From contig JAFSHA010000104.1 of the NCBI GenBank assembly GCA_017440565.1, positions 1 to 49,599 on the forward strand: a stretch of DNA of 49,599 nucleotides, in the 5' to 3' direction. The stretch comes from Eggerthellaceae bacterium (lineage in GTDB: Bacteria; Actinomycetota; Coriobacteriia; Coriobacteriales; Eggerthellaceae). Positions 1 to 49,599 of this stretch are shown in pieces (the stretch's first letter is position 1; every line of letters starts with the position of its first letter). The translations under genes and the position numbers were made by a program. The notes beneath the pieces are model-generated. The model saw nothing but the letters and a program-made list of their open reading frames with translations. It had not been told where the DNA came from and made no database searches.

Positions 1-194
1 TCGTGGAGGATGAGCCATGCTTGGACGAGCCGGAGCTGCTTTACGGGAAGGCTTCCGGCGAGAAGCTCGCCGTCGATCGCCACCGAGGCCTTGTGCTCCC
101 CATAGGTTACGTGAACGTGCGGCTTGTGGTGCTGCTCGTCGTCGAAGAAGAGCATCTTGATCACAAGGCCGTAAAACCTGCTTAGCTCGGGCAT
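1..194 (-). CDS. DUF4160 family protein, C-terminus cut by window edge
   Basis: The reverse strand reads MPELSRFYGLVIKMLFFDDE, then a histidine-rich HHKPHVHVTYGEHKA stretch and an IDGELLAGSLPVKQLRLV segment. This matches the N-terminal part of DUF4160, a family of about 80-100 residues with the pattern SRFYGIVI...HxPHxHxxYGE. The ATG is at 194-192, and 64 residues are visible before the frame runs off position 1. In many genomes DUF4160 is paired with a DUF2442 gene in toxin-antitoxin-like or stress-related pairs, but the partner would lie outside the window and no activity is established. The identification rests on motif recall, not a search. Confidence 0.7.
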   Translation of the reverse strand, partial: MPELSRFYGLVIKMLFFDDEQHHKPHVHVTYGEHKASVAIDGELLAGSLPVKQLRLVQAWLILH

Positions 195-716
195 GCGAAA
201 TCCTTCCATTCTTCCTTCATGGAAAGTATGGCACGTTGTCGCGCAGGTCGGGCGGGTCTTTACGAGAAAAGCGCCTAGATTGCCCCCGTTTACCCCGCGA
301 TTGAGCGGAATGCCCATCTGCGCCCCTTCGCCAGCCATGCCGCATCGCCGTCGAAGCGGACGTCGGGGCCTGCATCGAAAAGCTCCGCAGACGACCGTTC
401 TTCAGGCAATCGACAGAAAGCCGAAAGTCCAGATGGAAACCCCAAACCGTCACAATGCTGGGGTTTCCGTGATTATTGCCGTTGGTTTCGCACTCTGATT
501 GCGCGCATGTTCACGCCCGTTTTTCGGGTTCGTTCACGCCGCCCGCCCAACGCGCGTTGCCGGCAATGTTCACATGCTCGACGTTCGAGCTTTCGCCTTA
601 GGGCGCCGGGAGTCGACCGGGCGCATGCGGAACCCCCTCGCGCTTATGCGAAGGGCGGGGTGTGCAGGCCGACGGCGTCTCCGTGTCGAGGTGCCATTCG
701 GCGACAAACCATGCGG
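195..716. other. Gene-poor gap with one hairpin
   Basis: I see no credible gene here: the open frames lack ribosome binding sites and recognisable domains. The only structure noticed is an inverted repeat with 10-base arms at 435-444 and 459-468 (GGAAACCCCA / TGGGGTTTCC) and a 14-base loop. It has no T-tract, so a terminator role is doubtful. Confidence 0.5.
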
Positions 717-1616
717 CTACTGGGTAAGGTGATTCCAGAAATACTCGAACGTCGCGTCGCTTCTGCTTGCCAGGCACGCCGTCACCACGTGCGCGGCGGC
801 AGCCTCGTCTGAGATCGGGATCGCCTTAGACCCGAAGATTCCGAAGGCCGAGAGGAACGAGGGCATCACGAAGACCTCCTCCTCCTGCTCGACGAACGCA
901 AACGAGGCGGCGGTGTCGGTGACCGCAACGAAGAACGCTGGCGCGAGGTCGCATGACGAGAATATGCTCTCCACAGCCTGGCGATAGCTGGCGATCTCCA
1001 GGCAACCCGGCACGAGAACGGGGAACTCCGCAAGCTCCTCCAGCGTGACCGAGCTTCGCCCGAAGAGCGGATGGCCCGCCCCGACCCAGGCGGTGAAGGT
1101 CGTCGGGAAGCACTCGCGGGTCACGACGTCGGGAGGTGCTGCATCGCCCTTCGCCACGAGCATGTAGCACAGGTCCGACTCGCCTTGGCGAAGGACGTCG
1201 AGCTCGCTCAGGGACCTGACGGTGGGGACCGTGGCGAAGCGTACGTCGGGGAAGGCGGCGCAGGTCGCGCGCTTTGCCTCGTTGAGCCTCCTGAGCGATG
1301 GCTCCGGGTACGCGTCCGACAGCGCGTGCCTCATCAGCGTGATCCCGCTGCTCTGCCGCTTGCTGCTCTTCCGGCATCTGGAGATGACGGAGTCCATCTC
1401 CCCGAGCATGCGCGATGCGGCAACAAGGAACTCCTCGCCCTCGTGGGTGAGGGATATGGGCTTGCTCCTGACCACGAGGGGGAATCCCACCTCCTTCTCG
1501 AGATCAGAGATATGAGAGCTCAGCCTCGACTGCGCCATGTTCAGCTTGCGCGCCGCCACGCTGAAGCTCAGATGCTGGGCCAAGGCGATGAACTCGCGCA
1601 GGACCTCTGTTCTCAT
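717..1616 (-). CDS. LysR-family transcriptional regulator
   Basis: A 299-residue protein of the usual LysR length. The N-terminal winged helix-turn-helix (about residues 1-62) reads LREFIALAQHLSFSVAARKL followed by AQSRLSSHISDLEKEVG, the family's DNA-binding core. An effector-binding domain of the substrate-binding-protein fold fills the rest. The frame is open further upstream, but the ATG at 1616 is preceded by GGGAGG four bases away, so I place the start there. It is divergent from the Tat flavoprotein-TetR chimera starting at 1878, with 261 bases between them. That arrangement is typical of a LysR regulator controlling the adjacent gene and itself. The ligand is unknown. Confidence 0.9.
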   Translation of the reverse strand: MRTEVLREFIALAQHLSFSVAARKLNMAQSRLSSHISDLEKEVGFPLVVRSKPISLTHEGEEFLVAASRMLGEMDSVISRCRKSSKRQSSGITLMRHALSDAYPEPSLRRLNEAKRATCAAFPDVRFATVPTVRSLSELDVLRQGESDLCYMLVAKGDAAPPDVVTRECFPTTFTAWVGAGHPLFGRSSVTLEELAEFPVLVPGCLEIASYRQAVESIFSSCDLAPAFFVAVTDTAASFAFVEQEEEVFVMPSFLSAFGIFGSKAIPISDEAAAAHVVTACLASRSDATFEYFWNHLTQ

Positions 1617-1733
1617 GCGGCCTCCCTTCGCCGTAGGACGCAGCTGCCGTACGCCGTTGAGGGCGGGGCCGAGCGAATTCGGCAGACACGTGCCCATTTT
1701 GCCAAACCGACATCCCCGAGGGGGCGGAAAAGG

Positions 1734-1755
1734 CGGATAAGGTCTATCCGTTTTT
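1734..1755 (+). promoter_or_regulatory. Dyad in the LysR/flavoprotein intergenic region
   Basis: Inverted repeat CGGATA (1734-1739), AGGTC, TATCCG (1745-1750), followed by five T residues. It lies between the divergent LysR and flavoprotein genes, where LysR regulators usually bind A/T-edged dyads. It could instead be a weak terminator-like stem, but no + strand gene ends here. A LysR operator is the better guess, unproven. Confidence 0.35.
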
Positions 1756-1821
1756 CGGAAGCAAGCGGTCGCTATTTCGCATTTTACGTATCTCATCAGG
1801 CTTTTCTATCATTTGCGACCG

Positions 1822-1847
1822 CGAGGCGGGCCCATGGGCCCGCCTCG
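1822..1847. repeat. Perfect 26-bp palindrome upstream of the flavoprotein
   Basis: Bases 1822-1834 (CGAGGCGGGCCCA) are the exact reverse complement of 1835-1847. The palindrome is very G+C-rich and ends 16 bases before the AAGGAGG of the GTG start at 1878, so it would lie in the 5' untranslated region. It has no T-tract. Possible roles are an operator for a dimeric regulator or an mRNA hairpin near the ribosome binding site. Confidence 0.8.
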
Positions 1848-1877
1848 GTAGGTCAAGAAAAGCAAGGAGGGGTTATT

Positions 1878-3512
1878 GTGAATAGCACCAAGACGCCTTC
1901 GTCGAGCCTGTCTCGTCGAAGCTTTCTAGCCGGCTCCCTGATAGCGGGCGTCGGGGCGCTGAGCGCGGGCGTGAAGCCCGAGGTCGCCCGGGCGGAAGAC
2001 GGCGCGGCAGCAGGCGCGGCGGGCGCGCCCATAGTCAAGAACCCGCAGTACTCGTTCGAGTACGCGCCGGATCCCATCGACGAGAGCCTGATCGAGGAGA
2101 CCGTCGAGTGCGACATCCTCGTGGTCGGATCCGGCTGCTCGGGAGTCGCGGGGGCCCTGTACGCAGCAACGCAGGGCGTGAATGTCCACGTCATCGAGAA
2201 GGGCCCCGAGTACGGCGTTCACCGTCTGGCGGTGGCGGGCCTGAACTCGCAGCTCGCTCTCGGCATGGGGCTGCCGGAGGTGAGCGCCAGGGACTTCGCG
2301 CTCGACCTGTACCGCTACTCCGGGAACCTCCAGGCGAACCTTTCCGCCATCTCCCACTACGCCAGGGAGTCCGGAAAGTACGTCGACTGGCTGCAGGGGA
2401 TGATCGTGCAGAAAGGCTGGACCCTCATCCCCATGGGCAACTCGAAGACCGAGGGCAACGTGTGGAACGACTACATGACCATGTACATGTTCATGGACCC
2501 CGAGGGAAACAGCATCATCACCGGCAAGTCCCCCGACTGGGTTGAGCTCATGGGCGATATCGCCGCGGAGAACGGCGCGCAGTTCCACTTCAACGAGCCT
2601 CTCGTCCGCCTGGAGCGCGAGGAGGGGGAGGACGGCCGCTGCACGGGCGTCATCACGCAGCACTGCATCACGGGCGCATACCGCAGGTTCAAGGCGAGCA
2701 AGGGCATCCTCCTCGCCGCCGGCGACTTCTTCCAGGACAAGGAGATGGTTCACAAGTACTGCCGCCACCTGGAGAAGGTGACCATGTCCATCGCCGAGCC
2801 GAACAACTCCGGCGACACGCACAAGGCGGCTCTTTGGATCGGCGCCGAGATGGACGATTACATCCCCGTGGTTGATTTCATAGACTCCGAGTTCTCCTCG
2901 CCCGACACATGTATGAAGATGTCCATCGTCGACGCGGCGGACAGGCTCCTGAAGGCAAGACCCTTCGAAAAGGTCTCCGTCGGCGACATCTGCCGCGAAG
3001 CAAATATTTCTCGACGAACGTTCTACAACCACTTCGAAGACAAAGCCAGCATGATCAACTGGTTAGGTTCCTACATTTTCTGCTCACGGCTCGTGCAGGT
3101 GGGCATTTCGTTCACCTGGGAAGAGGCTATTTTTCTCATGCTGCGCGACATCTGCGCGAACGTTCCCAATCTGGGGAGGGGAACGGAGCTGTCGAAGAAA
3201 AACACCAACTATTTCCAACACTGCAGAAAGAACATCGAGGAAGCCCTCGTGCGCGAACTGCGGAGGCGCGAGAACGTGAAGAATACCGAGAGCCTCCGTT
3301 TCCAAGCGGCGATGCTCCCCCTCTTGCTTCTCAACTTCGCAAACGCACTCACTGCGAAGCGCGCATTCCCCGGGACGTTCCAGCAGATCACCGCTGCCGG
3401 CATGGAGATAGAAGCACCCGACGAGGCGACCTGCCGAAAGTACGCCTCCCTCATTCTCGAGTTCATTCCCGACGAGATCAAAGAAGCAATGCTGAATCCC
3501 CGCATAAGATAG
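1878..3512 (+). CDS. Chimera: N-terminal half of a Tat FAD flavoprotein fused in frame to a TetR-type regulator
   Basis: A single 544-codon frame with a GTG start seven bases after AAGGAGG (1864-1870). Residues 1-40 form a Tat signal (LSRRSFLAGS, twin Arg 13-14). Residues 79-110 are a Rossmann FAD motif (LVVGSGCSGVAGALYAA, GxGxxG at 84-89, ending VIEKG), as in the FAD_binding_2 fumarate-reductase/urocanate-reductase-like family. That family normally runs to about 500-600 residues. Here it stops near residue 343, and from about residue 346 the sequence is a TetR N-terminal domain (VDAADRLLKARPFEKVSV, then DICREANISRRTFYNHF) with a normal-length C-terminal half. The substrate-binding and C-terminal FAD-contact regions are missing, so the flavoprotein half cannot be a normal reductase. 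If exported by Tat, the DNA-binding half would be in the wrong compartment. A deletion fusing two neighbours, or an assembly chimera, is likely. The TetR half could still be expressed from an internal start (ATG at 2913 or 2919). Confidence 0.75.
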   Translation: MNSTKTPSSSLSRRSFLAGSLIAGVGALSAGVKPEVARAEDGAAAGAAGAPIVKNPQYSFEYAPDPIDESLIEETVECDILVVGSGCSGVAGALYAATQGVNVHVIEKGPEYGVHRLAVAGLNSQLALGMGLPEVSARDFALDLYRYSGNLQANLSAISHYARESGKYVDWLQGMIVQKGWTLIPMGNSKTEGNVWNDYMTMYMFMDPEGNSIITGKSPDWVELMGDIAAENGAQFHFNEPLVRLEREEGEDGRCTGVITQHCITGAYRRFKASKGILLAAGDFFQDKEMVHKYCRHLEKVTMSIAEPNNSGDTHKAALWIGAEMDDYIPVVDFIDSEFSSPDTCMKMSIVDAADRLLKARPFEKVSVGDICREANISRRTFYNHFEDKASMINWLGSYIFCSRLVQVGISFTWEEAIFLMLRDICANVPNLGRGTELSKKNTNYFQHCRKNIEEALVRELRRRENVKNTESLRFQAAMLPLLLLNFANALTAKRAFPGTFQQITAAGMEIEAPDEATCRKYASLILEFIPDEIKEAMLNPRIR

Positions 3513-3780
3513 TTCATCTTGCAATTCCCTCGGCATATTGGGTGCAGAGAAAGGTGCAAGTCGGCGATTGCAAAGAAACCTCTGAAAGAAACGCGTCCGC
3601 TCACGCCTCTGCTTACCCTATTCCCAGAGTGGTGGTCAAAGAACTGACCTATGAGATGGGAATTAACGGCCTCGGCTTTTTTTAAATGAGTTCAGTTCTT
3701 CGGATCTCGCTTGACTAAGAGGCTGACTTGCTTGAGGCGTGAATACTGATAATTGAAGGAGTTCAACAGGTTAGTTAAAC
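3513..3780. other. Gap without a gene
   Basis: No credible coding region. A run of seven T residues at 3677-3683 follows only a three-base stem (GCC/GGC), which is too weak to call a terminator. Confidence 0.4.
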
Positions 3781-3807
3781 AAATGGGCGCCAATTCGGCG
3801 CCCATTT
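3781..3807 (-). terminator. Rho-independent terminator of the penicillin-binding protein gene
   Basis: Perfect 11-base arms at 3781-3791 (AAATGGGCGCC) and 3797-3807 (GGCGCCCATTT) around a five-base loop, ten bases past the stop codon of the leftward gene. On the minus strand the stem runs into a short T-rich tail. Confidence 0.8.
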
Positions 3808-3816
3808 TCGTGTGTA

Positions 3817-6225
3817 TTATGCTTCTGGATTATATGCGGGTGGGCCTTCGGGGGAAGGTTCGCTTGAAGTTGCAGCACCACCAGCATCGGGATCAGGTGT
3901 AGTGTCAGGATCCGGCGTCACGCTTGGCCCGGGGTCAGGCGTGACCGTAGGAGGAACGTTCGGATCGGGTGTAACGCTCGGCTCTTCCCCTTCGGGATCC
4001 TCTTCCCCTTCGGGATCCTCTTCCTCCGGCGCATCGGGGTCGGGGCCCTTCGAAACGATGATAACCACCTTGTCTCCGTCAACGCCCTGGCCGATTACCG
4101 TACCCGCAGGCACCTCGGGATCAAACTCTTCCTCGGTCTTGTAATCCTCGTACTTCTCCTTCTTAAGGGCAGCAAGAGCCTCTTCAAGCGTCATGCCCTT
4201 GAGTTCGGGAGCCTCGGAGGGGTCCTTGTAGCCAACCAGCCCGGGAACATCGAGGTCGGTGTTGCTGAAGTACTTGGTGTACTTGGGAGCATTGGCAGTC
4301 GGGAACTGCTCGATCTTGCGGTCAGCCAGATAATCGTTCATGAACAGGCCGAACACGCGTGCGGCGTTGACGCTGCGCGGAACGTTAACCACATTGTCAG
4401 GGTCTCCAATCCACACAGAGCAGGAAAGCTGGGGCGTAATGCCGCAGAACCAGCTATCGTTATAGCCTTCGGAGGTGCCCGTCTTGCCGCCAACAGGCTG
4501 ACCATTGTAAAGGCGAGCATTCGTACCCGTGCCGCTGGAAACGACGCTCTTAAGGCAGTCGGTTGCAGCGTAGGCCACTTCAGCGGAAATAACGCGCTCG
4601 CCCTCGCGCTCGGAGTTGTCAAGCAGCACTTCCCCGTTGCGGTCAACGATCTTCACAATGCCCGTCGGCTTCTGATAAATACCACCGGTGGCAATGCTTC
4701 CGTATGCTCCGGCCATCTCGAGCGTAGTGACGTCGCCAACGCCCAGCGTGACAACCGGAACCTCGGGAAGATCGCTGGTAATGCCCATACGATGAGCCGT
4801 CTCGATAACGGCCGCGGGTGTAACCGCAAGGCAAAGGCGAATGAAACCGGTGTTCGAGGACACCTGAAGCGCGCTCTTGATGCTGCGGATGCCATAGTGA
4901 GCACCGTAAATGTTGCTGATGCGCGTACCGTTCACCTCAACCCACTTGCCGCAGTCAACCTGGGTTTGGGGTGAAATGCCCTGCTCAAGCGCGGTAATGA
5001 GCGTGAACGTCTTAAAGGAGGAGCCCGCCTGACGTGCGCCTTGCGAGGCCAGGTTCCACTGGTTGGCGTAGAAGTCCTTGCCACCCACCATCGCGACAAT
5101 GTAGCCGGTATCGGGGTCAACCGCCGAAAGGGCCACGGAAAGTTCGCTGCTGATTTCGCCCTCGACCTTGCGCGCCGCAGCCTCGGCCATCTTCTGCGCT
5201 TCAATATCGAGGGTGGTGTAAACCGTCAGGCCTCCCTTGAAAAGCGTGGCGGTGTCGAGGTCGTAATCGTTCATAAGGCTGTCACGAACGTAGCTCGCGA
5301 AATAGGGGTACTTCAAGAAGCCGTCAACGGAATTCTCGGTCGGGTTGAGGGCCAGCTCGGCCGCATTTGCGGCGTCTGCCTCCTCTTGCGTAATGCAGCC
5401 GTAGTTCACCATGCGGTTAAGCACGACCCACTGGCGATTATCGGCATTCTCGGGGTAATAAATGGGGTTGTTGTACTCAGGAGACTGCGGGATGCCAATG
5501 AGCATCGAAGCCTCTTCGAGCGTAAGATCGATGGCATCCTTAGAGTAGTAACGCTCCGCCGCAGCCTCGATGCCATAAGCTCCTGCACCGTAGTTGATGG
5601 TGTTGAGGTACATGAGAAGGATTTCCTCCTTCTCGTAGATTTCCTCCATCGCCATGGCTATGTATGCCTCGCGCACCTTACGCTTGAGGCTGATGTCGTT
5701 CATCTCATTCGCAAGAACGGTATTGCGTACCAGCTGCTGCGTTATGGTGGAAGCACCCTCAAGCGTACCACCCATCATGTTGTTGATGAGCGCTCGGCCG
5801 ATACCAAGCAGGTCGACGCCGTTATGCTCGTAGAAGCGCTCGTCCTCGGTAGCAACCGTACCTTCAACAACATAGGGGCTGATCTGCTCAAGCGAGTCGA
5901 GCGGGTCGCGGTTCTCAAGCGCAAACTCGGCCAGGAGCGTCTCTCCGTCAGCTGCGTATACCAGCGTCGGTTCGCTGGTATTAAACGCATCGGCATCCTC
6001 GTAGTCCGGAAGGTCCTGCAACCATTCATCGCAGAGATTGATTACGGCGAATGCGGCAATTCCGCAGGCAACGACGAAAAGCGCGAAGAAGCCCAGCAGC
6101 ACCTTCCAAACAATGCTCACGACGCTTGCCTTGCCGCGGCTGGCGCGGCCCCTATTAGAGTATGCGTTACGGGAATGATCCCTCGGATCGAGATGCTCCT
6201 GTGGGATATCCTGTTTCTTAGCCAT
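3817..6225 (-). CDS. Class A penicillin-binding protein (transglycosylase/transpeptidase) with PASTA-like domain
   Basis: Bifunctional peptidoglycan synthase of about 800 residues. Numbering from the first of two adjacent Met codons: cytoplasmic basic tail 1-36, transmembrane segment about 37-65, glycosyltransferase 51 domain about 85-270 with catalytic Glu128 in EDERFYEHNG and the EGASTITQQLVRN motif, then a transpeptidase domain with Ser403-x-x-Lys406 (SSFK), Ser457-Ser-Asn459 and Lys582-Thr-Gly584. A PASTA-like segment (about 660-727, VPGLVGY...) is followed by an acidic, proline-rich tail rich in DPEGEE and TPDP units. I start at the second Met (6225) because GGAG is five bases upstream, against two for the first. 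It acts outside the membrane, polymerising and cross-linking the wall. It is monocistronic, with its own terminator, and divergent from menA. Confidence 0.95.
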   Translation of the reverse strand: MAKKQDIPQEHLDPRDHSRNAYSNRGRASRGKASVVSIVWKVLLGFFALFVVACGIAAFAVINLCDEWLQDLPDYEDADAFNTSEPTLVYAADGETLLAEFALENRDPLDSLEQISPYVVEGTVATEDERFYEHNGVDLLGIGRALINNMMGGTLEGASTITQQLVRNTVLANEMNDISLKRKVREAYIAMAMEEIYEKEEILLMYLNTINYGAGAYGIEAAAERYYSKDAIDLTLEEASMLIGIPQSPEYNNPIYYPENADNRQWVVLNRMVNYGCITQEEADAANAAELALNPTENSVDGFLKYPYFASYVRDSLMNDYDLDTATLFKGGLTVYTTLDIEAQKMAEAAARKVEGEISSELSVALSAVDPDTGYIVAMVGGKDFYANQWNLASQGARQAGSSFKTFTLITALEQGISPQTQVDCGKWVEVNGTRISNIYGAHYGIRSIKSALQVSSNTGFIRLCLAVTPAAVIETAHRMGITSDLPEVPVVTLGVGDVTTLEMAGAYGSIATGGIYQKPTGIVKIVDRNGEVLLDNSEREGERVISAEVAYAATDCLKSVVSSGTGTNARLYNGQPVGGKTGTSEGYNDSWFCGITPQLSCSVWIGDPDNVVNVPRSVNAARVFGLFMNDYLADRKIEQFPTANAPKYTKYFSNTDLDVPGLVGYKDPSEAPELKGMTLEEALAALKKEKYEDYKTEEEFDPEVPAGTVIGQGVDGDKVVIIVSKGPDPDAPEEEDPEGEEDPEGEEPSVTPDPNVPPTVTPDPGPSVTPDPDTTPDPDAGGAATSSEPSPEGPPAYNPEA
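3983..4018. repeat. Two tandem copies of an 18-bp unit in the PBP tail
   Basis: Bases 3983-4000 and 4001-4018 are identical (TCTTCCCCTTCGGGATCC) and encode two copies of an acidic six-residue unit, GEEDPE. The in-frame length of 18 bases would let copy number vary without breaking the gene. Confidence 0.85.
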
Positions 6226-6440
6226 CATGACTCCTCAACAAGCTTGGTTCAGCCTCCGCCTTGTCGGCGAAAGACCCCATGTGCATATTTAGACCAAGTA
6301 AAACGTGCACACATAAACAATTATTTTATCGCGAATGACTAGCAGGTACCTACCTCCACGAATAATTCGGCTAATAATCCCGAAGGTTCGACAACTTCGC
6401 CCCTTCACTTCCCCCTCGCATGCGGTCAACATGCTAGCGA

Positions 6441-6446
6441 TATAAT
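6441..6446 (+). promoter_or_regulatory. Candidate -10 box for menA
   Basis: A perfect TATAAT at 6441-6446 with no convincing -35 at the usual distance. Transcription would start near 6452, just past the first in-frame ATG (6450). That supports the internal ATG at 6495 as the true menA start. Confidence 0.45.
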
Positions 6447-6494
6447 GCTATGAAACATAACGAACTCCAGACACCGCATCTTAAAGAAGGTAAC

Positions 6495-7451
6495 ATGCCG
6501 CAGGATAACTCGCGTGATAACGCAGATTGCTTGACCTATCAAACCCTCACGCCCAAGATGGCGTGGCTTTTGGCGGCGCCGCATACCTGGCCTGCGTCCA
6601 TCTTGCCGGTACTTATTGCCGCCGCATGCGCTTGGGCTGCAACCGGAACCCTCTCCATCACCATGACCTTCACCTTGCTTGTCATCTGCATCCTCATGCA
6701 AAGCGCCGTGAACACCTTTAATGACTACTTCGACTACGTGAAGGGCACCGATTCGGTCGAGGATAACGTCGAGGAAAGCGACGCCATCCTCATTTACAAC
6801 AACGTTAACCCGAAATCGGCCCTTTGGCTTGCCGTCGGCATGCTGGCCGTGGCCTTTTTGCTCGGCATCTACCCCATCGTAGTGGCCGGAGTTACGCCGC
6901 TTATCATCGCCCTTATCGGTGCTCTCGTGGTAGTGCTGTATTCCGGCGGAAAGACCCCTATCTCATATCTGCCCATCGGTGAGCTTGTCAGCGGCGGAGT
7001 CATGGGTGGGCTTATTCCCCTTGCTTGCTTCCAGGTTCTCACGGGTGTCTTGGAGCCCCTTATGCTGGTCTGGGCCATACCCACTATCATCGGCGTCGGG
7101 CTTATCATGCTCACCAACAATACCTGCGACATTGAAAAGGATATCGCAGCGCGCAGAAGCACGCTTTCGGTGAAGATCGGACGCGAAAAGGCCGTTAAGC
7201 TCTATCACGCATTGCTCGCAATTTGGGTTGTGGCCATTATCGTTATCATCCTGATTTGGTACACAGGCGGCGTCGTGGTGCTTCCATTCATGCTGCTGGC
7301 AAGCTACCCGCTGCTCAGGGCCCTTCTTAACAACCCCATCATCCCGCAAAGCCGTATCGGCGCCATGGCTCAAGTTTGCAGCGTCAACATTGCGCTCGGC
7401 TCCTTCTACGCCGCGGCAATATTCGCAAGCGGCGTCACGCTTGCCCTGTAG
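6495..7451 (+). CDS. menA: 1,4-dihydroxy-2-naphthoate polyprenyltransferase
   Basis: Integral membrane UbiA-family prenyltransferase that attaches the polyprenyl chain to dihydroxynaphthoate in menaquinone synthesis. The first Asp-rich motif reads NTFNDYFDYVKGTD and the second NNTCDIEKDI; both bind Mg-diphosphate. Multiple hydrophobic helices fill the rest, and the length (318 residues) is normal for MenA. I chose ATG 6495, preceded by AAGAAGG, over ATG 6450, which sits on top of a TATAAT box. Menaquinone would serve anaerobic respiration. The gene stands alone, divergent from the penicillin-binding protein and convergent with gluQ. Confidence 0.9.
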   Translation: MPQDNSRDNADCLTYQTLTPKMAWLLAAPHTWPASILPVLIAAACAWAATGTLSITMTFTLLVICILMQSAVNTFNDYFDYVKGTDSVEDNVEESDAILIYNNVNPKSALWLAVGMLAVAFLLGIYPIVVAGVTPLIIALIGALVVVLYSGGKTPISYLPIGELVSGGVMGGLIPLACFQVLTGVLEPLMLVWAIPTIIGVGLIMLTNNTCDIEKDIAARRSTLSVKIGREKAVKLYHALLAIWVVAIIVIILIWYTGGVVVLPFMLLASYPLLRALLNNPIIPQSRIGAMAQVCSVNIALGSFYAAAIFASGVTLAL

Positions 7452-7461
7452 GAGCTCCGCG

Positions 7462-7477
7462 GCGTTCGCGAGAACGC
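7462..7477. terminator. Small hairpin between convergent menA and gluQ
   Basis: GCGTTC / GAACGC arms with a GCGA tetraloop in the 30-base gap between two converging genes. There is no T-tract, so termination activity is uncertain. Confidence 0.35.
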
Positions 7478-7481
7478 TAAG

Positions 7482-8495
7482 CTACTCGAAAACAATGCTC
7501 GTTTTGCCGTGAAGTCGGCCGAGCAGCGTTTCGAGCGTGAGGGCTTTCAGCAGGTCCTGCGGCATAACAGGCTCTTCGGCGTCGATAATACCTGTCAGAT
7601 AGGCAATATGGCCCAAAACGGCTTCAGGTGCTTTATAGTGGCTCAGAAGCGCGTCTAGCGCGGCATCCTGGTTGCGTTTTGCCAAGCGTCGTCCGTCGGG
7701 AGCGACGATGAGCGGGACATGCGCATACGCAACCTCATCGAAGCCGAGTAGCTTCTGGAGATACCTTTGCTGCGGGCTGGAATCCAAAAGATCGACGCCT
7801 CGCACGACGGAGTTAACCCCTTGAGCCGCATCGTCAACCACAACGGCTAGCTGATAGGCAAAGCTTCCATCGAATCGCCTGATGACGAAATCTCCGCAGT
7901 CATTCGCCAAATTGAAGGTGCTGATCCCCTGGAATTGATCTTCGATTACGCAGAGCTCATCAGGCACGGAAAGGCGATATGCTGCGGGTTTTTCCGCCAA
8001 CAGGCTCTCTCGATCACGTTCGGAAAGAGAACGGCACGTGCCCGGGTACACCAGCTTATCCGAAGCATGCGGAGCGGACGCGGCATGCAAATCGGCCCTC
8101 GTGCAGAAGCAGGGATACACCCCTCCCCCGCTCTTCAGCTGCTCAAACGCCTCCACGTAGGCCTCATGCCTTACTTGCTGGTAGAAGGGGCCTTCATCCC
8201 ACGTCAGGCCAAGCGTTTCGAAATCGCGCATAAGGGCGTCAATGTGCTCTTGCTTGGAGCGCTGCGCATCAAGGTCCTCAATGCGCAAGACGATACGCCC
8301 GCCCTGGAGCTTCGCAATTAGCCACGCGCAAAGAGCCGAGAACACGTTGCCAGCGTGCATGCGCCCCGAAGGCGAGGGCGCGAAACGGCCGACTACCTCT
8401 GGATTAGCTCCATGAGCGGACAATAGAGGGGTCGAAAGAGCCGCATCCCTCGCGGAATACTGCTCCTTCGACCCCTTTCTATCAAGCGTGTTCAC
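7482..8495 (-). CDS. gluQ: Glutamyl-Q tRNA(Asp) synthetase
   Basis: Truncated glutamyl-tRNA synthetase paralogue that glutamylates queuosine at the wobble position of tRNA-Asp. The class I signature is present as FAPSPSGRMHAGN (HIGH-like) and RLAKRNQD (KMSKS-like). The zinc site characteristic of the family is seen as CFC, then YPGTC about 25 residues later. There is no anticodon-binding domain. The frame opens with GTG at 8495, three bases after the iorB stop, giving 337 residues. This leaves about 35 residues before the conserved core that the family usually lacks, and no good ribosome binding site precedes the GTG. The true start may be a later non-ATG codon. It is last in the paaK-ior gene run. 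Confidence 0.88.
   Translation of the reverse strand: MNTLDRKGSKEQYSARDAALSTPLLSAHGANPEVVGRFAPSPSGRMHAGNVFSALCAWLIAKLQGGRIVLRIEDLDAQRSKQEHIDALMRDFETLGLTWDEGPFYQQVRHEAYVEAFEQLKSGGGVYPCFCTRADLHAASAPHASDKLVYPGTCRSLSERDRESLLAEKPAAYRLSVPDELCVIEDQFQGISTFNLANDCGDFVIRRFDGSFAYQLAVVVDDAAQGVNSVVRGVDLLDSSPQQRYLQKLLGFDEVAYAHVPLIVAPDGRRLAKRNQDAALDALLSHYKAPEAVLGHIAYLTGIIDAEEPVMPQDLLKALTLETLLGRLHGKTSIVFE
8427..8476. repeat. Inverted repeat inside the gluQ 5' region
   Basis: Ten-base perfect arms at 8427-8436 (AGGGGTCGAA) and 8467-8476 (TTCGACCCCT), 30 bases apart, within the N-terminal extension of gluQ. This could fold in the mRNA just after iorB and affect gluQ translation, or may mean this stretch is leader rather than coding sequence. 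Confidence 0.55.
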
Positions 8496-8498
8496 AAG

Positions 8499-9077
8499 CT
8501 AAAGCGTGTCGATATAGGCGCGGCCTGCATGGAAAGCGGCCAAGTTAGCTTCGACGGTCTTAGGCGGAACACGGCCGGCGATAGCCTCTTCCCACACCTC
8601 AACGGGAATGTCGAGGCGCTTGGAAAGCGCGCCGATAAGCACGACGTTCATGGTCTTGGGGTTACCTGCGGAAACGGCGATATCGTGCGCAGGGACGAGA
8701 AGGGCGCCAAGGTCCTTCAGGTAATCCTCGCCCTTAAAAGGCATGCGCGCCTTACCTGCAAGCACAGGCAAGGGCTTAATGTGCTCGACGTTGACGATCA
8801 TCGAACCTTCCTGAGCGAGATGAGAAACGCAGCGCATGGCCTCAGTCACCTCGAAGCTCACGACAACGTCGGCGCAGCCCAAATCTGAAACCATGGACTT
8901 TACGTCATCGCCGAAACGCACGACGGTGGTAACGGCGCCGCCGCGCTGCGACATACCATGAATCTCAGAGATCTTCACCTGCATGCCGGCACCCATGATG
9001 GCACGTGCCAAAATGTCGGCAGCCGAAATGGTTCCCTGGCCGCCAACGCCGCATAGCAGAACGGTAGTGGTCTTCAT
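8499..9077 (-). CDS. iorB: Indolepyruvate:ferredoxin oxidoreductase, beta subunit
   Basis: A 192-residue gamma-type domain of the 2-oxoacid:ferredoxin oxidoreductase superfamily, with the opening TTVLLCGVGGQGTISAADIL and the segment SEIHGMSQRGGAV, both hallmarks of IorB. With IorA it interconverts aryl-pyruvates plus CoA with aryl-acetyl-CoA, CO2 and reduced ferredoxin in the cytoplasm. It starts at ATG 9077, preceded by GGGGAG that overlaps the iorA stop, with 12 bases between the genes. The pair is clearly co-transcribed. Confidence 0.93.
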   Translation of the reverse strand: MKTTTVLLCGVGGQGTISAADILARAIMGAGMQVKISEIHGMSQRGGAVTTVVRFGDDVKSMVSDLGCADVVVSFEVTEAMRCVSHLAQEGSMIVNVEHIKPLPVLAGKARMPFKGEDYLKDLGALLVPAHDIAVSAGNPKTMNVVLIGALSKRLDIPVEVWEEAIAGRVPPKTVEANLAAFHAGRAYIDTL

Positions 9078-9089
9078 ATCATCACTCCC

Positions 9090-10817
9090 CTAACCGCACA
9101 CGATGGCGTCAAAACGGCAGTACTGCGAGCACTGGCCGCAGCCGACGCACATGATAGGATCGATGCCGGCAATCCCCGTATCTTCATCGCGCGAAATAGC
9201 CGGGCATCCAATGCTCACGCAAACACCGCACCCCGTGCAGGAGGCGTCGACGCGGAAGGGTTCAGCATGCACCTTCTCAAGCAGAATGCAGGGGCTGCGG
9301 AAAATGAGCACCGAAAGCTCGTCGTTGGTCGTCGCGTCCTTCAGGTTGCTTCGAACGGCGTCAAGATCGTTCGGGTCGATTACGCGAACATCGGCAACGC
9401 CAAGTGCGCGAACCACGGCTTCAAGGTCAAGCTCGCGGCTCAGACGGTTTTGCAAGGTAACGCCGTTGAAGGGATTGCCCTGATGCCCCGTCATAGCAGT
9501 CGTGCGGTTATCCAGGATGCAGACGGTGCCAGTGCCCTGGTTGTAAACGGTGGAGACAAGCGAGCTGAGACCAGAATGGCCGAAAGTGGAGTCACCGATG
9601 ACGGCAACGACAGGCTTGTGGTCAACCCCGGCAAGGGCAAGCTCCATGCCGTGCGCCATCGAAACCGATGCTCCCATGTCGACGCAGGTGTCCATGGCCG
9701 AAAGCGGGGCCAAGGCACCTAGCGTGTAACAGCCGATATCGCCCGTTACGATAGCACGCAGACGCGAAAGCTCCTTGAAAACAATACGATGCGGACAGCC
9801 AGGGCAAAGTGCGGGAGGACGCGCGGGAACGTCGGTGCGCACGGGTTCGAACGCCGGCAGCTTAAAACCGAAAGCCTCTCGGATAATGCGAGGAGAAACC
9901 TCGCCATCGGCGGGAAGCGCGTTTGCGGGAGCGCATACGGTAACTCCGCACGCCTTCACAGCGTTGGTAAGGTACTCAGACCCTTCCTCGATGACGTAAA
10001 GCTCGTCGACGCTTTGGGCGAAATCAACGATCTTCTTCTTGGGAAGAGGCCAGGAAACGCCCAGCTTGAGGATGCTTGCCTCGGGAAGGGCCTCGGCAAC
10101 ATGTTGATAGCAAGCGCCCGCGCACACAACGCCGATCTTTCCCGCACCTTCGATAACGCGGTTGTAGTTGCATTCTTCCACCCAAGCCTCAAGCGACTCA
10201 ATGCGCTTAAGCTGGACCTTCCTGCGCGGTTTAGCGAATGCGGGCATCATAACCCACTTCGCGGCGTCCTTCTCATAGGGCTTGAGGGTGTATGCAAGGC
10301 GTTCACCACACTCAACGGGGGCCTTCGTATGCGAAAGACGGACAGTAGAGCGAATCATGAAAGGAACGTCGAAGCGTTCAGAAAGCTCGAAGGCCGCCTT
10401 GGTAAAGATAAGGGCCTCGGCGGAATCGGCGGGATCGAGCATGGGAATGTGGGCCGCTGCCGCATAGTAATGGGAGTCTTGCTCGTTTTGCGAAGAGTGC
10501 ATGCCAGGATCATCAGCCGCCAGGATGACGTAACCACCGTTTACGCCGGTGTAAGCAGCGGTAAACAGCGGGTCAGCAGCGACGTTAACGCCGACATGCT
10601 TCATGGTCGAAAGAACGCGCGCGCCCGCAGCGCTGGCACCCAGGCCGACCTCGACGGCAACCTTCTCGTTGGTGCACCACTCGGCATACACGCCTTCCTT
10701 CTTGGCGAACTGCTCCATGGTTTCAGTTGAAGGCGTACCAGGGTAAGCAACGCCTATGGTGGCGCCGGCTTCCCAAGCACCTTGGGCAATGGCCTCATTT
10801 CCCGATAACAGAATCAT
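9090..10817 (-). CDS. iorA: Indolepyruvate:ferredoxin oxidoreductase, alpha subunit
   Basis: The 575-residue catalytic subunit. The N-terminal pyrimidine domain starts LLSGNEAIAQGAWEAG and contains YPGTPSTETM. The thiamine-diphosphate domain shows CPGCPHR, GDIGCYTLG and AVIGDSTFGHSG. The last 50 residues carry an 8-Cys ferredoxin domain (CTGCGVC...GCP and CVGCGQCSQYC) for two [4Fe-4S] clusters. Acts on indolepyruvate, phenylpyruvate and similar aryl-pyruvates from aromatic amino acids. It can run oxidatively (fermentation) or reductively (aromatic amino acid synthesis from arylacetates). The neighbouring phenylacetate-CoA ligase gene fits both. Confidence 0.95.
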   Translation of the reverse strand: MILLSGNEAIAQGAWEAGATIGVAYPGTPSTETMEQFAKKEGVYAEWCTNEKVAVEVGLGASAAGARVLSTMKHVGVNVAADPLFTAAYTGVNGGYVILAADDPGMHSSQNEQDSHYYAAAAHIPMLDPADSAEALIFTKAAFELSERFDVPFMIRSTVRLSHTKAPVECGERLAYTLKPYEKDAAKWVMMPAFAKPRRKVQLKRIESLEAWVEECNYNRVIEGAGKIGVVCAGACYQHVAEALPEASILKLGVSWPLPKKKIVDFAQSVDELYVIEEGSEYLTNAVKACGVTVCAPANALPADGEVSPRIIREAFGFKLPAFEPVRTDVPARPPALCPGCPHRIVFKELSRLRAIVTGDIGCYTLGALAPLSAMDTCVDMGASVSMAHGMELALAGVDHKPVVAVIGDSTFGHSGLSSLVSTVYNQGTGTVCILDNRTTAMTGHQGNPFNGVTLQNRLSRELDLEAVVRALGVADVRVIDPNDLDAVRSNLKDATTNDELSVLIFRSPCILLEKVHAEPFRVDASCTGCGVCVSIGCPAISRDEDTGIAGIDPIMCVGCGQCSQYCRFDAIVCG

Positions 10818-10859
10818 TTCTAACCTCTTCTTACAAATGAAAGCGTATGGACACGCAGC

Positions 10860-11300
10860 TTAATCGGCAACGTACTTCATGAGGAAGGTGCCGATTTGAA
10901 TATGATCACCCGGTACGAGCGCCTTAGACTCGATGCTACAGTTGTTAACCCAAACGCCGTTGTAGGAATGCTCGTCGACAATCACATGGCAGCCGTCAAT
11001 GAACTCGACGCGTGCATGAATGCGCGAGACCGTCATATCGTTGAGGAAGATATCACACTGAGGATTTCGACCAAGGGTCGAGGTTTTCTCGGTGAGCTTA
11101 TACGACATGCCGATCTGCGGGCCGCGAATGACGCGCAGCAAAGCCGAGGCAGCCTTAAGCTCTGACGACTCGGCTGAAGTGCCGTCTATAGCAATCGGTT
11201 TGAACTCCTGCGTGCTTCCCAGCAGCCTAAAGCCGCAATGGGGGCATGCGTTCAACCCAGGCTCCAGACTTGCGGTGCATACGGGACACGTGATGGACAT
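10860..11300 (-). CDS. Zinc-ribbon and FHA-domain protein
   Basis: 146 residues. The N-terminus has a four-cysteine zinc ribbon (CPVC at 5-8 and CPHC at 19-22). The second half is a forkhead-associated domain (LGRNPQCDIFLNDMTVSRIHARVEF, split across the phosphothreonine-binding loops Arg/Ser-His, ending in NGVWVNN). FHA domains bind phosphothreonine, so a partner phosphorylated by a Ser/Thr kinase is expected; no kinase is in the window. It lies between the carboxypeptidase and iorA in the same direction and has a good GGAG site. Its exact role is unknown. Confidence 0.85.
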   Translation of the reverse strand: MSITCPVCTASLEPGLNACPHCGFRLLGSTQEFKPIAIDGTSAESSELKAASALLRVIRGPQIGMSYKLTEKTSTLGRNPQCDIFLNDMTVSRIHARVEFIDGCHVIVDEHSYNGVWVNNCSIESKALVPGDHIQIGTFLMKYVAD

Positions 11301-11334
11301 GCCTCACTCCTCTCTCAGACAGATAAATTGTAAA

Positions 11335-12756
11335 TCAAGCTGCAGCGGTAACGTCTTTGCTGTAGATTAACGGGGTTTCGTTAATGACCACCGACTCCAA
11401 GGTGGGAACTTCATCCCCCCAAATCGACTGCCACCACATCTTGAACGAGTCAAGACCCGTCGGCCCCTTCATAGCCTCAAGCGATATCAGATCAAACGTA
11501 GCAAGGGGTTCGTTTCGCTGGTAGAAAGTAACGGTACCCACCACGTCCCCAACGGCGATATCGCCCTTCAGCTCGTTAAAGACCACGTTTTGGCTTACGT
11601 TGCCCTCGAGCGTGAAAACCTCCGTTGAAGCGCCTGGGTCAGAAAGCGTGGCCTTGACGCGCCTGTCCTTCCATTCGGCATGCTGCACTTCGGCGACAAC
11701 GGGCACTTCGGTGCCAAAGTCACCATCCATGAGCACCGCCGTTTCAGAAGAGCGCGCAAAGTGATAGACCACTCTATTATCGTACACCCAATCGTAAAGC
11801 GCCTCGGCATCCCAGAAACGCTGTTCGTTTGAAGAAGAATCGAGCAGAATGGCATACAGGTACTCGCCTTCGCGCTCGCAAGCTCCCGCAAAGCAGCTGC
11901 CGGCAAGCTTCGTAAAGCCGGTTTTGATACCGCAAGCTCCCTCGTAAACGCCTATGAGCATATCGGTGGACTCCAGCTCGACTTCCGCAACTTCACCGTC
12001 AAGCCTGGTAACCTCGATCACGGCGGCATCTTGAGAGACGATGTTTCGGAACAGCTCGTTTTTCATGGCGTAGGAACACATGGTAGCAACATCTCGGGCG
12101 GAGCTGTACATCTCGGCCGCATACGTGTCGTAGTCAAGGCCGTGCGCATTGGCGAAGAGCGAATTGGTCATGCCAAGCTCCTGCGCCTTAGCGTTCATAG
12201 CTGCCACGAATGCCGCCGTGTTCGACTGGCCTTCCTGCGTTTTGAGGCTAGCCCCAAGCGTGTTGGAAATGGCGATGGCGGCATCATTGCCGGAAGACAC
12301 CAAAAGGCCGTTGAGGGCGGCCTCAAGCGTCATGGTGTCGCCCTTCTGCAAGCCCGCGGAAGACTCCCCCACTGCCGCAGCCTCCCCGTTTACCACGATG
12401 GGCGTGTCGAGCGGGAAGCCGTCCATGGCAACGATAGCGGTCATGACCTTGGTGATCGAGGCTATCTGAACGCGCTCGTCAGGGTCACGCTCGAAATACA
12501 CCTTGCCGTTGCCATCAACGAGAATGGCGTAATTCGCCTCGACATTCGGGCAAAGCGCAGAGGTGATGCCGCGCGACTCGACGGTTGTTCCAACGAGCCT
12601 ATCGCTCTTGCGCACATCGGCGAAGGCCTCAGGCGCAGGAGCGAGCAAAACCCCGCAAAGACCGAAGGTCAAAGCAAGCGCAAGCGCGCACGCCATACGG
12701 CGCACGCGCTTGACAGCCAGAATTCGGTTTCCGAAAGAACCAGCTTTATGCAGCAT
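11335..12756 (-). CDS. D-alanyl-D-alanine carboxypeptidase (peptidase S11, PBP5-like)
   Basis: Exported low-molecular-weight penicillin-binding protein. From ATG 12756, residues 13-47 form a signal peptide (basic RRM then a long Ala/Leu core). The active-site set is Ser100-Ile-Thr-Lys103, Ser155-Gly-Asn157 and Lys278-Thr-Gly280. The C-terminal part contains a PBP5-type beta-rich domain and a hydrophobic/aromatic tail. It trims the terminal D-Ala from peptidoglycan stem peptides. A longer frame starts at GTG 12789, but ATG 12756 sits inside the end of the ACT gene with GAAGAG just upstream and gives a proper signal peptide. The 11-base overlap suggests coupled translation. Confidence 0.92.
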   Translation of the reverse strand: MLHKAGSFGNRILAVKRVRRMACALALALTFGLCGVLLAPAPEAFADVRKSDRLVGTTVESRGITSALCPNVEANYAILVDGNGKVYFERDPDERVQIASITKVMTAIVAMDGFPLDTPIVVNGEAAAVGESSAGLQKGDTMTLEAALNGLLVSSGNDAAIAISNTLGASLKTQEGQSNTAAFVAAMNAKAQELGMTNSLFANAHGLDYDTYAAEMYSSARDVATMCSYAMKNELFRNIVSQDAAVIEVTRLDGEVAEVELESTDMLIGVYEGACGIKTGFTKLAGSCFAGACEREGEYLYAILLDSSSNEQRFWDAEALYDWVYDNRVVYHFARSSETAVLMDGDFGTEVPVVAEVQHAEWKDRRVKATLSDPGASTEVFTLEGNVSQNVVFNELKGDIAVGDVVGTVTFYQRNEPLATFDLISLEAMKGPTGLDSFKMWWQSIWGDEVPTLESVVINETPLIYSKDVTAAA

Positions 12757-13168
12757 AGATCTCTTCAGGGGAAACGGTGGCAAAGCCACCCTCGATAAGC
12801 TTCGCCTCGACGCCCTCGCCCTCGATCTTGAGGACGTTGACGGCCGCTTCGTTGTTCACGCAGAAGCAGTAAGCGTATTCGATGTTCATATCCTGAGTAT
12901 CGCAGAACTCGAGAAGCTTGGAAAGTCCGCCCGCCTCGTTAGCTACGCGCACGGCCACCACCGGGGTGAGCGAAGCGCGGAAACCCGCTTCGGCTAGGGC
13001 CTTCGCAGCCTCGTCGGGGGTATCGCAGAAGATGCGGACAATGCCAAAATCCTGAGTGTCGGCAATAAAGAGGGCGTGCATGTTAATGCCGGCTTCAGCA
13101 AGCGTGCGGGTGGCGCTTGCCAGACGGCCCTTCTCATTCTGAAGGAAAACGGTGAGCTGCATAATCAT
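12746..13168 (-). CDS. Tandem ACT-domain protein associated with phenylacetate-CoA ligase
   Basis: 140 residues starting MIMQLTVFLQNEKGRLASAT, made of two ACT folds in tandem (LTVFLQNEKGRL... and VAVRVANEAGGLSKLLEF...). ACT folds bind amino acids. Stand-alone tandem ACT proteins next to paaK are common in anaerobes and probably sense or bind an aromatic amino acid. The frame is open far upstream into paaK, but the ATG at 13168 overlaps the end of that gene and follows GGGAAG. It is translationally linked on both sides. Confidence 0.88.
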   Translation of the reverse strand: MIMQLTVFLQNEKGRLASATRTLAEAGINMHALFIADTQDFGIVRIFCDTPDEAAKALAEAGFRASLTPVVAVRVANEAGGLSKLLEFCDTQDMNIEYAYCFCVNNEAAVNVLKIEGEGVEAKLIEGGFATVSPEEIYAA

Positions 13169-13169
13169 G

Positions 13170-14477
13170 TTAGTTCTTCCCTTCTCGCTTGTCGAAGACA
13201 CGCTTAGCCTTACCCTCGGAACGCTCGATGGAGTGAGGCTCGCAGAACGTGATCTTAACCTGGACCTGCAGGTTGCTCTTAAGCTCGGCCGCAAGGCGGT
13301 TCTTGAGGTCCTCGAGCTTGCGAACCTCGTCAATGGGGAACTCGGGCACGGTTTCGACGCGAAGCTCGATCTGGTCCATGCCGTTGACGGTGGTGAGGTG
13401 CAACTGGTAATGCGCGGTGATCTCGGGGAAGCTCACGCACACCTGCTCGATCTGGGACGGGAACACGTTCACGCCGCGAATGATGAGCATGTCGTCGGTA
13501 CGGCCGCGCAGCTGGTCGATCTTGTAATGGGTGCGACCGCACGCGCAGGGCTCGGCGATAATGCGGGTGATGTCGCGCGTACGATAGCGGAACATCGGGG
13601 AAACCTCGCGGGTAAGCGTGGTGATGACCAGCTCGCCCCATTCGCCCACCGGCACCGGCTCGAGGGTCGCCGGATCAATGATTTCGCAATAGAAGTGGTC
13701 CTCGGCAATGTGAAGGCCCTTGCGCTCGGCGCACTCCATGGCAACGCCCGGGCCCATGATCTCGGAAAGACCGTACACGTCGCAGTACTGGATGCCAAGC
13801 TTGGTGGCAATGTCCTCGCGCATGCTGTCAGAGCACGGCTCGGCGCCGAAAATGCCGGCGGAAATCTTGAAGTCCTTCGCGGGGTCATAGCCCATTTCAA
13901 TAGCCGTATCGGCAATGAGCAGCGCGTAAGAGGGCGTACAGCACAGGATGTCGGTCTCGAGGTCCTTCATCATCTGGATCTGACGCTTGGTGTTGCCGGA
14001 GGAGGTGGGAATGACGTTGGCGCCAATGGCCTCGCCGCCCGCATGAGCGCCCAGGCCGCCCGTGAACAAACCGTAACCATAGGAAACCTGAATGGTGGAT
14101 TCCGCAGAGCCGCCGACCATCGCAATGCCGCGAGCGAAGCAATCGCCCCAGTTCTTGAGGTCATTTGCGCTATGGCCCACGACCGTGGCCTGACCGGTGG
14201 TGCCGGAAGAGGCGTGGATGCGGGCGACGTCCTTGACGGGACGGGCGAACAAGCCGTACGGATACGCGTCACGCATGTTCTGCTTCACGACAAACGGGAA
14301 CTTGGCGATATCGTCAAGGCTCTTGATGTCGTCGGGCGTAACGCCGGCGGCGTCGAAGCTGTTACGGTAGAACTCGACGTTCTCATAACAGTTTCTGGCC
14401 GTCTCCCTCACTCGCTCAAGCTGCAGCGCTTCGAGCTGATCATGAGGCATGGTTTCGATTTCAGGCTGGAAATACAC
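13170..14477 (-). CDS. paaK: Phenylacetate-CoA ligase
   Basis: 435-residue AMP-forming ligase that activates phenylacetate, and probably indoleacetate, with ATP and CoA. The ATP-binding loop reads HASSGTTGQATVVGH (about residues 88-102). YGLSEIMGPGVAME and the C-terminal Lys-rich hinge/catalytic segment (ERSEGKAKRVFDK) complete the adenylate-forming signature. The start is GTG 14477 after AAGGAAGG. It is first in a leftward run with an ACT protein, a carboxypeptidase, an FHA protein and iorAB. The pairing with iorAB is known in anaerobes that interconvert arylacetates and aromatic amino acids. Confidence 0.93.
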   Translation of the reverse strand: MYFQPEIETMPHDQLEALQLERVRETARNCYENVEFYRNSFDAAGVTPDDIKSLDDIAKFPFVVKQNMRDAYPYGLFARPVKDVARIHASSGTTGQATVVGHSANDLKNWGDCFARGIAMVGGSAESTIQVSYGYGLFTGGLGAHAGGEAIGANVIPTSSGNTKRQIQMMKDLETDILCCTPSYALLIADTAIEMGYDPAKDFKISAGIFGAEPCSDSMREDIATKLGIQYCDVYGLSEIMGPGVAMECAERKGLHIAEDHFYCEIIDPATLEPVPVGEWGELVITTLTREVSPMFRYRTRDITRIIAEPCACGRTHYKIDQLRGRTDDMLIIRGVNVFPSQIEQVCVSFPEITAHYQLHLTTVNGMDQIELRVETVPEFPIDEVRKLEDLKNRLAAELKSNLQVQVKITFCEPHSIERSEGKAKRVFDKREGKN

Positions 14478-14537
14478 GGGAACCTTCCTTCATTGCTCCG
14501 CTTTGCCACTTCTTACGCAGTAGCCGCGTTTGAAACC

Positions 14538-16784
14538 TTAATCCTGATCGTCTTGGCCATCGGCGCCTTTGCCTTCAGTTTCCTTGTAGTCGGGCGCGAC
14601 GCGGATGACCTCGGTAACCGAGCCGTAGCTGGAGTAGAAGGCGTCTTCGTATACGACGTTTCCTGCAGCATCGGTGACCGTGCGGAACACTGCGAACTGC
14701 ATGGCATCGGTGCCCTCGGTTTCGACGTAGCTCTGACCAGACGAGAGGGTTTCGTCGACTTCCTTCTTAGTCGCGTGGTCCTTCGTCTTTCTCCACTCAC
14801 CATCTACGTGGGTAACCTCGTAACCGGGATCAACGCTGTACAGTGTAACGGTAAGGGAATCGTCGGAATAAGAACAACGTATTAAAACATCGGAATTGGT
14901 GTCGTTTTGCCAGACCAAGTCGAGGTCGGGATAGGATACGGCGGCATCGCGACCGGCAGGGTAAGCGTCGAGGTGAAGCGTGTGGTTATGACGCCTGGTA
15001 ATGCCGTAACCGCCATCATAAACGGCGTTGAAGACGGTGGTGGCAACCTGACAGATGCCACCACCGACGGCATCGGTAAGCTCGTCGTTGATGATGACGC
15101 CGGCGCCTAAGAAGCCCCTACTTGCGTCGCAGTTGCCCGCACGATCGTTGAACGACCACGTCCCGCCGCCCGACTTCACTATGCCATCGGTGATAAGGTC
15201 GGCAGCCAAATGAATGTTGTGAACGCGGTTTTGCGTGGATTCATTGTTGTTGTACGTCGTGGTAAACGATGAGACCGCCGTGATAAGGCCCAGGTCAAGC
15301 GCCTCCTCAAACGGCAGCTCCTCGGGTGCCGTCCCCTTACGAATGGTCACCTGAACGAGCTCAAGATTGTCTCCAACGTACGCGGTAGAAGCCAGATCAA
15401 CGTTATGGGGAATGCCCGCGTTATCACGGTACGTGCCAAACAGGGCCTCGTCCAAAGAGAGGACGGCGTCTTCGACCAGGGGAAGCTCCACCTTGCCGTC
15501 GGTCACCACGCTGATCTGACCATTGCTCTTCGAGAAACCGACCACGACATCGCGCTTGCCCATCTGCTCGTTGGTGAAAGCGACGATAGCGGGCTTGGCA
15601 AGGTCGGCGTCAATCCTCAGATCAAGCGCGAAAGCTTTGCCCAAAGGCATGACTTCGGTGGAAATCCATCGCGCCAAGGCGCTTCGCGAAATGCCCCACC
15701 CTTCCCCGTCGCAGGCAAACGAAACGTCCGTCGATAAGATCTGATTGACGTAGTCGCAGGCGGCTTGCGCCTGTTCGGCAGAAATGCGCATAGGGCTTGG
15801 CGCTACCTTCGCAACAAGCCACGCATCTTGCGCCTCGGAAACCAGAAGCGCGGCATCAAGCTGCGCAACGAAGGTCTCACGGTCCATGCAATTGCCATCT
15901 TGGCCAGAAACGACGCGCGCCTCGCCGTCTTCTATGACGATATCCGAATCGATACGAGGGGCGCCAAGCGTTTCGTCAATATCAAGAACGAGGGCATCGA
16001 GCAGGCTTTCATCGTAATCGCAACGAATGGGAATGTCCTTCCCAAGCAGCAGGGCGCCAAGACGCGCAAGGGCGCCGCCATTTGTGCGGCCAACCTGGAA
16101 TGACTGTTCGGCTAAGTCACGGGAAGCGACGCTCGCACCCAGGCTTTCGGCGGTAACGAGCCAGATCTGCTTGTTCTCACGCGCCGACTCAACCGAAATC
16201 TGATCGGCTAAAGCCTCCTCTTCCAGAATCTCGGTCTGAACGTCAACCTTACCCACAAGATCTTCGCTGGCATACACGACGACCTGCGATGAAAGGAGCT
16301 TCTCGCGGTAGTGATCCTCGACGGCAAGCGACGCCTCGTTCACCGTCATACCCGAAACGTCGACCTCTCCGACGCTTACTCCTTTGTAAATTTTGTCAGC
16401 ATTAAGAAGCCGATCGACCCCGAAAGCGCCCAGGGCAAGAACAGTGACGGCGCATAACGCAACAATCAAAAGTTTCACGCGTGAGGCTTTACGCGCAGGC
16501 GGTTTTCGACTCGACCGCGCGTAACGCTCGTCGCGAACGCGGGGGTTCGCATTCGAGGTTTTACGCGCAGCGGTGCGAGAGCTGGTCGGTCGTGCATGGG
16601 AAGCGGCTTGCGCGGACTTTTCCGTACGAGTGGAGCTACCACCTTGACGCGAAGACACCCTCCCCTGCGCAGGAGACGTGCGGCCCTGCTGCGCGCGGGT
16701 TCTCGAGCGGCTTGTTTGGCTGGAAGGGTCAACCTGCCTAGCCGAATGTCGCGGAGATCGGCCCCTATCACCCGTCTGAGGCAC
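14538..16784 (-). CDS. VanW-family, peptidoglycan-binding-domain membrane protein
   Basis: About 748 residues. A long basic, Arg/Ser-rich cytoplasmic N-terminus (about 1-100) is followed by one transmembrane helix (VKLLIVALCAVTVLALGAF). Then come repeated PG_binding_4-like regions (YKGVSVGEVDVSGMTVNEA is typical) and a VanW domain (FTTTYNNNESTQNRVHNI, GGGICQVATTVFNAVYDGG, LHLDAYPAGRDAAV). A charged C-terminal domain ends DDQD. VanW proteins are wall-associated with no proven enzymatic role; the name does not imply vancomycin resistance. I prefer GTG 16784, preceded by GAGAGG inside the pgsA end, to TTG 16808. It is co-transcribed with pgsA. Confidence 0.88.
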   Translation of the reverse strand: MPQTGDRGRSPRHSARQVDPSSQTSRSRTRAQQGRTSPAQGRVSSRQGGSSTRTEKSAQAASHARPTSSRTAARKTSNANPRVRDERYARSSRKPPARKASRVKLLIVALCAVTVLALGAFGVDRLLNADKIYKGVSVGEVDVSGMTVNEASLAVEDHYREKLLSSQVVVYASEDLVGKVDVQTEILEEEALADQISVESARENKQIWLVTAESLGASVASRDLAEQSFQVGRTNGGALARLGALLLGKDIPIRCDYDESLLDALVLDIDETLGAPRIDSDIVIEDGEARVVSGQDGNCMDRETFVAQLDAALLVSEAQDAWLVAKVAPSPMRISAEQAQAACDYVNQILSTDVSFACDGEGWGISRSALARWISTEVMPLGKAFALDLRIDADLAKPAIVAFTNEQMGKRDVVVGFSKSNGQISVVTDGKVELPLVEDAVLSLDEALFGTYRDNAGIPHNVDLASTAYVGDNLELVQVTIRKGTAPEELPFEEALDLGLITAVSSFTTTYNNNESTQNRVHNIHLAADLITDGIVKSGGGTWSFNDRAGNCDASRGFLGAGVIINDELTDAVGGGICQVATTVFNAVYDGGYGITRRHNHTLHLDAYPAGRDAAVSYPDLDLVWQNDTNSDVLIRCSYSDDSLTVTLYSVDPGYEVTHVDGEWRKTKDHATKKEVDETLSSGQSYVETEGTDAMQFAVFRTVTDAAGNVVYEDAFYSSYGSVTEVIRVAPDYKETEGKGADGQDDQD

Positions 16785-16788
16785 GATC

Positions 16789-17445
16789 TTAGGCCTCTCG
16801 CTCGGCAAGCGCCTTGTCTCGGGCGACAGCTGCGGCCTTCACGTAGAAGAACATGGTAATGACCGAGATGATCATGCCAACGTAGACAAACCAGATACCC
16901 CACGAAACGGGCTCGTGGTTAAAGCCGGGAAGCCAGGAGAACTCGCACCAACCCAGACCAGGTACAAGGGGCATGTTCAAAAGCAGGCCGCCAAACCCAA
17001 TGAACAAAAGCGTCGTTGCTACCTTGCCCGCGTAGAAGACGGGGACGCGCGTCTTGTACTTGAACAGCAGCACGCATCCGCCGTAAAGCATGTACAAATC
17101 ACGGCCGACGACAATGAGAATGACCCACAGAGGGACGCGCCCCACAGCAAACACGCCAAGAACGCCGGTAATCATGAGAATGCGATCGACCGCAGGGTCA
17201 AGCAGCTGTCCAAGCTTGGAAACCTGGTGCGTACGACGCGCAATCTGCCCGTCCACGAAGTCGGTGGAGGCAGCAAGCGCAAACAGAAGCGTTGCCACAA
17301 GGTTTTGATTGTTGAACAGGGCGACGAGATAGCACGGAACCAAGCTGAGTCGAGCAAACGTGATGATGTTAGGAAGGGTCAGGATTTTATCGGTGACCTC
17401 TTCCGTTTCAACAGCGTTATCGTGTCGACTCTCGACAGCAGTCAT
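16789..17445 (-). CDS. pgsA: CDP-diacylglycerol-glycerol-3-phosphate phosphatidyltransferase
   Basis: Integral membrane enzyme making phosphatidylglycerol phosphate. The CDP-alcohol phosphotransferase motif D-G-x2-A-R-x8-G-x3-D-x3-D is exact at residues 65-87 (Asp65, Gly66, Ala69, Arg70, Gly79, Asp83, Asp87). It begins TLPNIITFARL, the usual PgsA opening, and has several hydrophobic helices. At 218 residues it is slightly longer than average because of its N- and C-terminal tails. The start is ATG 17445 with GGAGG ten bases upstream. Confidence 0.92.
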   Translation of the reverse strand: MTAVESRHDNAVETEEVTDKILTLPNIITFARLSLVPCYLVALFNNQNLVATLLFALAASTDFVDGQIARRTHQVSKLGQLLDPAVDRILMITGVLGVFAVGRVPLWVILIVVGRDLYMLYGGCVLLFKYKTRVPVFYAGKVATTLLFIGFGGLLLNMPLVPGLGWCEFSWLPGFNHEPVSWGIWFVYVGMIISVITMFFYVKAAAVARDKALAEREA

Positions 17446-17559
17446 GAACGCAGAACCTCCAAAAGAAACCGGACCCTTGCGGGCCCGGGTAGTATTTCCC
17501 GAAAGAACATTGTATCAGTCTTCGGAACTTACGGATGCAAAGTATGCAATTCAACTAAA

Positions 17560-17913
17560 TTATCGTTCCTTGGTGTCGGGAACCTCGACAACATGGGAGG
17601 ACTTGCCGGTAGCGGGCTTTGTGTATGCGGTTTCCATCGAAAGGCACGCCTTCGGGCACGAGCGCACGCAAGCACCGCATTGGACGCACGAGAAACGCCT
17701 AATCTCCCAGGTGCGCGCCTTCTTATCAACCGTGATGGCGCCGCAAGGGCACGATTTCTGGCAAATGCCGCACAGGATGCAGGTTTCAGGCGAAATGGCC
17801 ACGTGTCCGCGCAAGCCTTTCGGGGCAACCTTCTGCTCGAAGGGATACAGCGTAGTCTCGGGCTTCTTGAACACCGAACCCAGCGTCATGCCGCCCAGTT
17901 TGAATCCACTCAT
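17560..17913 (-). CDS. echF: Ech hydrogenase subunit F (polyferredoxin)
   Basis: 117 residues with two [4Fe-4S] motifs: Cys45, 48, 51, 55 (CILCGICQKSC) and Cys76, 79, 82, 86 (CVQCGACVRSC). It resembles NuoI and EchF, the electron-entry subunit that takes electrons from soluble ferredoxin and passes them to EchC. It is last in echABCDEF, eight bases after echE. No T-rich terminator was seen in the 114 bases before pgsA, which is transcribed in the same direction. Confidence 0.9.
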   Translation of the reverse strand: MSGFKLGGMTLGSVFKKPETTLYPFEQKVAPKGLRGHVAISPETCILCGICQKSCPCGAITVDKKARTWEIRRFSCVQCGACVRSCPKACLSMETAYTKPATGKSSHVVEVPDTKER

Positions 17914-17920
17914 AGAAGGC

Positions 17921-19009
17921 CTACCTTTCCGTGCAGCTAATGCAAGGATCGATGGTCAGGATGACCATGTTGACGTCTGCGAGGTCGCAACCCTTAAGCG
18001 CAGAAACCATACCGGCGATGTTTTGCGAGGTAGGAGTGCGAATGCGCATACGCTCGAGATTCTTAGAGCCGTTACCACGGGCATAGTAATAGCATTCGCC
18101 ACGCGGCTGCTCAAGCACGTTGCACACCTCGGCGCCTTCCGCGGGCGACCCCTTGACCGTTACGGAGATATCGCCTGCGGGCATCTTGGCTGCAAGCTCT
18201 TTGATGATCTCGATCGACTGGAGGACTTCAAGGCAGCGCACCTTCACGCGAGCGTAGCAGTCGCCTTGAGCGTCGAGGATGGGCTGGAAGTCGGAAAGAT
18301 CACCGTAAGCGCCATTACCGAGGCTGCGTACGTCATAGTTCACGTTAGACGCGCGGGCGAACGGGCCCACCATGCTAAGCGCAAGCGCTTCCTCATGAGA
18401 AAGGGTGCCAACGCCCACGGTACGATTCTTAACCGAATAGTCGGTGAGCAGGGTGTTCATGATCTTGCGGTAATCGTCCATGATGCCGTCAAGGACGTAG
18501 ATGATCTCCTTCATCTGGGAATCATCGATATCGCGATGCACGCCGCCAACCTTCACAACCGAGAGGATGACGCGACCACCGGTGGTCTTCTCGAAAATGT
18601 CGAGTACGCGCTCGCGAAGGCGCCACGCATGCATAAACAGGCTCTCGAAACCGAAGGCATCGGCCGCAAGGCCCAGCCAGAGCAAATGCGAATGGACACG
18701 CGAAAGCTCATGCCAAATAACGCGCAGGTACTCGGCGCGCTTCGGCACCTCGACGCCCATAAGGCGCTCGATGGTCTCGGCGTAACCGATGGAATGGCCG
18801 GCGGCGCAAATGCCGCAAATACGCTCACAAACGTAGAGGAACTGGTTGTAATCGCGCGTTTCGACAAGCTTCTCAAGGCCGCGATGCACGAAACCGATTT
18901 GCGGAATGGCCTCGACGACCTTCTCATCCTGAACGACAAGATCAAGATGGAGCGGCTCGGGCAAGACGGGATGCTGCGGACCGAAGGGGATGACGGTTGC
19001 CTTACCCAT
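17921..19009 (-). CDS. echE: Ech hydrogenase large subunit ([NiFe] catalytic subunit)
   Basis: 362-residue group 4 [NiFe]-hydrogenase large subunit, NuoD-related. Both nickel-binding motifs are complete: L1 ERICGICAAGH (Cys65, Cys68, His72) and L2 DPCISCTER (Cys356, Cys359). The gene is therefore a real hydrogenase and not the complex I homologue that has lost these Cys. The protein ends three residues after the last Cys, so there is no C-terminal peptide to be removed by a maturation protease, as reported for some energy-converting hydrogenases. It starts two bases after the echD stop. No hyp maturation genes are in the window. Confidence 0.95.
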   Translation of the reverse strand: MGKATVIPFGPQHPVLPEPLHLDLVVQDEKVVEAIPQIGFVHRGLEKLVETRDYNQFLYVCERICGICAAGHSIGYAETIERLMGVEVPKRAEYLRVIWHELSRVHSHLLWLGLAADAFGFESLFMHAWRLRERVLDIFEKTTGGRVILSVVKVGGVHRDIDDSQMKEIIYVLDGIMDDYRKIMNTLLTDYSVKNRTVGVGTLSHEEALALSMVGPFARASNVNYDVRSLGNGAYGDLSDFQPILDAQGDCYARVKVRCLEVLQSIEIIKELAAKMPAGDISVTVKGSPAEGAEVCNVLEQPRGECYYYARGNGSKNLERMRIRTPTSQNIAGMVSALKGCDLADVNMVILTIDPCISCTER

Positions 19010-19011
19010 GC

Positions 19012-19695
19012 TTACTCACCCTCTTTCTGCTGGGCTGCTGCGGCAGCCTCCTTCTTGGCTTTAGCTTCCATGGCGGCGCGTACTTTGGCGGCCTTCTCGG
19101 GGTCCATGGCAGCAAGCTTAGCTTCCATTTCAGCGTCTTTCTCGGCAGCCTTGGCAGCAGCTTCCTTCTTAGCCTTGGCCTCCATAGCGGCACGCACCTT
19201 CGCAGCCTTCTCGGGGTCCATGCCAGCAAGCTTCGCCTCAAGCTCGGCGTCGGCATTGGCAGGAGCGGAAGCTGCCTGGGCCTGCTCCTTCGCCGCCTTG
19301 GCGGCGGCAATCTTAGCCGCCTTCTCACGTGCGGCAAGCTGCGCCGGCGAGATAACCGTCATCGGCTCTTTGACGGCAAGGTCGTAGAAGGCGCCGCCGA
19401 AGTCGATGGCAATGCCCTCAAACGTAATGCCGAACAGGTCGTGGATTTCGTTTTCCCACACGAATGCAGCGAGGAAGTCCTGGCTGATGGAAGGAACTAC
19501 GTCGTCCTTCGAAACAGCGGGGATCTTGTAGTTGTCGATCTTATCGCCAGCCATGAAGGTGTAGATAAGGTCGACGCCGGCTTCGGTGTTAACGGCCAAG
19601 GTTTGAACGTAACGCGCGCCCTCCGCCTTGCGATTTGCCGCGCAATCGGACAAATCGGCAATGGCGATGTTAATGAACTCGCTCTGGAAAGCCAT
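19012..19695 (-). CDS. echD: Ech hydrogenase subunit D with a repeated Ala/Lys/Glu extension
   Basis: 227 residues. Residues 1-125 are the NuoC-like EchD core, with ENEIHDLFGITFEG and VISPAQL near its end. From about 126 the protein becomes an Ala/Lys/Glu-rich, probably helical or coiled-coil tail containing two 38-residue repeats (150-187 and 188-221), each with the core MDPEKAAKVRAAMEAKAKKE. Typical EchD proteins are, from memory, about 110-130 residues, so the tail of roughly 100 residues is unusual. The core helps join the peripheral arm to the membrane part. The start is ATG 19695, abutting the echC stop. Confidence 0.88.
   Translation of the reverse strand: MAFQSEFINIAIADLSDCAANRKAEGARYVQTLAVNTEAGVDLIYTFMAGDKIDNYKIPAVSKDDVVPSISQDFLAAFVWENEIHDLFGITFEGIAIDFGGAFYDLAVKEPMTVISPAQLAAREKAAKIAAAKAAKEQAQAASAPANADAELEAKLAGMDPEKAAKVRAAMEAKAKKEAAAKAAEKDAEMEAKLAAMDPEKAAKVRAAMEAKAKKEAAAAAQQKEGE
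19033..19248. repeat. Two 114-bp diverged direct repeats in echD
   Basis: Codons 150-187 (19135-19248) and 188-221 (19033-19134) encode near-identical peptides with a period of 38 codons, while the DNA copies differ at several third positions. A duplication followed by selection on the protein sequence explains this. Confidence 0.8.
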
Positions 19696-19696
19696 G

Positions 19697-20143
19697 CTAT
19701 TTCGCCCCCTTCTTCTGTTCTTTGAGAGCCTTTGATTTCTGATCAAGCACTGCAACGCCCTCGACAATGGCATCGATGATGGCCTCGGGCCTCACAGCGC
19801 AACCGGGGGCGTATACATCGACCGGAATGGCCTTGTCAACGCCACCGATAACGTTGTAGCAATCATGGAAGATTCCGCCTGAGCAGGCGCATATGCCACA
19901 CGCAACCACGACCTTCGGCTCGAGCATCTGGTCGTAGATTTCCTTGATGACGCTAATGTTGCGCTCGTTCACGCTGCCCGTGACAAGGAAGATGTCGGCG
20001 TGCTTGGGGTTTCCCGTGTTGATGACGCCGAAGCGCTCGCCGTCAAAGCCGGGGCAGAGGGTGGCAAGAACCTCAATGTCGCAACCGTTGCAACTCGAGG
20101 CATCGTAATGGATGACCCAGGGGGATTTCGATGCGAAAGCCAT
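19697..20143 (-). CDS. echC: Ech hydrogenase small subunit
   Basis: 148-residue NuoB/hydrogenase small-subunit homologue carrying the proximal [4Fe-4S] cluster. The cysteines are CNGC (18, 21), then a group within CGICACSGG (82, 85, 87) and PGC (115). CxxC, then GxCxxSGG, then PGC is the group 4 pattern. It transfers electrons from EchF to the nickel site in EchE. A strong GGAGG lies upstream of the ATG. Confidence 0.94.
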   Translation of the reverse strand: MAFASKSPWVIHYDASSCNGCDIEVLATLCPGFDGERFGVINTGNPKHADIFLVTGSVNERNISVIKEIYDQMLEPKVVVACGICACSGGIFHDCYNVIGGVDKAIPVDVYAPGCAVRPEAIIDAIVEGVAVLDQKSKALKEQKKGAK

Positions 20144-20159
20144 GCTTCGAGCCTCCTAA

Positions 20160-21035
20160 CTAAAAGACGAGTATCGCGAGGTTGATGGTGCCGCATACCA
20201 AAGCCACGATCCAAGCCGACTTCAGCATGAGCTGCCACTTAACGCGAGCGAAGTTGTTGTCAATGAACACCTCGAGGAAGTACACGACCACCATGACCGC
20301 AAGCGCCAAAACGATGGACAGCGGATTACCCCACACGAAGAACAGGCCGATCCACCCCAAGAAGAGGACGTTTTCGACCCAGTGCGTGATCTCGACCAAG
20401 GCAAGGGTTGGTCCGGACATCTCGGTGGTGATGCCGCGCACGATCTCCTGGTGAGCATGATGGCTCATGGACAGGTCAAACGGCGACTTGCGAAGCTTGA
20501 TGGTAAGCACATACAGAAGGCCCAGGAACACAAGCCAGATGCTTGCAATCGCAGGCTCGCGAAGGTTGAGCACCGCTGCGGTGTCAAACGATCCAACAGC
20601 CACGAAAAACGCGATGGCGAACAAAAGCACCATGGGCTCATAGGCCATGACCTGGAGGGTTTCACGATGGGCGCCAATTTCTGCGTAGGGAGAACGCGAG
20701 GAATAAGCGGCCACGATAAAGAACAAGCTCGAGAGCGTGATCATGAACACGCACAGAAGCAGGTTTCCGCCCGAGAAGAAGATGCCGCCCGATATAAGCG
20801 CGAAGGCGAGCGCACAGATGATGTAAGTCTTCTCGACGGAGTTGACCGACGCGTCCTCTTTTTCAAGAAGCTTGCGAACGTCGTAATAGGGCTGCAGAAC
20901 AGGAGGTCCCACACGACCCTGCATACGCGCAGAAACAATGCGGTCAAGTCCTGCCAGCAAGCAGCCAAGCACAGGAGCAAGAACGGCGAACACCAGGGTG
21001 CCGATGAGGGTGGAAATCAAAGTCATCAGTATCAC
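20160..21035 (-). CDS. echB: Ech hydrogenase membrane subunit B
   Basis: 291-residue NuoH/HycD-type membrane protein with about eight hydrophobic helices. Recognisable segments are GCLLAGLDRIVSARMQGRVGPP near the N-terminus (the quinone-site-like loop of the family) and an EIGAHRETLQVMAYEP loop. It anchors the hydrogenase module and links it to the ion-pumping EchA. Ten bases separate it from echA, with a GGGGAG site overlapping the echA stop. Confidence 0.94.
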   Translation of the reverse strand: MILMTLISTLIGTLVFAVLAPVLGCLLAGLDRIVSARMQGRVGPPVLQPYYDVRKLLEKEDASVNSVEKTYIICALAFALISGGIFFSGGNLLLCVFMITLSSLFFIVAAYSSRSPYAEIGAHRETLQVMAYEPMVLLFAIAFFVAVGSFDTAAVLNLREPAIASIWLVFLGLLYVLTIKLRKSPFDLSMSHHAHQEIVRGITTEMSGPTLALVEITHWVENVLFLGWIGLFFVWGNPLSIVLALAVMVVVYFLEVFIDNNFARVKWQLMLKSAWIVALVCGTINLAILVF

Positions 21036-21044
21036 TCCCCTAAC

Positions 21045-22964
21045 CTAGAGCAAACCCGGAACGCCGACGATGGCGAAAGCGAACGCAGCAACGATGATGA
21101 CGGTGCAGACGCCCACGCCCACCGGGGAGAGCCGCTTCTCGCCAAAGTAGTCCTCCATGTACCAGTTGCGCGCAGTGGCCTCGGAAGTTTGGGACAGCGA
21201 GTTCTTGAACGAACGGGATTCGTTATCGACGCTGACACCCGCCATGTACACGTTGACGCGGCGCGACTTGTTGCGCCCCAGCCCGGCGAAGAGCACGATG
21301 ACAACGGCGGCAACGCAAATGCTGGCAATCCACAGGTTATCGGTGGCAACCGCCTGTCCAGAACCACCATAGACGTAGCAGATATAAGGCTCGACGATGT
21401 AGGTGGAAACGTAAGGCAGCAGCACGCAGGCAATAACCAGGAGAACGGCCATGAGCAGCACGCTTCCCCACTCAGACTTGTGAACGGTCAGCTCTACGTT
21501 CTCGGGCTGCCCGGCAATGCCGGAAAGCTTACCAAGCCACTTGGCCCAGAACATGAACGTAGCGGCGCTGCCAAAGGCAAGGATAACGAGCAAGATGACG
21601 TTACCCATCTCAACGAAGGACACGATGGTGGCCCACTTGGCGATAAGCATGCCAAACGGAGCGATGAACATGCACATAATGCCCAACATCATATAGCGGG
21701 CAAGGCGCGGCATGCGGTCGAACAGAAGGTCCATGTCCTCGATGTCACGGCTGCCGATGTGGTGCTCGGCGGTGCCGACGCACAGGAACAGAAGCGACTT
21801 CGCGATAGCATGGAAGAGCACGAGGAACGTAGCGGCCCAAACGGCCTCAGGCGTGCCAACGCCCGCGCATGCGGTAATGAGGCCGAGATTGGCGATGGTG
21901 GAATATGCGAGAACGCGCTTGGCATTGCTTTGGCTGATAGCCATAAACGAGCACCACAGGAAGGTGATGCCGCCCACCAGCATAACCATGACCGACGGGA
22001 TGGGGCTCACGAGGAACACCGGCGCAAGCTTCACCAGCATGAACACGCCGGCTTTAACCATGGTGGAGCTGTGAAGCAGCGCGGAGGTGGGAGTAGGCGC
22101 CACCATAGCGCCCAAGAGCCAGCTTTGGAAGGGCATCTGAGCGGCCTTGGTGATGCCAGCGAACGCAAGGGCGGTGACGGGCAGCACGGCAATGGCTGGA
22201 TTGGAAACCGCCTCGGCAATGAAGATGGTGAAGGAAAGGGTGCCCATCTGCGTAACGGCAAGGAACAGCGCAACCACGAATGCGATACCGCCAGCCAAGT
22301 TCATGACAATCTGGCGGAAAGCGTTGTTGATGGCCTCTTCGGTCTTGGTAAAGCCGATGAGCAGGAAGGAACACAGCGTGGTAACTTCCCATGCCGTGAA
22401 CATCCACACCATGTTATTGCAGAACACGATGGCGAACATGGCCGAAAGGAAGATGAACATGAGCGAGAAGAACAGCGGACGGCGATCCTTGGCGCCTTCC
22501 GGCTCATGATGCTGGAAATCCTTCATATAGCCCAATGCGTAAACGCAGATGCCGCTTCCGATTACGCCGATGATGAAGGCCATAAGCAGCGAGAGCGAGT
22601 CGAAGTACAAGCCGAACTCAACGTGCACGCCATGGGCAAACATGAGCTCGAACACCAGGGCAAGCGCCACCTGGACAAGCGCCAAAGCTCCTGCCAGCAG
22701 GTTTTTGTACTTGACGGCATACGCCAAGATAACCACGGCGATAAGGATGCCAATTATCGTGCATACGATGTCGATGATTCCGGATGAGAACTCAAAGAAC
22801 ACACCCGGCGCCCCTAAGTTAAGGGCAACAAGCGCCACCGACGCGACGCCTATCACGACAGCCGACGCAACCACGATTGCGTCACGAACCGCATCGTTTC
22901 GCACGGCAAAAAGCACGGCTGCGACTACGAGCGGAAAGACGATGAGAAATCCAAGCAATGCCAC
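21045..22964 (-). CDS. echA: Ech hydrogenase antiporter-like subunit A
   Basis: 639-residue NuoL/MrpA-like membrane protein with about sixteen hydrophobic helices. The proton_antipo_M core is seen in MFTAWEVTTLCSFLLIGF, AMVAPTPTSALLHSSTMVKAG and SNAKRVLAYSTIANLGL, with the conserved Glu and Lys residues of ion-translocating subunits. It should couple H2/ferredoxin chemistry to H+ or Na+ translocation. The GTG start at 22964 follows AGGAGG by eight bases. It is first in echABCDEF, and the operon seems complete. Confidence 0.95.
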   Translation of the reverse strand: MALLGFLIVFPLVVAAVLFAVRNDAVRDAIVVASAVVIGVASVALVALNLGAPGVFFEFSSGIIDIVCTIIGILIAVVILAYAVKYKNLLAGALALVQVALALVFELMFAHGVHVEFGLYFDSLSLLMAFIIGVIGSGICVYALGYMKDFQHHEPEGAKDRRPLFFSLMFIFLSAMFAIVFCNNMVWMFTAWEVTTLCSFLLIGFTKTEEAINNAFRQIVMNLAGGIAFVVALFLAVTQMGTLSFTIFIAEAVSNPAIAVLPVTALAFAGITKAAQMPFQSWLLGAMVAPTPTSALLHSSTMVKAGVFMLVKLAPVFLVSPIPSVMVMLVGGITFLWCSFMAISQSNAKRVLAYSTIANLGLITACAGVGTPEAVWAATFLVLFHAIAKSLLFLCVGTAEHHIGSRDIEDMDLLFDRMPRLARYMMLGIMCMFIAPFGMLIAKWATIVSFVEMGNVILLVILAFGSAATFMFWAKWLGKLSGIAGQPENVELTVHKSEWGSVLLMAVLLVIACVLLPYVSTYIVEPYICYVYGGSGQAVATDNLWIASICVAAVVIVLFAGLGRNKSRRVNVYMAGVSVDNESRSFKNSLSQTSEATARNWYMEDYFGEKRLSPVGVGVCTVIIVAAFAFAIVGVPGLL

Positions 22965-23001
22965 GAAGACTCCTCCTTTTCATTCCTCGAATTCGCCGAA
23001 A

Positions 23002-23044
23002 ACGCCTTAGGGCGTCATAACAAAATGGAGACGCGCACGTCTCC
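23002..23044 (-). promoter_or_regulatory. Two small hairpins in the ech leader
   Basis: Minus-strand leader 38-80 bases before echA. Arms GGAGACG/CGTCTCC at 23027-23044 are followed on the minus strand by an A/T-rich run. Then ACGCC/GGCGT at 23002-23015 is followed by four T residues. They could attenuate the operon; no ligand-binding RNA is recognised. The rest of 23045-23324 holds an inverted repeat GGTAAAC/GTTTACC (23163-23199) and no gene. Confidence 0.35.
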
Positions 23045-23324
23045 GCAGAAAACTCTACCAAATTGGCATCATTTCTCCCGCCAATGGAAAAATTGAGGAA
23101 GAACTGTTCGGTAAAAGGGTTTTCATTGGAGGAAGCCACAAATCGAGCGGCTCCGATACCAAGGTAAACGGTAATGAGGAAATAGCCTCGAGGTTTACCC
23201 GCTCGGATAACAAGCTTGCCCACGCGGTTCAAGGATGCTGCTGGTGTCCGGAATCCCCCGACCCCCTTCGGGCATCGTCAATGACAAGCGGCGACACCAC
23301 TTTCGTAATTTCGAAAAATTGTTC

Positions 23325-23353
23325 TTGCGCGTCTTGAGAATTAGGGTTAAGAT
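23325..23353 (+). promoter_or_regulatory. Promoter of tRNA-Pro
   Basis: TTGCGC at 23325-23330, a 17-base spacer, and TAAGAT at 23348-23353. Transcription would begin near 23360, about 27 bases before the tRNA. Confidence 0.55.
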
Positions 23354-23386
23354 AGCAAAGCTGTCTGAGCGAGAGCGAAGAAGCAA

Positions 23387-23463
<77 letters not shown>

Positions 23464-23471
23464 GCAATTTC

Positions 23472-23501
23472 AGAGGGCCGGATATTCCGGCCCTCTTTGT
23501 T
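23472..23501 (+). terminator. Terminator after tRNA-Pro
   Basis: Ten-base arms AGAGGGCCGG (23472-23481) and CCGGCCCTCT (23487-23496) with loop ATATT, then TTGTTT. Confidence 0.85.
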
Positions 23502-23519
23502 TATCGCCAAGGAATCGTT

Positions 23520-23996
23520 ATGCCGAACACCTTCCCCATTCGCATCCTGTTCGTCTGCCACGGCAACATCTGTCGCTCGCCCATGGCCGAATTCGTCATG
23601 AAAGACCTGGTGGCAAAGCGTGGCTTGGCCGATCAGTTCGTCATTGCCTCCGCCGCCACCAGTGCTGAAGAAATAGGAAACGACGTTCATCGGGGTACGA
23701 AGCGCATTCTCGATCGAATGGGTGTTCCTTACGAAACCCGAGCAGCACGCCGCCTTCGCTCAACCGATGCGCAGACATGGGATTACCTCATTGGCATGGA
23801 CGACGCCAACATTCGCAACATGAAGCGCATGCTCGGCGCGCAAGCCGAAGGCCGCATTTTCAAGCTCATGGAGTTCGCGGATTCCTACGAAGACGTTGCC
23901 GACCCCTGGTATACCGGCGATTTCGAGACCACCTACGATGACGTCTTGGCTGGCTGCCGAGGCTTGCTGGCCTCGATAATCCCCTCATCTCGGTAA
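23520..23996 (+). CDS. Low-molecular-weight protein-tyrosine-phosphatase
   Basis: 158 residues. The phosphate-binding loop C-x5-R-S appears at the start as VCHGNICRSPMAEF, and the general-acid loop appears near the end as DPWYTGDF. A normal family member: cytoplasmic, acting on phosphotyrosine or possibly small phosphorylated molecules. I start at ATG 23520 with AAGGAA upstream; the open frame extends back through the tRNA but that is not coding. Only four bases separate it from the methyltransferase, so the three genes phosphatase, methyltransferase and elp3 form one operon. A functional link to tRNA modification is not evident. Confidence 0.92.
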   Translation: MPNTFPIRILFVCHGNICRSPMAEFVMKDLVAKRGLADQFVIASAATSAEEIGNDVHRGTKRILDRMGVPYETRAARRLRSTDAQTWDYLIGMDDANIRNMKRMLGAQAEGRIFKLMEFADSYEDVADPWYTGDFETTYDDVLAGCRGLLASIIPSSR

Positions 23997-24000
23997 CCCC

Positions 24001-24798
24001 ATGGACAAGGCAACCGTCCTTTTCCTCAACCGAATCAACGCCAACTTTTACCAGCAGGTAAGCACCTCCTTCTCGGAAACCCGCGCAAATCCCTGGGAGG
24101 GATGGAAGAAGGCGATGGACGAAATCGAAGCGTTCGAGCCCGACTTCATTCCGCATACGGTCATAGATTTTGCCTGCGGCAACCTGCGCTTCGAAAAGTT
24201 TTTGCTCGATCGCATTGAGCATCAAAACCTCATGAGCTTTCATACGCTCGACAATTGCACTGATCTTGTAAGCCTGGGATCTCAAAAGGTAAGCCACCAT
24301 AACGTGGATATAGTTGCAAAATTGGCTGACGGCACGCTTCCAGGCCTCCTGAAGAAGCTTCCCGAAGCCGAGCTTACGGTCTCATTCGGCTTCTTCCACC
24401 ACGTCCCATCGTTTAAGCTTCGAAAAGAATTGCTCGCGCATAGTATCGATGCCACAAAGGCCCAAGGCTATATCGTTATTTCGCTGTGGCAGTTCATGGG
24501 CAACGAAAAGCTTGCAGCAAAGGCCCTCGACTCCACAAGAACAGCCCTCCCCCATCTTGTCGAACAAGGCCTTAGCCTTTCTCAATTTGAAGAGAACGAT
24601 TGGTTTTTAGGCTGGCAGGAAAGCGGGGCACTGCGCTATTGCCACCACTTCGTCGACGAAGAAGTACATGCGCTTGTCGATTCGGTGAGCCATCTGGCAA
24701 TGCTTATTGCCGATTTCAAGGCCGACGGAAAAGACGGCACACTCAACCGCTATCTGATCTTGCGCAAACTCCCCGAAAGCAAGGTGACAAGCGCATGA
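24001..24798 (+). CDS. Trm9/ALKBH8-like SAM-dependent tRNA methyltransferase (predicted)
   Basis: 265-residue class I methyltransferase. The region before the SAM site, FYQQVSTSFSETRANPW (16-32), resembles the opening of Trm9/ALKBH8-type enzymes (FY..FA..FS.TR..PW). Motif I is VIDFACGN (54-61). Near the C-terminus, WFLGW (201-205) and RYCHHF (212-217) followed by an acidic EEV resemble the family's RYYHxF...EL signature. Trm9 and ALKBH8 methylate the carboxymethyl group on wobble uridine (cm5U to mcm5U). The stop overlaps the elp3 start as ATGA, indicating coupled translation with the enzyme that makes the carboxymethyl substrate. The motif comparison is from memory, so substrate specificity is inference; another RNA or small-molecule substrate is possible. 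Confidence 0.72.
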   Translation: MDKATVLFLNRINANFYQQVSTSFSETRANPWEGWKKAMDEIEAFEPDFIPHTVIDFACGNLRFEKFLLDRIEHQNLMSFHTLDNCTDLVSLGSQKVSHHNVDIVAKLADGTLPGLLKKLPEAELTVSFGFFHHVPSFKLRKELLAHSIDATKAQGYIVISLWQFMGNEKLAAKALDSTRTALPHLVEQGLSLSQFEENDWFLGWQESGALRYCHHFVDEEVHALVDSVSHLAMLIADFKADGKDGTLNRYLILRKLPESKVTSA

Positions 24799-26606
24799 GA
24801 GAGCTTATCGAGGAAATAATCGCAATCCTGCGATCTCGCGGCGCCTTAGAGCCTGTCGAACTGGCGGGGCTCATCCGTCGGCACAACCGCGACATCCACG
24901 TTGTCACTGACCATCTGTCAAAAAAGAAGGCCATGCAGGCCTACCTTGCCGAAAAGCGCGCCAACACCCCGCTTTGGCAGTCTTGGAACGTCGACCATGA
25001 CCTCGACCTGCTCATGCAGAAAACCCTTCAGGTGAAGCCGCGTCGCACCGCATCAGGCGTGGCCACCATCACCGTCATCACCAAACCGATGCCTTGCTCG
25101 GGCACGTGCCTGTTCTGCCCTAATGACGTGCGCATGCCAAAGAGCTACCTCACCGACGAACCCGCCTGCCAACGTGCGGAGCGCAACTACTTTGACCCGT
25201 ACTTGCAGGTTGCCTCTCGCATGAAGGCACTGCGCGAGATGGGGCACGAAACCGACAAGATCGAACTTATCGTGCTTGGTGGTACCTGGGATGACTACCC
25301 GCAGGAATACCAGATCTGGTTTGCCACAGAGCTTTTCCGCGCCCTCAACGACGAAGGCGGCAATATCGAAGCGCTTACCGAGCGTCGCGCGCGCTACGCC
25401 CATTGCGGGATAGCAAGCGATCCCAACATATTAAAGGCGCAGGTCGCCGGGGTGCAACAGTCGGTCTTCTGCGGTGCATTGAGCTACAACGAGGCACATC
25501 GCCGGCTTTACGGTCCCGGTAGCGCCTGGGAACAAGCAGGGTTATGGCAAACCGCCACCCTTGAAGAACTCGAGGCCGAGCAACGCAAAAACGAGAGCGC
25601 AAGGCATCGCGTTGTCGGCCTGGTTGTGGAAACGCGGCCCGACGCGATAAGCGCAGAGAGTCTTTCCGCCATGCGCAAGCTGGGATGCACCAAGGTTCAA
25701 ATGGGAATCCAGACGCTCGACAAAAGCGTCATGGCGGCAAACGGACGCTCCATAGAGGTAGAAGTTATCAAACGATCCTTTGCCCTGCTTCGCCTTTTCG
25801 GCTTCAAGATTCACGTGCACTTCATGCTCAACCTTTACGGCTCAAACCCTGAAGCAGACGTCGCCGATTATCTTACCCTTGTGAATGACCTCGCTTTCCT
25901 GCCCGACGAAATCAAGCTCTACCCCTGCGTGATGGTCGAGGGTACGGGTCTTTCACGCCTTTACGAACAAGGCCTATGGGCTCCCTACGACGAGGAAGCT
26001 CTCGTGAATACACTCGCCAAAGATGTTGAGAATACTCCGCCCTATATGCGCATCTCTCGCATGATTCGGGATATCTCCGCTCACGACATAAAGGCTGGAA
26101 ACCGTAAGACGAACCTTCGACAAATGGTTGAGCAGGTGCCTCTTGCAAAACCACTTAAGGACTGCGAGATTCGTATGAGGGAGATAAGCGTCGAAGGCGT
26201 TGATGTCGACAGCCTTGAGCTCAGCGAAATTACGTACGAAACGAGCATTTCGAGTGAACGATTCCTGCAATGGATTACGTCCGAGGGAAGGATTGCTGGG
26301 TTTCTGCGTCTTTCGCTTCCCCATCGGGAAGCCTTCTGCAAGCTTGAAGGGTTACCCGTTTCCGCTGGTGAGGCCATGATTCGTGAAGTGCATGTCTATG
26401 GTCGCGTCGCTCGCCTTGCTGATACTGGCATGGGGGCGCAGCACCTGGGTCTTGGTAGAAAGATAGTAAAGCGAGCTTGCGAGATTGCGTCAAACGAAGG
26501 CTACGGCCGCATAAACGTCATCAGCTCGGTCGGCACACGAAATTACTACCGCAAGCTGGGATTTCAAGACGCCGGCCTCTACCAAGTTCGCAGCCTTGAG
26601 GCGTAA
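24795..26606 (+). CDS. elp3: Elp3-type radical SAM/GNAT tRNA uridine-34 carboxymethyl synthase
   Basis: 603 residues, the full Elp3 architecture. An N-terminal tRNA-binding segment (1-85) precedes a radical SAM domain with Cys101-x3-Cys105-x2-Cys108 (MPCSGTCLFCPND). The Elp3-specific continuation is PKSYLTDEP...ERNYFDPYLQ. LGGTWDDYP, VVGLVVETRPD and KVQMGIQTLD follow. The GNAT domain (about 440-600) shows IREVHVYG, GAQHLGLGRKIV and GTRNYYRKLGF. Elp3 uses acetyl-CoA and SAM to place a carboxymethyl group on wobble U34. Bacterial and archaeal Elp3 works without the Elongator partners, and none are here. Most bacteria use MnmE/MnmG at this position instead, so its presence is notable. The start overlaps the methyltransferase stop. 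It ends ten bases before the convergent permease gene, with no terminator between them. Confidence 0.93.
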   Translation: MRELIEEIIAILRSRGALEPVELAGLIRRHNRDIHVVTDHLSKKKAMQAYLAEKRANTPLWQSWNVDHDLDLLMQKTLQVKPRRTASGVATITVITKPMPCSGTCLFCPNDVRMPKSYLTDEPACQRAERNYFDPYLQVASRMKALREMGHETDKIELIVLGGTWDDYPQEYQIWFATELFRALNDEGGNIEALTERRARYAHCGIASDPNILKAQVAGVQQSVFCGALSYNEAHRRLYGPGSAWEQAGLWQTATLEELEAEQRKNESARHRVVGLVVETRPDAISAESLSAMRKLGCTKVQMGIQTLDKSVMAANGRSIEVEVIKRSFALLRLFGFKIHVHFMLNLYGSNPEADVADYLTLVNDLAFLPDEIKLYPCVMVEGTGLSRLYEQGLWAPYDEEALVNTLAKDVENTPPYMRISRMIRDISAHDIKAGNRKTNLRQMVEQVPLAKPLKDCEIRMREISVEGVDVDSLELSEITYETSISSERFLQWITSEGRIAGFLRLSLPHREAFCKLEGLPVSAGEAMIREVHVYGRVARLADTGMGAQHLGLGRKIVKRACEIASNEGYGRINVISSVGTRNYYRKLGFQDAGLYQVRSLEA

Positions 26607-26616
26607 GTGCTTATGG

Positions 26617-27945
26617 CTACACGAGTGAACAGGCGATGAACAATATCGCCAAAAACGCCATATTGTAGGCGGTCATGTATCCGATGAAGCGCGGCGTGCT
26701 TAACCTGCCCTGCGACCCTTCAGGAATATCGGGGCGAACCACGCGATAATGCTGAAGGGTAATGAGGCTTGCAAGCGATCCGACGATGGTTCCTGCTCCG
26801 CCGATGTTCACACCCACCAGAAGAGCCTGCCAGCTTTCCGTGAAGTGCGAGAGCAGCACCGCCGAGGGAACGTTGCTGATAACCTGGCTCAAGCCAGCGG
26901 AAACGGCAAGCGGCCATTGGGACATGAGGCCTGTAAGCACGTAGTCCATCGCGGGTATGCGCGAAACATTCCCGGCGAACACGAAGAAGAACACGAAGGT
27001 AAGCAACAGTCCATAGTCGAGGGATTGAATAGCCTTCCTGTCCATGAACGCAAGAACTGCGACAACAAGCGCCACCGCCACCAAATAATGAACGATGCGA
27101 AAGACGGCCAATATCGTCACCAGCATAAGCGCCGCGTACACGGCAGCGGAAAGACGCCGCCGCGCCCTTCCATCAAGGTGAAGAAAACGATGCTGCGTTG
27201 CCTCGCGCTTCGCGCGAATGCGATAGTTCGGCAAAGCGAAGGGCGCTGGTGAGGCATGTGCTTTACGAGACGAATTGCCAACAAGGCAGTCTTGCTCGTC
27301 GTACGCGCGCAACGCGCAACAAAGCCCGATGAGCAGGACGGACACGGCAAAAGGAAGCGCCATTGCGCGTAAGAAGTCGATAAGCTCTATATGAAAGTAT
27401 TCGAATAAATATAGGTTTTGCGGGTTGCCAAAGGGCAGAATCATGCCACCCAGGTTCGCGGCCAGGTTTTGCATGACGAAGGTGAAAGGCAAGGCCCTTC
27501 CCCACCCCGCAGCGAGCAACGTAGCCGCCGAAAGGGGCAGCATCATAATAAGCGCCATATCGTTGGTAGCAACCATGGATATGACAAGCGTCACGCCCAC
27601 GAGGGCGCAAACGGCGGCACGGCACCCCCCAAAGCGATGGATGATTTTCTTTGCAGCATACTGGAAGACGCCCAAATTACGCATAGCACCCACGACCGCA
27701 AGGATGCTGAACAGGCACGCAATGGTCTTGACGTCGACGTAATCGAGGTAGGCTCCATCGGGAGGCACAACGAAGCATGTCGCAAGAGCAAGGCAGCATG
27801 ATACGCACAGAACGGCGTTGGACTTCATCCAAGCAAGGGCGCGCTGCGAAAGGCTGTTGCGAAATCCCGCTTCAGCCAAAGCAGATGAAGAAACGCTGTC
27901 AAACGCCTCCTCGTTTTCAGCTCCTCTTTGCCGCAGGTTGGACAA
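26617..27945 (-). CDS. SLC13/ArsB/NhaD-type permease (YbiR-like)
   Basis: 442 residues with about eleven hydrophobic helices in two homologous halves. The half-repeat signatures are MVATNDMALIMMLPLS with NLGGMILPFGNPQNL in the first half, and QVISNVPSAVLLS with GGAGTIVGSLASL in the second. This is the ion-transporter superfamily fold (CitMHS, ArsB, NhaD, YbiR); the substrate (anion, dicarboxylate or Na+/H+ exchange) cannot be told. The start is a TTG at 27945 with AAAGGA seven bases upstream; no ATG with a good site is available before the first helix. It is divergent from vsr by 60 bases. Confidence 0.85.
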   Translation of the reverse strand: MSNLRQRGAENEEAFDSVSSSALAEAGFRNSLSQRALAWMKSNAVLCVSCCLALATCFVVPPDGAYLDYVDVKTIACLFSILAVVGAMRNLGVFQYAAKKIIHRFGGCRAAVCALVGVTLVISMVATNDMALIMMLPLSAATLLAAGWGRALPFTFVMQNLAANLGGMILPFGNPQNLYLFEYFHIELIDFLRAMALPFAVSVLLIGLCCALRAYDEQDCLVGNSSRKAHASPAPFALPNYRIRAKREATQHRFLHLDGRARRRLSAAVYAALMLVTILAVFRIVHYLVAVALVVAVLAFMDRKAIQSLDYGLLLTFVFFFVFAGNVSRIPAMDYVLTGLMSQWPLAVSAGLSQVISNVPSAVLLSHFTESWQALLVGVNIGGAGTIVGSLASLITLQHYRVVRPDIPEGSQGRLSTPRFIGYMTAYNMAFLAILFIACSLV

Positions 27946-28005
27946 GGTTTGTTCCTTTACCGTAATAGTCCGATATGTGCCTGAGAAACGATATCATTGT
28001 TACCC

Positions 28006-28470
28006 ATGATCGAACATGAGAATACATACGAAATAGTCTCTCTGCCCGACGGGCCGCCGCTTCCTCAGGTGCGCAAGTGCATGCAGGGCAACAAGCGACG
28101 CGACACCTCGCCCGAGTTGAAAGTACGCGCCATGCTGCGCAAGCTCGGCTACCCCGGCTATCGTCTTGACTGGAAGAAGGCGCCCGGACACCCCGACATT
28201 GCCTATCCCGGACGGAAGGTGGCCATCTTCGTGCAGGGGTGCTTCTGGCATCGTTGCCCCGTGTGCAACTATGGCTTGCCAAAGTCCAACGTAGACTACT
28301 GGGTGGCAAAGTTCGAGCGCAACGTGGCACGCGACGAGCGCACGCGCGAACGCCTAGCCGAACTCGGTTGGGACTGCATCGAGATATGGGAGCATCAGCT
28401 CAAGAAGAAGCATCTCGAGGAAACCGAACGCTATCTTGAAGCAGCCCTCAAGGCAACCGGAAAGTTCTAG
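28006..28470 (+). CDS. vsr: Very short patch repair (Vsr) endonuclease
   Basis: About 154 residues. The family core is clear: KRRDTSPELKVRAMLRKLGY, then KKAPGHPDIAYPGRKVAIFV with the catalytic Asp, GCFWHRCPVC with the zinc/histidine cluster, and LGWDCIEIWEHQL. Vsr nicks 5' of a T:G mismatch arising from deamination of 5-methylcytosine. It normally sits beside a cytosine-5 methyltransferase gene, and none occurs in this window, so it is an orphan here. Start ATG 28006 chosen; the ribosome binding site is weak. Confidence 0.93.
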   Translation: MIEHENTYEIVSLPDGPPLPQVRKCMQGNKRRDTSPELKVRAMLRKLGYPGYRLDWKKAPGHPDIAYPGRKVAIFVQGCFWHRCPVCNYGLPKSNVDYWVAKFERNVARDERTRERLAELGWDCIEIWEHQLKKKHLEETERYLEAALKATGKF

Positions 28471-28495
28471 TCTGCCGCCCCGAAAACGTTCATCG

Positions 28496-29707
28496 CTAAC
28501 GAGCGATGAGGAGCGCCTGATCGAGAATGCGGTCGGCAAGATCACGTTTTGACATGCTGGGGAGATCTATCACCTCTTCGTGAAGCACGAAAGAGGCTTG
28601 ATTGTCGTCCTGACCGAAAGCGCGGCCCTCGCCCACCCAGTTGGCCACGATCATGTCGGCGTTTTTCTTCTCGAGCTTTACGCGTGCGTTCTCGATGACG
28701 TCGTTCGTCTCGGCGGCAAATCCGATTACCACCTGACCTGGCTTTTTCTCCCATCCAAGCGTCTTGAGAATGTCGGGGTTCTCAACAAGCAGGATGGAGG
28801 CAAGAGAAGCATCATCTGAGCCCTTTTTGAGCTTGCGGTCACTTGGGTTAGCGGGTCGCAAGTCGGCCACCGCGGCCGAGAAGATGGCAATGCTCGATTC
28901 AGCGAAAGCGCTACGCGCCGCCTCGAGCATATCACATGCAGTTTTCACGGGAACGACGGTAACCCCTTCGGGTGCGGCAAGCGAAACGGGACCCGAGACA
29001 AGCGTAACCTCGGCTCCACGCGCGCAAGCGGCCTCGGCTATGGCGTAGCCCATCTTTCCAGAGGAATGATTCGAGATGTAGCGCACGGCGTCAATGGGCT
29101 CGACCGTCGGGCCGGCTGTAACCATGACGCGTTCGCCCACAAGATCGCGCTTGACGCCAAAGAGATCATCAAGCAGGGTCAATATCTGGGAGACGATAGC
29201 TTCGGGTTCCTCCATACGGCCGCGCCCCACGTCACCACAGGCCTGGTAACCGCTTGCAGCGTCGATGAAACGCACCCCGCGGCGACGCAGCGTCTCGAAA
29301 TTCTCCTGCGTGGCAGCAGCTTCGTACATGCCGACGTTCATGGCGGGTGCAAGTACGAGCGGCGACTTCGTTGCGAGTGCCGTGGTGGTCAGCAAGTCAT
29401 CGGCTATGCCATGGGCTATTTTAGCCGCCACATTTGCCGTACACGGGGCAATGAGAAACACATCGCATTCCTGCGCAAGTGAGATGTGATGAATGGGATC
29501 GGATGGATCATCGAACAGCCCAACGGCAACCGGCTCATGCGTCAAAGCGCGAAACGTAGTCGGTCCCACGAATTCGGTGGCATGCTCGGTCATAACAACC
29601 TTCACGCGCACGCCAGCCTTCTGGAGTCCGCGAACGATTTCACAAGTCTTATATGCGGCTATACAGCCGGTAACACCTATCAAGACGCAAGGCTTTTCGC
29701 GGGTCAT
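28496..29707 (-). CDS. coaBC: Bifunctional phosphopantothenoylcysteine decarboxylase/phosphopantothenate-cysteine ligase
   Basis: 403 residues. The flavin-containing decarboxylase half (1 to about 185) carries HHISLAQ (active-site His), APAMNVGMYE and ACGDVGRGRM (active-site Cys). The ligase half (about 186-403) shows TAGPTVEPIDAVRYISNHSSG and a Lys-rich nucleotide segment. Together they perform two steps of coenzyme A synthesis. ATG 29707 follows AGGAG. It is last in the leftward ileS-lspA-rluD-hemH-coaBC run. Confidence 0.95.
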   Translation of the reverse strand: MTREKPCVLIGVTGCIAAYKTCEIVRGLQKAGVRVKVVMTEHATEFVGPTTFRALTHEPVAVGLFDDPSDPIHHISLAQECDVFLIAPCTANVAAKIAHGIADDLLTTTALATKSPLVLAPAMNVGMYEAAATQENFETLRRRGVRFIDAASGYQACGDVGRGRMEEPEAIVSQILTLLDDLFGVKRDLVGERVMVTAGPTVEPIDAVRYISNHSSGKMGYAIAEAACARGAEVTLVSGPVSLAAPEGVTVVPVKTACDMLEAARSAFAESSIAIFSAAVADLRPANPSDRKLKKGSDDASLASILLVENPDILKTLGWEKKPGQVVIGFAAETNDVIENARVKLEKKNADMIVANWVGEGRAFGQDDNQASFVLHEEVIDLPSMSKRDLADRILDQALLIAR

Positions 29708-29751
29708 CTGTTCTCCTTAAAGATCGGGGGAAGCAGCGCTTTCGCTCAATT

Positions 29752-30780
29752 CTACCGCGCTTCCCTCTCTATATAAGGCTTCAAGACATCAGTAAGCACA
29801 CGAATATGCGCTTTTGTGGCATTGAGGCACGGGACGTACACGAAATCGTTGTCTTGCACCTCTCTGCCGGCCTCGCGAGCCATTTTAAGGTATTCAGGTT
29901 TGATTTCGTGCCCCACGTCATAGAGCGTCTCAAGGCAGTCGACCGCGAAGTTGGGGCACACGAAGAACACGCGCCCGCCTTCCGTTTCAGCCCAACGCTT
30001 CAGCACATCAGGCGTGAAAGGCTTGAGCCACTCGCGCCCTTTGTCGAAACGGCATTGGTAGCCGATAGTCCAACGCCTGCGGTCGATGCCAAGCTCGCTG
30101 GCAATCATAAGGCTCGAAGAGCCCACCTGCAGTTCGTACGTATCGCCTGCATCGATGTCGTTAAGCGGAATGGAATGAAACGAGAACAAGATGCGGTCGT
30201 CGGAATCGACGTCGAACCCCGCTGCCTCGATGGACGCCGCAATGGCACGCTGGTAGACATGGTTGTCGGAATAGCCGTTGACGAACTCAACGGGCAGGTC
30301 AAAGCGGCGCTTCTTCATGGCTTGATCAAGGCAATCCGAAATGCAGGCGCAAGTGGAGTAAGCGCTTTGGGGGTACAGGGGAAGCACGACCACGCGTTCG
30401 CATCCGGCACCCTTAAGCTTCGTAAGAACGTCCTCGAACTTCACCTCGCCGTAGTTGAGGAACAGCTCAACCACGGCATCTATGCCCCTCGCCTGATAAC
30501 GCGATTCGAGGGCGCGTGCGAGCTTAAGGTGCGTCACCTGCAAAGGCGAGCCTTCATCCGTCCAGATGGACTCGTACTTGGCCGCGCTTACCTTCGAGCG
30601 TTTGGGAAGAATAAACAAGTTCAAAATGATGCGCCAGGCAATAGGATTCATGGGCATGATGCGCTTATCGGTAAGAAAGCGGCCCAGATACCGCTTTACC
30701 GCCTTCGGCGTTGGCTCGGCGGGTGTTCCCGTATTTGCCAGAATAATGCCGATACGTCCTTCGACCGCTGAGCTACTCAT
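29752..30780 (-). CDS. hemH: Ferrochelatase
   Basis: 342 residues with the ferrochelatase fold. It opens with GIILANTGTP...RYLGRFLTDKRIM. The conserved FSFHSIP carries the metal-site His, and CPNFAVDCLETLYDV carries the second-site Glu. It inserts Fe(II) into a porphyrin; in Actinobacteria the substrate is usually coproporphyrin III. No other heme gene is in the window. It overlaps the rluD-like gene by eight bases, so the two are co-translated. Confidence 0.93.
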   Translation of the reverse strand: MSSSAVEGRIGIILANTGTPAEPTPKAVKRYLGRFLTDKRIMPMNPIAWRIILNLFILPKRSKVSAAKYESIWTDEGSPLQVTHLKLARALESRYQARGIDAVVELFLNYGEVKFEDVLTKLKGAGCERVVVLPLYPQSAYSTCACISDCLDQAMKKRRFDLPVEFVNGYSDNHVYQRAIAASIEAAGFDVDSDDRILFSFHSIPLNDIDAGDTYELQVGSSSLMIASELGIDRRRWTIGYQCRFDKGREWLKPFTPDVLKRWAETEGGRVFFVCPNFAVDCLETLYDVGHEIKPEYLKMAREAGREVQDNDFVYVPCLNATKAHIRVLTDVLKPYIEREAR

Positions 30781-31822
30781 ACCAAAATCCCTCTATCGAT
30801 GGGAAAGGAGCCGTGGCTTGTATCGCCTCAACCTCCAAACCCGCTTGCGTTTTGCCCATGCTCCTATCATGAAGCTCCATAAGCACATCACGTAGATCGG
30901 TGGGAAGATTATCCGCAAACTCCAAGCGATTTCCCCCAATTGGGTGATCGAAGGCTATGCGATACGAATGCAGGAACTGACGGGTGAGTCCCAGCTGAGC
31001 AGACTCTTCTCGTGGACCGTGTACGTTGTAAACCGGGTCTCCGACGATGGGATGACGGGTGTACTGCATATGCACGCGAATCTGATGCGTACGTCCCGTA
31101 AACAACTTGCACTCGATGAGCGTATAGCCGTTGTCGCGCGGTGCGGCCTCGAAGCGCTCGAGCACCCGAAACGTAGTGATAGCCTCGCGTGCGGAGTCGC
31201 AGTCGCGAACGGCCATGCGCGTGCGTTCAGAAGCGTCGCGGGCAATGGGAGCATCGATCATGCCGGTGTCGTGCGCCATAATGCCATGAACGAGCGCAAG
31301 GTAGCGCCTATCAATGGCACGTGCGCGAATGTCGTCCATGAGAATAAGGCCGGCTTCGTTAGTTTTCGCCGCCAGCATAAGCCCGCTTGTGTCTCGATCA
31401 AGCCTATGTACGATGCCGAGACGATCGTCTTCGCCTTGTACGTTGCAAAGGTTTTGCGCGCCATACCGGTAAATGAGCGCATTCACAAGCGTTCCGCCAA
31501 AGTGGTCAACGGAAGGATGGCAGACCAAGCCGACTTGCTTGGAAAGCACCAGCATATCTTCGTCTTCATAGCGAACATCGAGTTCGATATCCTCGCCTTC
31601 GACGATGCGAGTTTCGCTTGCATCCTCGATCTGGCATGTAACAACGTCCCCCTCGCGCAGGAGGTATTTCTTCGCTACCGTCTGGCCGCCAACCAGCACT
31701 TCCCCCGCCTCGACGGCACGCGCAGCCGCCGATCGACTGGCATAGAAGGCACGGTCGTAGAGCATGGTATCAAGCCTCATGCCCGCGTCATCTGAATCGG
31801 CAACATGGCTTATCGTGAGCAC
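30773..31822 (-). CDS. RluA-family 23S rRNA pseudouridine synthase (RluD-like)
   Basis: 349 residues. An N-terminal S4 RNA-binding domain (about 15-75, MRLDTMLYDR...SRSAAARAVEAGEVLVGG) is followed by the catalytic domain with the essential Asp in GIVHRLDRDTSGLML and the family motif FTGRTHQIRVHM. It isomerises uridines in 23S rRNA or possibly tRNA; RluA family members cannot be separated by eye. The frame opens with TTG 31849 inside the 64-bp palindrome. I use GTG 31822 instead, which has AAAGGGGG just upstream. Confidence 0.9.
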   Translation of the reverse strand: MLTISHVADSDDAGMRLDTMLYDRAFYASRSAAARAVEAGEVLVGGQTVAKKYLLREGDVVTCQIEDASETRIVEGEDIELDVRYEDEDMLVLSKQVGLVCHPSVDHFGGTLVNALIYRYGAQNLCNVQGEDDRLGIVHRLDRDTSGLMLAAKTNEAGLILMDDIRARAIDRRYLALVHGIMAHDTGMIDAPIARDASERTRMAVRDCDSAREAITTFRVLERFEAAPRDNGYTLIECKLFTGRTHQIRVHMQYTRHPIVGDPVYNVHGPREESAQLGLTRQFLHSYRIAFDHPIGGNRLEFADNLPTDLRDVLMELHDRSMGKTQAGLEVEAIQATAPFPSIEGFWYE

Positions 31823-31840
31823 CCGCGCCCCCTTTCCTAT

Positions 31841-31904
31841 GCGTGACAAAGGGACAGGTTGCTTGTCACACTAGTGTGACAAGCAACCTGTCCCTTTGTC
31901 ACGC
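31841..31904. repeat. Perfect 64-bp palindrome at the lspA stop codon
   Basis: Bases 31841-31872 are the exact reverse complement of 31873-31904, centred on ACTAGT. Each half also contains a smaller inverted repeat (GTGACAA at 31843-31849, TTGTCAC at 31863-31869), so the single strand can fold as one long hairpin or as a cruciform. The outer arm GCGTGA provides the last codon and the TGA stop of lspA. There is no T-tract. A structurally matching element lies after dinB (37929-37998). A dispersed palindromic (REP-like) element is the likely explanation. Confidence 0.95.
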
Positions 31905-32432
31905 GTTTCGGTACTCGAGAATCATTCCAATGAAGAAAATGACGAAACCGCAGGTCACGCCAATGTCGGCAATATTAAACACCGGGAAGTCAATGAAAAC
32001 CGGCTCGATGAAATCGACCACATAGCCAAGTAAGAAGCGGTCGATGGCGTTTCCTATGCCGCCCGACACCACAAGCGCGATGCCAAAAGCCGTAACCGAA
32101 GAGGAATCTGGCGCTAGGGCGAACAGGTAAAGGGTCAACACCACGCATACCGCTATGGAAAGCAGGGCAAGGGGTATGACGGCGCCACCGAACATGCCCC
32201 AGGCCGCACCGATATTGTGCACCAGGCGAAACTGGAAAATACCGGCAAAGGGACCGGCCACCAGCTGGCCGAGTTCGAAAGCGTTGAAGTAATACTTCGT
32301 CAGCTGATCGAATACAAGCCAGACGAAAAACACAACGCCAAACAAGATGGCGTTGCGCTTTCGTGCGGAAAGCCCCGAAGCGCCATTCGACGCAACGGGG
32401 CTCATGTCTATGTTCTGCTGAAGCTCACTCAA
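31899..32432 (-). CDS. lspA: Lipoprotein signal peptidase (signal peptidase II)
   Basis: 177-residue membrane aspartyl protease. The two catalytic Asp are at 131 (GGIGNAIDR) and 156 (FNIADI), with the conserved FDQLTKYY helix start and VHNIGAAWGMF. It cleaves prolipoprotein signal peptides in the inner membrane. The frame starts TTG 32432; an ATG at 32405 is an alternative, and neither has a strong binding site. The final codon and stop lie in the outer arm of the 64-bp palindrome. It follows ileS by 18 bases, a common lspA neighbour. Confidence 0.93.
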   Translation of the reverse strand: MSELQQNIDMSPVASNGASGLSARKRNAILFGVVFFVWLVFDQLTKYYFNAFELGQLVAGPFAGIFQFRLVHNIGAAWGMFGGAVIPLALLSIAVCVVLTLYLFALAPDSSSVTAFGIALVVSGGIGNAIDRFLLGYVVDFIEPVFIDFPVFNIADIGVTCGFVIFFIGMILEYRNA

Positions 32433-32450
32433 GGCGTCACCAGAAGAGCT

Positions 32451-35297
32451 TTACTCGGCAACGTAGCCGATAGCGATCAGGGCATCAGCGCAGCGCTCGC
32501 ACACATCCTCGTGCGCGGGGTTGCCACCCAGTTCGCAAATGTTCCAGCAACGCGGGCACTTCTCACCCTCGGCAACCTTCACGTCAACCGCGACGTCTTC
32601 ACCCTCGACAACCTCGAAGGCAACGCTCGAGACGATGAACAGCTCCTCAAGTACGCCGGCGGCATAGCTCTTCGCAACGTTCACGATGGCCTCGGGCGCC
32701 TTGACAAACAACGCAGCCTCCTGGCTCTTGCCGATGAGCTTCTCGTTGCGGGCAGTCTCAAGAGCCTTGGTAACCACCTCGCGCACGTCCATCATCTGGT
32801 CAAACGCAGCTGCGACCTCCTGAGCGTTCTCGGGGAACGCAGGTACGAAGTCGGCGGCAGTGGGCCAACCGGCAAGCTGCACGTTGGAAACGCGACCCTC
32901 GCGCTCGCGCATGGCAAGCGGATAGTGCTCCCACACCTCGTCGGTGGTGAAGGAGATGATGGGGGTCAAGATGCGCACCATGACCTCGAGAATGTTCATG
33001 AGAACCGTCTGGGCTGCACGGCGACGCGGACTTGCAGGCGCCTCGGAGTACAAGCGGTCCTTGATGACGTCCATGTACACAGCCGAAAGGTCGTTGACGA
33101 ACTCGTAGACCTCGCGGTACACCACGTTGTAACGATACGATTCGTACCCCGCCTCAACGTCGTTAAGCAGCTTCAAGGTGCGCACCCTGGCCCACTGATC
33201 GATAGGCTCAAGCTCATCCCAGTTGGTGATGGCATCGGTGGCGTCGTTGAAGTCATCCAAGCTGCCCAGCAGGAAGCGGAAGGTGTTGCGGAAGCGGCGG
33301 TAGGTATCGGATACCTGCTTCAGGATATTGTCGGAAATGCTCACATCCTGAGAGTAGTCAACGCTGGCAACCCACAGACGCAGCACGTCAGCGCCGAACT
33401 TGTTCATGACCTCAGCCGGGTCGACGCCGTTGCCAAGGGACTTGGACATCTTGCGGCCCTGTTCGTCAACGGTAAAGCCACAATGCATGACCGACTTGTA
33501 AGGCGGTACGCCGTAAGCACCCACGCTCGTGAGCAGCGAGGACTGGAACCAGCCGCGATGCTGGTCGGAACCCTCGAGGTACATGTCGGCCGGGAAGGTA
33601 AGGCCCTCGTCAGCGCGATGCTTGCACACAGCCGTATGCGTGACACCAGACTCCCACCACACATCGAGGATGTCCTTCTCGGGAATCAGCTCGGTGCAGC
33701 CGCACTTCTCGCACTTCGTGCCCTTCGGCAGATACTCGGATGGCTGCTTGGTAAACCAAGCATCGGCGCCCTCAGTGTTGAAGAGGTCGATAATGGCATC
33801 AAAGGTTGCCTCGGTGGCCACGGTCGAAGAGCACTTGGCGCACTTGAAGACGGGAATGGGCACGCCCCACGAACGCTGGCGGGAAATGCACCAGTCAGGA
33901 CGCTCGGCAACCATGGAGCCAATGCGGTTAGAAGCCCATGCGGGAATCCAACGCACCTCTTCGTTGATGGCATGCAGGGCGTTCTCGCGCAGGGAATTCT
34001 CCTCCATGGAAACGAACCACTGGTCGGTAGCACGGAAGATAACGGGCTGATGGCAGCGCCAGCAATGCGGGTAGGAGTGGTTAATCTCCTGCTTGGCAAC
34101 AAGAGTACCCTGGCCTTCGAGCCACTCGATGATGACAGGATTGGCCGCGTCGGTATCCAGACCCGCAAAGCGACCAGCCTCATCGGTAAAGCAGCCGTTG
34201 TCGTCAACCGGCATGAGCATGGGGATATCGAATTCAAGGCCGACCAAATAGTCATCCTGGCCGTGGCCGGGAGCAGTGTGAACGCAACCAGTACCAGTGT
34301 CAAGCGTCACGTGGTCGCCGTAGATGAGGGTGCCCTTGAGATCCTGACGCACAGGGCAAGTATAAGTAAGGCCGTAAAGCTCTTTGCCCTTCATGATGAT
34401 AGGCTCGCCTGCGGCGTTGCTGATGAATGAGTAATTCTCCCAGCCGGCAACCTGAGCAACCTGCTCGACAAGCTCCTTGGCCATGATGAGCTGCGAGCCG
34501 TCGACGGATACCATAACGTAATCGGCCTCGGGGGCAAGGCTCACGGCCGTGTTGGCGGGAAGGGTCCAAGGCGTGGTGGTCCAAATGAGCACATAGGCCT
34601 CAGGTGCGGCACCGGCCGCCTCCCACACACCAGGCACGATGTCCATCTTGAACTTCACGAAGATGGAGGGCGAAACCTCATCGCCGTATTCGATTTCGGC
34701 TTCTGCCAATGCGGTATGGCAGCGCTTGCACCAGTGAATGGGCTTACGACCACGGTACACCGAGCCCTTCAGGTACATTTCCTTGAAGATCTCGACGTTG
34801 CCCGACTCGAAATTAGGTAGGAACGTGAGGTAGGGCTTGTCCCACTCGGCGTTTACGCCAAGGCGCTTGAAGCCCTCGCGCTGCACGTCGACGTACTTCT
34901 CGGCCCACTCGCGGCACAGCTGGCGCAGCTCAGGCTGGGAGATCTCGGCCATGCGCTCGGGGCCGATGGTGACTTCAACCATATGCTCGATGGGCTGGCC
35001 ATGGCAGTCCCAACCGGGGATATAAGGGGTGTAGTAGCCGCGCTGGGCATGGCTTTTAACCACAAAGTCCTTCAGGATCTTGTTGAAGGCGTGGCCAATG
35101 TGGATGGGGCCGTTGGCGTAGGGCGGGCCATCGTGAAGCACGAAGGGCTTTCCGTCCTTGTTCTTCTCGAGAACGCGATGGTAGATGTCCTCGGCGTACC
35201 ACTTCTCAAGGCGCTTCGGCTCATTTTCGGGCAAATTGCCCCTCATGGCGAAGTCGGTCTTGGGAAGGTTCATGGTGTCCTTATAGCTTTTAGCCAC
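32451..35297 (-). CDS. ileS: Isoleucyl-tRNA synthetase
   Basis: 948 residues, class I synthetase. The HIGH motif is GPIHIGHAFNK (His66-Ile-Gly-His69), and the KMSKS loop, GRKMSKSLGNG, lies near residue 615. The editing domain is intact by length. A C-terminal four-Cys zinc finger (CPRCW...CERC) places it with the zinc-containing bacterial IleS type and not the mupirocin-resistant type. The start is GTG 35297 in YKDTMNLPKTDFAMR context. I looked for a T-box leader in the upstream 300 bases and found none. Confidence 0.96.
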   Translation of the reverse strand: MAKSYKDTMNLPKTDFAMRGNLPENEPKRLEKWYAEDIYHRVLEKNKDGKPFVLHDGPPYANGPIHIGHAFNKILKDFVVKSHAQRGYYTPYIPGWDCHGQPIEHMVEVTIGPERMAEISQPELRQLCREWAEKYVDVQREGFKRLGVNAEWDKPYLTFLPNFESGNVEIFKEMYLKGSVYRGRKPIHWCKRCHTALAEAEIEYGDEVSPSIFVKFKMDIVPGVWEAAGAAPEAYVLIWTTTPWTLPANTAVSLAPEADYVMVSVDGSQLIMAKELVEQVAQVAGWENYSFISNAAGEPIIMKGKELYGLTYTCPVRQDLKGTLIYGDHVTLDTGTGCVHTAPGHGQDDYLVGLEFDIPMLMPVDDNGCFTDEAGRFAGLDTDAANPVIIEWLEGQGTLVAKQEINHSYPHCWRCHQPVIFRATDQWFVSMEENSLRENALHAINEEVRWIPAWASNRIGSMVAERPDWCISRQRSWGVPIPVFKCAKCSSTVATEATFDAIIDLFNTEGADAWFTKQPSEYLPKGTKCEKCGCTELIPEKDILDVWWESGVTHTAVCKHRADEGLTFPADMYLEGSDQHRGWFQSSLLTSVGAYGVPPYKSVMHCGFTVDEQGRKMSKSLGNGVDPAEVMNKFGADVLRLWVASVDYSQDVSISDNILKQVSDTYRRFRNTFRFLLGSLDDFNDATDAITNWDELEPIDQWARVRTLKLLNDVEAGYESYRYNVVYREVYEFVNDLSAVYMDVIKDRLYSEAPASPRRRAAQTVLMNILEVMVRILTPIISFTTDEVWEHYPLAMREREGRVSNVQLAGWPTAADFVPAFPENAQEVAAAFDQMMDVREVVTKALETARNEKLIGKSQEAALFVKAPEAIVNVAKSYAAGVLEELFIVSSVAFEVVEGEDVAVDVKVAEGEKCPRCWNICELGGNPAHEDVCERCADALIAIGYVAE

Positions 35298-35598
35298 GTT
35301 GACCCAGCCTTTCGTATCCTATGCTCTCCAGCAGGCTTACATTCGCAAACCTGCTTGTTATCTCAAACTTGATAAGTATAGGCCAAGCAGCACGTCATTT
35401 CCACGTCAAACGCTCAACGGTTGCAATGCACCTGCCGTTATGAATGCATATCTCTGCAAAGCGCACCCTTCAACCGAAAGGAAACAATGCGTGAACAGCT
35501 TGTGAATTTCGCCCGACTCACTCGCAAGATATAGCAATAATAGCTAAGGTGATGAACATACTTAGATATACAAATTAAATTGCCCTAGGAGACCCTCC
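35298..35598. other. Divergent gap between ileS and degV
   Basis: No clear gene. It becomes A/T-rich toward degV. There is a 15-codon frame at 35487-35534 after GAAAGGAAACA (weak leader-peptide candidate), and a six-base inverted repeat AGCAGG/CCTGCT in the ileS leader. No T-box specifier or antiterminator sequence was recognised. Confidence 0.5.
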
Positions 35599-36477
35599 AT
35601 GAACTACGCCATTGTCACTGATTCATCCAGCAATTTACCTGAGTACATGATCGACGATTTCGATCTACACGTGCTGCCGCTCACGTTCATGGGAAACGGC
35701 ATGCAATACCAAAGCTACCTCAAGGGCCAAACCACTGATCTCAAACAGTTCTATACCATGATGCGCGAAGGTGTTGAATTCACCACGTCCCTCCCCTGCC
35801 TCGCTAGTTCAGAGCAGCTTTTTGAAGACCTGCTTAAGAAAGGGCTTGACGTTCTCTATATTGGGTTCTCATCAGGGCTTTCCGGAACCTTCGAAGCTAT
35901 CGACATCTTGTTGCGCTCCTTGGCCGAACGCTACCCCGAGCGCACTATACTTTCTGTCGACACCCTGGCCGCATCTGCTGGAGAGGGCCTTCTAGTGTGG
36001 CATGCCGCGAAACGTGCGCAAGCGGGTGCCGACATTCAGGAAGTACATGCCTGGCTCGAAGAGAATAAGCTCAAACTGGCTCACTGGTTTACAGTCGATG
36101 ACCTTATGCACCTTATGCGTGGAGGACGCGTTGGCGCAGTAAGCGCATACGCAGGGACTATGCTCAACATTAAGCCTGTCATGCATGTCGACGACGATGG
36201 GCATTTGATACCGCTTGAAAAGGTACGCGGCCGTAAGAAGTCGCTGCACGCGCTGGTTGATCACATGGAAAAGACGGTCACCCATCCGGTCAACGAACAG
36301 CTCGTTCTCATCACGCACGGCGACTGCCTCGAAGACGCCCAATTCGTAGCCGACGATATCCGCAAGCGCTTCAACGAAGACGTCGAGATTGTAATCAACT
36401 ATGTCGACCCCGTTATCGGCGCGCACACCGGGCCCGGAGTGGTGGCCCTGTTCTTTTTCGCCGAGCACAGGAACTAG
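35599..36477 (+). CDS. DegV family protein (fatty-acid-binding, EDD fold)
   Basis: 292 residues in two domains. The first begins YAIVTDSSSNLP and contains FTTSLPCLAS and IGFSSGLSGTF; the second contains FTVDDLMHLMRGGRVGAVSA and LNIKPVM. These are the DegV lipid-binding signatures. In Firmicutes such proteins present fatty acids to fatty acid kinase; no fak gene is nearby. ATG 35599 follows AGGAG. It is upstream of dinB in the same direction but separated by about 70 bases with its own candidate promoter. Confidence 0.92.
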   Translation: MNYAIVTDSSSNLPEYMIDDFDLHVLPLTFMGNGMQYQSYLKGQTTDLKQFYTMMREGVEFTTSLPCLASSEQLFEDLLKKGLDVLYIGFSSGLSGTFEAIDILLRSLAERYPERTILSVDTLAASAGEGLLVWHAAKRAQAGADIQEVHAWLEENKLKLAHWFTVDDLMHLMRGGRVGAVSAYAGTMLNIKPVMHVDDDGHLIPLEKVRGRKKSLHALVDHMEKTVTHPVNEQLVLITHGDCLEDAQFVADDIRKRFNEDVEIVINYVDPVIGAHTGPGVVALFFFAEHRN

Positions 36478-36534
36478 ATCGCATACGCCTATCGGCTTCA
36501 TGTGAAACACCACATACCACCCCTTCGCATGCAC

Positions 36535-36540
36535 TACAAT
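36535..36540 (+). promoter_or_regulatory. Candidate -10 box placing a leaderless dinB start
   Basis: TACAAT at 36535-36540 is followed by six bases and then the ATG at 36547, the position where transcription would begin. No good -35 was seen. A leaderless mRNA would explain the absence of a ribosome binding site. Confidence 0.35.
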
Positions 36541-36546
36541 GCGGGC

Positions 36547-37926
36547 ATGAGCAATGCGCCCGACATACAAGCTAGCCACCTTCTTCCCTGGGAAGGTCGG
36601 GCCGTCATGCTTGTTGACCTTGACGCGTTTTTCGCCTCGGTCGAGCAGCTTGATCATCCCGCATGGCGGGGAAAGCCCGTCATAGTTGGCGGCGATGCCG
36701 ACAGGCACGGCGTCGTATCAACCTGCTCCTACGAGGCGCGTAAGTTCGGCGTGCGCAGCGCCATGGCCGCTTCGATGGCCAAAAAGCTTTGCCCTGAGGC
36801 CATATGGACTCATGGTCACTTTGATCGTTACCGCGATGTCTCGAACGCCATCATGGGTATCCTTCGCGATGAAACGCCTCATGTGCAGCAGGTAAGCATA
36901 GACGAGGCGTTCATCGACGTTTCCCCCACCAAGACAAACAGCGAGCATCCCATTCTCGTTGCCAGACGCATACAAAGCCGCGTCGAAGCGCTGGGCGTCA
37001 CCTGTTCTATAGGCCTGGGCACTACGAAGTCGGTCGCGAAGATTGCCTCCGATATGGACAAACCGCGTGGCCTTACCGTGGTTTACCCAGGTGGAGAATC
37101 TGCCTTTTTGTCCCCTTTGCCCATTCGCATCATGAGCGGGATTGGCCCTGCTGCAGAACGAACGCTCTCTTCAGTCGGCATTCGCACGCTGGGCGATCTC
37201 GTTCAAGCTGACGCCAGCATCTTGCGAAAGGTGTTCGGTAAGAATGCCGAGATGATGCGCGATCGGGCAAGGGGAACCGACCGATCCCCCGTTGAGTCCG
37301 ACGATACGGTAAAGTCTGTCTCAAATGAAGTAACTTACTCGACAGATCTTGAATCATGGGATGAAATACAAGCTGCTCTAGCCACCATAGCTGACAAAGT
37401 CGGCCGCCGCCTGCGAAAAAAGGGTCTCAAAGGCCGAGCTTTAAGCGTGAAGGTTCGCTTCGACGATCGAAGCACGAAGTCGGCTCAATGTCAGCTTATG
37501 CATCCCACCGACGACGAGCTTCTGTTTACCCCTGCGGCACAACAACTTATAGCAACGCTATGGAGGCCCGGCCTCAAAATAAGGCTGCTGGGAATTGGAT
37601 TAAGCGGCTTCGAAGAGGAGACATTTGTCCAGAAGCCTTTGTTTGACATTGAACCCTCTCATTCGATCTCAAACATAGGATACGAAGATGAGGCAAATGA
37701 GGCCTTCTCCTACGATTTCGGGAAGACGGGCCGCACGGATGCCAGCAAAGCGCTTCCCAAAAAACCAGCCTCGCAACTAAGCGCTGAGCAACGCGCAAAG
37801 TTGCTTTCCGCCACAGATTTGCTCAAAGATCGTTTCGGAGAGAAAGCCGTGCGCTTTGGACACGAACTTCGCAACGAGGGAAACACCACCGGCTCAGCTT
37901 CGAAAAACCCTGCCGACTATAAGTAA
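36547..37926 (+). CDS. dinB: DNA polymerase IV (Y-family translesion polymerase)
   Basis: 459 residues. The palm/finger region holds VMLVDLDAFFASVEQ and VSTCSYEARKFGVRSAM. VSIDEAFIDVS is the catalytic Asp-Glu motif. SIGLGTTKSVAKIASDMDKP and MSGIGPAAERTL (helix-hairpin-helix) follow, then a little-finger domain. The C-terminal 80 residues are low in conservation; no clear beta-clamp peptide was identified. ATG 36547 is preferred to GTG 36502 because of the TACAAT box. The stop is two bases before a palindromic element. Confidence 0.92.
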   Translation: MSNAPDIQASHLLPWEGRAVMLVDLDAFFASVEQLDHPAWRGKPVIVGGDADRHGVVSTCSYEARKFGVRSAMAASMAKKLCPEAIWTHGHFDRYRDVSNAIMGILRDETPHVQQVSIDEAFIDVSPTKTNSEHPILVARRIQSRVEALGVTCSIGLGTTKSVAKIASDMDKPRGLTVVYPGGESAFLSPLPIRIMSGIGPAAERTLSSVGIRTLGDLVQADASILRKVFGKNAEMMRDRARGTDRSPVESDDTVKSVSNEVTYSTDLESWDEIQAALATIADKVGRRLRKKGLKGRALSVKVRFDDRSTKSAQCQLMHPTDDELLFTPAAQQLIATLWRPGLKIRLLGIGLSGFEEETFVQKPLFDIEPSHSISNIGYEDEANEAFSYDFGKTGRTDASKALPKKPASQLSAEQRAKLLSATDLLKDRFGEKAVRFGHELRNEGNTTGSASKNPADYK

Positions 37927-37928
37927 GT

Positions 37929-37998
37929 GGGACAACGGGGACGGAGGTATTTGTCCGCAACTCAAATAGCGGATAAAAGCCTCCGTCCCCGTTGTCCC
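37929..37998. repeat. Palindromic element directly after dinB
   Basis: Perfect 19-base arms at 37929-37947 (GGGACAACGGGGACGGAGG) and 37980-37998. Inside, a second imperfect pairing (TTTGTCCGC with GCGGATAAA, one mismatch) extends the stem. Each left half has a smaller repeat, GGACAA...TTGTCC. The layout (outer arm with GACAA-GGG-AC, inner TTGTC) matches the 64-bp palindrome at 31841-31904. Confidence 0.9.
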
Positions 37999-38017
37999 GC
38001 GCCCAGCAGGCAAGAGA

Positions 38018-38038
38018 AAGCGCCCGCGTGGGGCGCTT
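38018..38038 (-). terminator. Terminator of the glycosyltransferase gene
   Basis: AAGCGCCC (38018-38025) and GGGCGCTT (38031-38038) with a five-base loop, eight bases past the stop of the leftward gene. The minus strand then reads TCTCTTG. Confidence 0.65.
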
Positions 38039-38046
38039 CTCATGAC

Positions 38047-39066
38047 CTAATTAAACTTGAAAATCTTTTGCGCAATGTGGTAGCCGCCTAGGCCAGCCCG
38101 GCGGCCAATCTCGGTCGGTAAGTTCGTGCCAATGTTCAAAAGGCTACGGCGAATGCGCTTATACAGCTCGGGGTCGGCCTCCTTAAGGTAGCGCCAAATG
38201 GCCTCGCGCTTCTCCTCATCCTCGGGAGTATTGCGCATACGGAGAAACACTGAGCAGATGCACATCATCATGGCCAGGTAGTTTTCCATGTACTGACGAA
38301 GGCGCTTCTGATCGATAGACATCACATCAACGGCATCGATCATAGTACGTGTCACGCGAAGCTGCTGGTCGATGCGCCCCATCATGATCTTCTCATTAAC
38401 GGACTGGTCTTCTCGCCCAATGAAATAGCGATACATGTCGACATCGAGGTAGTACATGGAGCGCACATGCGGCAGCGGCTCATACACGAAAATATTGTCA
38501 ACGTAGAAGCAGTGATGTGGCAGCTGCAGGCCCATATCCTGAAGCATGTCGGTGCGATAGATGACCGAGTGCATAAGGAGATACTGGCTCTGGTTGAAGT
38601 GCCCCACCTCATCCCATCCGAACTCACGGCCCTCGGGGAACACGTTCTTGTAGCGCATGACGGTACGCGTACCTTCATGCACCTTCTCGTATACGTAGTT
38701 GGCAATGACCAGATCGGTGGGGTCCTTCAGCTCCATCTGAAGACGCAGGTATTTCATGACTTCCGCCATGGCCTCTTCGTCAAGCCAGTCATCCGAGTCG
38801 ACAACCTTGAAATAGCGTGCCGTAGCGTTCGCCAAACCGGCATTCACTGCCGAGCCGTGCCCTCCGTTTTCCTTATGGATGGCCTTGACGATATCCGGAT
38901 AACGCTCCTGCCAAGAATCGGCAATCTCTGCGGTGTTATCCTTAAAAGAGCCATCGTTGACAATAAGGATCTCGATATCATCGCCGCATTTGAGAAGCGA
39001 CTCGATGCACTTATCCATGTACTCGGCAGAATTGTAGCAAGGTACTGCAAACGAAATAGTCTTCAT
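38047..39066 (-). CDS. Family 2 glycosyltransferase
   Basis: 339 residues, GT-A fold. It opens with ISFAVPCYNSAEYMDKCIESLL, followed by ILIVNDGSFKDNT (nucleotide-sugar site) and VVDSDDWLD (metal-binding DxD). No transmembrane helix was seen, so it is probably cytoplasmic and membrane-peripheral. It is 33 bases downstream of glf, so it may use UDP-galactofuranose for a wall or capsular glycan, but the acceptor and donor cannot be read from the sequence. Confidence 0.88.
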   Translation of the reverse strand: MKTISFAVPCYNSAEYMDKCIESLLKCGDDIEILIVNDGSFKDNTAEIADSWQERYPDIVKAIHKENGGHGSAVNAGLANATARYFKVVDSDDWLDEEAMAEVMKYLRLQMELKDPTDLVIANYVYEKVHEGTRTVMRYKNVFPEGREFGWDEVGHFNQSQYLLMHSVIYRTDMLQDMGLQLPHHCFYVDNIFVYEPLPHVRSMYYLDVDMYRYFIGREDQSVNEKIMMGRIDQQLRVTRTMIDAVDVMSIDQKRLRQYMENYLAMMMCICSVFLRMRNTPEDEEKREAIWRYLKEADPELYKRIRRSLLNIGTNLPTEIGRRAGLGGYHIAQKIFKFN

Positions 39067-39099
39067 GAAATCCAGCCAATCCTGAAATCGCGCAGCGGG

Positions 39100-40341
39100 T
39101 TAAAGCTGCGAACCCTTGATATCAAGCTCATTCATGATCTTGTCCGAAAGCTCTAGGGCCAAGCTCACGATCTTATCCATATTGTAATAACGGTACTCAG
39201 CCAAACGCCCCAGAGGATAGAAGTTCGGCAGCGTTTCAGTGAGTTTGCGGTAACGCTCGTAATGAGCGTTATTCTCGTCATTGATGATGGCGTAATAGGG
39301 AATTTGCGTACGCGGGTCATCGTAGGAGCGCGAATACTCCTTCATGATAGTTGTGTTCGGGCATCGCTGGACAGTCATGTGCTTAAATTCCGTGATGCGC
39401 GTATAGTCTTCGGAAACCGTGTAATTTACCGTGCCGCAAGGCTGGACGAACTCCTCGTCGAAGGTTTCGTACTCGAAGTCAAGGCTGCGATACGGAAGGC
39501 GGCCGAAGCGAGCGAGGAACAGCTCATCGAGCGGACCGGTGTAGATGATAGGACCGGTGAACGCCTTTCCGTCAAGTTTGATAGCGGAAAGGCCGGCGTC
39601 CTCCGCATCGCTTTCAAACTCAAGCTCGAACACGCTTTCGGCGTCGGTGTTCAAGCAAACGTCGATGAGCTCGTGATCGAGCATCTCCTCGAATAGCTTC
39701 GTATAACCGAAAACGGGCATGCCCTGATACTTATCCTGGAAGTAACGGTCATCGTCGGATATAAAGACCGGCACGCGTGCGGTAACGGAAGGATCAACCT
39801 CTTCGGGGGTCAGGCCCCACTGCTTCTGCGTGTAGTACAAAAACACGTTGCGGTACACGAAATCGGCCACCTCGGCAAGCTCAGGATCATCCTGCTCTCG
39901 CAATTCGTTGATGGTGACCTTCACTTCGTCGCCGAAGGTGTCGATAAGCTTTTGGATGAGATGCGCCGCCTTCTCCTCGCCAAAGGCGATGACCATCGAC
40001 TTCTTATTGAAGGGAACGGGCATGTAAGTGCCGTGCCAATTTGCCAGCACGCGATGCTGATAAGGGATGAAACCCGCGTAGCGCCTCAGGTAATAGAAGG
40101 CACGCTGATCGTTCGAATGGAAGATATGCGGGCCATAGCGATGCACCAGCACGCCGTTCTCGTCGTATTCGTCGTACATGTTTCCGCCGATATGAGCGCG
40201 CTTCTCGATGATAAGCACGCGCTGGTCGCGGCACTCGGCAAGCTGACGTGCCACCACGCTGCCCGCAAAGCCACTTCCCACTACCAAAGCATCGTATTCC
40301 GCTACGTCGACGTCCTTAAAATCCAGGTACGAGACAGCCAT
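39100..40341 (-). CDS. glf: UDP-galactopyranose mutase
   Basis: 413 residues, flavin-dependent. The N-terminal FAD fold VVGSGFAGSVVARQL is followed by KRAHIGGNMYDEYDENGVLVHRYGPHIFH (split around the substrate Arg/His). The middle has VNYTVSEDYTRITEFKH, and the end has YPLGRLAEYRYYNMDKIV. It makes UDP-galactofuranose for cell-surface glycans. ATG 40341 was chosen over the open-frame start at 40377 because AAAGG is seven bases upstream. It is co-transcribed with the glycosyltransferase. Confidence 0.95.
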   Translation of the reverse strand: MAVSYLDFKDVDVAEYDALVVGSGFAGSVVARQLAECRDQRVLIIEKRAHIGGNMYDEYDENGVLVHRYGPHIFHSNDQRAFYYLRRYAGFIPYQHRVLANWHGTYMPVPFNKKSMVIAFGEEKAAHLIQKLIDTFGDEVKVTINELREQDDPELAEVADFVYRNVFLYYTQKQWGLTPEEVDPSVTARVPVFISDDDRYFQDKYQGMPVFGYTKLFEEMLDHELIDVCLNTDAESVFELEFESDAEDAGLSAIKLDGKAFTGPIIYTGPLDELFLARFGRLPYRSLDFEYETFDEEFVQPCGTVNYTVSEDYTRITEFKHMTVQRCPNTTIMKEYSRSYDDPRTQIPYYAIINDENNAHYERYRKLTETLPNFYPLGRLAEYRYYNMDKIVSLALELSDKIMNELDIKGSQL

Positions 40342-40504
40342 GGCCAACCTTTCAGGTGAGGGTTTATCGTTTCGCATTATTTTATAGGTTAGCCCTCATG
40401 CCGAGCGAGACAACATACAAACCGAATAATTGAACGGTTGAGACGGACTGTCGGATAAGATGAATGCGGAAGACATCATTTAAGCCGAACACGGAAGGAC
40501 GACC

Positions 40505-41494
40505 ATGAGTACGTTTCTGAAGAGCATGATCGACCGCGCGAAGGCGGAGAAGCAAACTATCGTCTTGCCTGAGGGAGCCGATGAGCGTACCCTCAAGGCT
40601 GCTGAGGAAATTCTCTCCCAGGGCATTGCCGACCTTATCATTTTGGGAGAGGTCGAGGCAATCAAGGCATCGAGCTACAACCTTGAAGGCGCGACTCTCA
40701 TTGACCCGAAAACGTCGGAACTTCGCATTGAGCTTGCCGAAACGCTGTGCGAAATTCGCAAGTCCAAGGGTCTTACCATGGAGGACGCGCTTGCCCTTAT
40801 GGACAACGTACTGTATTTCGGTGTCATGATGGTCAAGACCGGCCGTGCAAACGGCATGGTTGCCGGCGCGTGCCATTCCACAGGAGACGTACTGCGCCCC
40901 TGCCTCCAGATTCTTAAGACTGCACCTGGCGTGAAGCTCGTCAGCTCGTTCTTCATCATGGTGGTTCCCGATTGCGATTTGGGCCAAGAAGGCACTTTCC
41001 TGTTCTCTGACTGCGGCCTTGAGGTTCAGCCTGATGATGAGAAGCTTGCCCATATCGCCGTCAACTCGGCGAAATCGTGGCGAAGCCTCGTTGGTACCGA
41101 GCCCGTTGTCGCCATGCTCTCGCATTCTTCCTACGGTTCTGCAAAGAACGATGATTCCGGAAAAGTGGTACGCGCCACCGCCCTCGCAAAGGAGCTTGCT
41201 CCCGAACTGTCACTCGATGGAGAACTGCAGCTCGACGCTGCCATCGTTCCGGAAATCGGCGCGGCAAAGGCGCCCGACTCCCCCGTTGCCGGTAAGGCCA
41301 ACGTGCTCATATTCCCCGACCTTGATGCGGGCAATATCGGCTACAAGCTTGTGCAGCGACTTGCCAAGGCGGAGGCGTACGGCCCCATTACGCAGGGCAT
41401 AGCGGCTCCCGTAAACGACCTTTCCCGCGGCTGCACCGCCGACGACATCGTCGGCGTCGTTGCCGTTACCTGCGTCCAAGCCCAGTCTCGCTAA
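40505..41494 (+). CDS. pta: Phosphate acetyltransferase
   Basis: 329 residues, the short single-domain Pta type. It begins IVLPEGADERTLKAAEEIL, then has MVAGACHSTGDVLRP, PDCDLGQEGTFLFSDC, MLSHSSYGSAKND and NVLIFPDLDAGNIGYKL. It interconverts acetyl-CoA and acetyl phosphate. AAGGA is five bases before the ATG. It is convergent with ackA, not in an operon with it, and both end at a shared strong terminator. Confidence 0.95.
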   Translation: MSTFLKSMIDRAKAEKQTIVLPEGADERTLKAAEEILSQGIADLIILGEVEAIKASSYNLEGATLIDPKTSELRIELAETLCEIRKSKGLTMEDALALMDNVLYFGVMMVKTGRANGMVAGACHSTGDVLRPCLQILKTAPGVKLVSSFFIMVVPDCDLGQEGTFLFSDCGLEVQPDDEKLAHIAVNSAKSWRSLVGTEPVVAMLSHSSYGSAKNDDSGKVVRATALAKELAPELSLDGELQLDAAIVPEIGAAKAPDSPVAGKANVLIFPDLDAGNIGYKLVQRLAKAEAYGPITQGIAAPVNDLSRGCTADDIVGVVAVTCVQAQSR

Positions 41495-41579
41495 TTCGAG
41501 CTCACGCCCCCCTTGCATCGAGGGATTTAGGCGCACAGCAAGGCATTGGCACAAACCGACGGTTTGTCACCCTGTAAGC

Positions 41580-41622
41580 GCGAAACGACCCCGGATGAAC
41601 GTTCGATCCGGGGTCGTTTCGC
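41580..41622. terminator. Bidirectional terminator between pta and ackA
   Basis: Perfect 17-base arms at 41580-41596 and 41606-41622 (GCGAAACGACCCCGGAT and its complement) around a nine-base loop, in the gap between converging genes. Confidence 0.9.
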
Positions 41623-41714
41623 CTTTATCGCCTCATTCGAGGCCTATTTTGCACAGAAGTACGAAGTCGGGTTGCCAGGGAATCCGAAACAGAGGTCGCG
41701 AGCGTTGTTCCAGA

Positions 41715-42917
41715 CTAGGACAGGCGCTCATGCACGATATCGAAGGTGTCGCGGGCGATCATGTACTCCTCGTTGGTGGGGATGACGAGAATCTGAACAG
41801 CAGAGTCATCGGTTGAGATCATGCGCTCGCCACCGCGCAAGCGGTTACGCTCGCGGTCGAGCACCATGCCGAGCGGCTGCAAGCCGGAGAAGATCATGCG
41901 GCGCATCTTCTCGCAGTTCTCGCCCACGCCGGCCGTGAGCACAATGGCGTCCACACCGCCCATGACGGCCATGTACTGGCCAATGTACTTCTTCACCGAG
42001 TTGGAGTACATATCGTAAGCAAGTTGGGAACGCTCATGCCCGGCTTCGGAAGCATCGCGGACGCTGCGAAGGTCGTTCGAAATACCGGAAATGCCCAGCA
42101 GGCCAGACTTCTTGTTCAGAAGATCGCTTGCCTCGGAAGGCGTGAGCCCCTCGTGCTCCATGATGAACGTAACGATGGCAGGGTCGATGGCGCCCGTACG
42201 GGTACCCATCATGAGGCCGTCAAGCGGAGTAAGGCCCATGGAGGTGTCCACCGCCACACCATGGTCGATGGCAGACATCGAACAACCATTGCCAAGGTGG
42301 CAAGTGATGAGCTTGAGGTCATCCAGATCCTCATCTAGGAAAGCGGCGGCGCGCTCGGCGATATAGCGGTGCGAGGTGCCGTGGGCGCCGTACTTGCGCA
42401 GCGAATACTTCTCGTACAGGTCATACGGGATGGGATACATGTACGCCTTAGGCGGCATGGTTTGGAAATACGAGGTATCGAAAACGGCCACCATGGGTTT
42501 ATCGGGCATATGGTGACGGCAGGCATTAATGCCCATGAGGGCCGCCTTGTTATGAAGCGGAGCCAGCTCAGCAAGCTCGTCAATGCGAGCGATAACCTCG
42601 TCGTCAATGAGAACCGAACGGTCAAAGTACTTGCCGCCCTGAACGACGCGATGACCGATGGCATCGATTTCGTCAAGAGATTCAACAGCCTTGTTGGGAC
42701 CCGAAATGAGATTCTCGAGAACCAGTGCGACGGCTGCATCATGGTTTTCCATGGGGGTATCGAGCACGACCTCGTTGTCATCGATTCCGTGCTTAAGGAA
42801 GGCGTTGTCGGCGCCTACGCGCTCACAAATGCCCTTGGCTAGAACCAGGTGCTGCTCGACATTGATGAGCTGGTACTTCAAGGAAGATGATCCTGCATTG
42901 ATTACGAGTACGTTCAC
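41715..42917 (-). CDS. ackA: Acetate kinase
   Basis: 400 residues. The ASKHA nucleotide-binding fold shows NAGSSSLKYQLI at the start, IGHRVVQGGKYF, GAHGTSHRYI and CHLGNGCSMSAI, with the catalytic residues in place. It makes ATP and acetate from acetyl phosphate, the second step after Pta. The GTG start at 42917 follows AGGAGG by seven bases. The downstream terminator is shared with the convergent pta. Confidence 0.96.
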   Translation of the reverse strand: MNVLVINAGSSSLKYQLINVEQHLVLAKGICERVGADNAFLKHGIDDNEVVLDTPMENHDAAVALVLENLISGPNKAVESLDEIDAIGHRVVQGGKYFDRSVLIDDEVIARIDELAELAPLHNKAALMGINACRHHMPDKPMVAVFDTSYFQTMPPKAYMYPIPYDLYEKYSLRKYGAHGTSHRYIAERAAAFLDEDLDDLKLITCHLGNGCSMSAIDHGVAVDTSMGLTPLDGLMMGTRTGAIDPAIVTFIMEHEGLTPSEASDLLNKKSGLLGISGISNDLRSVRDASEAGHERSQLAYDMYSNSVKKYIGQYMAVMGGVDAIVLTAGVGENCEKMRRMIFSGLQPLGMVLDRERNRLRGGERMISTDDSAVQILVIPTNEEYMIARDTFDIVHERLS

Positions 42918-43041
42918 GATCTGCCTCCTAATTAGTCAACCACTCAATTTTAGGTCGATACGCTTCGTCACCTCGCACAACAAGGACCCCATTCGGCGAA
43001 TGGATACCCATAAGTCACCCTATTGGAGATTAAATGAAACA

Positions 43042-43099
43042 ACGGGCGGGAAGCTTAGCGTTCGCGGCCAAAGCCCTGCGCGCTATGCTTTCCGCCCGT
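43042..43099 (-). terminator. Terminator of the HIT gene
   Basis: Nineteen-base arms at 43042-43060 and 43081-43099 with two mismatches and a 20-base loop. On the minus strand the stem continues into TTGTTTCATTTA. It lies 25 bases past the HIT stop. Confidence 0.7.
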
Positions 43100-43123
43100 C
43101 GAAATAATTTGAAGGATTAAAAA

Positions 43124-43474
43124 TTACTTAGAGGGGTTCCCGTCGTTCATCTGGGCCCCACCGAGTACGTGAACATGAAGATGATGCACAGTTTGGCAGG
43201 AATGGTCGTTGGTGTTGGCCAGGGTCCGGAAGCCGTCGGCAACAACGCCCTTAATCTCCGCGACCTTCTGTACCGCACCGAAAACCGCACCCAACGTATC
43301 AGCCGGTACGTTATCGGCGATATTGTCGTAGTGATCCTTCGGAATGATGAGGGTGTGAACGGGCATCATGGGATTGATGTCCTCAAAGGCGAGCACCGCC
43401 TCATCCTCGTACACCACCGTGGAGGGAATTTCACCCTTCGCAATCTTGCAGAACAAGCAATCGTCTTTTTGCAT
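43124..43474 (-). CDS. HIT-family nucleotide hydrolase (Hint-like)
   Basis: 116 residues. It begins CLFCKIAKGEIPS (N-terminal Cys pair typical of zinc-containing HIT proteins) and ends with the histidine triad HHLHVHVLGG. Such proteins hydrolyse nucleoside phosphoramidates such as AMP-lysine. The substrate in this organism is unknown. It is last in the xseA-xseB run, 60 bases after xseB. Confidence 0.93.
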   Translation of the reverse strand: MQKDDCLFCKIAKGEIPSTVVYEDEAVLAFEDINPMMPVHTLIIPKDHYDNIADNVPADTLGAVFGAVQKVAEIKGVVADGFRTLANTNDHSCQTVHHLHVHVLGGAQMNDGNPSK

Positions 43475-43534
43475 GGCATCCTCCTACACTCGTTTTGATA
43501 CTTTTCAATCTGGCATGTAAACCAAGCTAACCTG

Positions 43535-43786
43535 TTAAGAAAGAGTGACGTCGCGAGCCTCGTCATCAAGGGCGCCGGAAAGCTCGCCCATAAGGACTTC
43601 GACTTTCTGCTCTGCCGCAGTTAGACGCCTTTGAAGCGAGGTTAAGAGAGCGATCCCACGCTCATAACGCACGAGGCTCTCCTCAAGTTCGAGCGTGTTG
43701 CCTTCAAGCATCTCGACTATTCCCTCAAGCTCGGCCATCGCCTCACGAAAGCTCAACTCTTCGATCATACGTTGCTCATTTATCAT
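43535..43786 (-). CDS. xseB: Exodeoxyribonuclease VII small subunit
   Basis: 83 residues with the family core FREAMAELEGIVEMLEGN then LELEESLVRYERGIALL, a helical hairpin that binds XseA. The start ATG overlaps the xseA end by 11 bases with GGAGG inside xseA, so the two subunits are translationally coupled. Confidence 0.95.
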   Translation of the reverse strand: MINEQRMIEELSFREAMAELEGIVEMLEGNTLELEESLVRYERGIALLTSLQRRLTAAEQKVEVLMGELSGALDDEARDVTLS

Positions 43787-45176
43787 GGCAATCCTCCAAA
43801 GCTTCTCCCGAGTACTCGATTACAGAAACCTCATCCACAACACACGAAGCCGTGCCGTCAGAGAGGCTGATTGATACGTTCTGCCCTGGCTGCAGGGCTT
43901 TGACGCTTCTTATGACCGCGCCTTCGGCGCTACGCGTTATGGAGTAACCGCGCGCGAGTACCGTAAGCGGGGAAAGGTCGTAAAGGCGCGCCGCCGTAAC
44001 GCTTAACGCACCGCGATACGCCGCCGTGACTTCCCCACCCTGACGTTCGATGCGACTGCGCAGCGAAAGAACGCGGCGCTCGTCGGAATCGAGCGCATGG
44101 GAAAGAGATACCGCAAGCTTCGAGTGAATAGAGGAAAGCTTGCGCTTGTCGGACTCAAGGGACGCAGGAATAGCCTTCCCCAGGCGAAGACTGAGGTCGT
44201 CAAGGCGCTGGAAATCTTCCGCAAACAGACGCATGGGATCACCAAAGGCAGAACGACGCATCTGGCGCTCGACGGCCAGCATCTCGGAATCGATGCGCGA
44301 GCGCATACGCATGCCCATAGAGGCCCCTAAACGCTCCATGTGCGCGCCCAGCGCCGAAGACTCCGGGACGACCGATTCAGCAGCGGCTGTGGGCGTTGAG
44401 GCGCGAAGGTCGGCAACCATATCGGCGATAGTCGTGTCGGGCTCATGGCCGATACCGGTTACGATTGCGACGGGACATGCCGCCACCATACGAGCGACTT
44501 GCTCGTCGTTGAAAGGCATGAGGTCCTCGAAAGAACCGCCTCCGCGAACCAGCAAGACAACGTCAACGCCCGAAGCCACAACCGTGCGCAAACCCTCGCA
44601 AATATGGGCAGGGGCTGAGGCTCCCTCAACGGGAACGCCTGCAAGCTTAACTTGCGCCAGAGGATAACGACGCCTTAAGGTGCGCAGAACATCATGGACG
44701 GCGGCACCGCGAGGCGAGGTAACCACGCCAATTCGCTCAGGAAAGGCGGGCAAAGGCCTCTTCCGCATGGGATCCATAAGGCCTTCCGCTTGCAGTTTGC
44801 GAGCTAAATTGGCTACCTGCAAGCGCAAGTTTCCCTCACCTGCCAAGGCAATGCTGAAGACATCGAAGTTCATGCGTCCCTTGGCGGCGTAGAGGGTAAA
44901 ACGACCCGTCAGCTCAACCAGCATGCCAACACGCATGGACACGCCACTTGCCTGGTAACGGTTGTTCCACATCATGCAAGGAAGCGAAGCCCCCGCATCT
45001 TTCACGGTGAAATAAACCGCCTTGTAGCCGGGCTTGTTGGAAACCTCGGAGACTTCACCCACCAGACGGACGATAACGCCCTCAAGCGCGCCCTTGGCAA
45101 GAGCCATGGCCGCCGAGACGGAGAGCGCAGGTTCGCGTTCTCCGGCGGCAGCATGGGATGTTTCGGCAAAGCTCAT
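43776..45176 (-). CDS. xseA: Exodeoxyribonuclease VII large subunit
   Basis: 466 residues. An N-terminal OB-fold (VIVRLVGEVSEVSNKPGYKAVYFTVKDAG) is followed by a catalytic domain with GVVTSPRGAAVHDVLRTLRRR, LLVRGGGSFEDL, VTGIGHEPDTTIAD and DLRASTPTAAAE. With XseB it degrades single-stranded DNA in both directions. I use ATG 45176; an earlier TTG at 45209 would extend it over the end of the preceding protease gene. Confidence 0.95.
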   Translation of the reverse strand: MSFAETSHAAAGEREPALSVSAAMALAKGALEGVIVRLVGEVSEVSNKPGYKAVYFTVKDAGASLPCMMWNNRYQASGVSMRVGMLVELTGRFTLYAAKGRMNFDVFSIALAGEGNLRLQVANLARKLQAEGLMDPMRKRPLPAFPERIGVVTSPRGAAVHDVLRTLRRRYPLAQVKLAGVPVEGASAPAHICEGLRTVVASGVDVVLLVRGGGSFEDLMPFNDEQVARMVAACPVAIVTGIGHEPDTTIADMVADLRASTPTAAAESVVPESSALGAHMERLGASMGMRMRSRIDSEMLAVERQMRRSAFGDPMRLFAEDFQRLDDLSLRLGKAIPASLESDKRKLSSIHSKLAVSLSHALDSDERRVLSLRSRIERQGGEVTAAYRGALSVTAARLYDLSPLTVLARGYSITRSAEGAVIRSVKALQPGQNVSISLSDGTASCVVDEVSVIEYSGEALEDCHDK

Positions 45177-45186
45177 GCGCAGGCCG

Positions 45187-45846
45187 TTACTCTTCGCCGC
45201 GCATGCCAAGCAGCCAGATAAGCTGCAGGATAGAAGTAAGGGCAGCCGCTACGTAAGTGAAAGCGCAAGCGCGCAGCACCTTCTGAGAGCCGACGCGGTC
45301 GGATTGCGTAAGCCCGATTTGGCCCATGTAGGTCATGGCGCGGCTGGAGGCGTTGAACTCGACCGGCAGGGTAACCACATGGAACAGGATCACGGCGACG
45401 TACATGACAATGGCAAGGGTGTAAAGCTGCATGATGCCCAAAAGCATGCCAGCCAGCAGCAGGAACATCCAAGCGTTAGAGGCAAGGTTCACGGCGGGAA
45501 CAAGCGAGCCGCGAATCTTCATAGGCGCATACCCCTGCGCGAACTGGCATGCGTGGCCGACTTCGTGGCAGGCCGTCGCAATGGCGGTAACGGTGCGCCC
45601 GTCGTAGGCCTCAGGCGAAAGCGTGACGGAGTTGGAACGGGGATCAAAGAAATCCTGACCCGGGCCGCCACGATGCACGGCAACGTTATAGATGCCGTAA
45701 TAAGAAAGCATCTGGCGTGCGCAATCGGCACCGGTCATGCCGGTGGAATTGGGAACGCGTGCGTACTTCTTCAGGGCGTGATTGACCCACCATGTTGAGA
45801 TCATGCCGATGACAAGCGTTAGGACGACAAATGTAATGTAATCCAT
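45187..45846 (-). CDS. YugP-type zinc metallopeptidase, membrane-bound
   Basis: 219 residues. The N-terminal helix (ITFVVLTLVIGMISTWWV) is followed by the metalloprotease motif HEVGH in ATACHEVGHACQFAQGY, then three or more helices near the C-terminus. This matches the PF04298 (YugP) group, whose substrates are unknown. ATG 45846 follows GAGGAG by ten bases; an upstream frame from 45900 lacks support. It stands before xseA, ten bases apart. Confidence 0.9.
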   Translation of the reverse strand: MDYITFVVLTLVIGMISTWWVNHALKKYARVPNSTGMTGADCARQMLSYYGIYNVAVHRGGPGQDFFDPRSNSVTLSPEAYDGRTVTAIATACHEVGHACQFAQGYAPMKIRGSLVPAVNLASNAWMFLLLAGMLLGIMQLYTLAIVMYVAVILFHVVTLPVEFNASSRAMTYMGQIGLTQSDRVGSQKVLRACAFTYVAAALTSILQLIWLLGMRGEE

Positions 45847-45984
45847 ACTCAATTCACTCCTCAAATGAGCTGCCGTGTTTGGTTGTAGTATATCAGACAT
45901 ACGTACGCATTTAAGGCATACGGCTTACCAACGCCCCGGCTTCGCAAGAGCTCCATGACGAACAGGGAATTCCGAGACGCGACC

Positions 45985-47130
45985 CTATTCGGTTCGCACG
46001 ACGCAAAGACCGTGAGGCCCCAAGCTCAGGCAAATGCGCCCCGCAAGAAGGTCGAGCAGCTCCTCGCCCACCATAGCACGCCGCCACCCCTTTAGCACAT
46101 CAACGCCCTCGGTATACCCACGTGCCATCATGGCAAGGTCACCGTGGCTCGCAAGCGTTTGCATGGCAATGTCGTTCTCGTGAGCGCGAAGGCGAACGAG
46201 GGCATTCATAAGATCGAGTTCCGCGTCGACGTTACGTTCGTTCTTCCCCGCACGGTCAAGCTCGGGCCACTTTGACTCAGGAAGCGACATGCCCTTTTCC
46301 ATAAGGGCGACGATGACGCGCGCATCACGGGTGGTCACGCGCTCCCTCACGCCACGTACCATGAACAGGTCATCGATAGAATGCGGTTCTCGGCGACACG
46401 CCTCGACAATCTGCTCGTCGGTGAGAATCCATTTGCGCGGCACATCGCGATGCTGAGCCTCCACCTCACGCCAGGCGGCAAGCTCGCGCGCCGCCGACAT
46501 CTGACGCCTGGAAAGCTGGTTTACGCGCTTAAGGCGGCGAAAACGCGTACGCGGATCCTCCTCGTAGCGCTCGGGGTTAGAAAGCTCCTTGAAATCATGG
46601 GAAAGCCAGCGGAGGCGGCCCTTTTCCTCGAGGCGCTCAACCATAGAGCGATAGATTTCAGGTAGATACACCACGTCATCGGCGGCGTACTCAAGCTGAG
46701 AGTCCTGCAGGGGGCGCCGCGACCAGTCGGTGAACGAATCGCTTTTCTTCAACGAAACGCCGCACATCGAGTTTACGAGCGCGCCGTAGCCAATCTGCTG
46801 AGTATGCCCCAGCAAGGTGGCGGCAATCTGCGTATCGAAGATAGGTTTCGGCAAAACGCCGATTTCGTGATAGATGATCTCGAGATCTTGCCCGCCAGCA
46901 TGGAATAGCTTCACGATGTGCTCATCTTCAAGAAGGCAGGCTATGGCGCCCAAGTCATCGATGGCAAAGGGATCCACAATGGCCACTTCGTCATCGGTTG
47001 CCATCTGAAGAAGGCAGAGCTTTGCATAATAGGTTTTCTCGCGCAAGAACTCGGTATCGATGGCAAGCACCGAAGATGAACGCGCGCGCTGCACGAACGC
47101 CTCAAGCGCCTCCTGATTTGCTATGTACAC
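45985..47130 (-). CDS. rnd: Ribonuclease D
   Basis: 381 residues. A DEDD 3'-5' exonuclease domain carries Asp/Glu in LAIDTEFLRE, Asp in FHAGGQDLEII, and the final Asp in EYAADDVVYLPEIY. An HRDC domain follows (about 205-285) and there is a second HRDC-like helical region at the end. It trims the 3' ends of tRNA precursors. The GTG start at 47130 has AAGGA eight bases upstream. It is divergent from the lipid-kinase gene. Confidence 0.93.
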   Translation of the reverse strand: MYIANQEALEAFVQRARSSSVLAIDTEFLREKTYYAKLCLLQMATDDEVAIVDPFAIDDLGAIACLLEDEHIVKLFHAGGQDLEIIYHEIGVLPKPIFDTQIAATLLGHTQQIGYGALVNSMCGVSLKKSDSFTDWSRRPLQDSQLEYAADDVVYLPEIYRSMVERLEEKGRLRWLSHDFKELSNPERYEEDPRTRFRRLKRVNQLSRRQMSAARELAAWREVEAQHRDVPRKWILTDEQIVEACRREPHSIDDLFMVRGVRERVTTRDARVIVALMEKGMSLPESKWPELDRAGKNERNVDAELDLMNALVRLRAHENDIAMQTLASHGDLAMMARGYTEGVDVLKGWRRAMVGEELLDLLAGRICLSLGPHGLCVVRTE

Positions 47131-47199
47131 GAATTCGTTCCTTACGTTTGCAAGCGACGGTTTTGTAGTACCATCATGATAACAATGGAAGGGGAAACT

Positions 47200-48111
47200 G
47201 TGAAACTTCTAGTGATAAACAACCTGGTATCTGGTTATCGAGAAGGGGCGATTTACGATTTCGTGCGCACCTTCATCGAAGATGGCGACGAAGTGGTCAT
47301 CCGCTCAACGGACGGCACCAGCAAGACAAAAGACTTCCTGCAAGATGCGGCTGATTTCGACCTCGTGGTGGCAAGCGGCGGAGACGGCACCATTGCCACC
47401 GTGTCCTACGAGCTTGCCAACAGCGGCATCCCCATTTTGGCCTTTCCCGCGGGTACGGCCAACTTGCTGCACATGAACCTCATGCTTCCCAACGAAACGC
47501 ACGCGCTTGCCAAGATGCCGCGCGACTTCAAAACGCTCGATTTCGACCTTGGCGAGATTGCCTTCGATTCTGGCGAGCGCATGGGCTTTTCCATCATGGC
47601 AGGCGCCGGATACGACGCCGACATCATGAAGAACGCAGCACCGCAAAAGCGCCTCCTCGGGCCTATGGCGTACTTCTCGGCGGCCATCGCAAACCCCACC
47701 CCGCAGTATTCCAAATTTACGCTTGAAATCGACGGCAACAAGATGGAGAGCGAGGGCGTTGGAATCTTGGTCATCAATTTCTCCAAGATCCAATTCGACA
47801 TATCGGTAGTTCACGAGAACCTGCCCCGTGACGGACAGTTCGAAGTAGTTGTCCTCAAGGCACGCGATGCCTTCGGGCTCATCCCCGCCCTGTTCGCCGG
47901 CATCCTCGATCGCGGGGGCGACTTCCCAAGCCGCACCGATGCTCTTGAGATCCACAGAGGAAGCAACATCCTCATCGAGGCCGACCCGCCGCTGCACATG
48001 CAATACGATGGCGAGGCGTCCCCGCTCACAACTCCCTTTGCCGTCAAGATGATACCCCGTGCGGCTCGCTACGTGGTATCTGAGGAATACCTGAAGCATC
48101 ACGCCGATTAG
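47200..48111 (+). CDS. Diacylglycerol/lipid kinase family protein (YegS/BmrU-like)
   Basis: 303 residues. The DAGK catalytic motif is LVVASGGDGTIATV, followed by FPAGTANLLHMNLMLP and GAGYDADIMKNA, all typical of the bacterial lipid-kinase fold. A beta-rich C-terminal domain completes it. The lipid substrate is not known. GTG 47200 was chosen because GGAAGGGG lies five bases upstream; an ATG at 47176 also opens the frame but has no binding site. Confidence 0.9.
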   Translation: MKLLVINNLVSGYREGAIYDFVRTFIEDGDEVVIRSTDGTSKTKDFLQDAADFDLVVASGGDGTIATVSYELANSGIPILAFPAGTANLLHMNLMLPNETHALAKMPRDFKTLDFDLGEIAFDSGERMGFSIMAGAGYDADIMKNAAPQKRLLGPMAYFSAAIANPTPQYSKFTLEIDGNKMESEGVGILVINFSKIQFDISVVHENLPRDGQFEVVVLKARDAFGLIPALFAGILDRGGDFPSRTDALEIHRGSNILIEADPPLHMQYDGEASPLTTPFAVKMIPRAARYVVSEEYLKHHAD

Positions 48112-48144
48112 CACAGCGAGCGAAACAACACGATTCCCCAAAGA

Positions 48145-48168
48145 AAGCGCCCCGATTCCGGGGCGCTT
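48145..48168. terminator. Bidirectional terminator between the lipid kinase and terC
   Basis: AAGCGCCCCG (48145-48154) and CGGGGCGCTT (48159-48168) around ATTC, lying between converging genes. Confidence 0.8.
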
Positions 48169-48174
48169 CTGCAT

Positions 48175-48975
48175 TTACTTCTGCTCAGAAACCTCTTTGA
48201 GGTAAGCCTCTTTGTTTGAGAGGAACTTCATCTGAATGAGCTCGAGGATAACCGAGAAGACCATGGCAAAGTAAACCATGAGCTTCTCCATGTGCATGTC
48301 GAGAACCTCGATGCCAGAGTGGATGGCCATCGAGTCAAGTACCAGCAGAACACCGATGGCAACGATAAAGGTAAGCGCGAGGATCTTCATCTGCGGATGC
48401 CCGTTGATGAAATTGGAGATAGGATCGATGAAGATCATCATGATGAACACCGCGACCATGACGGCGATGATCATGATGATAAGATGCTCGGCCATACCGA
48501 CGGCGGTGATGACCGAATCGATAGAGAAGACAAGGTCCATGACCATAATGGTTCCAATAGCCTGAGGGAGCCCGATGCGGTGCTTGGCAGCATGCTCTTC
48601 GGAATGCTCGGCCTTAAGCTCGGTGAGGTCGAGCATCTCGCGCAGCTCCTTGATGCCCTTGTAAATAAGGTAAGCGCCACCCAGAAGAAGCACGATGTCA
48701 CGCACCGAGAAACCATGGCTCCAGAAGCCGAGGTTGATCTCGAACAACGGATTAGTCATGTGAACCAGGTAAGAGGCGAAGCACAGGAAGATTACACGCA
48801 TGACGAGCGCACCGGCAAGTCCAAGCTTGCGGCCGATGTGTTGCTTTTCCGGAGGAAGGCGATCGGTGGTAATGGAGATGAACACCAGGTTGTCAACGCC
48901 AAGGACGATCTCCAGGAAAATAAGCGTAATGAGGCTGATCCAAGCCTCGGCAGTTAGGAAGATGGACAAATCCAC
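48175..48975 (-). CDS. TerC-family membrane protein, probable manganese exporter
   Basis: 266 residues with about seven hydrophobic helices. The two TerC Asp motifs appear as GVDNLVFISI (helix 1) and DLVFSIDSV. TerC relatives under yybP-ykoY control export Mn2+ or load it onto secreted enzymes. I start at GTG 48975, where GGAG is nine bases upstream; the longer frame to 49026 lies within the leader. The gene is preceded by a predicted Mn2+ riboswitch, which supports the metal role. Actual ion specificity is inferred from the switch and family. Confidence 0.9.
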   Translation of the reverse strand: MDLSIFLTAEAWISLITLIFLEIVLGVDNLVFISITTDRLPPEKQHIGRKLGLAGALVMRVIFLCFASYLVHMTNPLFEINLGFWSHGFSVRDIVLLLGGAYLIYKGIKELREMLDLTELKAEHSEEHAAKHRIGLPQAIGTIMVMDLVFSIDSVITAVGMAEHLIIMIIAVMVAVFIMMIFIDPISNFINGHPQMKILALTFIVAIGVLLVLDSMAIHSGIEVLDMHMEKLMVYFAMVFSVILELIQMKFLSNKEAYLKEVSEQK

Positions 48976-49030
48976 TTTCAGACTCTCCTGTTCTTTCGAC
49001 TCTCTTCTGCAAAGCCCAAAGGTCACAGCA

Positions 49031-49089
49031 CAAAAAAAGACTCACGGCGTAGACATAACGTTTCCGTTAGAAGCCTACGCCATGAGTCT
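49031..49089 (-). terminator. Riboswitch terminator of terC
   Basis: Fifteen-base arms at 49075-49089 and 49038-49052 with one mismatch (AGACTCATGGCGTAG and its partner), followed on the minus strand by seven T residues (49037-49031). Its 5' arm contains the 3' strand of aptamer helix P1, so the two structures exclude each other. Confidence 0.9.
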
Positions 49090-49188
49090 CGCTAATTAAG
49101 ATACGCCAGACGGTCTGTCATCAAGCAGATGCTCTGCCGCCATGAATGTTGTACGTATCGCACTCAACGTGCCAACTACTCCCCCATG
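49081..49188 (-). promoter_or_regulatory. yybP-ykoY (manganese) riboswitch aptamer upstream of terC
   Basis: Minus-strand leader of about 108 nt. It has the hallmark GGGGAGTAG near its 5' end and TTAGCGAGACTCATG at its 3' end, the two conserved strands of this class. P1 pairs CATGGG (49188-49183) with CTCATG (49086-49081), with one G-U. Inside, GCAC/GTGC and GATACG/CGTATC form further stems. The class senses Mn2+. Metal binding should hold P1 and free the gene from the overlapping terminator, so expression is predicted to rise with Mn2+. Identified by motif, not by covariance search. Confidence 0.88.
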
Positions 49189-49199
49189 GGCAGTGAAGA

Positions 49200-49228
49200 A
49201 TACTAATGCAAAGAAATTGGCTAATCAA
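49200..49228 (-). promoter_or_regulatory. Promoter of the terC riboswitch RNA
   Basis: On the minus strand, TTGATT (49228-49223), a 17-base spacer, then TAGTAT (49205-49200). Transcription would begin near 49193, just before the aptamer. Confidence 0.65.
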
Positions 49229-49301
49229 TAACCATTAGGTAAAGGGACACATATCGACCACATAGAATGATACGTACCCCGCAGAATACTTTTGTAGCCC
49301 A

Positions 49302-49457
49302 GGTTGGCGCTAGCAAGACAGCGAGCGGGGCTGTGGTGCCTTCAGATGGCGCGTCTCGCGGCTGAGCGCACTTCGGTGCGCGAAGGCAAGCGAGAAAACG
49401 TCATCTGGAGGTGCCACAGCCCCGCGCAGCGTCGAGGAATCCGGCGGCCGCCAGGCC
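49302..49457 (+). ncRNA. Candidate structured RNA (long hairpin)
   Basis: On the + strand, 49325-49351 pairs continuously with 49399-49425. The helix has 27 pairs with four departures from Watson-Crick, all U-G or G-U on the + strand (49337, 49338, 49342, 49349), which would be A-C on the other strand. Inward come TCTCGC/GCGAGA (49354-49359, 49390-49395), a purine-rich internal loop, and GCGCAC/GTGCGC closed by a TTCG tetraloop (49372-49375). Outward, weaker pairing continues to about 49302 and 49457. It does not match tRNA, SRP, tmRNA or RNase P RNA features known to me. No clear promoter was seen; TAGAAT at 49263 is a possible -10. A degenerating palindromic element is the alternative. Confidence 0.5.
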
Positions 49458-49465
49458 GACGGAAC

Positions 49466-49497
49466 AAAAAAACGACTCCGTAAGATTTACGGAGTCG
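49466..49497 (-). terminator. Terminator of tRNA-Gly
   Basis: Eleven-base arms CGACTCCGTAA (49473-49483) and its complement (49487-49497) around GAT. On the minus strand the stem is followed by seven T residues (49472-49466). It may also act on the + strand, but no T-tract follows there at once. Confidence 0.9.
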
Positions 49498-49507
49498 GAA
49501 GGTTTTC

Positions 49508-49583
<76 letters not shown>

Positions 49584-49599
49584 ATATTAACTTTTCAAA

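Follow-up and report, generated by a model that had tools for sequence, protein, structure and literature searches.

A Trm9-like methyltransferase gene paired with elp3 in Coriobacteriia and Patescibacteria: a likely bacterial pathway for mcm5U34 in place of MnmE/MnmG

The window analysed here, that is, the whole stretch of 49,599 nucleotides from an Eggerthellaceae bacterium, carries a class I SAM methyltransferase gene overlapping elp3, and the two genes likely constitute a bacterial mcm5U34 pathway that replaces MnmE/MnmG. The identities of both genes, the conservation and coupling of the pair, the Trm9-type residues of the methyltransferase, the absence of MnmE and MnmG, the lack of any Trm112 above the cut-off and the presence of MnmA were shown. 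What each enzyme does, in which order and on which tRNAs was inferred, without biochemical or mass-spectrometric data.

Organization of the locus

The methyltransferase ORF, located on the plus strand, reads MDKATVLFLNRINANFYQQVSTSFSETRANPW...VIDFACGN...FGFFHHVPS...LRYCHHFVDEEV (Table 1). The preliminary description had reported a methyltransferase with a set of quoted motifs and an overlap between its stop and the elp3 ATG, and all of this held: the motifs are present, the downstream gene was confirmed by TIGR01211, and the TGA of the methyltransferase (24796–24798) and the ATG of elp3 (24795–24797) are shared as ATGA. This overlap probably couples the translation of the two genes, which is an inference from sequence alone. 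Only 4 bases lie between the phosphatase gene and the methyltransferase start, thus the phosphatase, the methyltransferase and elp3 may belong to one transcript. A tRNA-Pro (GGG) gene was found at 23387–23463, just 5′ of this run, and the plasmid search gave no match.

Table 1. Features of the phosphatase–methyltransferase–elp3 region, in window coordinates
Feature	Position	Strand	Basis
Low-molecular-weight phosphatase gene, immediately upstream of the methyltransferase	23520-23996		PF01451
Class I SAM methyltransferase, likely Trm9-like (P0001), 265 aa	24001..24798	+	ORF and translation
FSETRANPW, N-terminal; R28 aligns with Trm9 R29	24070..24096	+	Alignment with 5cm2
H133-H134, aligned to the Trm9 HH containing H115	24397..24402	+	Alignment
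RYCHHF, corresponding to Trm9 RYYHLY (R241, Y243; R212, C214 in P0001)	24634..24651	+	Alignment via bridging relatives
N249, just ahead of the final strand; putative counterpart of Trm9 N271	24745..24747	+	Invariance and inference
ATGA overlap of methyltransferase stop and elp3 start	24795..24798	+	Sequence
Elp3 (P0002), radical SAM and acetyltransferase, 603 aa	24795..26606	+	TIGR01211
Radical-SAM CxxxCxxC (CSGTCLFC) of Elp3	25095..25118	+	Sequence
Elp3 insert, ~70 aa	25353..25565	+	Alignment

The Elp3 protein

The second ORF was identified as Elp3 with 409.6 bits against the TIGR01211 cut-off of 350, and its closest PDB match was the Dehalococcoides Elp3 (5l7j, E = 7e-83). The 4Fe-4S cysteines C101, C105, and C108 and the motifs ETRPD, IKLYPC, and QHLGLG are all there; of the 37 Elp3 rows in the alignment, 36 keep the CxxxCxxC and one has a gap. 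Mapping by motif matched E279, K374, and Y376 to E207, K302, and Y304 of Min Elp3; mutants of these three residues in the archaeal enzyme lost their activity or had it strongly lowered (PMC13315578). The window Elp3 fulfilled the criteria of radical SAM plus KAT architecture with the CxxxCxxC, ETRPD, and KxY residues.

The aligned Coriobacteriia Elp3 proteins, that of the window among them, share an insert (about 70 aa or longer) that the Dehalococcoides Elp3 lacks, as do nearly all of the Patescibacteria Elp3 sequences aligned. It sits between two radical-SAM segments, carries a recurrent Y/F-N-x-A...LY motif, and might serve as a contact site for the methyltransferase. Separately, of the CxCxxC linker, for which a zinc-binding role has been proposed in bacterial and archaeal Elp3, only one Cys (KDCEIRMRE) is left in the window protein (26160–26190); eukaryotic Elp3 is reported to lack this site as well.

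Family assignment of the methyltransferase

Searched as a single sequence, P0001 gave no family at a meaningful score in Pfam and NCBIfam, and phmmer against the PDB returned only noise, therefore profiles were required. Relatives of P0001 were detected in 173 of 298 Coriobacteriia genomes, and 28 of them, about 40% identical to P0001, formed the Coriobacteriia family alignment and profile. When 177,635 PDB sequences were searched with this profile, the top match was Yarrowia Trm9 (5cm2_Z, E = 1e-5), followed by a CmoA-type U34 methyltransferase (3.4e-4). The profile of more distant bacterial relatives, referred to as bridging relatives, also found 5cm2_Z first (E = 1.9e-20), as did the joint profile of both sets (E = 4e-27), where Trm9 scored 98 bits and the next match 75, a lead of 23 bits. 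The alignments of the bridging and joint profiles to 5cm2 span the C-terminal PW...RYYH region, which most other matches do not reach, and hhalign joined the Coriobacteriia family to the bridging family at 99.8% (E = 9e-28). On its own, the Coriobacteriia family matches Trm9 only modestly, and the strength of the assignment depends on the bridging relatives. A C-terminal-only profile was dropped as too short.

Most relatives matched PF13649 and PF08241, some gave weak matches to generic small-molecule methyltransferase families, and both the class I SAM fold and the cofactor motif I (D-x-A/G-CGN) are present in the P0001 family. The AlphaFold model of P0001 is a confident class I methyltransferase fold (pLDDT 93.5). 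In the comparison of this model with solved structures, 5cm2 ranked only 26th by Foldseek and fell outside the 50 rows returned by VIA; many class I methyltransferases equalled or outscored Trm9, protein and tRNA m3C methyltransferases ranking high among them. The fold therefore cannot separate Trm9 from other class I methyltransferases.

These structural ranks, together with the versatility of class I methyltransferases, leave room for a different target, such as a protein (for example Elp3 itself) or another RNA site, in which case the methyltransferase would be a regulator or helper of Elp3. We consider this unlikely, since the profiles favour Trm9 above all solved sequences and the Trm9-type motifs are invariant at both ends of the protein. 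Based on the profiles of the relatives, the Trm9-type residues, and the coupling to Elp3, the P0001 family is in all likelihood Trm9-like, its activity being inferred.

Trm9-type residues

The consensus of the 28 aligned relatives contains FY, F-x-x-TR-x-x-x-W-x-GW, HH, R[YF]CH, and a C-terminal Asn. F16, Y17, F24, T27, R28, W32, H133, H134, R212, C214, H215, E221, and N249 are invariant in all 28, and at about 40% identity such invariance indicates that the motifs are not random. In yeast Trm9, the substitutions R29A, H115A, R241A, Y243A, and N271A impaired tRNA affinity and activity (PMC5372719). Four of these five positions (R29, H115, R241, and N271) correspond to the invariant R28, H133/H134, R212, and N249, while the fifth, Y243, is replaced by Cys214 in every Coriobacteriia sequence of the alignment. 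The equivalence of N249 and N271 is inferred, because the 5cm2 alignment ends just short of N249; this Asn was kept in 28/28, 6/6, and 17/18 sequences of three aligned sets.

The replacement of Y243 also counts in favour of a second alternative, according to which the enzyme acts after Elp3 but methylates another atom of the wobble nucleotide (e.g., the 2′-O of U34) or makes a different cm5U derivative, thus its product would not be mcm5U. The near-obligate coupling to Elp3 is compatible with this, as it shows a shared pathway and not the chemistry. Against it, the top profile match, Trm9, is a carboxyl methyltransferase, and of the five residues with a reported role in cm5U34-tRNA binding four are retained, one of them by inference. 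Methylation of the cm5U carboxylate remains our preferred reading, and the other-atom alternative seems improbable.

Coupling of the methyltransferase and Elp3

Cross-tabulation of the searches in the 298 Coriobacteriia genomes found both proteins in 173, Elp3 only in two, neither in 123, and the methyltransferase only in none; that is, Elp3 was present in 173 of the 173 methyltransferase-positive genomes. In the two Elp3-only genomes, the contig stops not far from elp3, and the sequence around it yielded no fragment of the methyltransferase. The gene distance could be counted in 133 genomes with both positions listed, and in 128 of them the genes are at most 5 kb apart, where the chance model, which disregards shared ancestry as do all chance figures for the coupling, predicts less than one. 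The genes are divergent in 122 of the 128, convergent in one, and co-directional in five (four methyltransferase-then-elp3, one elp3-then-methyltransferase), therefore the co-directional ATGA overlap of the window is an exception. The presence of the pair varies within families f1, f2, f4, f7, and f13 and within genera g12 and g46, suggesting repeated joint loss or gain.

A phylum-wide search revealed six more distant methyltransferase homologues in other Actinomycetota; Elp3 is present at four of these loci, and the other two sequences stop near the methyltransferase gene. The scan of named genomes with distant homologues gave 33 loci, mostly from Patescibacteria, plus Candidatus Subteraquimicrobium. 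Elp3 accompanies the methyltransferase at 28 of them, generally in divergent orientation and a few hundred bases away. Of the five loci without Elp3, four begin at a contig edge, whereas L075 simply shows none. The pair is thus conserved beyond Coriobacteriia, in Patescibacteria and other Actinomycetota.

These data bear on a third alternative, that an unrelated small-molecule methyltransferase is a chance neighbour of elp3. In favour of it, the single protein has no curated family match and small-molecule families matched some relatives weakly. It is nevertheless highly improbable, as the methyltransferase occurs without Elp3 in 0 of 298 genomes and the linkage is tight in two distant bacterial groups despite the shifting gene order. 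Two further proposals of the preliminary description were likewise upheld: that the methyltransferase is a Trm9-type partner of Elp3, which a best match to a small-molecule family would have refuted (the top profile match was Trm9), and that the neighbourhood should be conserved in relatives, which held in Coriobacteriia and also in Patescibacteria and other Actinomycetota.

Wobble uridine pathway in the source genome and its relatives

In the source genome, which is 95% complete, the MnmG profile remained below the cut-off with a working positive control. MnmE was also below the cut-off, with GTPase-domain matches only, its positive control likewise working. The sub-cut-off MnmE and MnmG matches were dismissed as GTPase-domain and FAD/NAD-domain relatives. 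MnmA, on the other hand, is present with 265.7 bits (cut-off 236.95). Across the class, MnmG exceeded the cut-off in one of the 298 genomes (G071) and was absent from 297; the single MnmG, at G071:C8:4785-6713, possibly represents assembly contamination or transfer. None of the 27 genomes carrying distant relatives had MnmG above the cut-off, the completeness of these genomes not being given. As a separate observation, both Elp3 and the methyltransferase are missing from 123 of the 298 class genomes, and many Coriobacteriia thus lack these two along with MnmG, which leaves any modification of their wobble uridine without an explanation.

No Trm112 (PF03966) was found above the cut-off in the source genome; this partner belongs to the characterised enzyme, and homology to Trm9 does not depend on it. 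The Trm112 matches listed across the class fall inside ORFs of 141–1082 aa, a size range that points to zinc ribbons of other proteins. A 77-aa frame (L041) with a weak Trm112 score was rejected, as it does not read as Trm112. It is possible that a diverged or unrelated activator takes the place of Trm112.

The initial proposal had left undecided whether the pair acts in place of or beside MnmE/MnmG and had suggested a check for a Trm112 homologue. Only the former option held, because MnmE and MnmG are both missing, and no Trm112 was found. Its central claim, that two proteins build mcm5U34, was supported at the sequence level, the product being inferred.

Proposed pathway

In the proposed pathway, Elp3 alone, without other Elongator subunits, would use SAM and acetyl-CoA to place a carboxymethyl group on C5 of U34 (cm5U34). 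The Trm9-like methyltransferase, without Trm112, would then transfer a SAM methyl group to the cm5U carboxylate, yielding mcm5U34. With MnmA acting as well, the Lys, Glu, and Gln tRNAs would carry mcm5s2U34, and the pair would substitute for the missing MnmE/MnmG. The first step was established in vitro for archaeal Elp3 (PMC13315578), while homology, active-site residues, and the coupling are the grounds on which the second is inferred. Besides the modest direct profile match, the undiscriminating fold, and the lack of biochemical data, the replacement of Y243 by Cys, the failure to find Trm112, the partner of the characterised Trm9, and the two Elp3-only genomes speak against the mcm5U34 reading. 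A bolder reading, a widespread two-protein mcm5U34 pathway in Coriobacteriia and Patescibacteria replacing MnmE/MnmG without Trm112 or Elongator scaffolds, is also probable, but to a slightly lesser degree than the main one.

If the proposal is true, mcm5U would no longer be a eukaryotic signature, a Trm9 working without its activator would exist, and two published statements would be overturned: one lists mcm5U as a nucleoside typical of Eukarya (PMC2584109), and the other, in a 2017 review of Trm112 partners, holds that genes resembling the Trm112-dependent methyltransferases could not be detected in bacteria (PMC5372719). It would also account for the many Coriobacteriia and ultrasmall Patescibacteria living without MnmE/MnmG, show what the orphan bacterial Elp3 enzymes ultimately produce, and provide a two-protein model for a pathway that involves Elongator and ALKBH8 in humans.

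Comparison with known systems

The closest counterpart is the eukaryotic Trm9-Trm112 complex or the methyltransferase domain of ALKBH8, which converts cm5U to mcm5U downstream of Elp3; Trm9 was the top structure match, and TRxxPW, HH, RYxH, and, by inference, the C-terminal Asn are shared. The bacterial enzyme differs in that no Trm112 was found in the genome, in its Cys for Tyr243, and in its direct pairing with elp3, and the bacterial Elp3 lacks the other Elongator subunits. The MnmE/MnmG (and MnmC) pathway of bacteria forms xnm5U34 on C5 of U34 in the same class of tRNAs and also combines with MnmA thiolation; however, its enzymes are unrelated, its side chain is different, and it is missing from these genomes. 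CmoA, CmoB, and CmoM (cmo5U34) are also class I methyltransferases acting on U34, and CmoA was among the next PDB matches of the Coriobacteriia profile, but the scores were lower and theirs is a known pathway without Elp3. The stand-alone Elp3 of Dehalococcoides mccartyi (PDB 5l7j) belongs to the same enzyme family and was described alone, whereas the window Elp3 has the extra insert of ~70 aa and an incomplete CxCxxC linker.

In archaea, Elp3 and Trm9 were predicted in 2008 (Haloferax; clustered in Sulfolobus solfataricus) (PMC2584109). This prediction is similar in that Elp3 occurs without the rest of Elongator, accompanied by a Trm9 homologue, clustered with it once, and a mcm5s2U-like product was expected, but it was made by homology and for archaea only, where Trm112 orthologues are common. 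No report of a bacterial Trm9 was found in the literature searched, the coverage of which was partial (most subscription papers and bioRxiv were outside it). Considering this together with the archaeal and eukaryotic precedents, the new part is the Trm9-type enzyme in bacteria, apparently Trm112-free and tied directly to elp3.
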